Shown: in pieces, positions 1-64,000 of the stretch
Numbering within the stretch: position 1 is the stretch's first letter
Layout: each line of letters begins with the position of its first letter
Assembly: GCA_014904985.1 (NCBI GenBank)
Contig: MU128951.1
Coordinates: forward strand, 224,403 to 288,402
Reading direction: 5' to 3'
Source of the DNA: Hydnum rufescens UP504
Lineage: Eukaryota; Basidiomycota; Agaricomycetes; Cantharellales; Hydnaceae
DNA: 64,000 nt
Program-made: the position numbers and the translations under genes
Notes under the pieces: generated by a model
What the model saw: the letters and a program-made list of their open reading frames with translations, nothing else
Told to the model about the DNA's origin: nothing
Databases searched by the model: none

Positions 1-650
1 GGAAGCCTCAGCTTATCCCTCACCAGCAAGGGTATATAGAATGCACTAAAATCCATTTAAACTACCAAACATGACGTATATACAATACCACCTACAAATC
101 AATGATCAAAATCGGATCAAGATTATAGAAGTGGGTAGGTTGACACCAATAGACGTGATTAAATCCGGCCCAAAACGCTCGGCGCCCCCGGTGACCACAG
201 ACTGATGAGAACAAACCCAGTGAGATGGTTCAACATGAAAAGCTTTCCATTTCTTCACAACATGCTCAGGCGGCTCTACACTATGGTCCACATCAGCTCT
301 GCGAGCCCCCACGATCTCTAACTCAGCTAGTCCATCAGATCCTACCAACGGCACCACGTAATCCTTCCCTCACAAGTTGGCCATATGGCACTATTAACAG
401 CGGGCGGGCAACAGGCAAACCAAGATACATGGGCCACACCACGCAGCAGGAGGCAAGTCCCCAGAGTGCTGAGATTGGCTTAACCCACACTATAACTATG
501 TTGTAGAAATACCTACTACCTCCCTATAGCTGTGGTACTCACCAGCATCGAGATCAGATAGCTGCTTGTGAGCAGCCTCATAAATATGACACAGCCGACC
601 ACCCCGATAGCCCCTCGCAAGCAGACAGAGCAAGTAGCCTCCAATGTGTC
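1..650 (+). repeat. left terminal inverted repeat of element A
   Basis: It aligns nearly base for base, with small indels, to the reverse complement of 5621-6312. The inner limit lies just after the AGCAAGTAGCCTCC segment near 640, where the two arms diverge. The arm contains the first codons of the element's gene (ATG at 586). Confidence 0.85.
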
Positions 651-2215
651 GGACCTGGAGATCCTGGCCCAGGTATCACGAACCTTCGAGAATCATATCC
701 GCCTTCTTTCTGGGCCTGATCAACTGAACCGCCCAGTCTCACACATCAAGGCCATGCTTTTTCAAATATGCAATCTCAACTCCGACAAACGGACCACCTC
801 ATACAACACATTTGTTCACTCCCATCGACAGACATCAACTACAAAGGGTGACACCTTTCTTTCAGAGGCAGCAGTCGCTTGGAGTGATCTCAAGGCCCAT
901 TTTCATGGTGATGATGAAGGATGGAAGGCCAAGTGTAAAGAACTCATGGAGGAATACGACAAGGAGAAGGCAGATTTGGTGAAGACGGCTAATCAGTGGA
1001 ATGAAGGTCATGTGAACCTTATGGAGGTGATGATGGAAAAAATGCGCAGCAGGTAAGTAGAAGTTCCCTATCTTCATTGTATGTGTCGTTTTCTAAGTTT
1101 CTCTTAGGCTCGGACTGCTGGGGAGAATGATATACACATGGCTACCTTCATGGTCAGTGGTTGGTCTCATTCTTCTGCAGCAATGTGTCAAAACAAGGTC
1201 ATGTTTGGCACGCCCAAAACACGGGCCTGGTTCCTTGCAAAATTGCGGCCCCCGGGTGCACCGGCAGATGACAAACTCGCATTGTGGATGATCTTCAGTG
1301 ACTTTTACTCCAGCATTGCCCAGTATTGGCAATGACACTGCCTCGGCCAATGCTTCCAAGGCCTTACGAGTGTTGGAGTGCAGGATGCAAGTTTACAGTT
1401 CTGTGACTCAGCCTGAAGCAGACTTGCAGATGAGCTGAGGGCTCTAATGGGTGCGTTATTTCACTTCTCCTTATAGAACCCCACTGATTTTACACAAAGC
1501 CTCAGTGGTATCAGTATTGGGCAATATCGGTCCAAATTTCCTTGGGGACATTCTGGTTCATATTATTTTAGGCATAATAAGTGCCTTACTAATTGGCTGG
1601 ATCCCAAGCGATACTCTAATGCATTACACTTCAAGTCAAAGACCAAAGATGAATGGTGCCTCTTATTGTGCCAGTTCGAGGTGGAGGGTGAGAAATCAAA
1701 AAATCCAGTTCTCATCCCCAAGAATTCGTGAGTCCATTGTCGACAGTCGTTGAAAATTATCAGCTTACACTCCCTAGACGATCCTGAGGAGACCGACCTA
1801 TCCAAAATTGTCCTAGCAACAGGCGTTGATGGTGCTTCTGTTATTACGGGTGATATGATACCTGCTATTGTTGACGGTGGACTGGCAAAGAGGAAATCAA
1901 AGGCCATGCTTGCCACTACGCCTAGCCGTCTGATAATATGGCTGTGAACACGCGATCTTCAACTCCATCCCAATCCCCTGAATCCCAAATGACGTCGGGC
2001 GCCCCCGTCTCTGGCTCAGGACAGGGTGTCAATCCAACCTCTGGTATGATGCCTATCGAATCAGAGTTCCCATTGCACCCAGGGGATTACAACTGGGGGC
2101 TTCAATCCTGGGTGAATTAGATGCCCTAATGGGCGATGGAGTGATGCTTAACTTCACAGAGGAATATGATCCCGAGTTTTCTTCCACACATTTCCACACT
2201 GTCTATCTGCCTCCT
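586..2215 (+). pseudogene. spliced gene of element A, unknown family, frame-damaged
   Basis: The first exon starts at ATG 586 (MTQPTTPIAPRKQTEQ...) and runs to about 1050, with a charged, probably helical segment (EEYDKEKADLVKTANQW). GTAAGT follows, with an acceptor CTCTTAG near 1107, then an exon reading ARTAGENDIHMATFMVSGWS. Further exon-like stretches follow: WLDPKRYSNALHFKSKTKDEW (about 1600-1670), LSKIVLATGVDGASVITGDM (about 1800-1860) and a Ser/Pro-rich tail to about 2215. Frames change several times. In exon 1 the donor is out of phase here, but the second copy (7914-9480) has one base more at that place and would be in phase, so at least part of the damage is copy-specific. I do not recognise the family. 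It may be the element's transposition protein, which is inference from position only. Confidence 0.5.
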
Positions 2216-2234
2216 AATTTCTATTGCCAAAAGA

Positions 2235-2400
2235 GTGTTCATCTCGCGACCTTCGTCTCCATCTTGCAACCTTCTTCTCCATCTTGCGGCCTTCATCTTG
2301 CCTTCATCTCGTAACTTTCATTCGTCTCACAACCTTCGTTCGTCTCGCAACCTTCGTCTCGTAACCTTCATTTTGCTCCCAACCTTTGTTTCCTGGCCTT
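2235..2400. repeat. degenerate CTCGCAACCTTCGTCTC-type short tandem repeat
   Basis: Roughly ten imperfect units of 14-20 bases built on (T)CTCGCAACCTTCGT/CATCTTGCAACCTTC. The same array recurs at 9505-9660 in the second copy. Confidence 0.7.
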
Positions 2401-3259
2401 ATTTCTGATCGTCATTTTCAATGCATTTTTGGCCCTTTTAAAACCCTATGTAACCTGGGTGGACCGCAATCCCTATGCTGGTCCCCAGGGCTCCATTACC
2501 CTTTACATTTTTGTTCTTCCTTATCCCTTTACCAGGGCATGGGACAATAATCCCCAAACCTTTAAATTTTCTGATGTGGGGGTCCCTTCTGGAAACATTT
2601 TCTCTCTCTTATACTTCAAAGTCCGGGGGATCCGGGAAGCAACCCCGGTGTTGGCCGATCTTTTTGTGCTCCCTCCTCATGGTTCTTTAAGTTCTATTGA
2701 GCCTGAAAGCGTCCTCCCAGGTGTGTTCTCAAAGTGGCTAAAAACAACCCAAATTTTTCATCTCCAATTCCAACCAGTGTTGCCCACTTCCATGTGGACC
2801 ATGTTCCCATTTTTGCCTAGGGGGACTGATGTAAGTTTTTAACAATCTTCCGGACTATTGGTTTCTTGGTTCCATGGAGTTTTTCCCACTGTGTGTTGAT
2901 TGGGGGAAATTTATGCCCATTGGACCCAATGAGTTACCAAATTTCTGAAATATGTTTCATTTCCTTGTCAAGCAGTGACCAAAAGGTCTAATTCTCCGTT
3001 ATCTTTTTAGGGCATTCGAGGTACCGGGCGGACTCGGAACATCTTGACAAAAAACCAACCACAACTTCCCTCCATGGACCTTTCCACCAAAACCCAAAAA
3101 CCCATCAATTCCCAACAATGTCTGGGAATGGTCCGCTGTTGTCCGTTGATGTTTTCCTCAGGTTCCTTTCTCTTGCCTTTTCACAAGGCTGATTGTTTTT
3201 TTTGAAGGCAGCTGCTTCTTACCCAATTCATTTGATCTGCTTCCTACCTTCCCTAGGTA

Positions 3260-3775
3260 TCTCATTGCCAGTAATGCCCTGCGCTGCCTCTGCCTGCTGT
3301 TGTGGCTGTGCAAGCATGACTCCATTCCCACATGCTCATACGACCTTTCTAATCCCGATGCCCTGTGCTGTCTCCACCTGACGTTTTGGCTGCACGAGCA
3401 TGGCCCCGTTCCCACACACTCGTGTGATCTTTCTCATCTCATTGCTGGCAATGCCCTGCACTGTCTCCACCTGCCGTTGTGGCTGCATGAGCATGACTCC
3501 TTTCCCATATGGTTGTACAACCTTTCTCATCTCATTGCCAGTTGCCTTGCACTGTCTCCACCTGTCGTTGCGGCTGCGCGAGCAGGACTCCATTCCCACG
3601 CACTCGTGTGACCTTTCTCGTCTCATTGCCAGCAATGCCCTGCGCTGTCTCCACTTGCCGTTGTGGCTGCGCAAGCATGGCTCCGTTTCCACACACTTGT
3701 GCAACCTTTCTTGTCTCATTGCCAGCAATGCCCTGCGCTGTCTCCACTTGCCGTTGTGGCTGCGCGAGCATGGCT
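3260..3775. repeat. 93-bp minisatellite, first array (about 5-6 units)
   Basis: Units contain AATGCCCTGCGCTGTCTCC, GTTGTGGCTGCGCGAGCATG and CACACACTCGTGCGACC blocks. Outer units are more diverged than the distal two. The unit is a multiple of three, so several frames on both strands stay open through the array. Confidence 0.85.
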
Positions 3776-5620
3776 CAAGAATACGGCCATCAGAGAAAGA
3801 AAGCGGGTTTTTCCACTGTCACGGTAGTCTTGGGAGCGAGTCATCATCCTTGCTTTGTTGGAGGGGGAGTTACTCACCTTGATACCACGTCACTATACTC
3901 GTTATTGATATACACTTTGATATAGGATTATCCAGGGATGGTCCTATGGTTATTGCAGGATGTCCTAGGAGTTCCCTGTCTTTAGGATAATCCCTTATGC
4001 CCATGTGTATTGCTTTTGTGTTTTTTTTTATATAAGTAACCAAATTTTTCCTTCCGCTTTTTCTTTGCTTCACCCCCCACTTCTTCCCTTTGTTCCTTTT
4101 TGTCCCTGTTTTCCATCCTTTTATACTCAGTGCATGTTGCAGGTCTGTCAAATCTGCCATTACTGATGATGGTGCATCTTGGGTGGTATTAACCGGTCCA
4201 ACTGACATTACCTTGGGATAGTGGGCTTGGTCCGGCAGTGTCGGTCTCGTTCATAAGGTGGATTAGGTGAGCTTTCATTTCTAACTGTTCACTATGTGCA
4301 CGGATCATGTTGAGGCATCGCTGTGGGCCTCACATTCCATCTCATGGTGTGGCAAAGGTTGGTGCACTACTAATGGGACTTTGTTGATTTCATAGGGTTT
4401 TGCCTTCTTTCGGGGTTAGATACTGGGGTGATGGCCACTTCCCATTGATGTACACGTAACGTTTGTGAGGTAATCCATGCACGGAACCTCTCACGTTATT
4501 GACTGTTGAGGTTCAATGCTCAGCATCTGACAATTGCGGGGGCCACGTCATATCGGGAACATCACAACCACTAGAAGCTCTACATTTCATCCATGAATTT
4601 GCACATTGCGGATTTGTGATGAGGCATCGGTCGCCTCTCATGTCCTTCGCTACCCATCATGAACCCCCCTTGTCCCTGCACCTTACATCAGTGTACACAT
4701 AGACCGTGTTGGGGATCGGGTACGAGCCTCACATCTGTTCTAATGGCACGTGAGGTCCAGTATCCGATGTCTGAGATTGCTTGGGGGGACAGGCTGGTTC
4801 GTTGTCTCATTAGATAGGAGTGTGAGTCTCCATAAATGCTGCGTGCACACAAACCATGTGGGGGTCATATTTGGACCCTACATGTTTTCACAGGCAGTTT
4901 ATTCGGGGAAAGGTTACGCTGACTGCTTAGATAATCAGGCTGGTAGCCATAAGGGTCTTGGACTTCGCTCAGGTGGTGGAGTACTGATTGTCGCTGAGTC
5001 AACATACGTGTGGATTGTGATGTGGCCCTTCACGGGTCTCTATGTCCACCGGTGTTGGCACCGGAGCGTTGGCAGGTGCTGATCCAAAAACATTCTTTTA
5101 CGTGTTATTCTTCATCTTCTGGGAGGTTGTCAGTTTAAGGTATAGCTACGTTTGATAGACAACATTCAACTAAACATTGTCATCTAGAAAAATGTCTCAG
5201 TATGAGCAGCGAAGCAAAATGTTCGGAGTTAATGTTTGACAATGGTTATGTCTGTCGAAATCATTTCAGTGTTGTACAGTGTAATAATATCGTTCAGTCG
5301 CAGGCTCCAGGAGGCCAGTGATTGGGCGGGGCCCCCCCTGCCTTTCCTTGGTTATCACAAACATTCCTTATACTGAGGGACCGTATTTGCTGTGGGAACT
5401 TCATCAGTCTGGGCCAGGATGAGTTAAGTGGTGCGGGGTGTGATGTTTGTGATGGACTGGTTTCGAGAGGCGGGGTTGGGGCTAGAGGTATTCTATAATG
5501 GCATGTTCTCATGAGTACTCAGGTCAGTGTGGTTGAGCTACAGTGAACTGATGATTCATGGGTAAGCTGAGGGAGGTCATAGTGGGGTCGCTTTTACAGC
5601 TCCCCGAACCGATGTTCGGA
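3776..5620. other. inner right part of element A, no recognisable gene
   Basis: ORFs here are short and lack recognisable domains. The longest, at about 4750-5082, encodes 110 residues without a motif I know. The stretch ends where the right inverted repeat begins. The sequence still contains CpG, so the element looks younger than the 12-40 kb repeats. Confidence 0.5.
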
Positions 5621-6312
5621 AACACATCGGGAGGCTACTCGCTCTGTCTGCTTGCGAGGGGCTATCGGGGTAGGGTCGCTGTGTCATATTTATGAGGGCT
5701 GCTCACAATTTTGGCTAGTCTGATCTCAATGCTGTTTGTTTAGTACCCAGTATAGAGTAGTAGGTATTTACTAACAGGGTGGTATTTCTAACTTGTCTTA
5801 TAGTGTTTGTTAAAGCTCAATCCTCAGCACTCTGGGGGACTTGCTCCTTGTGTCGTGGTGTTGGGCCCATGTATCTTGGGTTTGCCTGTTGCTCCCATTG
5901 CTGTTAATAGTGCCATATGGCCAACTTGTGGAGGGAAGGATGGGTACGTTGGGCTGTTTGGTAGGATCTGATGGACTAGCTGATTTAGAGATCGTGGGGG
6001 CTCGCAGAGCTATGTGGACCATAGTGTAGAGCCACCTGAGGCATGTTGTGAAGAAACGGAAAAGCTTTTTCATGTGACCATTCTACTGGTTGTTCTCATC
6101 AGTTCTGCAGGTCAACAGGGGCGCCGAGCAGTTTTGGGCCGGATTAATCACATCTATTGGTGTTCAACCTACCCACTTCTATAATCTTCGATCCTGATTT
6201 TGATCATTGATTCGTAGTTGGTATTTGTATCATATTGTTCGTTTATGGTAGTTTAAATGGATTTTATTGCATTCATATATACCCTTGCTGGTGAGGATAA
6301 GCTGAGGCCTCT
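5621..6312 (-). repeat. right terminal inverted repeat of element A
   Basis: Reverse complement of the left arm. It also carries the mirrored start codon context (ATGACACAGCGACC on the minus strand near 5680-5690), so both ends hold the same potential promoter and translation start. Confidence 0.85.
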
Positions 6313-7913
6313 GACTTTTAACACAGTAAATTTTTGGAACCGATAAGAATTCTAATTAGAAAAAACTAGTAGGTCTATGGCTAAAATATAGAATAGCAAG
6401 ATCTGGACTGCTATATGCACTACAATTGACATCATGAACTCACCTTTTAAAGGAGGCTGGAACCTGCCTACATTTCTCTGAGGCATCTTGGTTCTAATAT
6501 TACTGACTTCAGCTCCGTTGTGCCTAATTGTTCTGGTCATCCAGTGGTTGTCGTGTTTACATCTGTTTGCATCGGCCTTCAAACTTGCTCTTCATCACCT
6601 TCCTCGTCCTTTCGAGTTTCGACCTCTGGTGACGAATCAAATGGCGAGACTGCAGGGCTAACCACCACAGTTCAACTTGATTCGTCACCCCACGACCCCT
6701 TAGAATCATTGCTTTAATCACTCTATCAAATACCAAAAGCAAAACTCTCAAGGGGAAAAAATGGTCAACCCCTCCATGCTTCTCTTTCCCTGAAGCAACA
6801 CCGTACTGGGGAGCACTTTCAGACTCAACTGGAAAGAAGCGGAAGAACACCATCTTCGAGAACGATTCTACTGAGGAGCACTCTGGTTCCTTGCTGGAAA
6901 GAAGCGGAAGACACTCCCACTGTTAAGAAGGTATGTTGATCTGTGCTTTTGTTACATTGCAGGTTTGACCAGCTTCGCAGACCAAGAAGGTCAAGTGGGA
7001 AATGCTCAGACGCCAACAATTCAACTGCTTCGTAATTCGGCAGACTAACATGGCTCCAACACCGCACGAGACCAGTGTGAAATGCGGAAGGCCCAACCCT
7101 CCCACTCCTCTCGACTAACCGGGAGACCCATTGCTGACACCGCCCCATTATTATCAAAGCTACGTGTCCTAGCGAACAAGTTGCCATCTTCAGTGCCCTT
7201 GGGCCAGCTCACAGACCCGTGGGGAACATTTTTCTTATTGGCACCAGTGTCAACAACCAGCTGACACGCGGCCTTTGAATTGAGTGCTGAACCAGATCTG
7301 TCAGGAGATTGGGAGAGCATGCAATCAATCCATCCCACAAATTCTTCAATTATCGTATCACCAAAGATGGATCTCGGTATGCCCGATCAGGCGTGCGATG
7401 GGGATTGGCAGTTTCCTTAGGATATTCGATTTCATGATAGGGCGCGGTGTGGACATTGACAGCCGTTCAGGTGTATTGGAGCTTATTAATTGATGCCGCT
7501 CAGGAATGGTATGTTCTGGATTTTCAAAATTCCCTCACAGTTCTGATCCCAGCTCAGTGTGCCCAGTTCCCAGATGATCAACATCACATGCAATAGGTCG
7601 GATTGGCATGACAGAGCCTGTCAAGCTCAGGAGCACAACCTATTTCATAGAGGAGACACGATCATACGAGATCAGCCACTCTTAATGCCCCCCCTGCCGG
7701 GTGTCGACAATCCCTGTATCGAAACACCGGTTCTCGTTTTGAGTCGACTGTCCTTCCCCTGTGACCATCCCTTAAACAAATCAAAAAATCTCTCCATTTG
7801 ATGATGGGACCCCGATTACGATTTTGGCGTATTTGGATTCGATAAGTACAAACCCATTCCCAAGCCGCGAAGTTGTAACCAGCCATAACCGCGAAAGGCC
7901 CTCAGCAACCACG
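6313..7913. other. unassigned sequence between element A and its partial copy
   Basis: No gene is assigned. A short coding-like patch lies near 6820-7055 (Lys/Arg-rich, with a GTATGT...TTGCAG intron-like break near 6930-6960), but frames break at once and no domain is visible. It could be a decayed gene fragment. CpG content is intermediate. Confidence 0.4.
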
Positions 7914-10310
7914 AACCTGGAGATCCTGCCAGGTATCACTGAACCTCGAGAATCATTCGCCTTCTTTCTGGGCCGATCAACTGAACCGCCCCAGTCTCAC
8001 AATCAAGGCCATGCTTTTTCAATATGCAATCTAACCGGACCAAACGGACACCTCGTACAACGCATTGTTCACTCCCATTGGACAGACTTCACTACAAAGG
8101 GTGAGCCTTTCTTTTCAGAGGCAGCAGTCGCTTGGAGTGATCTCAAGGCCCATGGTCAATGGGTATGACGAATGGATGGAGGCCAAGTGGTAAAGAACTC
8201 GTGGAGGAATATGACAAGGAGAAGGCGGATTTGGTGAGGATGGCTAATCAGTGGAATGAAGGTTCATTGTGAACCTTATGAGGTGATGATGAAAAAATGG
8301 CCAGCAGAGTAAGTAGAAGTTCTCCCCTTATCTTCATTAGTGTCTTTTTCTAAGTTTCTCTTAGGCTCGGGACTGGCTGGGGAGAATGATAATACACATG
8401 GCTACCTCATGGTCAGTGGTTTGTCTCATTCTTCTGCAGCAATGTGTCAAAAAGGTCATGTTTGGACGCCCAAACACGGGCCTGGTTCCTTGCAAGAATT
8501 GCGGGCCCCGGGTGCACCGCAGATGACAAACTCGCATTGTTTGGATGGATTTCAGACTTGATTACTCCGATTGGCCCAGTATTGCAATGACACTGCCTCG
8601 GCCAATGTTCAAAGGCCCTTACGATGTGGAGTCTGCAGCGATGCAAGTTTACTGTTCTGTGCTCAGCCTGAAGCAGACTTGCAGGATGAGCTGAGGGCTC
8701 TAATCGGGTGCGTTATTCATTCTCCTTAGTAGAACCCACTTGATTTTACACACAAAGCTCAGTTGGTATCAAGTATGGGGCAATATCGGTCCAAATTTCC
8801 TTGGGGACATTCTGGTTCATATTATTTAGCCCCCCCCCCCCCCCCCTAATAATTTGCCTTACTAATTGGCTGGATCCCAAGCGATACTCTAATGCATTAC
8901 ACTTCAAGTCAAAGACCAAAGATGAATGGCTGCCTCTTATTGTGCCAGTTCGAGGTGGAGAGAAATCAAAAAATCCAGTCTCATCCCAGATTCGTGAGCA
9001 TTGTCGACAGTCGTTGAAAATTATCAGCTTTACACTCCCCTAGACGATCCTGAGGAGACGACCTATCCAAAAATTGTCCTAGCAACAGGGCGTTGATGGT
9101 GCTTCTGTTATTACGGGTGATATGATACCTGCTATTGTTGACGGTGGACTGGCAAAGAGGAAATCAAAGGCCATGCTTGCCACTACGCCTAGCCGGTCTG
9201 ATAATATGGCTGTGAACACGCGATCTTCAACTCCATCCCAATCCCTGAATCCCAAATGACGTTGGGCGCCCCCATCTCTGGCTCAGGACAGGGTGTCAAT
9301 CCAACCTCTGGTATGATGCCTATCGAATCAGAGTTCCATTGCACCCAGGGGATTACAACTGGGGCTTCATCCTGGTGAATTAGATGCCCTAATGGGCGAT
9401 GGAGTGATTGCTTAACTTCACGAGGAATATGATCCCGAGTTTTCTTCCACACATTTCCACACTGTCTATCTGCCTCCTGAATTTCTATTGCCAAAGAGTG
9501 TTCATCTCGCGACCTTTACGTCTCCATCTTGCAACCTTCTTCTCCATCTTGCGGCCTTCATCTTGCCTTCATCTCGTAACTTTCATTCGTCTCACAACCT
9601 TCGTTCGTCTCGCAACCTTCGTCTCGTAACCTTCATTTTGCTCCCAACCTTTGTTTCCTGGCCTTCATTCCTGATCTTCATTTCTATGCATTTTGCCCTA
9701 CCTATGTACCTGGTGACTGCAATCCCTATGCTGTCCCCAGCTTCCATTCCCTACATTTTTGTCTTGCCTATCCCTACAAGTCGTGACAATAATCCAACTT
9801 TATCTATGCTGTTCCTTCTGAACATTTTTCTCTTCTCTAATACTCAAGTCCGGGGGGATCCGGAGCACCCGGTGTCTGCCGGAATTTTTTTGTGCTCTCC
9901 ATCATGGTCTTAGTTTCTGACGAGGCCTGCAGCCGTCCTCCCAGTGTTTTGTCTCAGTGGCTAACAACCATCATTCTCAATCATCAGTGGTGCCCCACTC
10001 ATGTGGGACATGTCATTTTTGCCTAGGTGACTGATGTAAGTACAATCTCGACATATTGGTTTCTGTGTTCCATGAGTTGTCCCACTCGTGTGTTGATGAC
10101 ATTAGATGCCATTTGTGACCAGATGAGTACAATCTGGATATGTTCATTCCTGTCAGCAGTGACAAGTCCTAATCTCGTTATCTTTTTAGCATTCTGAAGT
10201 ACCGGCGACTCGACTATCTGTGGACAACACCACACTCTCACTGACTTTCACAACCAAACCATCAATCCAACAATGTCTGGGAATGGTCCGCTGTTGTCCG
10301 TTGATGTTTT
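7914..10310 (+). pseudogene. second, partial copy of the element A interior
   Basis: The sequence from about 652 onward is repeated here (same order: unknown gene, CTCGCAACC short repeat, then the lead-in to the minisatellite) without the inverted-repeat ends. It differs from the first copy by very many single-base insertions and deletions, often in homopolymers, and by a run of about 18 Cs near 8830. The gene is broken in many places. Either strong decay or uncorrected sequencing error would give this pattern, and the nearby 25-N gap favours the latter in part. Confidence 0.75.
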
Positions 10311-10409
10311 CCTCAGGTTCCTTTCTCTTGCCTTTTCACAAGGCTGATTGTTTTTTTTGAAGGCAGCTGCTTCTTACCCGATTCATTTGATCTGCTTCCT
10401 ACCTTCCCT

Positions 10410-11245
10410 AGGTATCTCATTGCCAGTAATGCCCTGCGCTGCCTCTGCCTGCTGTTGTGGCTGTGCAAGCATGACTCCATTCCCACATGCTCATACGACC
10501 TTTCTAATCCTGATGCCCTGTGCTGTCTCCACCTGACGTTTTGGCTGCATGAGCATGGCCCTGTTCCCACACACTCGTGTGATCTTTCTCATCTCATTGC
10601 TGGCAATGCCCTGCACTGTCTCCACCTGCCGTTGTGGCTGCATGAGCATGACTCCTTTCCCATATGGTTGTACAACCTTTCTCATCTCATTGCCAGTTGC
10701 CTTGCGCTGTCTCCACCTGTCGTTGCGGCTGCGCGAGCAGGACTCCATTCCCACGCACTCTGTGTGACCTTTCTCGTCTCATTGCCAGCAATGCCCTGCG
10801 CTGTCTCCACTTGCCGTTGTGGCTGCGCAAGCATGGCTCCGTTTCCACACACTTGTGCAACCTTTCTTGTCTCATTGCCAGCAATGCCCTGCGCTGTCTC
10901 CACTTGCCGTTGTGGCTGCGCGAGCATGGCTCCGTTTCCACACACTCGTGCGACCTTTCTTGTCTCATTGTCAGCAATGCCCTGCGCTGTCTCCACTTGC
11001 CGTTGTGGCTGCGCGAGCATGGCTCCATTTCCACACACTCGTGCGACCTTTCTCGTCTCATTGTCAGCAATGCCCTGCGCTGTCTCCACTTGCCATTGTG
11101 GCTGCGCGAGCATGGCTCCGTTTCCACACACTCGTGCGACCTTTCTTGTCTCATTGCCAGCAATGCCCTGCGCTGTCTCCACTTGCCATTGTGGCTGCGC
11201 GAGCATGGCTCCATTTCCACACACTCATGCGACCTTTCTTGTTTC
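10410..11245. repeat. 93-bp minisatellite, second array (about 9 units)
   Basis: The ATGCCCTGCG block recurs at 10791, 10884, 10977, 11070 and 11163, exactly 93 bases apart, with more diverged units before. The distal units are almost identical, which points to recent expansion. Frame-preserving units give long but probably meaningless ORFs: 333 residues plus, about 180 minus in two frames. Confidence 0.9.
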
Positions 11246-11249
11246 CATT

Positions 11250-11460
11250 AATATTTTCTCCCTGACATTGCTGGCCACTCCCTGCCTCTGGGGGCTACGG
11301 CCTATGCTTTGGCAGGTTTATATTCAAGCTCTTGGTCGGTGGTCTTCTGATGCTTTCAGGGTGGCCTGTCCCCTTCGGCTCTTCCCATTAAGTTTGACAC
11401 CACCTTGCCCCTCCTGTCCAGCCTTTCCATTACCAGACTGTCACTGCTGGATCTAGGGCC
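11250..11460 (+). pseudogene. relic of a tyrosine recombinase C-terminus
   Basis: Across frame breaks the stretch reads AGHSLPLGATAYALAG and then IQALGRWSSDAFRV. This resembles the GHSLRxGGATAxALAG...IQALGRWSSDAF catalytic region of fungal YR enzymes (His-x-x-Arg box and the helix before the Tyr). The box Arg is replaced and frames shift between the two blocks, so it is non-functional. Upstream it abuts the minisatellite. It differs from the recombinase at 57.8-59.6 kb. Confidence 0.5.
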
Positions 11461-11873
11461 CTGTCTCTTGTCACCTCTATGCATTATTGCCCACTTTTGC
11501 TGATCAGTTGATATTTAGGGAACAGATAAGGTTATGTTAGCCTAACATGCCTCAGCCTGTCTATGCACCCGCCCCGCATGGCTAGCACTGTATCCCGGTC
11601 CTTCGTCATTTATGAGTCTATTTGTAATTTCCCTTTGCTGGCTTTCTCCATGCCTAGCATCTATACTATTTTTTTTCCTGCTTCCGTCCTCTTTCCACAT
11701 CCTGTTTTATGCCATTGCCATGGCAAGCTTTCCCATTGGGTTTTGATGCTACCTGGCATGGTGCCCTGTACTTACTAGACTGGTTACTGCTGAATCTGAG
11801 GGCTTCACGACTCAAACCTGCATAAATTGAAATTAGTGCCTATAACTTACTATAGTCAGTATAGATGTTTGCG

Positions 11874-11898
11874 NNNNNNNNNNNNNNNNNNNNNNNNN
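11874..11898. other. assembly gap of 25 N
   Basis: Run of 25 undetermined bases. The minisatellite resumes directly after it, so the gap probably hides more 93-bp units or a misjoin. Confidence 1.
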
Positions 11899-12137
11899 CG
11901 TTCACAGCACTCGTGCACCTTCTTGTCTCATTGTCAGCAATGCCCTGCGCTGTCTCCACTTGCCGTTGTGGCTGCGCGAGCATGGCTCCGTTTTCCACCA
12001 CTCGTGCGGACCTTTCTTGTCTCATTGTCAGCAATGCCCTGCGCTGTCTCCACTTGCATTGTGGCTGCGCGAGCATGGCTCCGTTCCACACACTCGTGCG
12101 ACCTTTCTGTCTCATTGCCAGCAATGCCCTGCGCTGT
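11899..12137. repeat. 93-bp minisatellite, third piece after the gap
   Basis: About two and a half units, with several single-base indels relative to the array at 10.4-11.2 kb. It ends abruptly where the palindrome-family terminus begins at 12,138. Confidence 0.85.
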
Positions 12138-12295
12138 CCAAACCAGTCAGCCATAATTGTTATATCTAGTTAGCCCTTTTGCCCTTGCTTTATTCAATCT
12201 AAGAGCGGGCTTTTAGGTGGGGGCCCCTGGGCCCACTGGGTGATTTCATGGCATGAGACAAGGGCCCCATGGGGGCCCCTTGCTCTGAACTTGCC
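12138..12295 (+). repeat. terminal fragment of the giant palindromic element family
   Basis: It starts CCAAACCAGTCAGCCATAATTG and runs through the GGTGGGGGCCCC block to GGGGCCCCTTGC. This matches both ends of the palindrome at 27,981-30,790 and diverges after about 160 bases. It is one isolated end of that family. Confidence 0.8.
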
Positions 12296-13511
12296 TTCGG
12301 TATCAGCCCATGTATGAGACCAAGAGATCAAGGCCTTGTTCAAGACCAGTCCAAAAAGGTACCTTCAATCAATATTGATTGCATGGGTAGGACCTAATTA
12401 CAAGGTTATATTATATGTGGATTAATAAATTGGAAGTACTAGGTTTGGAATGACGAAAGAAGGATTGTTGAATGGGAGTAATTATTGTAGAGATTATTGA
12501 AGATACGAGTCCCAGGCACTTCCTGATTGGAATCCATTTGGGTCGTACATGTCCCAAGGCCCATAGCCGAAGTATCAAAATTGTTGATGCCAGAGGGGAA
12601 CATTCCAATGTTGGACTGCAGAGTGCCATTGTCCAAATGTGAACCCATCTGCTGGACGTCTGAATCAGATACAAGAAATCATGAGGGTTGAAGGCCGAGA
12701 ACTTGAAGCATGAATATTGCCATTCGATCCTGCAGCAAAATTGGAGTGTAGAGGGGCAGCATGCCAACTCGTACTTCCTGTATTCGGGTGGACAACAAGC
12801 GGATGAACTCAAGGGTCCAGCACCAATATTGGTATTAGTGCAGTGCGAATCGGATATGACGAAGACGTGGCACATCCACTTTACTTGCAGGATTGGAGTT
12901 GAAGTTTCAGGGCGAAGGATGGGCATGGCTTTGCATTGCCTCAGAGTCACTAGACTCACATTTGTAGGTACCGATATAGCACGAGCCTTTCCCTTTCCCT
13001 TCGAGGGCTTTGAAGAACATTGCGACGCTTAGACTGCCACACAGCACAGGCAATACACCGGCTGCTCTGTTGCTGCTCTGGATTCTCCCATAGAGTCGAC
13101 TGCACTACCCGGTCTCGCACACAGTAGACGGTATCATTGTTCCGATCAATGATCAACACAACGTCGCATCGCCATCTTTCTCATGCGCACCCCATGCCTC
13201 CACCTTGATCGGGCAATCGTTTCCTTGTGAACTGAGTCACAAGAAAACCTCCACTGGGATGCATCCCATTGCTTTTCGTGCAGCTGGGGCCCAAGTCACA
13301 TCAGGACTTCCTAGGACATCCTGATGGGTCCCCAAAATCCTCCTGGGATATCCTGAGTTCACACCATTGCTTGGGCTTAATCAAATCAGGGATTAGATAA
13401 CCCCGGGAAGACCCATAATAACAGTTGACCATGTAGTCATGCCTATGCCTTCGGAACTCCCCTTTCCACCAGACTGAGCATAGCTCTGGTCTGGTTATGA
13501 GACTAAGCCAA
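12296..13511 (-). other. unassigned stretch with coding-like traces
   Basis: On the minus strand there are short runs with protein-like composition, such as GSHLDNGTLQSNIGMF near 12,600-12,650 and a stretch around 13,000-13,130. Frames and stops interrupt them and no domain is recognisable. CpG is higher than in the neighbouring repeats, so a decayed host-gene fragment is possible. Confidence 0.25.
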
Positions 13512-14923
13512 GCTGTTGAGGGGACTGGTGCAATGGGGATTGCCAGCAGGTTCTGTCTGATGACCAATCACAATCCAGCAAAGGCTGGCAGTGCTAATTG
13601 GCTGAGCTTGCGAGGTCTTATTTACACTTCTGGCCTTTGTTTATAGTGCATTTCTTTGTCAGACCAAACAATGGCAACCCTGTGGGAAAATGGGAACCCC
13701 ATGGAAACTGATTTGTAATGTAGCACCTGTATGCATTTGCTTCCAGGGCCCCTGTGGGAAGAATGGCCACCCTGTGGGAACTGGCACATTTGGTTCCTCA
13801 GAGCCAAATCTGGCCAAACCAGCTCCTTCAGAGCCAAATACTCAAATATCCATGTAAACTACATCACTGCAATATATACATACATACAAGCCATTGTATG
13901 GATGGCCCTTGGAGCCTCTGGCCCCACACTGAGGGTTCCCATAATGCAACTTGAATCAATGCTGGAAAGTGCCAGAAAATGCCAGAAAACATGAGCCTGA
14001 CATGAGGCTACGTCCTTCTAGTGACTCTCTGGCAGTGCTTTCTTCTGAGTGGTGCCCACCCTTGCATTCCTGGCAGTGAATTAAGTGTGAAGGCATAAGA
14101 GGTCAGATAAAATAAGGCTATAGAATCTGAAGTGCACTCCCCATCCCAGTTGAACTGCCCTGCCAAGGTGGTCTTCTGATCAGTCTGGTGGTTGAATTTG
14201 CACCTCTCTGGTTCTGTGACCAGCAGGGAGATTTCTTAGAGGTTTTGCCCTTGAAGATAGCTACAGTACCCCATAACTGCAGTTGTCTTGTACCTGTTCT
14301 CTACCTCAGACTGCTTTTGGACAAAGGGATTGTGGAGTTGTGAGATGGTTTCTAAGCAGGATCAAGACCAAATTGGGACACAAATTGCACTCATTAGTCA
14401 CATGGGATGGGGTGGCCAGGTTGTGAAGGAATAGCCCTCCAGTATGCCTTGTGATGCAGACCTGGCAGCTGGCAAGCAAGCTAGACAGAATGAATGGCAC
14501 CATGAGCAATGTGCCACAGCCAAATTATTGAGTCAGACTCCTGGTGCTGGCCCATCAAGATTAGGTCAAACTTCAGGTTGGTTACTGTTCCCAGTTTGAG
14601 TTCTAAATATTGAATTAATTCTGGAATGAATTTGTCTGAGATTAGACATTTAGTCTCACCCATCTGAGGCACCCATACCACAACAGATTCAAAGTCATGG
14701 AACACCAATTGCAGGTATGCTGTCCTATAAACTAAAGTGAAATCTATAATAATTTATTTGTACTTTTCAGAAAATCCTATTCCTCCAGTAACACCTCAAC
14801 AAATCCTTGGTTCATGCTCCCACATTGCCCAAATGACACACCCCAGCTGCTGATAAATGTGCTTCTCAATGAATTCAGCCCAATTATGCACCCCTACAAT
14901 CACCCACCTGGCAAGGAAACAAT

Positions 14924-15385
14924 ATGTCCATATCTCTCCTTGCACATTCCTCTGATGACTCTGGGAATGATGATGCCATGGATGAGATTCAACCACTCAT
15001 GCAATGGCTATCATTTGGAGGCATGAATACAAATATTGCACATCCACATCCTTCAAATCCATTCCATATGACACCTGAACCACCACCACCACCACCACAC
15101 CCTGAACCACCCAATCCTGTTCCACCAGCACCAATGATGAAATTCTGTTCATGTGGACACATGCACCCAATCACATCCTTTACTGTGGACAAGAATGGTG
15201 TCTTACACAATCAGTGTGAGAACTGTTGTCAAGGGGATGCACAATATCAGCTATGTCAACAGGCACAGGATATTCCAGCACCTCCTGCAACAAATAATGA
15301 CTCCATTGCAGATCAGGATGGATACCAGGGGATGGGGAAACTAACCAGGCTTAATTATGAGGTCCCCCTGATAATTTGGGGCTGA
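14924..15385 (+). CDS. 153-residue ORF with Cys-rich ribbon-like motif
   Basis: Opens at ATG 14,924. It has an acidic N-terminus, a run of prolines alternating with His/Glu, then CSCGHMHPITSF followed about fifteen residues later by CENC, spaced like a zinc-ribbon (CxC...CxxC). The stop lies just inside the left arm of the 340-bp palindrome, so the C-terminus is probably truncated or fused to repeat sequence. I do not recognise a family. The setting suggests a mobile-element protein. Coding status is uncertain. Confidence 0.35.
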   Translation: MSISLLAHSSDDSGNDDAMDEIQPLMQWLSFGGMNTNIAHPHPSNPFHMTPEPPPPPPHPEPPNPVPPAPMMKFCSCGHMHPITSFTVDKNGVLHNQCENCCQGDAQYQLCQQAQDIPAPPATNNDSIADQDGYQGMGKLTRLNYEVPLIIWG

Positions 15386-15683
15386 GCTCAACATATCTCT
15401 AGCTCAACAAATCTCTTGTAGTTGTCAAAAAAAAAGTGGGCAATTATGTACAAAGATTAATCCAAAAATGCATACATACTCAAATCTTGTCCAAAAGTCT
15501 CCCTGATGACCAGGATGGTCATCAGGGAGACTTTTGGACAAGATTTGAGTATGTATGCATTTTTGGATTAATCTTTGTACATAATTGCCCACTTTTTTTT
15601 GACAACTACAAGAGATTTGTTGAGCTAGAGATATGTTGAGCTTGGCCCCAAATTATCAGGGGGACCTCATAATTAAGCCTGGT
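15344..15683. repeat. 340-bp near-perfect palindrome
   Basis: Left arm from ACCAGGCTTAATTATG to CTCCCTGATGACC; right arm is its reverse complement, ending CATAATTAAGCCTGGT. The centre is at about 15,513 with a spacer of about 5 bases (AGGAT). The arms differ only by a few bases (the A-run/T-run lengths and GCTGAGC versus GCTTGGC). Such an arm pair would extrude as a cruciform or fold as a long hairpin RNA. Confidence 0.9.
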
Positions 15684-16351
15684 ACAGATTTGTTTCCAGT
15701 TAGTTGATTTCCAAATGTGGCAGAGGGTGGTGCATTGCTGTCAAAGCATCTTGTGGGCTCTAAATCATTGAAACTCATAGATAATTTAGGGCTCTTGTAT
15801 TTTATTGAAACTCAGAAACAAATCTGTATTAGCACTGCCAGCCTCTGCTGGTCAGACAGAACCTGCCAACAATCCCCATTGCACTAGTCCCTTGACAGTT
15901 CAGTTTGAGGACTGGTCACAAGTCTAGACACTCCCTTCATTGCAAAATGCTCCCAGAAAATGACATTACTACATCCCTCAATTGAGCATGCTCACAAAAA
16001 GAGGCTTTTGATGGTCAGGGACATGTTGGTTGCGCCCAAGATGAGAGGCAGCATTGTCTGGAATTTCAATATGATAATATGGACTCTGGACACCATCACA
16101 AAAATAATGGATCAGCAAATCATGTAAAATTGAAAATTCTCTATTGATTTGAGTTGTGTTGTAAAGGCCAGATAAGCACAGATAAGGCCCTATTCAGATG
16201 CAAGAATCTGGATTCTTTTTTCAGATTCTACTAGTAAAGAAATGTAGATTGTTTCAGATTCTATATTTGGGAACAGAGACTGGACCTGGCTAAACTTCAT
16301 TGATCCCTCACCCCATTCCTCATCCTAACTGGCTTCTACCTCCAATTCACA

Positions 16352-17244
16352 ATGCCAAAATCCAGCACAAAGCAACCCAAAGCCACCACACATGTTCCTC
16401 CAGTATCTGCTGCCAAGGGAGAACACACTGAGAAACCTGCTGTGTCTGGGATTGCAGCCACATCCAAAGAGGAAGGAAAGAGGAAAATGGCTCTGGTGAA
16501 AGTGATGGCTGTGGGACCTGGAGCTAGGGCTCCTACCACATCAGATTGAGTCTGATGATCTACCAGATTGGATTCTGGATTCCAGATCCAGATTGAAGAA
16601 AGTGTCTGTCCCCATCCATGGATTGTAATCTGTCAATCTGCAGTTCATCTGCAGATTCCTATATACTATTTAACATGGGCACAGTCACAATACAGTGACC
16701 TGTAAACCCAATATGGGATGCATCTGGTCACATCATGTGACCTTTTGCTTTGCATCTCTATTCCTAGTTACCTCCAAACTTGCATTGTTCTATGTACTTT
16801 CTTTCATAGTTGTATGCTGTTGATTTGTCAAGGAGCAATTGGCTATTCATTCTCCATGCTAGGCCCCCATTAAGCTTCCACAAGTACAGAGGGATGATTT
16901 GGCAAACTCAGGACACATTTCCTTTATGAGCTGAAGTGTATTGCTATGTCTTTCTGCTTACTGCTGCATACTGTTTACAATCCACAGATGAACCACCAAT
17001 CTGACAGATTACAATCTGCAGATTTGGATTAGAGTTATGGACTGCTCCAAACCATCAAACTGAATCTGAATCCACCCGAATCCAATCTGGTAGGAGCCCT
17101 ACCTGGAGCAGTGCTGACAAAGGCAAACTAGTTCAGTTTGTGGGAGTGAGGTTTAGGATCCAGCAAGGGGAATTAGGGATTACCCCTATTTTGGGTGTGA
17201 AGACAGAAACAAGCATGCATACACCATTTGGGAGGCACTTGTGA
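16352..17244 (+). pseudogene. small basic protein ORF interrupted by a MITE
   Basis: ATG at 16,352 opens a Lys/Pro/Ala-rich ORF (MPKSSTKQPKATTHV...). At 16,525 a MITE with TA duplication interrupts it. If the MITE (16,527-17,099) and one TA are left out, the frame continues as WSSADKGKLVQFVGVRFR and stops at 17,242-17,244, for about 110 residues in all. No family recognised. The restored frame confirms the MITE borders and shows the ORF was coding when hit. Confidence 0.5.
16527..17099. mobile_element. 573-bp MITE with TA target duplication
   Basis: The ends are GGGCTCCTACCACATC and, inverted, GGGCTCCTACCAGATT; TA lies on each side (16,525-16,526 and 17,100-17,101). No ORF. TA duplication and GGG- termini fit a Tc1/mariner-like or similar TA-targeting family. 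Confidence 0.85.
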
Positions 17245-18537
17245 GCATCTCCTAAGACCATGATGAGTCTCCCATGCTTAACTGCCTGGGTGTCACTATA
17301 AGTCCTTTTCTGTCTTCTCTTTTTTGTACTCCTTTGCACATATGCTGTGCATGTATTTCTTTCTCCTATCCTGTAGGCCATAAAATGGCCAATGTACATG
17401 GATATTATAAGCATTGGATCATTAAAGCCTGCCCTCACTCTGCTCAAGCACTTAGGCTCCCCCTATATTCATCTCTTCTCTCATCAAACAACACTTACAT
17501 AACCATTACTCATTCACTGGGTTATGGGCCCATTGCTGCTCTCCTAGAAAAAGAATTGATTTGAATTTTCCCCTCAATAATGACAAGAAACATGACTGAC
17601 AAATTTAAAATTAGGGTAACAAAATTGATGGCAGACAGCAACTCAGTCAGCCACAAATGTGTGTCTGGTTAAGACACTGCGCATTCATACTCATCCACTA
17701 TCCCTGTACTTCCCGGTATTTTCTTAAGCACCTGTGACTCAACACTGAGAGGAATTTGGTGACCAAGGATAGCTTAGAAATGACTGTCTGAAGAACTTCT
17801 TGGTTTCAGAATTGTATAACATAGCCCCAGTCAGGAGCTTTACAACTTGGAAAACTATGCTAATGAAAGATGCTTGTTTTGTGATTTTAAAGAGATTCGG
17901 GTCTGAGGCACCCAAGTTTTGGCCTATTCAAATAAGGAAATTGCCTTATTTGGAAGTACCCTTTTAAGGAAATTGCCATATTTGGATATTCCTTTTAAGG
18001 AAAATTTCCTCATTGGGATGGCCAAATTTGGCAGGCTTTCCCTAGACAGCCAGGCCTGTCATGAGCTGCCAACCAAGAAGTGCAACCATCAGGGCTATGC
18101 CTCAGCTTAAAGGGAATTGCATTAGAATCTGTACCACTACTCTCTATGTGATGGTAAGTGGTCAAGTTGAGTCAAGTCTGAATTTCTATAATTTTAAATC
18201 TTACATTTCAGGTTTTCAAACCAGTCTCTTCAGGGATGGATATTGATGTGGCCTTAATGGCTCGGAAGCAGTATGGGCTGCCAAAAAGTATCATGGGTAC
18301 TGCTACCTCCCACCTGAAATGGAGCATGACATAGACTCTGAGTACAGAGGCTTCCAGATGTGATTTACCTAGTAACTTTAGGCCATAGGGGTGTATAGCC
18401 AGTGGTGCTGACTTGATGAATGATCCCTCGATAAATTTGGCATCACACAAACATTACATAATCACTCCAGAGTTTACCAGATAGTGGATGAGTATGAATG
18501 CACAGTGTCTTAGATATTATCAGACTTGGATTTATAT
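17245..18537. other. unassigned CpG-poor sequence
   Basis: No gene recognised. Near 17,934-18,015 a unit of about 38 bases (AAGGAAATTGCC(T/A)TATTTGGA...) is repeated about three times. Confidence 0.4.
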
Positions 18538-18740
18538 ACTTGTTAAGGGTCATTTGTAGTATGAGGTGATTAAGTAATCAAGTTGAGTACAAATGAGAGA
18601 TCCTTAATATGATTGATGAGAGTCACCAAGCAAGGATTATGTAAGTGCCTGCATGAAGGAAAAGGAGAGAGCAGACTGATTCTAAGGGAGACTCAACACA
18701 AGAGGGTGAGAAGAAAAAGCTTCTGTGACTTGAGTGTTTT
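18538..18740 (+). repeat. LTR-like start TGTTAAGGG, fragment 1
   Basis: TGTTAAGGGTCATTTGTAGTATGAGGTGATTAAG... matches 57,178 onward and, inverted, 47,944 downward. The TG start and the inverted CCCTTAACA end seen at 47,936-47,944 suggest an LTR family. Only the 5' part is recognisable here. Confidence 0.5.
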
Positions 18741-19167
18741 CAGCTGGCAGTTCTTGCACAGCCCTCACTCTTGAATAGACACTTATAAAGAAGGTCTAAC
18801 CTGGTAAACAGTACTGGCAAAACATAGTGAACCATTCCAGTTAAATCTGTTCTAGTCATCCACATACCCACCCTTTTTTCTTTGGACATGCCACCTTTCA
18901 TGGAACAGCAAGAAAAACTCCTATCTACTATTCTCTCTATCTCTCTTCTCCAAAAAAAAAAAAAAAAAGAGCTGCCTCTCCTAAAACCTGCAGCCACCCA
19001 GTTGATAAACCACTCACCCACTAACCATGCTGCTCCCAAACAGTGCTCTATTGAGCCAACCTGTCCCACCAGATGTGTTCTCCACCAATGTACCCCAGAC
19101 CCCAGGCAGGACAAGGCTCCAAGCCATGCTCCCTAACTACAAAGACCTCATGGCCTGTGCTATAGAA
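18741..19167. other. unassigned, with short open frames
   Basis: A plus-strand ORF begins near 19,027 (MLLPNSALLSQPVPPDVF) and runs into the next repeat, ending at the TAG at 19,222. It may be the 3' end of a mobile-element gene. No domain seen. Confidence 0.3.
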
Positions 19168-20438
19168 GAAGGATTGGGAGCTCCGATGACTGTCAAATCA
19201 AACTCTGTTTCAGCCAGTGTGTAGATGGGAGACTGTATTTCTGTTTTTATTCAATGGGCTGGTTTGCTCTGATGGTTGATCACTCTCTAACAAGTTGTGT
19301 ATGGTATTCAGTGGAGGATAAGGTTGTGGTATGCACTAGCTATAGTCAATGATATATTGTGGGATGCTTATGAAAGGCTTATATGTGTTGTGTTGGACCA
19401 TTTACTGCTATTTGTGTGTACCTATTTGTGTCCTCCTGATCAAAATGCAGATTATAAACAGAGTTCTAGACTGGTTTAAGCTTGATTCAGTGTGTTAATG
19501 TGTTTCTTTCTTCTTCTGACTTGACTTTGTTATTACTCACCTTTCCTTGGATGTCCAGCAACTCTAACCTTAGGTCCTGCAACTATCCTTGGCTTAGTAT
19601 TTCACATAGAGGGCTTCCAGTGACTTGGTCTTAACTACCTTGTATATGACTTAGCTCCAGATGGCTTTAGATCAGTACTCTCTTCAGATGCAAGCAGATT
19701 TGTAGACAGTAGTATATTCCAGTAGTGAGGACACGGGGGGTATAGAAGAAGGGTTGGGAGCTCCGATGACTGTCAAATCAAAATCTGGTTCAGCCAGTGT
19801 GTGGATGGGAGACTGTATTTCTGTTGTTATTCGTTGGGCTGGTTCGCTTCAATGGTTGATCACACTCTGCAAGACATGTATGGTGTTCAGTGGAGAATAG
19901 GAAGGGATATGGACTAGCCGTAGTCAATGATATATCGTTTGGGATGCTTATAGAAAGGCTTATACATCTGGGATGCTTGTGGAAAGGCTTATACATCATG
20001 TAGGATGCTTATGGAAAGGCTTATACGTCTGGGATGCTTGTAGAAAGGCTTATATGTCGTTTGTGTTGCATTGGTCTGTTTACTGATATTTGTGTATTCT
20101 TGTTTATGTTCTCCTGGTCAAAATGCGGATATCTGTGGGTTATAGACTGGTCAGTGCTTGGTTAGTCTTGTTAGTATGTTTCTTTCTTCTTTCTTCAAAA
20201 CCTGATACATATTTCATTATGCTTACTTTTCCTTGGATGTCCAGCAACTCTAACCTTAGGTCCTGCAACTATCCTTGGCTTTAGTGATTCATGTAGAGGG
20301 CTACCAGTGGCTTTGTCTCAACAACCTTGAAGATGACTTAGCTCCAGATGGCTTATAGATAGACTGTTCTTTAGAGGCAAGCAGAAAAGTTGACAGTGGT
20401 TGACAGTAATGATTTCCAGAGGAGATGATTGTGTGGGG
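19168..20438. repeat. two tandem copies of a TATAGAAGAAGG repeat (about 570 and 700 bp)
   Basis: Copy 1 starts at about 19,168 and copy 2 at about 19,740, both with TATAGAAGAAGGRTTGGGAGCTCC and continuing through CTAACCTTAGGTCCTGCAACTATCC. A third copy lies at 32,223-32,710. An internal unit of about 36 bases (GGGATGCTTRTRGAAAGGCTTATAC) occurs once in copy 1, four times in copy 2 and twice in copy 3. Confidence 0.8.
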
Positions 20439-22300
20439 GTACAGGAAATCTACCAGCTTTTATACCTTTCTGAAGGTGGCTGTGTTTAAGAAATATGACT
20501 CCCCCATGGGTGAGTCATATGTGAGTCATAGGTGAGAACAAAAGAAAAATAACAAGATGATGTAATAATGCAGTCATAGCTGAGTCATGCATAAGGAGAA
20601 CAAAAGGAATCATGAGGGGTGATGTCATAGTGATGTCATTCATAAAGAGAACAAAAGGAATCATGAGGAGGGGTGATGTCACCAATTTGCTGAGCATGTG
20701 GAATGCTTGGAGCATGTGGTCACTGACCATGTGGAGCATTCTGGAGGCAAAATGAAAGGATATCTCCGGGTTTTGGAGATTAATTTGAGCATAGTCCAGT
20801 GGTTAAGGTGTTTTGTTGTTGGTTGATAATGGGGACAAGTGCATGGGATGGGATTCGATGCAGAAACAGCAGTTTGCATCTGTAATAGACGTTCTTGGTA
20901 TCATTAGATGCGGATTTTTAACAGCTTTCTGGGTGCAGTGGTTCTGAGCAGATCCGGTGTAAACTGACAGAGAAATTCGTTTTTTACTGATGGGTGTTGA
21001 TTCTGATAGTAATATCGTTCTGTAGAGCTCAGTTTTGATCTGTTCTTTGCGTGCTCAGTACCGTCGGATGCGGATTTTTTATATCTTTCTAGGCGCGGTT
21101 GTTCCGAAAGGATTAAATGCAAACTGATGGAGAAATTTGTTTTTTACTGGAAATCCCGGATTTTGGTAGTAAAACTGGCCTGGAGAGTGCAGTTTTGGTC
21201 CGTTCAACTTGTGTTTGGTACCGTTCGAAAGGTGTGAATCGTAGCTTTCTAAGCGTTATATGGGCGTACCTCTCTGATCAAAACTGACAGAGTTATAGAA
21301 CGAATTTGATTTCTGCGTGCAGCTGTAATTAATTTTGTAATTGGTCATGTGATTGTTCAAAGGCTGGGAGTGGTGTGATTTCACGTTTTCTGATACTGGA
21401 TGTTTTTATCTTCCACAGGGGATACAGGAAAATCTACCAGCTTTTATACCTTTCCAAGGTGGCTGTGTTTAGAGAGAAATGACTCACTCATATGTGAGTC
21501 ATATGTAAGAACAATAGGGTTGCAAGGAAGGTGAGTCATTCATAAACAGAACAATAGGGTTGTCAAGGAGATGTTATCTTTCATATCTGTGGTGTTCTAG
21601 AAGTTATTTGTGGCAATGGGAGATGAAATCAAAGGATATTTCTGAGTTCTTGGAGATTAATCTGAGCCTAGTCCAGTGGTTAAGGTGTTTTTGTTACTGG
21701 TTAATAATAGGAACAAGTGCATGGGGTGGGATTTTATGCAGAGACAGCAGTTTGTATCTGGAATAGGCATGCTCAGTACCATTTGATGCAGATTTTTAAT
21801 AGCTTTCTGGGTATGGTGGTTCTGAGCAGATCAGATGTGAACTGATGGAGAAATTTGTTAAATACTGGTGGGTGTTGATCTTAACAGTAATATTATTCTG
21901 TAGAGTGCATTTTTGATCTGTTCTTGGTGTTGCTGGTACCATTCAATGTAGATTTTTAACATATTTCTAGGTGTGGTGGTTCTGAGCAGATTGGATGCAA
22001 ACTGACAGAGGAATTCATTTAATACTGGAAATTCTGGATTTTGATAGTAAAATCAGTCTGGAGGGTGCAGTTTTGGTCTGTTCAACTTGTGTTTGGTACC
22101 ATTTGGAAGTTGTGAATTGTAGCTTTCCAAGTGTTATATGGGCATACATTTCTGATCAAAACTGACAGAGTTACAGAATGAATTCAGGTTCTGTGCATAG
22201 CCATAATTAATTTTGTAATTGGTCATGTGATCATCCAAAGGCTGGAAGTGGTGTAATTTTGCATTTTCTGATACTGGATGTTTTTATCTGCCACACCAGG
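20436..22300 (+). repeat. two tandem monomers (about 980 and 885 bp), possible 5' region of the LINE
   Basis: Unit 1 starts near 20,437 and unit 2 near 21,420, both with TACAGGAAAWTCTACCAGC, and both end with TTTTCTGATACTGGATGTTTTTATC. They lie directly upstream of LINE ORF2-like sequence, as tandem promoter monomers do in some LINEs. Unit 1 keeps many CpG sites that are TpG or CpA in unit 2. Each has a tRNA-like patch (TAGTCCAGTGGTTAAGGTG, then GGGATTCGATGC in unit 1), reminiscent of Pol III A and B boxes. Confidence 0.7.
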
Positions 22301-22348
22301 CAACTAGCAAAGAGTGTCCAGTCTGGGTCCAAACCCTAGCCCAACTAA

Positions 22349-23858
22349 ATGACTCCTCCAATGGTGATCCCCTCCTCTGCCCCACCCATGAGTAGAGAGG
22401 CTTCACAGAGATCTCCTCCCCATCACTCCTCCCTGGATTTTGACCTTCTTCCCCCCTCTACTGAGTTCACAGCCTTCCAATATAATGCACACCATGCCTC
22501 AGCAGTCCACCACTCATTGTTTAATAGTCTCCTCACAGCCAACTTTGATATTTTGTTCATCCAGGAACCATATACCTACTCACTAGATGGCACCCAACAT
22601 ATCTTACAGCATCCCAAGTGGTGCTTGATCCTTCTGGCCACTGCCACAGCTACCCCCTTGCTCAGTTATATATGTTAATTCATGACTCCCCTCTTCCTCA
22701 TATCATATCCCCCAAACCTCTTCTCCAAACATTTCAGCTATCTCCTTCACCTTCCCAGCCATCCCCCTCCCCTTTACCTTCATTAATGTTTATAACCCCC
22801 TCACAATTTTCTCCTCCTTGCAACCACTCTACAACCTGCTAGCTGACCCTGCCTTTCTCCCACCAAATTCCCCCTTTGTAGTACTGGGTGATTTAAACCT
22901 ACACTCCCCATTATGGGATGCCCCAGGCAGACTAGCAATGCATGATGATGAGGCAGATGACCTCATTTTGGCCCTATCTAACCTCAGAGCACAACTCCAG
23001 TCCCAACCAGGGGTATTCACCTTCCACAACACCCAACACCACACTATGGTGGTCAACCTTTCCTTTTCATCCCCAGCAGAAAAAGGCCTCTACATCACCT
23101 GTGTCACCTCTCATGACCCCAGCCATGATCTTGGCTCCAATCACTACCCCCTCTTGCACTGATTATCCCTCCAACCCCCCTCCCAACCTGCCTCCCAGTG
23201 ATGCTGTTGGGACAAGGCACATTGGCCCAAGTTCCCTACTGCAGTCTCACAGTCCCTTGTCTCCTGGATCCCCCCAAGTTCCAACCAGGACTCTATCAAT
23301 AATGCTATCATCAATCTCATGGATATGATCAAGAGTGCCATCAAGGCATATGTACCACTTGCTCTACCATCACCATATGCCAGATGCTGGTGGTCCCTGG
23401 AGCTCATGGCCCTCCAACAAAAAGCCAGAAAAGCTCATAGATGGGCCCAGCACTCTCACTCTGATGACTCCCTCAAGGAGTGGAATAAGGTTCACAAGAA
23501 ATTCCAGTATGCTGTAAGACACCACAAACAGGAAAATTGGCATAACTTCCTCTCCTCTTTGGATGACTCCACCTTGTTTACTGCCTCTTGCTATGCCACA
23601 AAAGAACAGGCCCCCCACTTCATACCACCACTCAAATGCCCAGATGGATCATTGGCTACCTCCCCAGATGAGCAATTGAATTTGTTCCATGACACCTTTT
23701 TCTCTCCACCATGAGAACCAGACCTCTCTGACATCCACCCAGGCCACTCATATCCACCCTTCTACTGCTTCCACCCCCTCCAGATCACAGAGCTAGACAA
23801 CCAACTGAAGTGCATGACTCCAGACAAAGCCCCAGGAAACAATGGGATCCCTGTCTGA
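22349..23858 (+). pseudogene. non-LTR retrotransposon ORF2 relic (endonuclease, start of RT)
   Basis: ATG at 22,349. Across several frames the AP-endonuclease-like domain is readable: FQYNAHHASAVHHSL, FDILFIQEP near 22,545, LGDLNLHSPLWDAPG near 22,884, and SNHYPL near 23,137. A linker helix region follows (KARKAHRWAQHSHSDD...), then the pre-RT signature MTPDKAPGNNGIPV near 23,813-23,853. It stops there because another repeat begins, so the RT core is absent. Frameshifts and stops make it inactive. It belongs to the endonuclease-bearing LINE class; the clade is not assigned. Confidence 0.8.
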
Positions 23859-23859
23859 G

Positions 23860-24130
23860 TCTTAGGCACCTTAGGCAACCTGGTTTCTGTATCTAATTAG
23901 ACTATGTTTTTTTGGTATGATATAGAGTCTAAAAGACTCATGGGCCCATGGCCCCACATGTCTTCTGAACCTACCATGGCCCCCTGGCAGTTCCTGAATT
24001 TAGGCTCCATGGGCCCATGGGCCCATGCCAGAGGATTTTTTAGACCCATGGCCCATGAAAACCCCCTTAGCTCTTCAATCTCTGCTGTCAAGCATCAAGA
24101 CCCTGGCACCATTCATTCTGGTTCTGCCTT
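23860..24130 (+). mobile_element. dispersed repeat with GGGCCCATGGGCCCATG core, copy 1
   Basis: From CACCTTAGGCAACCT (23,867) through the GGGCCCATG-rich core and GATTTTTTAGA to CATCAAGACCCTGGCA. The same order is found inverted at 40,250-40,446. It truncates the LINE at the pre-RT motif. No ORF; probably a short non-autonomous element. Confidence 0.65.
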
Positions 24131-24337
24131 CATCTCCACTACAAGTCCACACAGAACACCAGTCTCGGCTTTCTTTATCTCTGTTATGCTTTTTTCTTTC
24201 CAAGTCCATCATTTTTTGTGATATCAGTCAATGTCATCCAACTTTAGAGCAACTGCTATTCATGAAAAGGGGGAACTATCTACAGATGGGGGAAAGAATA
24301 GAAGCAAGGCCAATGTACAAGAAGCAATAGAAATTTG

Positions 24338-24444
24338 ATGGGGTGAGGACAACTGGAAAGATGAGGATGAGGGGGAAATGACAAGGATGTAATGGAAATG
24401 ATGAGGACATGATGGAAACAATGAGGGCACAACAGAAATGATGA
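24338..24444. repeat. GA-rich degenerate tandem repeat
   Basis: Irregular repeats of GATGAGGA(C/T), AATGATGAGG and GGAAATGA, directly before the Gypsy LTR. Confidence 0.6.
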
Positions 24445-25018
24445 TGTCAGGGTTTGTCCCTTACTCCAGTCCACTCCAGATCACTCCGGTCCTTGTCCAC
24501 CCACCTCCAGTCCAGTTCTCCACTTAGTTCCTTCGCCCAAGTCCACTTTGCTTCCAGCTTGATTCTGGTTTGACTCCGGTCCAACCCTATCTTGGTTTCA
24601 TTTCCCTTTCATTTCCCATTGCTTCTGGTTTGCCCCCTGGCCGAGTTCCTGTTCCTGTTCCTGTCCCCCTTGTAACCACCCACAGTTTAGCGATCACTCC
24701 CCTGTAGTATAGTCATCATGTATAAGTAGTCTGAGAGCAGAAGTCCAGAGACCCCAGCTTTGGTCTCTCAGGATTTCCACTGTTACTCCGGACTACAGCT
24801 CCGAGTATTATCCAGTCGACTCCACGAGCTTAAGGACCGCTGTGCTCATTTCCGCCTAGTCCCTTCTCGGGCTGCTGGACCGCTCCTCCGACATCCCTAA
24901 CCTCCTTATCTCATTCTTGCCCAGATTCTTGCGGACTTAGCTGGACTTACACCGGACTTAGCTGGAATTATTTGTGTTTACATTTGTTTGGTGCCCTCGT
25001 CGCAGCGTGGCCCTGACA
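24445..25018 (+). repeat. 5' LTR of the Gypsy element
   Basis: Perfect 8-bp inverted ends TGTCAGGG...CCCTGACA, 574 bp. Contains TATAAGTAGTC near 24,720 as a possible TATA region. Related LTRs: 34,776 (solo) and 47,516-47,692 (3' fragment). This copy keeps CpG sites that are TpG or CpA in the copy at 34.8 kb. Confidence 0.9.
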
Positions 25019-25097
25019 GAAGACCAAAGCTCTCTCACTGAGCCCACCATCTGGATTGCTTAGTATCGCTGATTTCCCTCCCACTCCTCATTCTGAA

Positions 25098-26070
25098 ATG
25101 TCTGACGGTGCTCCAGTAGCCATTACCACTGACCACCTCCAACACCTCCTCACCCAACTCCAACAACAAAATGCTGCCCTCTGTGAGGAGCTGGATGACA
25201 TGCGGAACCAAGGGATGCATGTCGCTGGCTTTGTGTCAGCTGCAGTCCAGCAGACACTCCAGCAGCACCCTCCACCTACCCAGTCTGCTTGCGAGGCCAA
25301 GGGAGCTGACCCTGAACCATTCTCTGGCGATCGGAAGAAAACGGAGAGTTTCCTACGCTCCAGTCTGGCTGAACATTGCCCTCCAACCTAGAGTCTATCC
25401 GACAGAGTTGCACAAAATCCTGTACACACTCTCCTGGATGAAGGATGGAACTGCTGGAGCATGGGCGGAAAGTCTCTCCACCTCCTTCCTAGATCCGGAA
25501 ACCCACAATCCATATGAGACCTTTGAAGGGTTCCTGGTTGCCTTTGAAAGTGCTTTCGGAGAACTGGACTGGGAGTTCACTGCACGATCCCAACTCCGGA
25601 ATCTGAAACAAGGGAAGATGTCCGCGGAGGAATACACCACGCACTTTGACAGCCTTGGCAGGACGAACCGGATTCGGAGAGGAAGCGTTGATTGATGCGT
25701 ATCAGCTGGGGCCTCAATGAAAGACTGTTGGAAAAAATGCACCTCAGTGATCTGCCGGAGACACTCAGGAGGATGGCAGGACACAGCACGGTGTCTGGAT
25801 AACCTATATCTCCGGTTCTGACAAGCCACATCCGGTACAACCCCATACACTCTGAGAAACCCCCCAACATCCACGGAGAAACCCCGGACAGCAGCACCTG
25901 TCACTCCTAGACCGACCACACTCCCTCCTGCACCGACACCCTCCTCATCGACTTCATTCACTCCCATGGATGTAGACTCGACTCGGAAACGAGAGGCATG
26001 ACAGTGTTATAACTGTCAAGAGTTGGGACACATCTCTCATGACTGTCCCCACCCGTGGAAGCCACAACAA
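25098..26070 (+). pseudogene. Gypsy gag, frameshifted
   Basis: ATG at 25,098 (MSDGAPVAITTDHLQ), a coiled-coil-like Gln/Leu segment, then the capsid-like region LSWMKDGTAGAWAE, FGELDWEFTARSQL and MSAEEYTTHFDSL in a second frame. It ends with the zinc knuckle CYNCQELGHISHDC (C-x2-C-x4-H-x4-C) at 26,005-26,046. At least one frameshift near 25,380 and another after 25,690 separate the parts. Confidence 0.85.
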
Positions 26071-26429
26071 TTCATCCATCGCCATGGAAGACATTGGAGC
26101 AATCATCCTGCGAGGAGTTACAGAAACTATTCCCAGCTCCGAAGAATGCCTCAGAAGCTCAGGGATCGCCTCCGCAGGATTTTCCCAATGGTCAGCAGTG
26201 AAGGATGCGATCCTGCCTGACCAACAGATTCTCCTCTCTCGAAAACTGTACATATCGGAGTTGGAAATGACATGTTTTTCTCCGACGATGAGAGTGACGA
26301 AATCTGAAAGCATATCAACTGAGGTTGACCCTGTCTACAACCCTCCCCCTTCTATCCACCTCCTTTCTGAAGACCCCAGACGAGCCACAGAGATCAAGGT
26401 GAAAATCCAATCACCACAGGACTGGAGCG

Positions 26430-27832
26430 ATCTGTGCCGGAAAGGCCCTACTGGACTCTGGAGCCACCGGAATGTTCATGGACCTGACCTTCACAAAGGA
26501 AAATGGTCTAGACATACGACCCCTTGCATGCCTGATCCCTGTCTGCAATGTTGATGGAACACTGAATGAAATGGGGTCTGTCCATGAAGAGGTTGAGGTC
26601 ATCCTCTGAATCAATGATCACTCCGAGCGGGTAGTGTTCTCTGTGATCAGACTGGGGAAAACCAAGCTGATCATAGGGCACACATGGCTTCACCATCACA
26701 ACCTGGAGATTGACTGGACAACTGGGGTAGTCACACTGACCTGGTGCCCATCTGACTGTCATGTAGTGATCCGGAAGATGTGGAATGCAGAGCGTCGGCA
26801 AGGGAAACCTCCAGGAAGACACTGGAAGAACCCCGGACACCTCCCACTCCTATGGAGGATGATGCTGACAACATTAATGAGTCCCTGACACTGGAAAAAG
26901 GAGATGCCATCTTTGCAGCTTACTTCCCCAGTGACACTGAGCACTCCGATATTGTCCAAGCAATGAGCACCCCTTCCCAGAGAGTGGCAGAGGCTGCGAA
27001 AGCCAAAGCAAATGAACCAGTGAAGACGTTTGAGGAGCTTGTCCCAGAGGAATTCTGTGACTTCCGAGATGTGTTTTCCAAGGACTCCTTTGATCAGCTC
27101 CCTGGCCAGAAACCATGGGATCACCACATCGAGTTTAACAAGGGAGTCCAGCTGCCTCCCCCAGCCAAACTCTTCCCACTCTCCCCAGCAGAACAAAAGG
27201 AACTCGATGACTTCCTGAAGGAAAACCTGGCCTCCGGTCAGATCCGCCCTTCCAAATCCCCTATGGCTGCCCCAGTGTTCTTTGTGAAGAAAAAAGATGG
27301 AGGTTTTCGGCTAGTCCAGGACTACTGGAAACTCAATGACATCATGGTCAAGAATGCATACCCCTTACCTCTGATCTCTGATGTCATTGACTGACTCTGA
27401 GGAGCCAAAGTGTTTGGGAAACTGGACTTGTGGTGGGGCTTCCAGAATATCTGGATGGCAGACAGAGAAGAATGGAAAGCAGCTTTCTGGACTAACTGAG
27501 GACTGTTTGAACCCTTGGTCATGTTCTTTGGACTTTGCAACTCTCTGGGCACCTTCCAGAACATGATCAATGATGTCCTCCGGGAATGGATTGACAATGG
27601 AGTGTGCATTGTGTATCTGGATGACATCCTAAGCTTTGCCAAGACCCGGGAGGAGTACGTCCGTGGTGTCTGAGGGATCCTGCAGACACTCCGGGAGAAC
27701 AACCTCTTCTTGAAACCTGAAAAGTGTGAGTTCTTCCGGGACTGGATTGAGTATCTAGGGATGGTGTTCACCCCAGATCATGTGGAGATGGACCCTATCA
27801 AGGTTGCAGGCATAATGGAGTGGCCGGTGTTG
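26430..27832 (+). pseudogene. Gypsy pol: protease and reverse transcriptase, many stops
   Basis: The protease shows LLDSGATG at 26,448-26,472 and later IIGHTWLHHHNLEIDW. RT begins near 27,040 ([13 protein letters not shown]), with [20 protein letters not shown] near 27,280 and the catalytic VYLDDIL at 27,611-27,631. In-frame stops occur at about 27,391, 27,400, 27,498 and 27,672, each at a position where Arg is expected. Inactive. Confidence 0.88.
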
Positions 27833-27980
27833 GAGGGATAAATCCCTACACCATAGAAACCCCATCCGAGGCCGATTTTCCAACCAAACAAACGAACTGA
27901 TTGTCCATCCGATCCTTAATTTTCACATTGTTCATTCACTGGAGAAACAATCCAAATTCTACATGTCCGAAACCCATCAT
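27833..27980. repeat. fragment starting TGTTGGAGGGATAAATCCC
   Basis: Contains a GGGATAAATCCC hairpin and breaks the Gypsy pol. It is itself cut by the palindrome at 27,981. The TG start could be an LTR end, but no partner was seen in the window. Confidence 0.3.
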
Positions 27981-30790
27981 TCCAAACCAGTCAGCCATAA
28001 TTGTATATCTAGTTAGGCCCTTTTGCCTTGCTTTTATTTAGTCTAAGAGCGGGTTTTTAGGTGGGGGCCCCTGGGGCCCACTGGGTGATTTCATGGCATG
28101 AGACAAGGGGCCCCTGGGGGCCCCTCACCTTAGACTGCTAGTGGGACTTAGAGATTCTCAGACTTGCAGGACAGCGGGCCATATGGGCTTATTGGGGATA
28201 ATGTGTTCCACTATATGGTACATACCTGGTCAGCAGGAGGGTGAGGTTGAGGTTGAGGTTGAGATTGAGCACAGGGAGAGGGAGGAGCACTTGGTGGGGG
28301 GCAGGTCACCAGATTCATTCAGCAGTCATTGCATTATTGACTTGTTTATTTATTTATTTAGAAATTCTATTAACAAAAAAAAAATACCACACCCTTAGTG
28401 GGTGTCTGTAGGAATCAGAAAAAGAAACTACTTAGTAGCACCACACACCCACAGGCAGGTGTGTGGTACTGTCCATAGAAATCAAAAAAAGAACTACTCT
28501 GCGGGGGTGTGTACTGGTCTGCAGAAATAAAAATAAAAAAGAACTATTTAGTAGCACACCTGCTACGGTGGGTGTGGTACTGGGGGCATGGCTTGGTGGT
28601 TCACCTTTGGGCAGGTCATCTTGTTCACGGGTTTTGTTCCGGGATTTCATTTGGGGTGTGGGTTCCTGTTCTCGTGTATTTGTTCGGTGGCATTGCGGGT
28701 CTTCATCGAGGGTTCAAAAGAATACCTATGATAATAAGTAATAAGTTAGTAAAAAAAGAAAAACCCCACAAAAGGAGCAGCACATGCTGCTCCTTTTGCG
28801 CGGTCGTACTTATATATGGGGAATACTAACCTTGAAAATTATCACACCTGCCAAAGTGGGTGTGGGGTTCATCCAGGACTTCAGTGGCCTCATTGTGTGC
28901 GGGTTTCATTTATATGTTGCGGGAAATCGAGGTCGGGGGGTATGGGTGGCTGCATGGTCCCATGTTTTGCCCTGGGCCTGATCTGTGCATTCATCGAGTC
29001 GGATATCACACAGTAAATGTACCTAGAATAATGATATGTTAGTAAAGAAAAAAAAACGAAGGCAACACCAAAAGAGCAGCCAGGGCTGCTCTTTTGGTGT
29101 TGTGGTACAGCACATAATCAAAAAAAAACTCACCTACTAGTACCACACACCCGCTTCGGCGGGTGTATGGTACATGATTTCATCGATCGTTGTTTCAGGG
29201 GGCAGGCACTAGTGGCTTGGGTGGCTGCACATTGAATGTCACACTGGGGGCTCGTCTGTGTCTTCGTCAGCTTGTCAGGTGGGTTTTCACAGAGGGAATG
29301 TACCTAGAAGAACAAATGATAATACATTAGTAAAACAAAAAAGAAAGCAGAGGTGCCAAAGGAGCAGCAGAAGCTGCTCTTTTGGCACCTCTGCTTTCTT
29401 TTTTGTTTTACTAATGTATTATCATTCGTTCTTCTAGGTACATTCCCTCCATGAAAACCCACCCGACAAGCCGACGAAGACACAGACAAGCCCCCAGTGC
29501 GACATTCAATGCGCAGCCACCCAAGCCACTAGTGCCCACCCCCCGAAACAACGATCGATGAAATCATGTACCATACACCTGCCGAAGTGGGTGTGTGGTA
29601 CTAGTAGGTGAGTTTTTTTTTGATTATGTGCTGTACCGTGACGCCAAAAGAGCAGCCCTGGCTGCTCTTTTGGTGTTGCCTTCGTTTTTTTTTCTTTACT
29701 AACATATCATTATTCTAGGTACATTTACTGCATGATATCTGACCCAACGAATGCACAGATCAGGCCCAGGGCAAAACACGGGACCACGCAGCCACCCATA
29801 CCCCCCGACCTCGATTTCCTGCAACATATAAACGAAACCCGCACACAATGAGGCCACCAAAGTCCTGGATGAACCCCACACCTGCTTTGGCAGGTGTGAT
29901 AATTTTCAAGGTTAGTATTCCCCATATATAAGTACGACTGTGCAAAAGGAGCAGCATGTGCTGCTCCTTTTGCGGGGTTTTTCTTTTTTTACTAACTTAT
30001 TGCTTATTATCATAGGTATTCTTTTGAACCCTCAATGAAGACTCGCAATGCCACCGAACAAATACACGAGAACAGGAACCCACGCCCCAAACAAAATCCC
30101 AGAACAAAACCCGTGAACAAGATGACCTGCCCAAAGGTGAACCGCCAAGCCACGCCCCCGGTACCACACCCGCCATAGCAGGTGTGCTACTAAATAGTTC
30201 TTTTTTTTATTTTTATTTTTATTTCTGCAGACCAGTACACACCCCCACAGAGTAGTTCTTTTTTTTGATTTCTATGGACAGTACCACACACCTGCCTGTG
30301 GGTGTGTGGTGCTACTAAGTAGTTTCTTTTTCTGATTCCTACAGATGCCCACTAAGGGTGTGGTATTTTTTTTTTGTTAATAGAATTTCTAAATAAATAA
30401 ATAAACAAGTCAATAATGCAATGACTGCTGAATGAATCTGGTGACCTGCCCCCCCACCAAGTGCTCCTCCCTCTCCCTGTGCTCAATCTCAACCTCAACC
30501 TCAACCTCAACCTCCTGCTGACCAGGTATGTACCATATAGTGGAACACATTATCCCCAATAAGCCCATATGGCCTGCTGTCCTGCAAGTCTGAGAATCTC
30601 TAAGTCCCACTAGCAGTCTAAGGTGAGGGGCCCCCAGGGGCCCCTAGGGGCTCCATGGGGCCCCTTGTCTCATGCCATGAAATCACCCAGTGGGCCCCAG
30701 GGGCCCCCACCTAAAAACCCACTCTTAGACTAAATAAAAGCAAGGCAAAAGGGCCTAACTAGATATACAATTATGGCTGACTGGTTTGGA
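27981..30790. mobile_element. 2.8-kb giant palindrome made of stacked hairpins
   Basis: The two halves (27,981-29,370 and 29,371-30,790) are reverse complements over their whole length with scattered substitutions and small indels. The ends are TCCAAACCAGTCAGCC on each side. Inside each arm sit several shorter palindromes: AAAAGGAGCAGCA/TGCTGCTCCTTTT (28,769-28,798), a 19-bp stem with AACACCAAAAGAGCAGCC (29,063-29,102), a CACCCGC-TTCG-GCGGGTG tetraloop hairpin (29,147-29,165), CCACACACC/GGTGTGTGG (28,441-28,466), and the central GAGGTGCCAAAGGAGCAGC stem. No ORF with a domain. Related pieces at 12,138 and 36,073-40,180 show a family. Mobility is inferred from dispersal. No target duplication seen. 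Confidence 0.9.
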
Positions 30791-31295
30791 CCTGAGGTTT
30801 AGTTCCATTCAGGTCAGGTTCTGGTTTAAACCTGAAACCTGAGGTATGAGGGAAGCCAACATTTTCAGGGGGTACTACAGAATATCTACACCCTCTGCTC
30901 AAGTCTCTGCCTCTGCCATATCCTGCTTTAGATCCACATCTCCTTCCTAGCCCCCTTTCACTTGAATTTATTGCACATCTTCTGGAGATGGTATTTAGTC
31001 ACTACATTCTGTCATGTGACTTGTGACCTGCATCAATTACCTCATTTGATGGCCAAGTCATGTGACTTCTGACTCCAGAATAATGGTCAATTTACATGGA
31101 ATGGAACCTACACCCTACCTTTCAGATTCAGGTTTAAACCTGGTTTGAGACCAGTTTTTGGCTTCAGGGTAAGGGCAAAACCTGAACCTGACCTGAAGAA
31201 AATGAAATGAAACCTGACCCCAATGGAACCTGACCTGGGTCAGGTTCAGGTTTAAACTCAGGTTCCACAGGTTTAAACCTGAACCACAGCATCCA
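30791..31295 (-). mobile_element. CAGGTTTAAACCTG-rich dispersed element, copy 1
   Basis: About 500 bases with clustered palindromic CAGGTTTAAACCTG and TCAGGTTCAGG motifs at both ends. Inverted copy at about 46,865-47,420. The middle (CATTTTCAGGGGGTACTACAGAAT..., then CACATGACAGAATGTAGTGAC in copy 2 orientation) is also shared. No ORF. Confidence 0.75.
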
Positions 31296-32222
31296 TAAAC
31301 AAGAGTACATATCTTTCTTCTAGACTCATGAAGCCCCCCCCTTCCAATCTGCTACCCTCTGCTTTTCCCCTTGGAGTAACCTCATGTGCTGAACACCCCC
31401 CTTTCTCTTGGTTCTGTTTGCTCTCTCACTCATAAAAGACATACACCCCCCTCATGCCACTACCTTTCATTCAGTAGTTACCCAGTGTGGCATATGCATT
31501 TTTGGCACAGATATGCACTTTAAACATGATTAGATCATCATCATCATCAAGAGGGTGAGAAGGATGATGAGAAGGTCAACCAAATGACATATATTCTCAA
31601 TCTTCTCAGGAGTGAGAGTACAAGAGGTATCTACTTATATAGTAGATAAAGGGATTTCTTAATTTGGTAGTATCTGAATTAAGGAGTGGGGAGGAACTGA
31701 AAGGTGGAGGAGGTTCTGGATCCAAGGGAATAGTCCAGTCCATGGGACTAAGGCCATTCTGTCTAGCCTGGCTGGCTAGAAGTTCCTGAAGGGTTGGGGG
31801 TTCTATACCCACAAGGGAAAAGTAAGATGGCTTAGTCATAGGATTGGGGGTCACACAGTGTGTAGTGCATAATCAACAAGTCCATGACTCCATGAGCTGG
31901 ACAGTTGATGGTGGTAGAAAAGATACATTCCCTGGGCTTTGCCATGGCTCCTTCCATACAGTTGAGCAACTAAGGAATGCTAGGCAAGAAAGGGGCAACT
32001 CCCAGGGCAGCACCAAACTCCTCAGTGAGGAGAAGCTTTCCACTGGTTTATACTTTAAGAAAGCTATAGTAAACTCAATTAAAAGAATGAGGTCTCCCCA
32101 TGGCTTAAGGGACTCATGACACCACTAACAGGATTGGTAAGAGGAATTATTAAGGAAGGTGTAGGTGGTGTAATATAGTGTATTATGTAAGGGAGTTCAG
32201 ACTCAAAAGTCATGTATATACA
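31296..32222 (-). other. unassigned; short minus-strand ORF with protein-like composition
   Basis: Minus strand about 31,606-31,839 reads MTKPSYFSLVGIEPPTLQEL... with a Pro-rich segment, then stops. No domain recognised. CpG-poor. Confidence 0.25.
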
Positions 32223-32710
32223 GTATAGAAGAAGGGTTGGGAGCTCCAATGACTGTCAAATCAAATCTGGTTTAGCCAGTGTGTAGATGGGAGACTGTAT
32301 TTCTGTTGTTATTCATTGGGTTGGTTTGCTTCAATGATTGATCACTCTCTGCAAGATGTGTATGGTGTTCAGTGGTGGAGAATAGAATGTGATGTGGACT
32401 AGCTGTTGTCAATGATATATTGTCTGGGATGCTTGTAGAAAGGCTTATACATTGTGTGGGATGCTTATGGAAAGGCTTATACATTGTTTGTGTTGTGTTG
32501 GTTTGTTTACTGATATTTGTGTGTTCTTGTTTATATTCTCCTGGTCAAAATGTGGATATCTGTGGATTATAGACTGGTCAGTGCTTGGTTAGTCTTGTTA
32601 GTATGCTTCTTTCTTCTTTCTTCAAAACCTGACTCATATTTTGTTATACTTACTTTTCCTTGGATGTCCAGCAACTCTAACCTTAGGTCCTGCAACTATC
32701 CTTGGCTTTT
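32223..32710. repeat. TATAGAAGAAGG repeat, third copy
   Basis: Same start and order as the tandem pair at 19,168-20,438, with two of the 36-base internal units. It ends at CTATCCTTGGC followed by a T-rich run, where the other copies continue. Confidence 0.8.
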
Positions 32711-32802
32711 TTCCTTTTTTTGGTGTTATTCATCTGGCATTTTCATGATGGACAAGGATTTTTATTTTTAGAGGTGATTCAACAACAATGATGAGGGTTT
32801 AT

Positions 32803-34560
32803 TCAGGAGGGTGGTGGGTGAACATAGGAAGGTAGACTGCATCTGTCAACATTCCCATATATGATCATTCTTATCTGCACCTTTATGTGGAAATTGGAGT
32901 AGTCTTGAGTTACACAGTATGATTCAATGTAGGCAATTGTATATGTTTGGATTGTGGTTGTTGTGTTGGGGTAAAAGTAACCCATTCATCTGATGTTAAG
33001 ATTTAGAATAGGGTTGTCTTGGTCTCTGACATGCTGCATGAATTGAACCATGTGTTGCCTTGTATCATCTGGGATATGTACATTGTGGAGATTGGATGCA
33101 AGTTCCATGTGGATTTCAGGGAAGCTATTGGTGAGCACATTGGTAGGCATAATAGATGGTGTTCTACCCCTTTTTAGGTAAGCATTCATATGAGTCACAG
33201 TTGTTTTTGACATACATTCTTTTAGAGTTGTGCAGATGGAATGAGGAAGGGAGTTTGTGTGAGAGGTGCTTTTATGGGTGGATTGGGATGGTCTAGACTT
33301 GAGAGAGTCCTTGGATTTTCAGGGCACTCAGTTCAGGTTCAGGTTTGGGTTCAGTAAAATTTTAATTAATTGGCTGTTGTTTTGTTTTCCAGTTAAGTCA
33401 TGAGTCTTCTAATTTGTCTGGTTTTGCTGTTACAGACTTGTGGATTTTGTTTGATTTTTGTTTATACAGGCTATCACTTTGTTTCTTTATTTTTCTTTTG
33501 TTGCTTTTCTTTTTGATTTTAATTGAATTTTTTTTTTTTGAAGTTCAAAGATCCAGGTGAGGTCAGTCTTAAAAAAAGTAACAGGAGGGCTTTCAGACTT
33601 TGAGGGAATTGAGAGTCTGGAGAGATGGACCTTGTTTTGCCAACAGGTGATGTGGTTTTACATGGAGATTTAGAAAGAAAGACAAAGAGGGGGTTTTTTT
33701 TTTTCCTTTAGGTGAGAGAAGTGGCACATTGGGGCAAGCACATATTTTCTTTTGTTCTTTTTTTTTAATGAAGAGAGAGGGGAAATGAGGAAAGGGAACT
33801 GCATTGGGTGAGGCATGTGGTATTGCAAGGTGAAGATGAGTTGTGTGGTGTAGGGCTACCAACCATTCACATCATCATCTGATTTGTTGGTCACTGGATT
33901 AGACAGGAGATCTGTTAGCTCATACACAGTTGGGGAGCCCTTAAATTCAGCCCATTTGTTGTCCTTCAGGTCATATTGGATGTCATGCACATACTTTTTG
34001 TAATATTCAACAGCTCAGTCCTCAGTTGAGATGGAAGGGGTGAGATCATGTGGAGTGCAGAGAGAATCAGATAACTTTGCAAGTGTGGGAGTGATACAGT
34101 GATGAAGGATGAAAGCTGTGTATGGGGTATCTAAGTGATGTTGCTGTCACACAATATCTGCCACTTGAATAAAGATCTTAGCAAGGTGGTTGACTTATGT
34201 AACACAGTTATACATAGAAGGGTTGAGTAGCCAGTTGCACCAATTGGTTACACATTCTTTGTGCTGTAAGAGTTTGAGGTTGTGTCTGTTGAGGTCTTTG
34301 GCTTTCACCTTGAGGTCAGCTTCTCATTGATGTAGGGTTACTGAAAGAAGAGAGAGGGGTGGCATGAGAGAATCCATTTGAAGGTTGTGATTGGTGATGG
34401 TATGACTTAGCTGGTCAAGAAGCTCTGCATTGTCTTTATATCCTCCTTTTGCTTCTCTTCATACTCATGTTGGACTTCATCTAGTTTCTGTGCTGCATTG
34501 TGCTCATGATCTGTAATTGCTTGTCAGTAAGATGGCCATGCATGGTAAGAGTTGGCATTT
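32803..34560 (-). pseudogene. decayed minus-strand protein gene, probably mobile-element cargo
   Basis: On the minus strand several long readable blocks succeed each other from 34,560 down: NAAQKLDEVQHEYEEKQKE (coiled-coil-like), EADLKVKAKDLNRHNLKLLQ, HHLDTPYTAFILHH, YVHDIQYDLKDNKWAEFKG (about 33,960-34,000), then 33,213-32,803 (ASNLHNVHIPDDTRQHMVQF and IESYCVTQDYSNFHIKVQIR). Stops are often TGA or TAG where C-to-T decay could make them. I do not recognise the family. Charged helices recall the gene in element A, but no alignment was seen. Confidence 0.45.
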
Positions 34561-34775
34561 TTTCTGGGTTACAGTATGCTGATTTTATGAAGGCTGCAAG
34601 GTGTGTGAGGCTGGGATGAGGAATAGGATCAATGGGATGGGTGATATGATGAATGAGTGCTTTTTGAGGTGAGTGATCCCATGGGAGAATCTGAGGTTTT
34701 GTGCAACTCTTGTGTGGTTGGGGTTGTCTGCCAACTGAAAATGTCCTTCTGAATCAATTCAGGCTCTTGTGAGGG

Positions 34776-35436
34776 TGTCAGGGTTTTCCCCTTTTTATGG
34801 TCAACTCCAGCTAACTCCAGTCCACTCTGGATCACTGTGGTCCTTGTCCACCCACCTCCAGTCTGGTCCCCACTTGTCTACTTTGCCTAAGTCTGGTTTG
34901 ATTCTGGTTTGATCCTATCTTGATTTCATTCCCCTTTCATTTCCCATTGCTTCTAGTTCACTCCCTGGAGTTCCTGTTCCTGTCCCTGCTCTTGTTTGCC
35001 TCCCCATTCCTATCCCTGCCTGCTTTCCTGTTCCTGTTCCTGTCCCCCTCATAACCATCTCTAGTTTAGCAATCACTCCCTGGTAGTATTGGGATCATGT
35101 ATAAGTAGTCCAGGAGTGAAGTCCAGAGACCTCAGCTTTGGTCTCTCAGGATTTCTGCTGTTACTCCAGACTACAGGTTAGCCTTCTTGTATTCCTTGTC
35201 TGTATTACATAATCTCAGGATTTCCACTGTTACTCCAGACTACAGCTCCAAGTATTTTCCAGTTGACTCCACAAGCTTAAGGACTGCTGTGCTCATTTCC
35301 ACATAGACCCTTCCAGGCTGCAGGACTTCTCCACTCTCCTGTCTTTCACTATCTCACTCTTGCCCAGATTCATTCAGACTTAGCCAGATTTATTTGTGTT
35401 TACATTTGTTTGGTGCCCTCATTGCAGCATGGCCCT
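34776..35436 (+). repeat. solo LTR of the Gypsy family
   Basis: It starts TGTCAGGG at 34,776 and matches the LTR at 24,445 along its length, including TTTGTGTTTACATTTGTTTGGTGCCCTC. It carries an internal duplication of about 65-70 bases: TTTCTGCTGTTACTCCAGACTACAG near 35,152 and again TTTCCACTGTTACTCCAGACTAC near 35,220. The 3' end reads CCCTAGGC instead of CCCTGACA, so it is truncated or mutated. Many CpG sites of the other copy are TpG or CpA here. Confidence 0.85.
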
Positions 35437-36072
35437 AGGCTCATGATGTAGTATAGTGATTATGTAATAGTAATGTACATACATTGCATGACATTAGGGA
35501 GCTGCTGCAGTGAGCCTGTGGCTTCTCCCATCAAATTCTATGTTGTTTTGCTCCCCAGTGCAAGTTGAAGTAATGTGCCATTCATAGGAATGCAAGAATA
35601 CAAGAACTGAGCAGTGAGTATTCACTATTGGTTAAACCACTGACAGCTACCATTCCAGGTAATCCTCTGCCTTCTTTTTGTTGCCCTACCACTCCACTTC
35701 CACATGAGGCCAGGCCAAATGGGAAGTGGGACCACTATCTAGCCAGGCTAGGTAGGGTCTTTGAGTCAGTTGAACTAAGGACATGCTATGAGGCACATCC
35801 CTTATATTCTTCTGGAACTCACACATCTGCACTCACTCAAGACACACCTATCACACATCTCTGCCTATTCTCTCTTGTGTCCTACCATCTTGCTTCCCCC
35901 CTGTTCGTACCTTCCTATGTGCTTCCCTTGGCTATGCATTCAACTACTCTCAGTTTATGACAGTTTACTCATAGCACATTATTACACATGATTTCAGGTT
36001 TGAACCTGGGTTAAACCTGACCTGAACCTGACTTTGGCAACCATACATATAAGCACCTGAGGGAGGAAGATG
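35437..36072. other. unassigned CpG-poor sequence
   Basis: No gene. Ends with a CAGGTTTGAACCTGGGTTAAACCTG cluster (35,995-36,030), a small piece of the CAGGTTTAAACCTG element. Confidence 0.4.
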
Positions 36073-36300
36073 GACCACACCCACTGCAGGTGTGGTTATT
36101 TAAGGTATGTATTTCTTCATTTAGCTGCAATTGCACAGGCTGGTCAGCCAATTATCCATGTCTAATTAGATATCATTAGCCTTGCATTTATCTAGTCTAA
36201 TAAGATACATTTCCATGGGGGCCCCTAGAGACCCCTCATGTATGATTATCATCCATGCCCATATGCTGAGGGGCCCCCACTCTTGATCTAGGGGCCCCAG

Positions 36301-39300
36301 TAGTGTTGCCACAACTTGACTTGGCATGATGTGACTCAACTTATGGACAACTTCCAGTGACTTCTGACAACTTATGACTTCCTATGACTTTGGAGTTGCA
36401 AGTCAGGTTGTGACTTGCAACTCAAGTCAACTTAAGTTGTTGGGCTTTTCCATATCTACATATATGGAAATATTGACTAATCAAACAGTCCAGCCTTTGT
36501 GCAAAACTCTTTAAAGTTCCTGGCATCAGTGCCAAGCATCATGTCTAGAATTGAATGTGAATCATGCTCTGGCTCCATTTCAGTGGGATCTGTCTGCCAG
36601 CCTTCCATGAAATTCAGGCAGTTCTTTTTCAGCATGAACTTGAGCATCTGTAATGCCTCCATAATATTGGGTTTGAGTTGACTATGCTACTTTGTCATTG
36701 TCTCCAAGCTGGAAGAAAAAATTCATTCACACAGGACTGAGGTTGCTTGGATCAGCAAGTAATCCATGGCTATGCAAAATAATGTTGGATACATGTGTTC
36801 ATTTTCCTATAAAGCATGAAATTAATGAGAGCCCCCAGGAAGTGTTAAAGTGATGCACCTGCCAGTACTCCAGGATAGGTTTTTGCCAGTGAGCTCGCCC
36901 TGACCCAATGTAGTGTTCATATTCTTCATCAACATTCTTCAGTTCATCCATGTTGTCATCGGAATCTATAAGACCAAGCATTATGCAGATGGCCTCAGAG
37001 GGTTGCTTCTTCCAGACAGCAGGTGTGGACAAGGTGGTTTTATCCTTTTGTAACTTGAATTGGAATTAGTCATTGGGATTTAGTTATGGGGAAGTGTATA
37101 TACCTCATCTTTTACCCACTTCATTACCATCTCCACCTCAAGTGGGGTCCATTGCCTGGTGATGAATGCCATCTTGATTCAGGGATTGAGGACTGTTTAG
37201 CAATCAGGAGGTATGTAGGTTGATTTCCATGTCAAGTCACATAGGGAGAATATAACAGATACCTGTGGCAATTGCATATGCAGGAGTTTTTCCTGCCTTC
37301 TCATGATACTTATCTAGCTGTTCCATTCCCTGCAGAATGAATGGTGAAAGATCTGGGTTGGCAGTGGCATATCATTCCCATTTATTCTGAAGGGATTGGA
37401 AGGCAGGGAGTGTGCCACCAAGTATGGGGGTTGCCTTGCCAGACATGAGCTGTTGGGCCAAATGGGGGGGCTTTCAAATAATATCTGTCAGTATATATCT
37501 CTGGTGAAGTAAGCAGGAGTCATCATTACCTCAAGTATCCCCTGTATTTTCTGGGCCATTATCCATTCTTCCACTCTCAGTGTTTTGTCTTGTGCATCTT
37601 GAAAGATCTGTCACTGAAAAACATCTTCTACTGCCTACATGAAGTGAGTGTACACACAGCCCATACTAGAAGCTTGAAAGAATGAATTTACATACAGGAC
37701 ATGCTGGTAGTATCCTTTCCAACATCCCAAAAACAGAATCCCACCTTGTATCAATGTCATGATGGAGTTCCAATTCTGCAATTGATGGGGTATACTCCTC
37801 CTTTTTATTGCCATCTTATATGGTACTCAAGAAAGCCTCATGGCAATCTCCAGAAGCTTGAATAGCATGGACTAATGAGTGAACCCAACCAATAGTGCCA
37901 CCTGCTGGGGCCTTTTTCAGAACCATAAGGACATGCTGGACTGTGACATTGATTACATGAGCAAAGCATCTGAAAAAACTGTGTTGTAAGGTTCATCTTT
38001 TGTGTCATATGGAGACTACATACCAAACACAATTATCTTGGCATGAGAATGGGGTGCCTCAGGCATCCAAAACTTTCTCTAGTGCAGCCATAAATATGTC
38101 ATTATTGGTGGCATTATCTAGAGTCCACCATCCAACCTAGAAACCCCCAAATTCAGTGTTCATAATAGGGATGGAGATAGAGAATTCTCATACCTTTTTG
38201 ACCACATTAGCATGCTCAAGGACCTCCATGGCACCTTGGCATATTGCTTTCCCAGTATGACTTCCAGGCAGATAGTGGAAGGCAATAAGGTTGGCTCGGA
38301 GATGCAGTGAGCCATCTGGCATTCTCTGTATTCAATGGGCCATTACTGCAAGAAATGGTTGAAGTCAGCAGTCTGACCATATATCAGCTGTGAATGAGAT
38401 TTTCCCTAATGAACCCTTTACATTTATAGTACTTTGCTTCATTATTCAGTTCTAAGTGAAAGGGCTTCTAATTCTGTTTTAAGCTTCAAAAAATCCTCAC
38501 ACCACATGTCAAGGATGGATACTCTAATTTTTGTGCAGCGTGGGATATCATCATCCATGAGTGTTTCTTGTAAGTAGAGAAGTAACTGGCAAAATTCTGG
38601 ACATTCAATGGAGTTCATGGCCTGGAAATTTAACATGGTAACATCATTGTGGGTGCAGCTGGGACATGCAATAAAACTACATACCTGGTCATCAGCCACA
38701 ATCCACTGAGTAATATGGTGAGTAAGGCCAGCAGGACTGAACTCCATCCTCCTTCAAGTCATTGTGGACCCTTGTGAATCATTCTCATTGTCTGAAACTT
38801 TCTCACAGAGAGACATAATCACAATTGTCCACCCTGTCTGCTTGCATATGTCAACATACTCTCTCAGGTGATTCCTCTCTAGGTGTAGATGGAGAGTGGT
38901 GTTGCTAGCTTGGTGATATCTCCAAGTACAGTGCTTGAGAGTAGGATATGTAGGAGGGTCATCATATATTCCCCTGGGCCACATACCAGTTGGCTTTGTG
39001 CCAACATAAGTAATTGGTGGACATGCACTTGCATAATTGGCATTCTGAGCTGACTCCTTTTTTGTGGTTAAATTCTTGGAAAAAATATTGTATATCATGG
39101 GCTGTGTGTGCTTGCTTTTGCTCTTTATAAGTAACAGGTGTGTATGGCAGAGAGCAAGATGTGAGCAGTGGGCAGCCAGGAGTCACTGGTCCATTAGTTT
39201 GAGGTTGTGTGTCAGATGGCAAACCTGTTGTCAGAGCAGGGTCAATAGTGACAGTTTTAGCATGCTTTGAGGGATCATGTGCTTCATCATGGAGCCACCT

Positions 39301-39638
39301 CTTGAGCATATAGACTGTTATGGAAGGGACAGGAAAGGCACTGAATGAGCCAGAATTTTCCAGAATTTTTCCCCCAAGAATACAGGTATATGCCCTATTA
39401 CTATGTATACTTTGTTTGAGGTTTACTGTTGTGTAATAATGCATTTCTGGTTGGAACTCAGGGGCTGCTAAGTACATAAAACTATTGTGATTGAGAGTCA
39501 GTTCAAGTCAACTCCAGCAACTTGACTTGTGACTTGGGAGTCATGGAAGCAACTCAACTTGACTTGGCTTCAGAGCAGTTTCTGTGCAACTTGACTTGCA
39601 ACTTGAGTCAGCTTAAGCCATAAGTTGCAGCAACACTA
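36301..39638 (-). mobile_element. hAT DNA transposon, 3.3 kb, with 8-bp target duplication
   Basis: Terminal inverted repeats TAGTGTTGCCACAACTT (36,301) and, inverted, TAGTGTTGCTGCAACTT (ending 39,638). Exact 8-bp direct repeats GGCCCCAG at 36,293-36,300 and 39,639-39,646 flank it. Subterminal regions are dense in (A)CTTGACTTG repeats. The interior encodes a hAT transposase relic on the minus strand. Confidence 0.95.
36480..39477 (-). pseudogene. hAT-family transposase, inactivated
   Basis: Reading downward: BED-finger-like segment (HLHLERNHLREYVDIC, about 38,850), then FSPAGLTHHITQWIVADDQ (about 38,700), the core start FTADIWSDC (about 38,390), LIAFHYLPGSHTGKAICQGA (about 38,240), and the LDNATNNDIFM asparagine-rich motif (about 38,100). 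At the C-terminus lies the hATC dimerisation region (ATSVLCE-stop-IFSSSLETMTK-stop-HSQLKPNIMEALQMLK, about 36,630-36,750). The stops in that block replace Arg codons (CGA to TGA), and frames shift elsewhere. Dead copy; the first BED cysteines are not visible. Confidence 0.88.
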
Positions 39639-40249
39639 GGCCCCAGGGGCCCCACAGCCATGTTTAAGGCCTAGAAATGGCCTCAGACCCTACTCCAAAG
39701 GGGCCCCTGCATGTGCAGCAGGGGCCCAATTGCACCAGAAGAGCAGCCACAGGCTGCTCTTCTTGGGTGCATGGGTGAGCCCCCCTGGGCAAGCCTACCA
39801 ATGTATACAGGAATAATAATATAGTAATAATAATCCTATGGCCAGGGCCCCTGGAGGCCCCCACATGTAAAGACCTAGTTAGATATAATAAATGTAATGC
39901 CCATTATGCCTAATATGATGCAGAAAAGTGACTGACCAGGCTGATCATTTGTGGGGATTTCATTCAGGGTGGCATGTTTGCCTGGGTTCTCATTGATGTG
40001 TTCATGTGGTTTTCAGTTTGGACAAACAGTCATGAACTAAAACATAAGAATATGTTAGTTAAGATTTAAAACAGCACAAGAAGAGTAACCTGTGGCTGCA
40101 CTTCTTGTGTGGCACAGTACCAGAGAGAGCAATACTTACCTTAAATGACCACACACCCACTGCAGCAGGCATGGTTCCTGGGGCCACACATTGGCTCTGC
40201 ATCACTTCCTACCTTCATCTGGTGGGTGGTCCTTCTTTGCCTGCACAGT

Positions 40250-40446
40250 TTTTATTTGGTGTGGCCTTTGATGCCAGGGTCTGGATGCTTGTGGCCAGAG
40301 AGTGAAGAGCTGAGGGGATTTTTCATCTAAAAAATCCCCTGACATGGGCCCTGTGGGCCCATGGGCTTATGAGCCTATTAGACACACTATTTTACCAGAA
40401 AAAGACTATCTAATTAGGCACAGAAATTAGGTTGCCTAAGGTGAAA
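40250..40446 (-). mobile_element. dispersed repeat with GGGCCCATG core, copy 2
   Basis: Reverse-orientation copy of 23,867-24,130: CACCTTAGGCAACCTAATTTC at its 5' end, GGGCCCATGGGCCC-like core, GATTTTTTAGA, then CCAGACCCTGGCATC. Confidence 0.65.
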
Positions 40447-40817
40447 AATGTCCAAGAAGGGCAGTTGGCTAGCATTGATCTCCAACACCCCACATGACAC
40501 ACTTTCATTGACCTACCAGTGGCTCTGAAGGGGACCAAACACCATACTTTGACAAGGGACAAGTTACTAACAGAGACTGGAAACTGGAAGAGTGCACCAA
40601 GAAACAACATTAGATGGGAATTTCCATGATTCCGTCTGATTGGTGCCTGGGGAAGCTGGCTATTGATAACCAGAGTAGGAGTCATTAGCATACATTCCTT
40701 ACTCTTGAGTTGGAGAAAAGTCGATCAATCAAACCGAACCTTGAGATCCAATCACAAATTCAGAGCCCAAGTACGGTAAATGTACCCAATGAGAGTTAGA
40801 TCACAGCTGAGTTTGTC
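40447..40817. other. border between repeats and host island 1
   Basis: No gene seen. CpG frequency rises from about 40,700 onward, marking the edge of the host segment. It may hold the 3' untranslated region of the exonuclease gene. Confidence 0.4.
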
Positions 40818-42125
40818 TCACTTGCACATCTTGCTGGTCTGTGGGCCTACTTTGTTCCACCAGTTACCATCGGTACTCTCATCTACATTCCCAATCAAAC
40901 CCTTCCCACACTTCTCATTCGCACGTACAACCAATAACCCAGACGATATCCCCTTCATGTTATTTCCAGGCCCTCCAGGGGATGATTTGGAGGCACGTCT
41001 CCTCCTTTTTGACGGAGAGGGACTATCGGCTTCCGAATTCTCTGCACTAAAATCGGAGAAATGAGTTTGGGCCGAGAAATTGCAGAGAAAGGTGTGCTAT
41101 ACACAAGTGTATGTTTACGCTTGGGGGACAATGGACGAGCAGACCGTTGAATTTGTGGTTTATAAGCCCGGTATAGCGCCATTGTCGCTCGCGCATCGAC
41201 CACCTGACCAAGCAAAGACTCTCGTAAAGCAAGATTCTAGAGAGACGATGGCACGCAGCAATACTTACACTGGAATGCTCGCCACCCTGAATGTCAATGC
41301 CAAACTCTTGCTTAATGATTGACCGCAATCCGGGCCGTTTCGTCTTGAATCTTGTCTGAATCGATGGAACCATCTGGGTGTCTACTGTTTTTGCTGAATC
41401 GTGTTTCAAAAGCAAAGCCTGGATGGATGGATTCTAGTCAGAAAGCTGCAAATTCGTGAAATGGAGTGATAACCAGGACCTTCAGATCGTTGTAGACGGC
41501 ATGTCCCACAAGAACGCGACCCTTCAAAATATCTGCAACCTTCTGCTGGACTTCCTCGAACGTCATCACATCCTTCCCTACGAGATCCCGGGGCCGGATG
41601 CCACTAACAGCGGTCCGATAATCTGTGACCTTCTCCTTTTGCTTCACGAAGGCATCCAATAGGATGACGCCGTGGAAATTAACGATGGATACACGAGCAA
41701 GAGAGGATTCGGTGTCGGGAATGCCTCGCTCGTTGATCGTCGGTGGCCCAACGCCCACCATTTCGCAATCAAGACAAACATAACGTCCGATCCTGTCCTT
41801 TTGGTCTGAGGCGGACTGGGAAATCCTGCCCAGAATCATATCTCTAAGGATGAGTGTGTGGTCTGAGAGCGTATTATTGCGGACTTGGGTAGATGATGGG
41901 GACCCAGCATTTGTTGTATGTTCTGGGTCCGGAGTGACAGTGGGTTCAGTGGAGGGTATTTTTCGCAATGGCTTCTTGCGCGTGGTTTTGGTGAGGGGAA
42001 GTCTCTACATCATGATGAATAAATACACGTCTTTGAAGCAAAAGCATTGTACCGACCAGCTTCAGGGCAAGCCAATTGGATCCCGGGGGGGTACTTTCGA
42101 TGGCCTTCCCTTTAATATCCTTCAT
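40818..42125 (-). CDS. REX4: REX4-type 3'-5' RNA exonuclease (DEDDh)
   Basis: Spliced model on the minus strand: exons 42125-42057, 42004-41480, 41418-41269, 41203-41103 and 41046 to about 40818 (introns 52-65 bp), about 357 residues. Catalytic DEDDh residues are visible: YVCLDCEMVG (Asp, Glu), VGHAVYNDLKALLL (Asp), GEHSSVVDARATM (His, Asp). A SNWLALKL patch near the N-terminus and a basic tail (PSKRRRRASKSS) fit the Rex4/REXO4 family, which acts in nucleolar pre-rRNA processing. Introns were placed by GT...AG and by family reading; each keeps frame. The last exon beyond SSPGGPG is uncertain, since a further intron with donor GTACGTGC is possible. The start was chosen at the first in-frame ATG. 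Divergent from the chitin deacetylase 333 bp away. Confidence 0.9.
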
Positions 42126-42458
42126 CAGTCGAGACCCAAAGCCCGAATGCAACTGTGCGAGAAGGAGGTTCCCAGGGCAGATATTTTGTCCAGATCAACA
42201 GGAAACAGAGGCCTCGGGAGATGCCGCAAACTACCCCCACTCGAACAGTTAGACTCGTGACCAGATCGCGAGGACGGCCGAAGCCAAGATAGAGTTGTTG
42301 GCTTGGCTGATTTAGACTCGTGACTAGTCCACTCCGATTTTATGTACATGTAAACAAAACAAATGATCAAGGGAATCAAAAATAGTGCTGGAATCTTTTT
42401 ATAGCCAACAAGCTTTTAAACCTGTCAAGGTTGGCTGGATCCTCTTGTCGTCCTCAAA
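42126..42458. promoter_or_regulatory. shared divergent promoter region of REX4 and chitin deacetylase
   Basis: 333 bp between two divergently oriented start codons. A TTTTTATAGCC TATA-like patch lies at about 42,396-42,406, about 55 bases before the deacetylase ATG. No specific operator was identified. Confidence 0.5.
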
Positions 42459-44437
42459 ATGATTTCCCCTCTGGGCGTAGCCGCCATCGCGTTCCTTTCT
42501 CTGGTCAACTGGGCCGAAGCTCAAGTAACGTATGTTTCTGGAGACCGTGGTGAGAAACCCTTGAGGTTGGATGCTGACGTTTGTTGTTCTCCTGGGGGCC
42601 TGCAAGCCCTGTGGTAACCGTAGTGACAAGCTCGATTACATCGGTCTCCTTCCATTCAACCAATCCTACAGCGATTCCCTTACAATCTATCTGGTCCGGG
42701 GCGACTGGCCAAAGTACCGTTGCCATTTCCAGTCCCGCGGCTCCTGGGGCAACCCCACCCATTAAAGGCGCGCCTCCTTTGCCATCTTGTACGTTCACCA
42801 CTGCATCATCCTATCCTGGCCAATATTAATCTCAGGAACTGCAGGGACATTTAGCCCATCGCTAGGATTTCCTCCTCTCGACCAAGTCCCTGATACGAAT
42901 AGCTCGTTGGTCCAAGAATGGATAAAAGAAGTTGCCAACTCCGGTGTTACGATCCCTAATCTCGAGTCCACCGTCCCTGGAGGATGCCCCACAAATCCCA
43001 CTCTCGCTGCCAACACCTCCCGCTGTTGGTGGTCTTGCGGAGGCTGCACCCGTTCAACCGACATTACCACGTGCCCAGACAAAGTTAGTCTTTGTCTGAA
43101 ATCTCTATGAACCTTGTTGTTTATCGCGTCGGATTATTAAGATGACGTGGGGACTCAGTTATGATGATGGTCCATCTCCATACTCGACAGGTGAAGCCAA
43201 GTCCTATTTCAGGCTTTGGAATCACAGACATACTAAGTGCCATTCAGATTTACTCAACTATCTTGACGCAAACAATCTCAAGACGACTTTTTTCATCGTC
43301 GGTTCGCGTGCGATTTCTCGCCCCGATATTCTTGCTGCCGAGTACCTGAGTGGTCACCAGGTGAGTTCCACTGCCCGCCAGCGGGCGTAGGTGAGTTTTC
43401 CTGAGCGTGTCATCCAGTTAAGCGTACACACATGGTCTCACCCGGATCTGACCACATGTTGGTACCTCTCTGATCGGGCGTTCGAAGATAGTCTGCTGAA
43501 CGGTTCATTCCAGTGACGAACGAGCAAATCATTGCCGAACTTGGCTGGACCAAGAAGGCTATCCATGACATAACAGGTGTCACACCCAACACGTGGCGAC
43601 CCCCGTACGGTTCTATCGAGTAAGTCCGCCGCGAATTGGACTTGGCATCATCCAATGAATCTTTCCAAGCGATCGCGTACGTGCCATTGGACAAGCCATG
43701 GGGCTTACAGCTATCATCTGGACAACTGGCCCTAACGGACTGGATTATGATACGTGCGTCGTTCAGTCGGTTCTCCAGACGTTCACAGTGTTTATCTTTT
43801 TTTTTTTTAAAAACTTCATATTTTTTTCAAATTTTGGGGCTAGAAACGATTGGTTTATTCCAGCTGGATATCCCACCGGTGAAGTTCTCGACAATTTTGC
43901 CAATATTATGAACAGTGCACCCGCCTTGAACACAGGCTTTATTATTCTCGAGTGCGTGCCTGTATGCTAAACAAGATCAGAGTGGTCGATTTAACTCTTG
44001 TGTTAGGCATGACCTTTATCAGCAAACAGTCGATCTTGCGATCGGCTACATTCTTCCGTTCGTCTACTTCTAAGCTCTTTGTCTTACTTTTTTATCGACT
44101 TGGATTCGACTCTAGGAATGCTCTTTCTCAACCTCAGTTCACCCTCATGAGCATAATCTCCTGCCTTCACAAGCCGCTTTCCGATGCATATATCGAGACG
44201 AACGACAACTCGACGAACCCCCCTGGGAAAGGTTACACGACCCTAGGGTCAAGTGGTAGCAGCACTGGTGCATTTCATAGTGGATCGAGCTCAACCAAAG
44301 CGACGCAGGGAGGACAGGCGAGCACGACAAGCAAGTCGGGCGCCGCGCCTGCACGTTTGTCGTTGAGTGTTGAAGGAAACAAAGGTGCCGCTGGCGCCCT
44401 CGCAGCCATATGGTTTGGTGTTGTGTTACTGTTATGA
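42459..44437 (+). CDS. chitin deacetylase, CE4 polysaccharide deacetylase, GPI-anchored
   Basis: Eleven exons: 42459-42529, 42607-42788, 42845-43083, 43142-43190, 43248-43360, 43418-43457, 43514-43619, 43670-43753, 43844-43951, 44007-44057, 44116-44437; in frame, 454 residues. It starts with a signal peptide (ISPLGVAAIAFLSLVNWAEA). The NodB/CE4 motifs are all present: SYDDGP (metal Asp), HTWSHPDL (two metal His), WRPPYGS, NDW, and LEHDLYQQ (catalytic His). A Cys-rich segment (CWWSCGGC) precedes the domain, as in basidiomycete chitin deacetylases. The Ser/Thr-rich tail ends in a hydrophobic segment (GALAAIWFGVVLLL), the expected GPI signal. It would convert cell-wall chitin to chitosan at the cell surface. 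The intron 2 acceptor is the least certain junction. Confidence 0.92.
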
Positions 44438-44748
44438 AACTTTCCTCCCGCCACGAACTCTACACTCTTTTGGATGAGGTGGCTTTGGGCATGACTCCCC
44501 CACATCCCGTGGTTTGTGTCTGATATCCTTTTTTGGTCACTTGATGCTATGAGTGGAAACGATATTCATGATGTAATCTGATGACCTCGAAGCTTTATTT
44601 GATTACTTGGTTCTCGTTGATAACTTACAGTTGGACAGCCCAAGTCATCAAGCTTTTCCTCGCCTGAAAATATACTTGCAGTCACCATATATCATGCAAG
44701 GTGATTTTCTTTCTAGGAGGTCCAGAAATTATGCACCAGGGATTGGTA
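44438..44748. other. 3' flank of chitin deacetylase
   Basis: No gene. Probably 3' untranslated region, then a transition to repeats at about 44,700. Confidence 0.5.
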
Positions 44749-45034
44749 GGGGGTATCAAAATAGGGAGTTGGGCTAGAAGAATTCACCTGGAATTGGTAT
44801 GGGTTGGGCTTTGAATCTGCCTTGGGACCCAAGGTGAAAATGGGCCTGGTTTGCCTGTGGTGTATGCCTGGGAGGCTATTTTTAGATGGAAAATATTCTA
44901 GATGATGTTCTTAATGCTGGAATCACAATTCCAGGTCAATTCAAGTTAGAGCTGGAGTCAGAACTTGATTCCTGCAGATTCCAACTCTGATTCCAACTTC
45001 AACTCCAGGAAAATTCTTCTAGCCTGAAACCCCC
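44749..45034. mobile_element. 286-bp MITE with TA target duplication
   Basis: The ends GGGGGTATCA... and inverted GGGGGTTTCAG... are followed by AGTTGGGCTAGAAGAATT-like inner repeats. TA lies on both sides (44,747-44,748 and 45,035-45,036). No ORF. A further TAGGGGGTTTCATCC start at about 45,094 may be a truncated relative. Confidence 0.8.
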
Positions 45035-45417
45035 TAACATAGTTCAGAATATAGTTGTTTCTGGCACTCAGATGCCCAGGCCCCAAAAATAATAGGGGGT
45101 TTCATCCCACAAGAATTTGGTGGCCAGAATCTGATCCAGAACCCAGCAATTCCAGCCTTGATTCCAGGTGGATAATGATTAGGGCCAAGCTGGTGTGGCA
45201 ATGCCTCCTACCAAGAGGAGAGGTGTTTTTCTCAGTCTATCTGTAATATAGTATGACTTTACTTAAGTAAATACACTCATGTAGCTTATGTAAGAGCATG
45301 GCCACAAGGATTCTAAATCCTGGCCATGCCAGAAGCAATATCATTCTTTGCCCTCACATGAACCATGAAATCAGCACAGCCACATCCCAACTGCATGATC
45401 AAGTCATGTCTTGACTC

Positions 45418-46234
45418 TGTCAGGATCAAATTGACATTTGCTTCCGCCTAAGGACTTACCCATCAGAGTATCATTCTTCAAATGCTCTTGTCTCCTCTCT
45501 CCCTCTATTCACTATGGGGGTTATTGTCATCCTTGCCATTATTGGCATTTCTCTTATTATTATTGCCCTCGTTCTATCAGGCCTCAGCCAACGGGCTATG
45601 GGCTGGGTAGTCAACCAGTGGCAGCATTGGTGCACCTTGTCAGCACCTGTCATTCCCTCACTCCCCATGTGAGTCCATGGAGTTGCCAATCCAGACTCCC
45701 CCTCCTCCTCCTCTGCCCCCAGTCCCTGAATCCACATCACCTGTCCCAACCTGTACTCCATCCACATCATTATGGTCCTTCAACACTTTGGACACCTTTG
45801 GAGTACCCAGGCATACACTGCCTTGGAAGTACATACACTAAGGGGGATACATATGGAAGTTGGGGCATAGCCATGTGGAGGTGCACACAGGATTCGTAAC
45901 ATGGCTGCATCAGCTTAGTGAGGCTTAGTGATGGTGGCTGTGGAGGCTGACTGATGGGCTGTGGAGCTGGCACTCTAGGAGGATCCGGAAGGTTATGGAA
46001 GCTGGCGGAAGGCTCTGGAAGGCTGGTGGCTGTGTGCAGGAAATAGTATTTATAGCCCTTCGCAGTTGGGGGATCACCAGTTTCGATCTCTCAGGATTCC
46101 CACTGTGATAGGTGCAAGACTTGTGTGTCCCTTGTTGTGTGGTGTATACTCAGGATTCCCACTGTGATAGCATGTGGTTAATTAATCTCTTTCCTCTTTC
46201 TGTTTGTGGCTTTGATGGCAGTGTCACCCTGACA
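45418..46234 (+). repeat. solo LTR, 817 bp, with 5-bp target duplication
   Basis: Begins TGTCAGGAT and ends CACCCTGACA. Identical GACTC flanks both ends (45,413-45,417 and 46,235-46,239). Its 3' part shares CTCAGGATTCCCACTGTGATAG, repeated twice, a layout similar to the Gypsy LTR at 24.4 kb but from a different subfamily. No internal coding region remains. Confidence 0.9.
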
Positions 46235-46239
46235 GACTC

Positions 46240-46680
46240 AGCCACACCAAGGACTCATGATAGAGCATGGAGTAGAGATGGATAAGGGAGAGTCACATAC
46301 AAGCATGATTCTACAAAGTAAGTACATGTATCTAGTGTACTAGCTAACCCTCTTCTGCCCTTAGATAGTAGCTGAGCTCCTTTGGCCAGCTACTACCACT
46401 TCTGCTTCCAATCTCCTCCCCTCCTCCTGCTTCTCCCAAGTCTGAGGCAAAGCTAGTGCTTAGCCTCATTTGTGGCCCTCCCATTCAAAGCCAGTGCTTA
46501 GAACAGTTGGACTTCTCTTCCCATTCTGTTTACAGGTTTGGTGACTCTTGTCTAACAACAACAAATACCATGATCCTTCAAAGTTGAAGGACACATTATT
46601 ACACTATCTTGCTTCTTCCATCCCCAAACACATCCTATATCACCCTTAATAACACCACAAGTGTAATGCCTCAATAAATT
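46240..46680 (-). repeat. fragment related to the TGTTAAGGG LTR family
   Basis: Shares AGTGCTTAGC(C/T)TCATT, AAGCCAGTGCTTAGA(A/G)CAGTTGGA and the following 100 bases with 47,693-47,860. Orientation is inferred from the CCCTTAAYA end near 46,645-46,655. Confidence 0.6.
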
Positions 46681-46864
46681 CAAATTTCCTCATAAAATAT
46701 TATTCTAAAACTCACTGGAGATTCCTGTATTGCCAAATATGTGTAAGTTCATGATCAAACACAGTCAAACCCCATGTCCAACAAAAGGGTAGAGATACAA
46801 CATTCTTCATTTGTAATGGGGAGGGAAGTGCTATTGAGGAAGGCCCATGAGTAACTGCCTATGG

Positions 46865-47515
46865 ATGCTGTGGTTCAGGTTTAAACCTGTGGAACCTGAG
46901 TTTAAACCTGAACCTGACCCAGGTCAGGTTCCATTGGGGTCAGGTTTCATTTCATTTTCTTCAGGTCAGGTTCAGGTTTTGCCCTTGCCCTGAATCCAAA
47001 AACCAGTCTCAAACCAGGTTTAAACCTGAACCTGAAAGCTTGGGTGTAGATTCCATTCCATGTAAATTGACCATTATTCTGGCACCAAATCTGGCAATTT
47101 ACAGATGTGACTATAGTTCTGGAGTCAGAAGTCACATGACTCAGCAATCAAATGAGGTAATTGGTGTGGGCCACAAGTCACATGACAGAATGTAGTGACT
47201 AAATACCATCTCCAGAAGATGTGTGAGCAATAAATTGAAGTGAAAGGGGGCTAGGAAGGAGATGTGGATCTAAAGGAGTATGTAAAGGGAGTGGAGACTT
47301 GAGCAGAGGGTCTATATATTCTGTAGTACCCCCTGAAAATGTTGGCTTCCCCCATACCTCAGGTTTCAGGTTTAAACCAGAACCTGACCTGAATGGAACT
47401 GAACCTCAGGTCAGGTTCAGGTTTTGCCCTCATGGGTGATTTTGGAACCTGGTCAGGTTTAGGTTTTGCCCAAATTGGGCAAAACCTGACCAAAACCTGA
47501 CCATGGCAATCATAC
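46865..47515 (+). mobile_element. CAGGTTTAAACCTG-rich dispersed element, copy 2
   Basis: Inverted relative of 30,791-31,295, starting GGTTCAGGTTTAAACCTG and sharing the CACATGACAGAATGTAGTGACTAAATACC middle and the GAACCTGACCTGAATGGAACT end. An extra GTTTTGCCCAAATTGGGCAAAACCTG hairpin lies at about 47,463-47,488. Confidence 0.75.
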
Positions 47516-47692
47516 TAAGGACCAGCCACTCCCAATTCCACCTAGTCCCTTCTGGGCTGCTGGACTGCTCCTCCAGTCTCTCCTGCCTTGTTATCTCATT
47601 CTTGCCCGGATTCTTTTGGACTTAGCTGGACTTAGCCAGAATTATTTGTGTTTACATTTGTTTGGTGCCCTTGTCACAGCATGGCCCTGACA
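47516..47692 (+). repeat. 3' fragment of a Gypsy LTR
   Basis: CCTAGTCCCTTCTGGGCTGCTGGACTGCTCC through TTTACATTTGTTTGGTGCCC to CCCTGACA, matching 24,850-25,018. The 5' part is missing. Confidence 0.85.
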
Positions 47693-47944
47693 AGTGCTTA
47701 GCTTCATTCACAGCCCTCCTGCTTGAAGCCAGTGCTTAGAGCAGTTGGATTACTTTCCCACTTCTGTTCACAGGTCTCTTGAATCTGCCTCATCTAATGA
47801 TGACAAATACCGCAGCCCCTTGAAGTTGAGGACCATGTTATTACACTGTGATCATCATCAATCATATTAAGGGTCTCCTTTCATACTCAACTTGATTACA
47901 TAATCCCCCTCTCATACTATGAACAACCCTTAACATTAGCCCCC
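47693..47944 (-). repeat. TGTTAAGGG LTR-like end, fragment 2
   Basis: Read on the minus strand from 47,944: TGTTAAGGGTTGTTCATAGTATGAG... matching 18,538 and 57,178. Joined directly to the Gypsy LTR end at 47,692. Confidence 0.6.
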
Positions 47945-48059
47945 AAGGCTGTCTGACTGTTCAGTATATTTGGGACATGCTTTGGTCCTAGATGGCAGAC
48001 TATGGCAGACTATAAGTGCCTGCTGTCATTCAAAATTTATTTCCTTTGACTCCAACACC

Positions 48060-48300
48060 TTAATTCCAAATAGCTTCTAAATGACCTCCAAATGATTTCT
48101 AAAAAACCCCTGGAAAATGATTTGGATGGCATTGGACAGGTATTTGGGCCTCGGGTACTCCAAATACTGTACCCATCCAAATAGATTTGGGTAGCATTTG
48201 GATGGGTATTTGGAGCTCCTGAGGCCCAAATACCTGTCCAATGCCACCCAAATCATTTCCAAGGGTCTTTTGGAACTCATTTGGAGAGCCATTTGTGTAT
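48060..48300. mobile_element. foldback hairpin element of about 240 bp
   Basis: GATTTGGATGGCATTGGACAGGTATTTGGGCCTC... is followed after about 48,188 by its reverse complement (GGCCCAAATACCTGTCCAATGCCACCCAAATC). Arms of about 110-120 bases. No ORF. Confidence 0.75.
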
Positions 48301-48512
48301 CATGAAACTCCCTAATTCCTGCCAAATTCTCATGTGAAACTCCCCAATGATTCCTGAGTTCATTTTGTCTACCCTCCTGTCTGTCAGAGACTGGATGCCA
48401 AAAAAGTATATACTTGGTCTCTGTGCACAAAGAATTTGCCACTGACTGGAGAGAGACCCACATGTTGCTGTATGAAGGAAAGGGGTCTCCATGGACCATG
48501 GGTGCTTACGGG

Positions 48513-48651
48513 TAGTGTTGCCGCGACTCCGCTCGACTCCACTTGTGCTCGGCTCGAGCCGATGGATGGGATCGGTTCGGCTCGACTCGGCTTCGGGGCG
48601 ACTTCCGGGCAACTCGACTCACGGCTCGAGCCGACTTCGAGCGGCAACACT
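48513..48651. mobile_element. 139-bp CpG-rich MITE with hAT-like ends
   Basis: TAGTGTTGCCGC at the left and GCGGCAACACT at the right, with an inner GGCTCGAGCCGA repeat. The ends resemble those of the 3.3-kb hAT element (TAGTGTTGCCAC). It is dense in CpG, so it is young or unmethylated. No clear 8-bp duplication was seen. Confidence 0.7.
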
Positions 48652-50059
48652 GGAAAGGTCAATTTCCAAAAATGGGTGATTTTCGACCCGGGGCGGGGCG
48701 CGGGCTGCGTACTTGTGTGCGCTTCCTAATACGTCTTGTTGCTTTGTGATATTTTGATGTCTTGCAGCTGCAGTCTCTCAGAGATTCCCAATATCAATGC
48801 CTTTGTTACCATTGGAGACATTAGCAAGGCACGGGATTTTCGTCGGGCGGCTGTTGTTATTAGTGATTATGGCAAGCTGAGGCTAACCCTTCGCACGTTC
48901 GACAATATTTCAAAAGCCGGTTATCGTCCGAGACGACTCGACTACAGTAAGAAGACTCGAATCGCCGCAAACACCTGAGGCAGCTGGATACAAAATGTTC
49001 CGGAGTGATGGCAAATCTTTCGAAGATTCCTGGTTCCGAACTCATGCTTCTGGAATAGAAGAAGCCTATTGCAGGAATAATCTCCTAAGGGAACATTGGA
49101 TTGGGGGTCGCATGGGTAGAAAACCCTGAGGGGTAGGGTGCCCAACTCCGCACGTCAGGGACCGTGCTGGTCGATTGGTCATGTAGTACGTCCCTCAAGC
49201 CCTCCACATTCGGACGGAGCCCAACAAAGGCAGCCCTTGGGCGTGCAAAGTGAAGTGCAAACAACAGTACAGTTGAATCCATCTGCTCTTGGGGACGATG
49301 GCCAAAAAAAAACCATCCTATCCATTATACATACAGTATCAGGACGTGTGGGTGACTTTGAATACCCCACGAGAATATATCAAGCGAGATGGAGTTCAAA
49401 AGATGGAGACACTCCTAATAAGAGTTTCCCAGGACGATCGCAGAGGCCGGTCGGTTATAGGCTGAGGCATGTAAGCGGCAGAAGGGCTGAGGCGTCAGCA
49501 ATTAGGTTGAACAGATGCAGAGGCGTGTGTAAAGCACAGCAAAATACTAAGCGCATATCTCACCAGGGTTTCCGTTTTCTTCCGTGGCGGAGCCCACCGG
49601 CAAGCACCTCGGCGGCTGTGGAAAATGAAAGCCTAATTCCCCGTGAAGGTCGTTAGTCATCGATCGATGTCGCACCCCTGACGGCGACTGGTTTAGCTAC
49701 GGTGACAACGCCCATAGAATTCCCGTTGGTGAGGCTGTGCGGCGACCACGGTCTGTTGACCTGCAACGGAATTCCTCGGCACGTGTCGCCAGAGCCAATA
49801 CAGTCTGGTAAATCTCACAAGCTGGGGAAAAAACCCTAGATCCGATTGATAGGCCGTTTTGCTCCAAGTAGCGTTCCAGGGGGCAGACAACATGATAATT
49901 TGCAAAAGTGCGAAGCGACTCAGGGCGGGGGTGAGTCCATCCTGACAGGGAACTCGATTGGCCAAGCCAACCCTTGAGAATTGGACTTAGGTTTCATTCG
50001 CACGCGTATTTTGGTAGGAATATACGGATTGGGCGTCTATCTATTTCGGTGCCTAATTT
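48652..50059. other. host-like intergenic sequence, no assigned gene
   Basis: CpG-rich. The open frame at 49,138-49,656 (172 residues) starts only with GTG and shows no domain, and no alternative spliced gene was recognised. It forms the 3' side of the Rieske gene. Confidence 0.4.
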
Positions 50060-51139
50060 TCAGCCCACAATAATCTTACCCTCACCCTCCTCGATCGAAT
50101 AGGGCGGAACCTCGAGATTCAGCTAGCCAAGAAAAAGCGATCAGGTGGTCAGCACGAGACCGCAGGTGAACCTGGGAGAATTCGTACTGGTGCAGGCCCT
50201 TTACGGATACGTCCAGCTGGTGGAAGCAAGATTAGGATAAGGACATGAGTGGATGCTGATGGACACCTTACAAATGTCATAATGGGATCCGTGGCATGGG
50301 CAGAACCTAAAATCATCGTTCAGGGGAAAGCACGCAAGGCCACTTGCATAGAATACGCACCAGCCTCCAAAGTCTCCACTTTCACCAATGGGGACACATC
50401 CGAGATGCGTGCAGACACCAAGCATGACGAGCCACTCGGGGTTTTGAGTCCGTGCTTCATCAGTCTCAGGATCCCGCAAGCTCTTTATATCGACACTGTT
50501 GGCCTCTTCGATTTCGTCAGAAGTACGGTGTCGGACGAAGACGGGTTTACCGCGCCATTTAATAATAGCGTTCTTGCCCTCTGGAATCGAGGCCATCTCC
50601 AGTTCAACCTTTGCAAGAGCGAGAACGTCTGCGGAGGCATTCATGGAGGATAGAAAATTGGTGATGGTCGACTTGGCAGCGGTAGCACCCAAGAGTCCGG
50701 AAGAGCCAATCATAAAGTAGGAGAGGGCACGGTTGGTGCTGTCGTTCTTGGCACGGTAGGGAGAAAAGTCTGGAACGGATTGGCCAGCATCCGAAGCAAG
50801 CGCAGGGGAGCAGTGTATGTAGCGACGGCCGGGGACGGGGACGGTGGGGGCAGCTGAGGAGGCAAGGAAAAGTGAGACGAAACGAGCTCTTCGTTCCTGG
50901 GGCGGGGCCTTACCGTTAACACGGGTGGTTGAAATGAGACCATGATTGGTTAAGCGGGTAGTGCTTGCCCATGGTGGCGGTGGGTCGGACCGTTGGCCAT
51001 GAGCGTCGTGATGACGACGGTCAGTTGGGTATGTGGCGGCAAGATTGAGCCTGTTTGCGAAGGGCACCCCTGAGGGGAGGGTCTGCACCGTTGGGGGAAG
51101 ATTGACGCCCTTTCTTGAGAGAGAGCGGAGAATTGTCAT
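50060..51139 (-). CDS. RIP1: Rieske iron-sulfur subunit of the cytochrome bc1 complex
   Basis: Five exons on the minus strand: 51139-50914, 50853-50361, 50306-50272, 50216-50188, 50122-50060, giving 281 residues with every junction in frame. A basic, hydroxylated N-terminus acts as mitochondrial presequence. The single transmembrane anchor (LSYFMIGSSGLLGATAAKSTITNFL) and hinge precede the cluster domain with CTHLGC and CPCHGSH, whose two Cys and two His hold the 2Fe-2S centre and whose outer Cys form the disulfide. The ending SGRIRKGPAPLNLEVPPYS is typical. It accepts electrons from ubiquinol and passes them to cytochrome c1 in complex III. Intron 2 separates the two ligand boxes. Confidence 0.97.
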
Positions 51140-51607
51140 TTTGGTGCAAATGGCGGTAGCAAATACGGAAATTGCCGTGGAATAAGAAACGTGTGGATGA
51201 CACTAAGTGTGGCACTTGTGGGACTTTTTGTAGTTTACTGTGATAATTCAAATGGCAGTGATAGCCAGATTTCCCTTCTAGGCTCACTGTGCATATCTTG
51301 CCATATTCCCCGAATTTAGTGTAGCCCTGGGGTCTGATTATCGATTTCATTCCCGCTTCTCAAATTTCCACAATCCGGAACTCGTTTCGGTTTACTTCAA
51401 CACATTCGCGATGACTTATATCTTTCATCACCAGGGCCCCCGCAAACAACTCATCCACCTCCCCGTCATTCCTATGACCTCTGCCCCAGGGAGCGGCCTC
51501 CGCAATGACCCCAGTTTCATTGGCGCCGTCCAGGATGGTGCGCCACCCCTCCCCCCTTGCTCGTCGCATTCCCCACATTCATTTTTTTAACCTTTAAAGA
51601 TTGGTCC
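51140..51607. promoter_or_regulatory. divergent intergenic region between RIP1 and the kinase
   Basis: 468 bp between the divergent start codons. Contains a short upstream ATG frame at 51,411 that ends before the kinase. No specific site assigned. Confidence 0.45.
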
Positions 51608-53403
51608 ATGTTCAGGTCTGCAGGATCATCTCTTTCCTTATTTTCCGTGTAATAATCGCCTTTGACAATCGTTGTCTTATCAGCGACGATCCAACCGATT
51701 ACACCGTGGGCGCTCCCATTGGCTTCGGGGCCTCATCCATAGTCTATTCCGCAGTCTATACCCCCCAGAATGGCTCCTCCAAGCACGCCTCTATTCCCTG
51801 TGCACTCAAGGTCCTCGACCTTGACAAGCTGCCCCAATCCGCTCTCCATCTCCTAACCCGTGAGACACGTCTCATGTCCCTCTCCAAGCATCCCAACGTT
51901 CTGCGAGTGCGTGGCAGTTGGATGGTAGGCCATCGAGTGTACATTGCACTCCGCCTGATGCGCAAGGGCAGTGTACGCGACGTCATGCGCTATCGCCACA
52001 TCGATGGTGTAGAGGAAGAGGTCCTCAAATGCATACTTAAACAGGCGCTTCAAGGCCTCAAGTTAGTCTCCCCCTGTTATTTTTCGTCATGTTTTCCCAT
52101 TTTTCTCGCTCATCAGCTACCTACACATCAATGGCTTCATCCACCGTGACATAAAAGCGGCAAACCTGCTTATTGACGACGACGGCACTGTCCTCCTCGG
52201 AGACCTGGGCGTCGCCGCCTCCCTCTCGGATGACCCCGTTGTACTTGCCCCTCAAGGTTATGAATCCTTCTCCTCTGCATCGTCAACAATGACCGAGCCC
52301 TCCCTCACCCACTCCCCTCACCCTCGTCCACATTATGGACGTCGCAAATCTTTTGTTGGCACTCCCTGTTGGATGGCCCCAGAAGTCGTCGCCCAAAAGG
52401 CGGGCTATAACGCCAGCGCCGACATATACTCCCTCGGGATTACAGCCCTCGAACTCGCCCATGGTCGTGCCCCCCATTCTCTAGACCCCCCGCATAAGGC
52501 TTTGATGAAGACTCTCCAAAATGCTTCGCCCACCCTCGATCGAGTGGGCGGCGCAAATAAGTACTCCCGCGCTCTTAAAGAGATCATCGACAGCTGTCTT
52601 AGCAAGGATCCTTCTTTACGACCCTCCGCAGCAGAGCTTCTTGCTTTGCCATACTTCAAGTCCGCCAAGAGGAAGGATTATCTTATAGGCACACTTCTCA
52701 CCGGTCTCCCTCCCCTTGCCGCACGCCAAGAACGGCGCAAGACGGCCGTAACGCTCACTTCAAGCTCTGTCACATCCTCCTGGGACTTCACTCAATCAAT
52801 CTTCATTCCTCCTTCGCCATCTCATAACACCCGAACTCTCAACAGCTCTTCCCCAGCTCGGCGGGCGAGAAGCATCCTTCCCTCTGAGAGCGTCTTCCCC
52901 ATGGACGATGAAATTGCGAGTGGTCTCGACGAGGGAGATTCTAGCGAATCTTCTGGTGTAGGTGACGCACCTCGTCACTTTACTAGGGGGCGGCAAGCAC
53001 CACAGGATGCTTCTGGTAGGTATCCATCGCCCCTTCCTACCCCCCCATTGGCTTCTCCACGCCGTTCAGCTCCTGCCAAGGCCTCTTTACTTTCCCCACC
53101 GATGTCCCCTGTCATACGATCTCCTTCCATGGGCCAGAATGAGTCTGCATTAGACGGTGCAACTTCCAATAGGAGATGGAAGAAACTTGCTGGGCGCATT
53201 GGGGCAGGTAAGCCTGCGATTGCTTTATCCCCGCCTGAGAAACCCTCTTCCGGAGGTAGCAGCAGCAATGGTGTTGGTGGATCCTTGAGTCGAACATCCT
53301 CCCGGATTTTAGGTAAGACCATATCCCTCATGGTAGTCGCTTTTTCTGATCATAACACGCGATCTTGGTGGTGGGGAATCCCTTAGGTCGCTCCAAGGGC
53401 TAA
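51608..53403 (+). CDS. STE20-group serine/threonine kinase, Fray/OSR1-like
   Basis: Exons 51608-51615, 51684-52061, 52117-53312, 53387-53403; 532 residues, all in frame. Kinase landmarks: GFGASSIVY (Gly loop), CALKVLDLD (Lys), the catalytic loop HRDIKAANLL (about 52,136-52,165), GDLGVA in place of DFG, and GTPCWMAPEV. A LIGTLLTGLPPLAARQERR segment after the domain is typical of the SPAK/OSR1/Fray branch, which responds to osmotic or cell-volume stress in other eukaryotes. The C-terminal 200 residues are Ser/Pro-rich and probably disordered; the carboxyl end RILGRSKG comes from a tiny last exon. The start codon lies in an 8-base first exon (MF, then S completed across the intron) and is the least certain point. 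Confidence 0.9.
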
Positions 53404-54135
53404 ATAGCTCGAGGTTTCTCAGACCACGCCATGGCGTGGTCGAGGCTTATTCTATCGGTTTTCCCTTTGCTTTGCGCGTGCACGTACACTGCTGCACCTC
53501 GTCCTTTATGGGTTGCGGTTGCGATTCTATGCTCCCCACGGTGTTGACATAAACAATCGTGCTAACCTTAATCCATGCATCATGGACCCCGCCCCCATGC
53601 CAGGCCACCTCGAATATCGGCATTCACCCTGACATTGCTTCTGTTCTATCATGTCAACCTCTGCAACTGTGTCGTGTACTTGATATGTACTATTTTTTTC
53701 GTGCCGGCATGGCCACAAAAGTCGCTAGGCCCGATGTAGTGATTCAACGAGCCGCTCCCGACGGTTCCTCCTAATAATATTTCCGCCAATGCGCACACTT
53801 CCATTTTGCTGTGGTCCCTAGCACGTTGACCGTGCGGGTGAAGCCCAGATCTGTCTTCAACTGTCCCCCTCGATGTTGGCATCCGCTTGAAAAAATTAAC
53901 CGCATATACTGTATGCACATGCATTGCTGCATCGAAAACCTATGAATGAAAACATGCTTGTTTGGGCTGGCCCGGAAAAAGGCCGTTTATCGTGACGGGG
54001 AAAAGCCGAGAACACGTACCGAAGAGCAAGGCTCACTCACTGTATGCCCAAATATGGATAAATAAAATTACTAAAAAGTGAGACGGAGAGACAGGCCGTA
54101 GGGGCGTGGCCTTGTTGGAGCTTGCTCCCCCTCGG
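53404..54135. other. intergenic, with a 20-bp perfect palindrome at 53,422-53,441
   Basis: GACCACGCCATGGCGTGGTC lies 18 bases after the kinase stop and would form a strong RNA hairpin in the 3' region. No gene seen in the rest. Confidence 0.7.
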
Positions 54136-55611
54136 ATGCACGCCATTCCCCCCTTACATCTAGTGAGTTCCACCTCGCCGCCCCCTACCTCAAGTTCTCC
54201 TTCTCCAGCGAGTGAGGTCCTCAGTGGGCCCAGAGCCTCTCTCGCTCTTCCTCTCATTCCCCCGATATCTTCCAGATCTCTCGCATCTTCCTCTTCGTTG
54301 TCACCTTGGCCGCCTCTACGCACTCCAGTCTACGGTCGTCGAGGACGCCTGGACGCAGATACAACGATTAATCGACATGTCTCCCCGAGACCGTCTGATC
54401 AAAGAACGTGAAAGATTATCACGCGTATGGGAGGGACTAAAACAAGAACAGGATGAGATGAGGAAGCAGACCGACAAACTGAACGGCCTCACCAAACAGC
54501 TCGAGACTCTTCGAGCCGAACTCGCGGTACTCGAGGAAGCATGTTTAAAGGCCAATTTCGCTAATGGTACCGGGGGTGGGGGCATTCCTTCTCGCGACGC
54601 CGATCGTGCCCATGAGGATAATGTGATGTCCAGAGAGGGGGTGCTCGTGCAGACGTGCAAGGTGGAGAACCAGATTAAGGATGCCCTTGACATCATGGAG
54701 AAACTACTCGACCGTGAGAAGAAGAGACTCCACAGGGTGCGTGCCTTCTTCCGAGGGAGTTTGTCCCCAAGATATAGATCATGTGGATCTATGCGCTCGA
54801 TAATAATGTCGCCCATATTTTTATCGTACAGGAACTCGAGCGTGTCAGGATGGAGAAGTTTTGGAATCTTGCGGATGGGCTCCGACGACGTAATGCAGAC
54901 CTCTCACCAGTCGAATTAATGTGGATTGACGAGGAGACCAAGCTGGATGGAGATGTATCAAAGGTCCGGGGCCTGCGAAACATGTGCTGGCAGCGCATGC
55001 ATATCGACGCACAGAAGCTCGAAGCTTTGCGCATCGAGGAGCAGGAGCGACAGGATCGCCAGGAGCGACGCGAACGTCAACAACGCCAGGAGCGCAAAGA
55101 CCGAAAACGATACGAAACGAATGGTGCTCGACAGGAACGGACGAACGCAGGGTATTTCACTGATGCTGACGGGGGTGCCAAGCCGTTCTATGAACACAAG
55201 CCGGCCAGCGTGCGACCGGACCCTCGGAAAAAGGCATCATCATCTGAGGAGAAGATGCTCGCCGCGTGGAGGGGATATCAAGTTAGCTGGACGACTACGA
55301 TGGCGGGCAAGTCCACGCCCTTGACGTATGCGAGTATTCCGTGGCCGGTCTCCTCCGAGCCATATTTCCCTTCCACACTTACGCCCTCTCGAATCGCGGA
55401 ATTTTTACTGTCACCCTTGCATTCAACCAATAAAACGGGCATGGAGCGACTACGTGATGCGATGAAGATATGGCACCCGGACAAATGGGAGGGGAAGTTT
55501 ATGAGTCGTGTGGTGGACTCGGAGCAGGTTATTGTGAGGGAGGGGCTTGGGATGGTTGCTCGAGCGCTCATCGAGCTGATGCATGTACAGAAGAAGCTTG
55601 ATCGTTTGTGA
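54136..55611 (+). CDS. NF-kappa-B-inhibitor-like / J-like coiled-coil protein
   Basis: Model: 54136-54162, 54329-54736, 54832-55611; 404 residues in frame. The first half is a long coiled coil (SPRDRLIKERERLSRVWEGL...). A very Arg/Gln-rich helix (QERQDRQERRERQQRQERKDRKR) follows, then LTYASIPWPV and the C-terminal block MKIWHPDKWEGKFMSRVV with an EGLGMVARALIELM helix. The WHPDK motif recalls the HPD of J domains and the C-terminal domain of NFKBIL1-like proteins found across basidiomycetes. Function is not established. Exon 1 is tentative; translation could instead start at ATG 54,377. It follows the kinase in the same orientation but is not an operon. Confidence 0.7.
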
Positions 55612-56304
55612 CCTATGGGTACGACTAATTTTTGTTTTGTGGGCCCAGGTAATCAAGTTTGGTACGACCGAACCTAGTACCTGTGTGAATCCAGACGATA
55701 AGCCACTAGGATCGCATCTTCGAGTAAACCGCGGATATATGCACGGGCAGGTGGTTCGGCGCCGAGATAGAGACTTTTTTTTAGTTTCGTCAACCATCCA
55801 GCTTCAGGATCGAGAATCAGGCAAAGAACATTAATGAACCATCGGAGTCGAGGACCGTGTATGCGAAGCATGGAGAACGAGGGCGATACAACAAAACTCC
55901 GAATTGGCAGATTCTGCAACAGCCGAGACCGAAGAGGAACAGGCCATTCCCAGTAGGGGACTATTGGCCTGTTTCAGAAATCCATGGATCCATCGAGCAA
56001 TTCCATTACAAATTCGTCCACGCAGTAAGAGACAAATCACTTTAGAGGGATCAGAACCAATAAGACTGATGGGCGGAAACTAGTACGGCAACGGCAACTT
56101 GCGCTGCGTACCCCTGAACTCTAAACAATCCAGAGAGTTTCTGCGCCCAGCACATGGACTATATCGATCGCGCACAGTGACTTTCATCCGGTTTCTTGTT
56201 CGTCGCCTTTGTGGTCCCATGCTTTCTGCGCGCCCCTCTTAGCCTACCACTTTTAGACTCTCTTTTTCGATATCACGATCTTTACGACTTGTACCACCAC
56301 TGTC
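55612..56304. other. intergenic between the NFKBIL1-like and OST-alpha genes
   Basis: CpG-rich. No gene recognised; probably 3' and 5' untranslated and promoter sequence. Confidence 0.5.
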
Positions 56305-57196
56305 ATGACTAACAACATTTGCCCTGTTGATAAGGCCCCCCTACCCCACCCGCCCCTGTTTCAAGTTGGACATATCCATATTCAAGGTAGAATCTTCATC
56401 TCGATTACATGGTAGAGACGTTTACTCCCTATCTTTCGGCATGCCGGCTCACCATGTAGAATTTCTCGATGTAAAACATCGCATTTCAGATCTCTAATAG
56501 TTGCTCTTTTTTTAGGTCGGATCGCTCATTTGCGGCATCTTAACCATTCTTTCAACGATCATATCCTTCTGGCTCATTAACCAACACCTTGCTTACTATA
56601 CCAATGTACGCATAGCATCTCACCCTTTTCATGGCATTTCCTCAATACTTTGTCTCAATTATAGAAAGGTCGCCAACGATGTGTATTCCCTCCTTTTGGT
56701 ACTTGTGCGACGGGAACTCATTCGGCCTTCGTCGTAGATATTGTTCGATTACTCTTCATGGTTCCTATTTATAGTATTGTGACTCTCCTTTCGTATATCT
56801 TCTATGTTTGTGGATCTCGTAATATTCTACCATGGAGCGATTTCCCATCTCACATCCGGTAGAACGATGCGTCCCCATTTCTCTTAATTCGGGATGGTTA
56901 TGAGGGCTTTGTTGTGTCTTCATTCTTCTATTTGATGATGCAATACCTTTCAGTCGATCCCCGGGGACAAAAGCAGGTCTTCCGACGCAAGATGAAATTT
57001 GGTAACTCCTGGAAGTGGATGCTCCCTCTGGGATGGGTCAAGGCGAAACCAGAGGTAATGGCTTGCCTGGTCAGTGCATATCAAGCCTTTCAATCCCTTC
57101 TCGCTGGCTTCAAAGGAAGGACTTCACTTTCTTCAGATGATGAAATGCACTGTGCTTCAGTATTGTGTAGTCCGACCTGTTAAGGGTCGTTCGTAG
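56305..57196 (+). pseudogene. OST-alpha/TMEM184-family membrane protein, cut after its first half
   Basis: Exons 56305-56364, 56516-56605, 56665-56680, 56738-56805, 56863-57054, 57116 to about 57180. Reading: LICGILTILSTIISFWLINQHL (TM1), TNKGRQRYIVRLLFMVPIYSIVTLLSYIFY (TM2), LLIRDGYEGFVVSSFFYLMMQYLS (TM3), WKWMLPLGW, then EEGLHFLQMMKCTVLQYCVVRPV. This is the conserved N-terminal half of the seven-helix organic solute transporter alpha/TMEM184 family. At 57,178 the TGTTAAGGG repeat begins and the frame stops at 57,194. About half the protein is missing here; it may lie past 64 kb or be lost. The first intron (151 bp) is tentative. Confidence 0.82.
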
Positions 57197-57536
57197 TAAG
57201 GGGAAGTGATTATGTAATCAGGTCGAGTATGAACAGGAGTTAGATAATCTCTTGCTTGTGGTCACAGCTAGGTGGGTTGAAGGATCCAGGTTGAATGGCC
57301 TGGAGCCTTGGAGTGTGGGATGTAGGCTACACAACTGAAAGACCCAATTGCAGCCAAAGGTGTGACCAAGTTGTGTAGACCTGACAAACCCACCTAGCAA
57401 CAGACAACATGGAAGCTGATAATTTGAGGGGAATGTCCACATAACACAAATACAGACAAGGCCAAAGTACAAAAAATAAAGGAAGGTGAATTATATGGAT
57501 ATTGACAAGTCACCCATTCCCCTGTAGCTGCCAATA
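57178..57536 (+). repeat. TGTTAAGGG LTR-like end, fragment 3, and unassigned flank
   Basis: TGTTAAGGGTCGTTCGTAGTAAGG... matches 18,538 and inverted 47,944 for about 70 bases. It begins inside the coding exon of the OST-alpha gene. The following 280 bases are not recognised. Confidence 0.6.
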
Positions 57537-57844
57537 GGGGTGTTCACCATAGCAAAACTGGAGCAAAAGTGTGACACAACTGAAAAATCAAAACTGGAAA
57601 AGACTTGGCAAAACTGGGCCAAACTGGGACAAAAGTGCAGTTTTGCTCCAGTTTCATGAAGCAGCTCCAGAGGTCCAAGTGGTGGAAAACTGGAACAAAA
57701 CTGGGCTTCACCCAGTTCTGTGAAGTACAGCCACTTCTGGGGGACTGTTATCAAATCTGTTGTATTGCTGCAAAAACAAAACTGGCACTTGTGTCACACT
57801 TTTGCTTTCAGTTTTGCTCTAGTTTTCTCTACTGTGAAACCCCC
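57537..57844. mobile_element. 308-bp MITE with TA duplication, copy 1
   Basis: Ends GGGGTGTTCACCATAG and inverted GGGGTTTCACAGTAG, then AAAACTGGAGCAAAA-like inner repeats. TA at 57,535-57,536 and 57,845-57,846. It sits just beyond the 3' end of the recombinase gene. Confidence 0.8.
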
Positions 57845-57846
57845 TA

Positions 57847-59598
57847 ATAAAAGCACCCATCCAGGTCTAAGATACCCTTGGATAACACTTCATCTGTCTT
57901 CCATAAGTAATGCTCAAAGGCATCTGACTTCCAACACCCCTGGATTTTGAGCAGGTGAATGGAAAGGCCCTGCCAAAGGTGCTCAGTTGCACCACCAATC
58001 CACAAACTGTGGCCATATACAGCAGGGAATCCAGCATGCATGAAAACTTCAGTACACCATGCATTGAAAGCCATCTTTGTCATGGGGAGGCACCCTGAAG
58101 CAGTTCTGTATGCAAAAAGGTGGGCCAATGGGAGCAAACCTGCATTAGGTGGCTTCATGGTAGAAAAACTGAGACAAAACTGTCACAAAACTGATGCAAA
58201 ACTGGCTTCAGTTTTGCTTGAGTTGTGATCCCTAGTTTTCCTCCAGTTTTTCTTTCTCAAAAGGGGCTTCACAGTAGGGAGCCTAGAACTTGCTTATGAG
58301 TAAGCTGAGCAGAGTGTGGGTCATGTTTTGTCATCATAAATGCAACCTGGCCAAAATGAACTATAGAATTGGAGTGGAGTTTGAGAAAGGGAAAGTATGG
58401 TGCCTGACCCACTTTTGGTTTTTCAAAACTGGCAGTTTTGCATCAGTTTTGTGAAGAATTTCCAGTTCTGGTCTAGTTTTTTTTTTCAGTTTTGTCTTTG
58501 TTTTGCTCCAGTTTTGCTACCATGAAGCCCCCTATTGGAAAGCAAATGATGTTCCATGGCCAAGACAGGGCTGCTGCCATGGGATATGACAGTGATGCAG
58601 ATGTCAGCCCCAAGAAACTTTGTGGTCTTGGTCCAGGGAACATGGAACTTTGCAGAGCATGTGGGGCTTGGGCCAGAACCCAGAAACATGACACCAGGAG
58701 CCCAGGAGACATGGATTGTGGCATCAAAGGATGTTACACTGGGCACTGTTAGCTCACCCAGGTGACAGACCCCCCAGAAGGCACAGGTGGCAACTGCAAA
58801 CACTGCAGAATCAAAGGTATTGTTGAAGTCCAAGTGATTCTGTAGGGCAAAGAGATGCACTGGAAAGACAGGTGGCCTGGGGGGCAGGGAGGGAGAAGAG
58901 GGAAGTGAGGAAGTGGCAGCATGGCAGACTTTCAGAAGAAAGGGGTCATTGCCATGCCATATCTGGCCATTAATTTCATGCCAATGATGCAATGTGCTCA
59001 TGGCATTGTTGATTTTTGATGTGCTAGAAGTGGAAATGGAGGCAAGAAAGAAAGCAAGAGTGTGGGAAGGGGCAGGAAAGCAGTCATCTTCTGGAATACC
59101 CTGGCTATCACACCATGATTGCCAGTGTGCAAGGCCAGACCCATAGGTGGCAAGGGTCTGGGGGGAGAGAGAGTTCTCAAGCAAGGATTCCAGTGAGACT
59201 CTGTCAGCAAGAGCTGCTGATGAGAAAAGAGCCTGGCAATGAGCATGAGCTGCAGGAGAGGTCCAAAAGGCAATGCAATCTTGCCCTTGGACATGGGGTT
59301 GGTAGGGATGGGGGGTTAAGGGAGGAGCTGTTGTCCATGGTTTTTGACCTGTGGGCCACAAAGCAAGGCATGGGTACAGTTCATCAGGCATAGTGGTTGG
59401 CTGGGCCATACAACTGTCTTGGTTTGCAGAGGCACCAGAAGGAGCTGGCACTTTCTTCCTGACATTAAACATCTTGGATAAAAGGGGATAAAACTTCTGG
59501 CACATGGATGATGTGAGGGAGGCACAGGGGATTACCAACAGACCAATTCCCCCTGAGGATGAAGTATCAACTGAGATGCTGAGGTCCACTAGGGGCAC
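57847..59598 (-). pseudogene. tyrosine recombinase (Crypton-like YR) gene, MITE-interrupted
   Basis: Minus strand. The N-terminal part (from about 59,598 or ATG 59,502) includes SLENSLSPQTLATYGSGLAHW-type core-binding features such as LATYGSGLAHWQSWCDSQ, FAVATCAFWGVCHLGEL and FHVPWTKTTKFLGAD. The catalytic part after the MITE has GHSLWIGGATEHL and FEHYLWKTDEVL. Family members read CCRLGEL and GHSFRIGG, so here both catalytic Arg have changed to His and Trp, each by one C-to-T event at a CpG. The active Tyr remains. Leaving out the MITE (58,148-58,532) and one TA joins LLSN to NAGLLPLAHLFAY in frame. Inactive. Confidence 0.85.
58148..58532. mobile_element. 385-bp MITE with TA duplication, copy 2, inside the recombinase gene
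   Basis: Ends GGTGGCTTCATGGTAG and inverted GGGGGCTTCATGGTAG, then AAAACTG repeats. TA at 58,146-58,147 and 58,533-58,534. Same TIR style as the copy at 57,537. Confidence 0.88.
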
Positions 59599-60272
59599 CT
59601 AATGCACCCTCAAAATAGTACCTCTTAGGTGGTTGGAGTTTGCATCTGCAAACCACCTAAGAGGTGCTCTGAGTATAGGCATGTCTAAGACACACCTGAG
59701 GGGTATTTTTGGGGAATTTTTTTTCTAAGTTCACTATATAGACATGTCTAAAATAGCCTGCTGCAGGCACTGCCTGGGAGGGTTTGTTCACTGGCTGGAG
59801 AGTGTTACAGGTCTAATTTAGGCATGTCTAATAAGATATTTTCAGGAGCCTTAGAGGTGTCTATCATCCTTACTGTGTGTCTACAGGTGTCTAAATCAAC
59901 ATTTTGAGCCCAAGACCTCTGGTGGCAGTACCAATAGGTGTCTAATGTTGTCTAGATCCAATAATAATGGTGCTATTGTGGATGCATGTCTACTAGTGTC
60001 TAAATTAAAACAAAGGCATCTGCTCAGGGGGAGATCATTAGATGGTGTCTAATGGTGTCTAAATCAAACATTTTGACATAAAGGCACTTGCTCAGGTTGC
60101 AGTACTAAGAGATGTCTAATGGTGTCTAGATCAATAATTGTGGGACCATTGCAGATGTGTGTCTACAGTGTCCAAATCAAAACAAAGGCAACTGCTTGGA
60201 CAACATCATTAGGTGTCTCATGGAGTCTAATGCTGTCTAAATCAATAGTTGTGGTTGCTCCTGTGCATGTCT

Positions 60273-61939
60273 CGCCAACGTGACCTTCATGTTGTATTGT
60301 CAGCAATTATGCTGACCCCTTTACAAGCAAGAATGCCATCCCCACACAACCAGAAGACTGATTCCTCTGACCCATCAATGTACCTCGCTGAAGTGTATGG
60401 CCTCATCCACAAGATTGGCACATCTTTGCTGGATGAAATTCACACTGCTCAAATATGGAACATACACAAGTTTGTTTTCAATGCTCACCCCAACTACTGT
60501 AAGCAAACTTGTCAGATCTGCACTCCACCTCATGAAGGTGAACATATGACGACCTCATGCATCCTTGCTGCCCTCACCAAAATGAATGCTGTGCTCACAA
60601 AACCAAATGCTGAGCTTATGAAAACAAATGCCAAACTGACGAAAACGAATGCTGAGTTCATGAAAATCAACTCCAGGCTCACAAAACAAATCCAACTCCC
60701 AATGGACACCTTCACTAACTCCTTGAACACCAGCCCCACCCTGAAAGCCAGTCAACACACTCGAAACCATGCTAAAGACAACATTCCCACTCCCTCTGCC
60801 CCTAGCACATGGAGGCATTCTGAATGTCTGAAACCCATAACCCCGACAGGCCCAGCCAAAAAGCTCTTTCCCATCTGCCTGCCCCCTCAAAGCCCAACAT
60901 GCCAAAACCACCCAGGTTGCCTCAATATCCAAGTCTTGCCACCAATCCTGGCCAACAAGCGATTGACTGCCAATAATGCAGTTATCAGCATCAATCACAG
61001 CCTCTGTGAGGCACACACCCCAAACAACATTACTGTGATGTCTGTGCTATACTCGATGGCTGGTAACCCCATTGCCATTGCCCACCCCCCTTGCTCAGCC
61101 AATGACCTACAACCCTATACAACCCTTATCACTAAAGCCATATTCGCGCTGGTGGAAAAGGCTCAAGGATGCCCTGACAGCCAATACTTTCAAGTGAAAC
61201 TCAACCACGTCCTGTTGAGGCGGGGGGATGGAACTCCGATCACCCCAACTGAAGTTGAAGACAAGATTGCAATGAATGTCACTGAATTCCCCAGTTTCAT
61301 ATGCCCACTCCCTCCACAATGGCTGATAACTGCAGACAAGATCCCCCAAAGCAACTCCACCTCATTGGTCTTTACATTCACACATGAACCGGAAGCACAA
61401 CACTTCTTTGACGCTCACACCATTTTCGTCCTTGGTGAACCTTGCAAGACATCTCAATACGAAGAGCGCACCCCCAAGAGGGACCCAAAGAGTGCCTCCA
61501 CTCAGTACAACAACAACCAAGCACCCCATCAGCCTGCATCAGAGAACAGAATTGAGATTGATGACCAGGTGTGGACCCCACCCCATGCAGAGAGGAAACA
61601 AAAACTGTCAGAAAATGCAGAGGTCCAGCACCAGTGCCCTCCCCCTGATACCTGGCTAGCCATCTACGTGCTCCCTGCATATGAAAGCCTCACTCAAACT
61701 ATGATATGTCCATGAAGATGAAGGGAAAGCAGACACAAGACAAATGCAAACTCTCAGATGATATTGGACATGGTACCTCAGGACGAAGGTGTTCAAGGTC
61801 TGTGGTTATGGATGCAGCTCTTATCTTACCTATACTGTGTATATACAATCCCTGGACCTTTGGTCCCCTGCCCTTGGCACCCTTCAGGAGCAGCCGGTAG
61901 TTGCAGGTAAAATATTGAGATATTCATCATCATCATCAT
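60273..61939 (+). mobile_element. 1.67-kb LINE-derived insertion with ORF1 only, 13-bp target duplication
   Basis: CCTGTGCATGTCT stands at 60,260-60,272 and again at 61,940-61,952. The insert ends in a (TCA)n tract, a LINE-like tail. The other arm of the host element (near 63,650) shows the uninterrupted site once. It contains ORF1 and about 220 bp of 3' sequence, but no endonuclease or RT. Confidence 0.85.
60309..61715 (+). CDS. LINE ORF1-like protein, intact 468-residue frame
   Basis: ATG at 60,309 (MLTPLQARMPSPHNQK). A heptad-like repeat with LTKTNAE spacing (about residues 95-135) should form a coiled coil. A Pro/Ser-rich linker follows. The C-terminal half has INHSLCEAHTPNNITVMSV, YFQVKLNHVLLRR and STSLVFTFTHEPEAQHFF, which match the order of the RNA-binding ORF1 (gag-like) region of fungal non-LTR elements as I know them. 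The frame is open from end to end, unusual among the decayed elements here. It would need an RT in trans. The start could be the upstream in-frame codon, but that lies in the target sequence. Confidence 0.7.
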   Translation: MLTPLQARMPSPHNQKTDSSDPSMYLAEVYGLIHKIGTSLLDEIHTAQIWNIHKFVFNAHPNYCKQTCQICTPPHEGEHMTTSCILAALTKMNAVLTKPNAELMKTNAKLTKTNAEFMKINSRLTKQIQLPMDTFTNSLNTSPTLKASQHTRNHAKDNIPTPSAPSTWRHSECLKPITPTGPAKKLFPICLPPQSPTCQNHPGCLNIQVLPPILANKRLTANNAVISINHSLCEAHTPNNITVMSVLYSMAGNPIAIAHPPCSANDLQPYTTLITKAIFALVEKAQGCPDSQYFQVKLNHVLLRRGDGTPITPTEVEDKIAMNVTEFPSFICPLPPQWLITADKIPQSNSTSLVFTFTHEPEAQHFFDAHTIFVLGEPCKTSQYEERTPKRDPKSASTQYNNNQAPHQPASENRIEIDDQVWTPPHAERKQKLSENAEVQHQCPPPDTWLAIYVLPAYESLTQTMICP

Positions 61940-61982
61940 CCTGTGCATGTCTGTCTACTAATCTACACCTAGACATGTCTAG

Positions 61983-63609
61983 TCAATTTCACTACATACT
62001 GTACCTCTAACCCCCAAATTGAATAGATCTAGAATATTTCTTGAATAACTCAATCAATATTGCATGGAATGTTCTGAAATTTGAATCATACACTGTTACA
62101 TACTACTACTACAGATGGAAACAGCTTTCATACAGATTGGATCACTGAGTGAAGCAGGGGGAGGGGGGATCTTGATCATGTGACCAATGTCAAAAGTGCT
62201 TTGAATGGGCTGAAATTTTGGGCCTGTGCCTCAAATGGTGGCCGGGTGTGGCCTACAGAAAATGGGAGTGATTGGAGCTCTGGAAGTTCCCCAATTGGAG
62301 GGGGTATGTCAGTGAAACTTGAAAATATTATGGAAACTCTCACACTGGAGTCATGAGTCTGAAATTTTGGGCAATGTTATGAATGTATTTGGATAACCTA
62401 AGGGTGAATTTTCAGGGCCATTCCATGGATGGAAGGCTCTGGGGAGGAAATTATTATTTAGGGGGGAGTGCTGTGGAATAGTGCCTAGATGAAGTCCAAT
62501 CAGGCTGATATTTGGTATGTATACTCCCCATATGTGTATTAACCTATTGGCATTATATTAGAGCTACCTCTGCTCTACATCTTATATAATTGACTTTTGA
62601 TCTTCCTCCCCCTCCCCCTGAATTTCAACCACTTCCACACATCCAATGTATTTCATTTTTGGATATAGTCAGTGTTATAATATTCTAAGCCTATTCTACT
62701 TAGTTTGGTCCTAATGTGGAGTGTTCTACATTTATGGTAGGCTTTTGTTCCCTTTTTGCCTGAAAAGGGAGTTCAATGCCTAGAAGTAAACAAAATAAGC
62801 TGATTCTTGGCACATATTTATTTGATTACATGGTCATACTCCATGTAAAATTTTAAATCCATATCTTGTTTGTAGGGGGAGTAAATCAATTTTCAAGGTT
62901 AAAACCTATTTGCCTCATATCTCTGTACATACTCCATGGATTTGGCTGAAAATTGAATATGTTCTTTGCCTGAGCAGTGTCTAATCACATGCCGAGTTTC
63001 AGAATGGTCTGCTCATTGGGTATTGTTTGGCAATTTTCACTGCCTCTGGTATCCATTGTCCAGTTCCCTACCTTAAAGTGGGTGGATTGGGATAATTTTT
63101 GGCACATAATTAGTACATTATATTATCATACTCTGTGCAAATTTTCAAGTTCCCGGGTATTCTGTAAGGGGAGGAAATTAATTTTCAGTGTCCAAACTTG
63201 TTTTCCTCATATCTCAATACCTACTGATCGGAATTGGCTGAAATCTTAATATGTTCTTTGCCCTAATAGTCCCCAATCATGTGCCGAATTTCAGAACGAA
63301 CTGCCTAGCAGTTCAGATCTGGCAAGTTCCGCAATTTCTGGTATTCATTTTACTGCCCCCATCTCTCCAGGCACTAGCCACTTGCTCTGGGCCTGGTTTC
63401 TTCATTCAGCCAGGGTCCTTAGGGGTCCCTCCACCCATCCCAGGCACCTCCCTCTGGTCCTGGGCCTCCATTGGGCTGGATGGCTAAATATTATTTGGAT
63501 GTACTTCATCCAATTTCTGCATTTAGGCTTTTTTTTTAAAATAAGAAACACTTTATTATGTAACTGGATATCCAAAGTTATTATGGGATATTACCTAATG
63601 CACCCTTTC
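61983..63609. repeat. non-coding core of the GTGTCTAA element, with tandem units of about 290 bp
   Basis: CATACTCCATGTAAAATTTTAA, TTGCCTCATATCTCTGTACAT and CCGAGTTTCAGAATGGTCTG (62,840-63,010) recur at 63,130-63,300 with the same order about 290 bases later. A weaker third unit may precede. No ORF with a domain. Confidence 0.6.
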
Positions 63610-64000
63610 CTTGTCTAGACATGCCTAGACATGTCTAGGTGTAGATTAGTAGACAGACATGCACAGGAGCAACCACAACTATTGATTTAGACAGCATTAG
63701 ACTCCATAAGACACCTAATGATGTTGTCCAAGCAGTTGCCTTTGTTTTGATTTGGACACTGTAGACACACATCTGCAATGGTCCCACAATTATTGATCTA
63801 GACACCATTAGACATCTCTTAGTACTGCAACCTGAGCAAGTGCCTTTATGTCAAAATGTTTGATTTAGACACCATTAGACACCACCTAATGATGTCACCT
63901 GAGCAGGGGCCCTTATGTCAAAAAGTTTGATTTAGACATTACTGTGCACACATCCACAAGTGTTGAATTAGACACCATTAGACACCATCTAATGATCTCC

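Follow-up and report, generated by a model that had tools for sequence, protein, structure and literature searches.

A kilobase-scale palindrome in Hydnum rufescens is likely a fusion of two arms of a transposon family with outward arrays of predicted hairpin introns

Introduction

How does a genome come to hold an almost perfect palindrome of 2.8 kb without a gene in it, and what is such a structure made of? The question is raised by positions 27981-30790 of a 64,000-nucleotide stretch of contig MU128951.1 of the basidiomycete Hydnum rufescens UP504 (Cantharellales), a stretch referred to here as the window. The original prediction for this locus, made from the letters alone, described a giant non-coding palindrome built from nested stable hairpins of two recurring types, and suggested a foldback transposon, a cruciform-based replicating or integrating DNA or a source of double-stranded and small RNAs. 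We compared the palindrome with its relatives across the 63-Mb genome and consider it probable that the locus is a fusion of two left arms from a family of elements that is likely non-coding, would be moved by a KDZ transposase, and carries outward arrays of predicted hairpin introns. The family itself, its termini, the target duplications in eight of nine copies, the structure and orientation of the units and the compensatory changes in both stems are read directly from the DNA, and are presented below before the interpretations that we attach to them.

Results

The region is near-wholly self-complementary, as had been proposed, in paired arms of 840 nt (94%), 196 and 195 nt (99%), 145 nt (97%) and 56 nt (98%), and its stop-to-stop frames are all shorter than 150 aa, in agreement with the predicted lack of a coding gene. 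Comparison with other copies sets the ends of the palindromic element at 27983..30788 (no strand) and divides it into two left-type arms placed head to head, the left arm at 27983..29370 on the minus strand and the right arm at 29371..30788 on the plus strand, each composed of predicted exon-intron units that read outwards. The left terminus CAAACCAGTCAGCC (27983..27996, plus strand) was identified from sequence and from the other copies, and a second left-type terminus occupies 30775..30788 on the minus strand, at the end where ordinary copies have GGCTGACCAGGCTG. The left flank, CATCATTC (27975..27982, plus strand), and the right flank, GACCTGAG (30789..30796, plus strand, by sequence), do not form a target duplication.

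Both recurring hairpin types are present at a spacing of 288-299 bp, one of them with a TTCG loop at 29155-29158. Two predicted introns of 111 nt, with the signals GTGAGT...TACTAAC...TCTAG, lie at 29023..29133 on the minus strand (AGCAGC hairpin 29063-29102; match to model R1 at 29023-29183, 132.5 bits) and at 29608..29718 on the plus strand (AGCAGC hairpin 29641-29676; R1 match 29558-29718, 124.5 bits). Exon hairpins stand upstream of their donors, at 29140..29173 on the minus strand, where the TTCG loop is found, and at 29569..29602 on the plus strand. A further pair of predicted introns, recognised by reading, has the unusual donor GTTAGT, which falls outside our donor rule, GTRNGT; these are at 28726..28830 on the minus strand (AGCAGC hairpin 28767-28800; R1 match 28726-28880, 114.7 bits) and at 29911..30015 on the plus strand (AGCAGC hairpin 29942-29973; R1 match 29861-30015, 116.3 bits). 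The outer units carry a CACACC hairpin (28437..28470, minus strand; 30280..30313, plus strand) and no AGCAGC hairpin. At the centre of the palindrome (29342..29399, no strand) is an extended AGCAGC intron hairpin whose two flanks are both of acceptor type; the usual donor is absent, and a GTGGGT farther off gives a 159-nt match on each strand. An Rfam search of the window gave no match at gathering scores. The palindrome is an atypical copy of its family, and its hairpins sit in intron-like and exon-like units.

Aligned over their whole length, the arms disagree at 55 of 1,390 bases and also differ in length; 52 of these 55 differences are transitions and 32 fall at CpG in either arm. Divergence between the arms is 5.7% in the inner part and 1.1% in the outer part, and the same gradient is seen between the arms and their nearest other copies (inner 6.2-7.2%, outer 1.4-2.2%); hence, its source is the sequence itself, not the way in which the palindrome arose. 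The original claim that stems are kept between the arms while spacers vary finds no backing here, since differences between the inner arms affect 11 of 158 bases in hairpins and 35 of 642 elsewhere (Fisher p = 0.45). It is in comparisons between units, not between arms, that stems prove to be conserved through compensatory changes.

Besides the palindrome, at least 11 places in the genome agree with its left half at 1,260 or more of 1,390 bases, and there are many partial matches; these copy counts are lower bounds, as only the best candidates were scored. The possibility of a single copy with no relatives, which had been posed together with a call for a copy count, therefore does not hold. 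Ordinary copies are 4.8-6.2 kb long and end in CAAACCAGTCAGCC and CAGCCTGGTCAGCC; the left end is either CAAACCAGTCAGCC or CAACTCAGTCAGCC, and the right end GGCTGACCAGGCTG. The standard copy, L010 (2983-7794), consists of a left arm, a central palindrome of ~604 bp and a right arm. Two further families, B (L024 and L026) and C (L036), have the same plan at roughly 66-87% local identity. An 8-bp target duplication flanks eight of the nine standard copies that have both ends in hand, being exact in six (L010, L016, L017, L018, L024 and L026) and containing a single mismatch in two (L011 and L020); the duplications of L016 and L020 were read off the printed sequence. The remaining testable copy, L012, is an ordinary one with no target duplication. 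Judged from its sequence, this anatomy is that of a DNA transposon family.

The central palindromes of family A carry mirrored TATATA motifs in all three copies compared. A core, TGCCTTCAAT, is common to the central palindromes of families A (L010 6200-6233) and C (L036, about 3008). Left termini of families A and B with no array behind them are seen in the window at 12139-12280 and 17639-17671, and a separate palindrome of ~300 bp with near-identical arms, by eye unlike the hairpin family, lies at about 15360-15690. Elsewhere in the window is a Rieske protein, for which the named relative with the highest score belongs to Clavulina. One locus considered as an autonomous copy, L031 (C53), was set aside; by eye, its long open reading frames belong to a Ty3-type LTR element nested in the hairpin element.

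In ordinary copies two arrays of ~280-bp units run outwards from the central palindrome. Each unit has, in order, an exon of ~170 nt ending in the CACACC hairpin, the junction AG/GTGAGT, and an intron of ~109 nt with the AGCAGC hairpin, TACTAAC and TCTAG. A regular expression that places the AGCAGC hairpin between a donor and a (T/A)ACTAA(C/T)...TAG acceptor recovers seven introns on the minus strand of the L010 left arm. The window and 27 fetched loci together hold 214 AGCAGC hairpins, at 157 of which donor, branch point and acceptor occur in order (141 on one strand, 16 on both); the full set of signals is absent at the other 57 under the fixed rule, and 175 pass a looser splice rule. When the flanks were shuffled base by base, a mean of 15.3 of 214 passed under a control rule slightly laxer than the fixed one. 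The strand bias comes from the flanks, because the hairpin is symmetric.

The 141 introns assigned to one strand have a median length of 109 nt (quartiles 104-111), with the donor GTGAGT in 77, TACTAAC in the branch region in 58 and the acceptor TCTAG/G in 65. Orientation is outward for 81 of 84 assigned introns in the 11 copies with a defined centre, the three others being in L016, L018 and L020. The CACACC hairpin lies in the exon, and is found within 80 nt in 106 of the 141 units; its core ends 13 nt before the donor in 77 of these 106, the hairpin spans a median of -39 to -8 from the donor, and positions -20..-24 are covered in every one of the 106. Inside the exon hairpin, GTGTGTGG is an alternative donor match; the fixed rule places the donor downstream. 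Transcription and splicing of the arrays are predicted, and it is splice signals in the DNA that suggest the introns would be removed from RNA. Recursive splicing was rejected, as exon starts match GTRNGT in only 2 of 141 units, though 91 begin with GT. No spliced, retroposed genomic copy was found with a junction pattern allowing three mismatches or fewer; its 25 matching places were all read as donor variants of unspliced units.

Both hairpins, 102 of the 141 units having them together with an intron of 90-130 nt, were aligned using the 29 units below 85% mutual identity (alignment A1). Compensatory change, on both sides of the pair, is seen in 12 of 29 pairs. Covariation in A1 reaches 53 cells compared with 21.1 in shuffles, and not one of 500 shuffles attained the true value on any of the five measures used, although these counts are not probabilities, as alignment A1 also served to derive the structure and its sequences share ancestry. 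Slid controls lie far lower than the true covariation. Both stems covary, and the intron hairpin has 18 modelled pairs. Genome-wide, 3,872 places have its exact core, AGAGCAGCNNNNGCTGCTCT, and one has the reversed pattern; at ~280 bp per unit, and with places inside and outside arrays pooled, the core sites would amount to at least 1 Mb.

Several observations bear on the transposase that moves the family. The genome has at least 154 matches to KDZ (Kyakuja-Dileera-Zisupton) transposases (from 150 candidates scored out of 584). One KDZ element, on C232, carries PF18758 at 1e-55 with a CxC1 domain upstream, and ends in GTCTGACCAGCCTG. Read inwards and with at most one mismatch, CAGGCTGGTCAGACAG occurs at 97 places in the genome, and stands at the element end in all 24 KDZ matches that reach an end, the C232 element included. 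The family right end, CAGCCTGGTCAGCC, is identical to the KDZ terminus, CAGGCTGGTCAGAC, at 12 of 14 bases, and an 8-bp target duplication is reported for Zisupton (PMC12730594); on the strength of this terminus and this duplication, a KDZ transposase likely moves the family. The hairpin family shares with KDZ transposons CA...TG ends as well, and differs from them in its left terminus, identical at only 9 of 14 bases, in its interior of hairpin-intron arrays, and in that no transposase gene was found in it. No copy with both a hairpin array and a KDZ gene was found, nor were the far KDZ end and its target duplication, looked for in 3 kb of C2 and by a junction pattern. Tandem repeats of about 120 bp lie upstream of the KDZ gene in L037 (2728-3767).

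A hAT domain inside 36136-39943 of the window had raised hAT as a partner, and the 8-bp target duplication of the family also fits hAT. This candidate was rejected; the window hAT (36301-39638), the sole hAT compared, is nested and broken, has TAGTGTTGCC termini that the family does not share, and has its own 8-bp duplication, GGCCCCAG. The short element that it splits, at 36136-39943, has CAGGCTGGTCAGCC ends, and its end at 36136 is identical to the KDZ end at 13 of 14 bases. Array remnants lie on both sides of this short element (R1 matches 36062-36195 and 40037-40187).

Discussion

Left-type arms occur on both sides of a centre in three copies, the window palindrome, L027 and L015, and each centre is self-complementary: an AGCAGC intron hairpin in the window, a CACACC exon hairpin in L027 and the native central palindrome in L015. 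The window and L027 palindromes have no target duplication in their flanks, and L015 is truncated at its left end. The sequence makes it likely that, in the window, the left arms of two copies have been joined head to head, that the high-copy transposon they come from encodes no protein, and that recombination between oppositely oriented copies produced the join. Recombination of opposed copies inside a hairpin predicts a centre bordered by acceptor halves, and around the window centre the acceptor half of one and the same intron does occur on either side. An error of assembly, joining two separate elements at a repeated hairpin, seems improbable to us: the repeats at which the joins lie are indeed short and self-complementary, and contigs break off within at least three element copies (those on C460, C377 and C383), but arms 4% apart with different indel forms do not come from a fold-back read of a single molecule, and L027 and L015 provide two more palindromes with other centres. 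Somewhat more weight, though still that of an unlikely alternative, is due to a second arm that arose by fold-back, template-switch duplication of the first and not by recombination of two copies. The central hairpin would be able to prime fold-back synthesis, and over all sites the window arms are nearest to each other (3.84%, against 4.3-4.7% for the next copies); this mutual proximity, broken at non-CpG sites alone by a tie with C134 at seven differences each, leaves room for such a duplication. However, at those non-CpG sites the arms are no closer together than to C134, new flanks would be needed at both ends, and the left arm has a short indel form in common with C13, whereas the right arm has a long form in common with C104, C134, C377, C169 and C192R, though slippage could recur and could itself be an alternative source of these forms.

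Returning to the interior of the family under the fusion reading, we take its exons, and hence its RNA, to be likely non-coding. The other possibility, that they encode a repetitive protein with one repeat of ~51 aa per exon and that the copies are decayed genes, draws on the 15 proteins retrieved with one exon ORF, of which 14 belong to the Hydnum rufescens annotation and the remaining one to a metagenome contig, on an excess of open frames over a Markov control (44 of 62 exons, which are not independent, against 45%), on several stops that by reading look like CGA to TGA changes, and on the public gene model P0125 (163 aa), which maps completely on the outward strand of L016. Yet the lengths of internal exons fall in all three phases (24, 19 and 19 of 62) with no common frame, homologous exons differ by one base between copies (169-170 and 171-172, for example), and none of the six exon ORFs tried had a Pfam family above cut-off. 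Of the four introns in P0125, three end at predicted acceptors, but all four begin within the exon hairpin instead of at the donor beyond it, and the other three of the four public models tried did not map to their loci under the settings used. We regard a decayed gene as rather improbable. Very little probability attaches to the suggestion that the hairpins are transposase-binding or DNA-structure motifs with incidental splice-like signals; subterminal motifs are often repeated in Foldback and other DNA elements, but here the hairpin is symmetric, and the signals beside it are strand-specific, spaced as in an intron and directed outwards. Just as doubtful is the palindrome as a source of double-stranded and small RNAs, one of the originally proposed roles. 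RNA transcribed right through the window palindrome would form a double-stranded fold of about 1.4 kb, but the ordinary copies read are not full palindromes, the two predicted outward transcripts are of the same sense and not complementary, and the 18 modelled pairs of the intron hairpin make a stem that is short for Dicer.

P0121 (182 aa), from a metagenome contig of 1,892 bp, is 53% identical to an L017 exon ORF; on this sequence match, arrays of such a kind may exist outside the present genome.

For the preferred reading, a fused copy of a likely non-coding family, we can sketch how the element might work. Serving as a bidirectional promoter, the central palindrome would start one transcript in each outward direction; the mirrored TATATA motifs of family A are in line with this, the other families being less clear. 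Many introns would be removed from each transcript, and the intron hairpin would draw the donor close to the branch point. The exon hairpin would either alter loading of the exon junction complex or mask a possible donor, GTGTGT, in its stem; in human cells this complex sits at -20..-24, and RNA structure can affect its binding (PMC6224609). The many introns would keep the RNA of the element expressed, and its chromatin thereby open to transposase, an idea drawn from the basidiomycete Cryptococcus, where removal of introns greatly lowers RNA accumulation and the effects of intron number and position are cumulative (PMC3744415). Each hairpin reads the same on both strands, so that recombination could take place at hairpins between copies in opposite orientation; this would delete the intervening DNA and leave a giant palindrome between two unrelated outer target sites. 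Taken to its full extent, this would describe a gene-less transposon whose cargo is splicing, which makes divergent RNAs through its own structured introns, covers the exon-junction-complex site at every junction with a covarying exon hairpin, lets its RNA escape both decay and silencing, and offers its hairpins as hot spots for fusion; we put this forward tentatively, as a proposal that may well prove wrong.

Compared with known systems, the foldback assignment stands in part. The family is a multi-copy DNA element: its termini are inverted, it makes 8-bp target duplications, and its long, modular arms lie inverted about a centre. The Foldback element Tm1 (Mutator/Foldback; PMC3169594) likewise has long modular arms of variable length and non-coding copies. 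Against the assignment, ordinary copies are not full palindromes, the window copy lacks a target duplication, and the hairpins sit in outward exon-intron-like units; Tm1 has 9-bp duplications, not 8-bp, and a Mutator-type transposase, and its abstract says nothing of exon-intron units. For a replicating cruciform DNA we found nothing in favour. Near-identical structured introns that multiply in a fungus are also known as introners, introner-like elements and symmetrical stwintrons (PMC8469720 and PMC9860276); those are single insertions into genes, and the Hypoxylaceae introns described there have inverted repeats at their ends and no target duplications, whereas the introns here form arrays inside a transposon without a known gene. 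MITEs and other non-autonomous elements with terminal inverted repeats resemble the family in their inverted termini, target duplication, high copy number and lack of a transposase, and differ from its length of 4.8-6.2 kb and its ordered, structured units. No description of outward intron arrays in a transposon was met in the literature that could be searched. The class of mobility is thus already known, and it is the interior that has neither an Rfam match, in the window, nor a published description in that literature.

The load of CpG transitions would predict methylation. The fused copies suggest a route from short self-complementary units to kilobase palindromes. If the reading given here is true, thousands of near-uniform, strand-polarised predicted introns would constitute a natural library for relating RNA structure to splicing and to junction-complex loading, and the genome of H. 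rufescens would harbour a transposon whose interior is kept for RNA processing and not for protein, which would bear on how introns multiply and on how mobile elements evade silencing.
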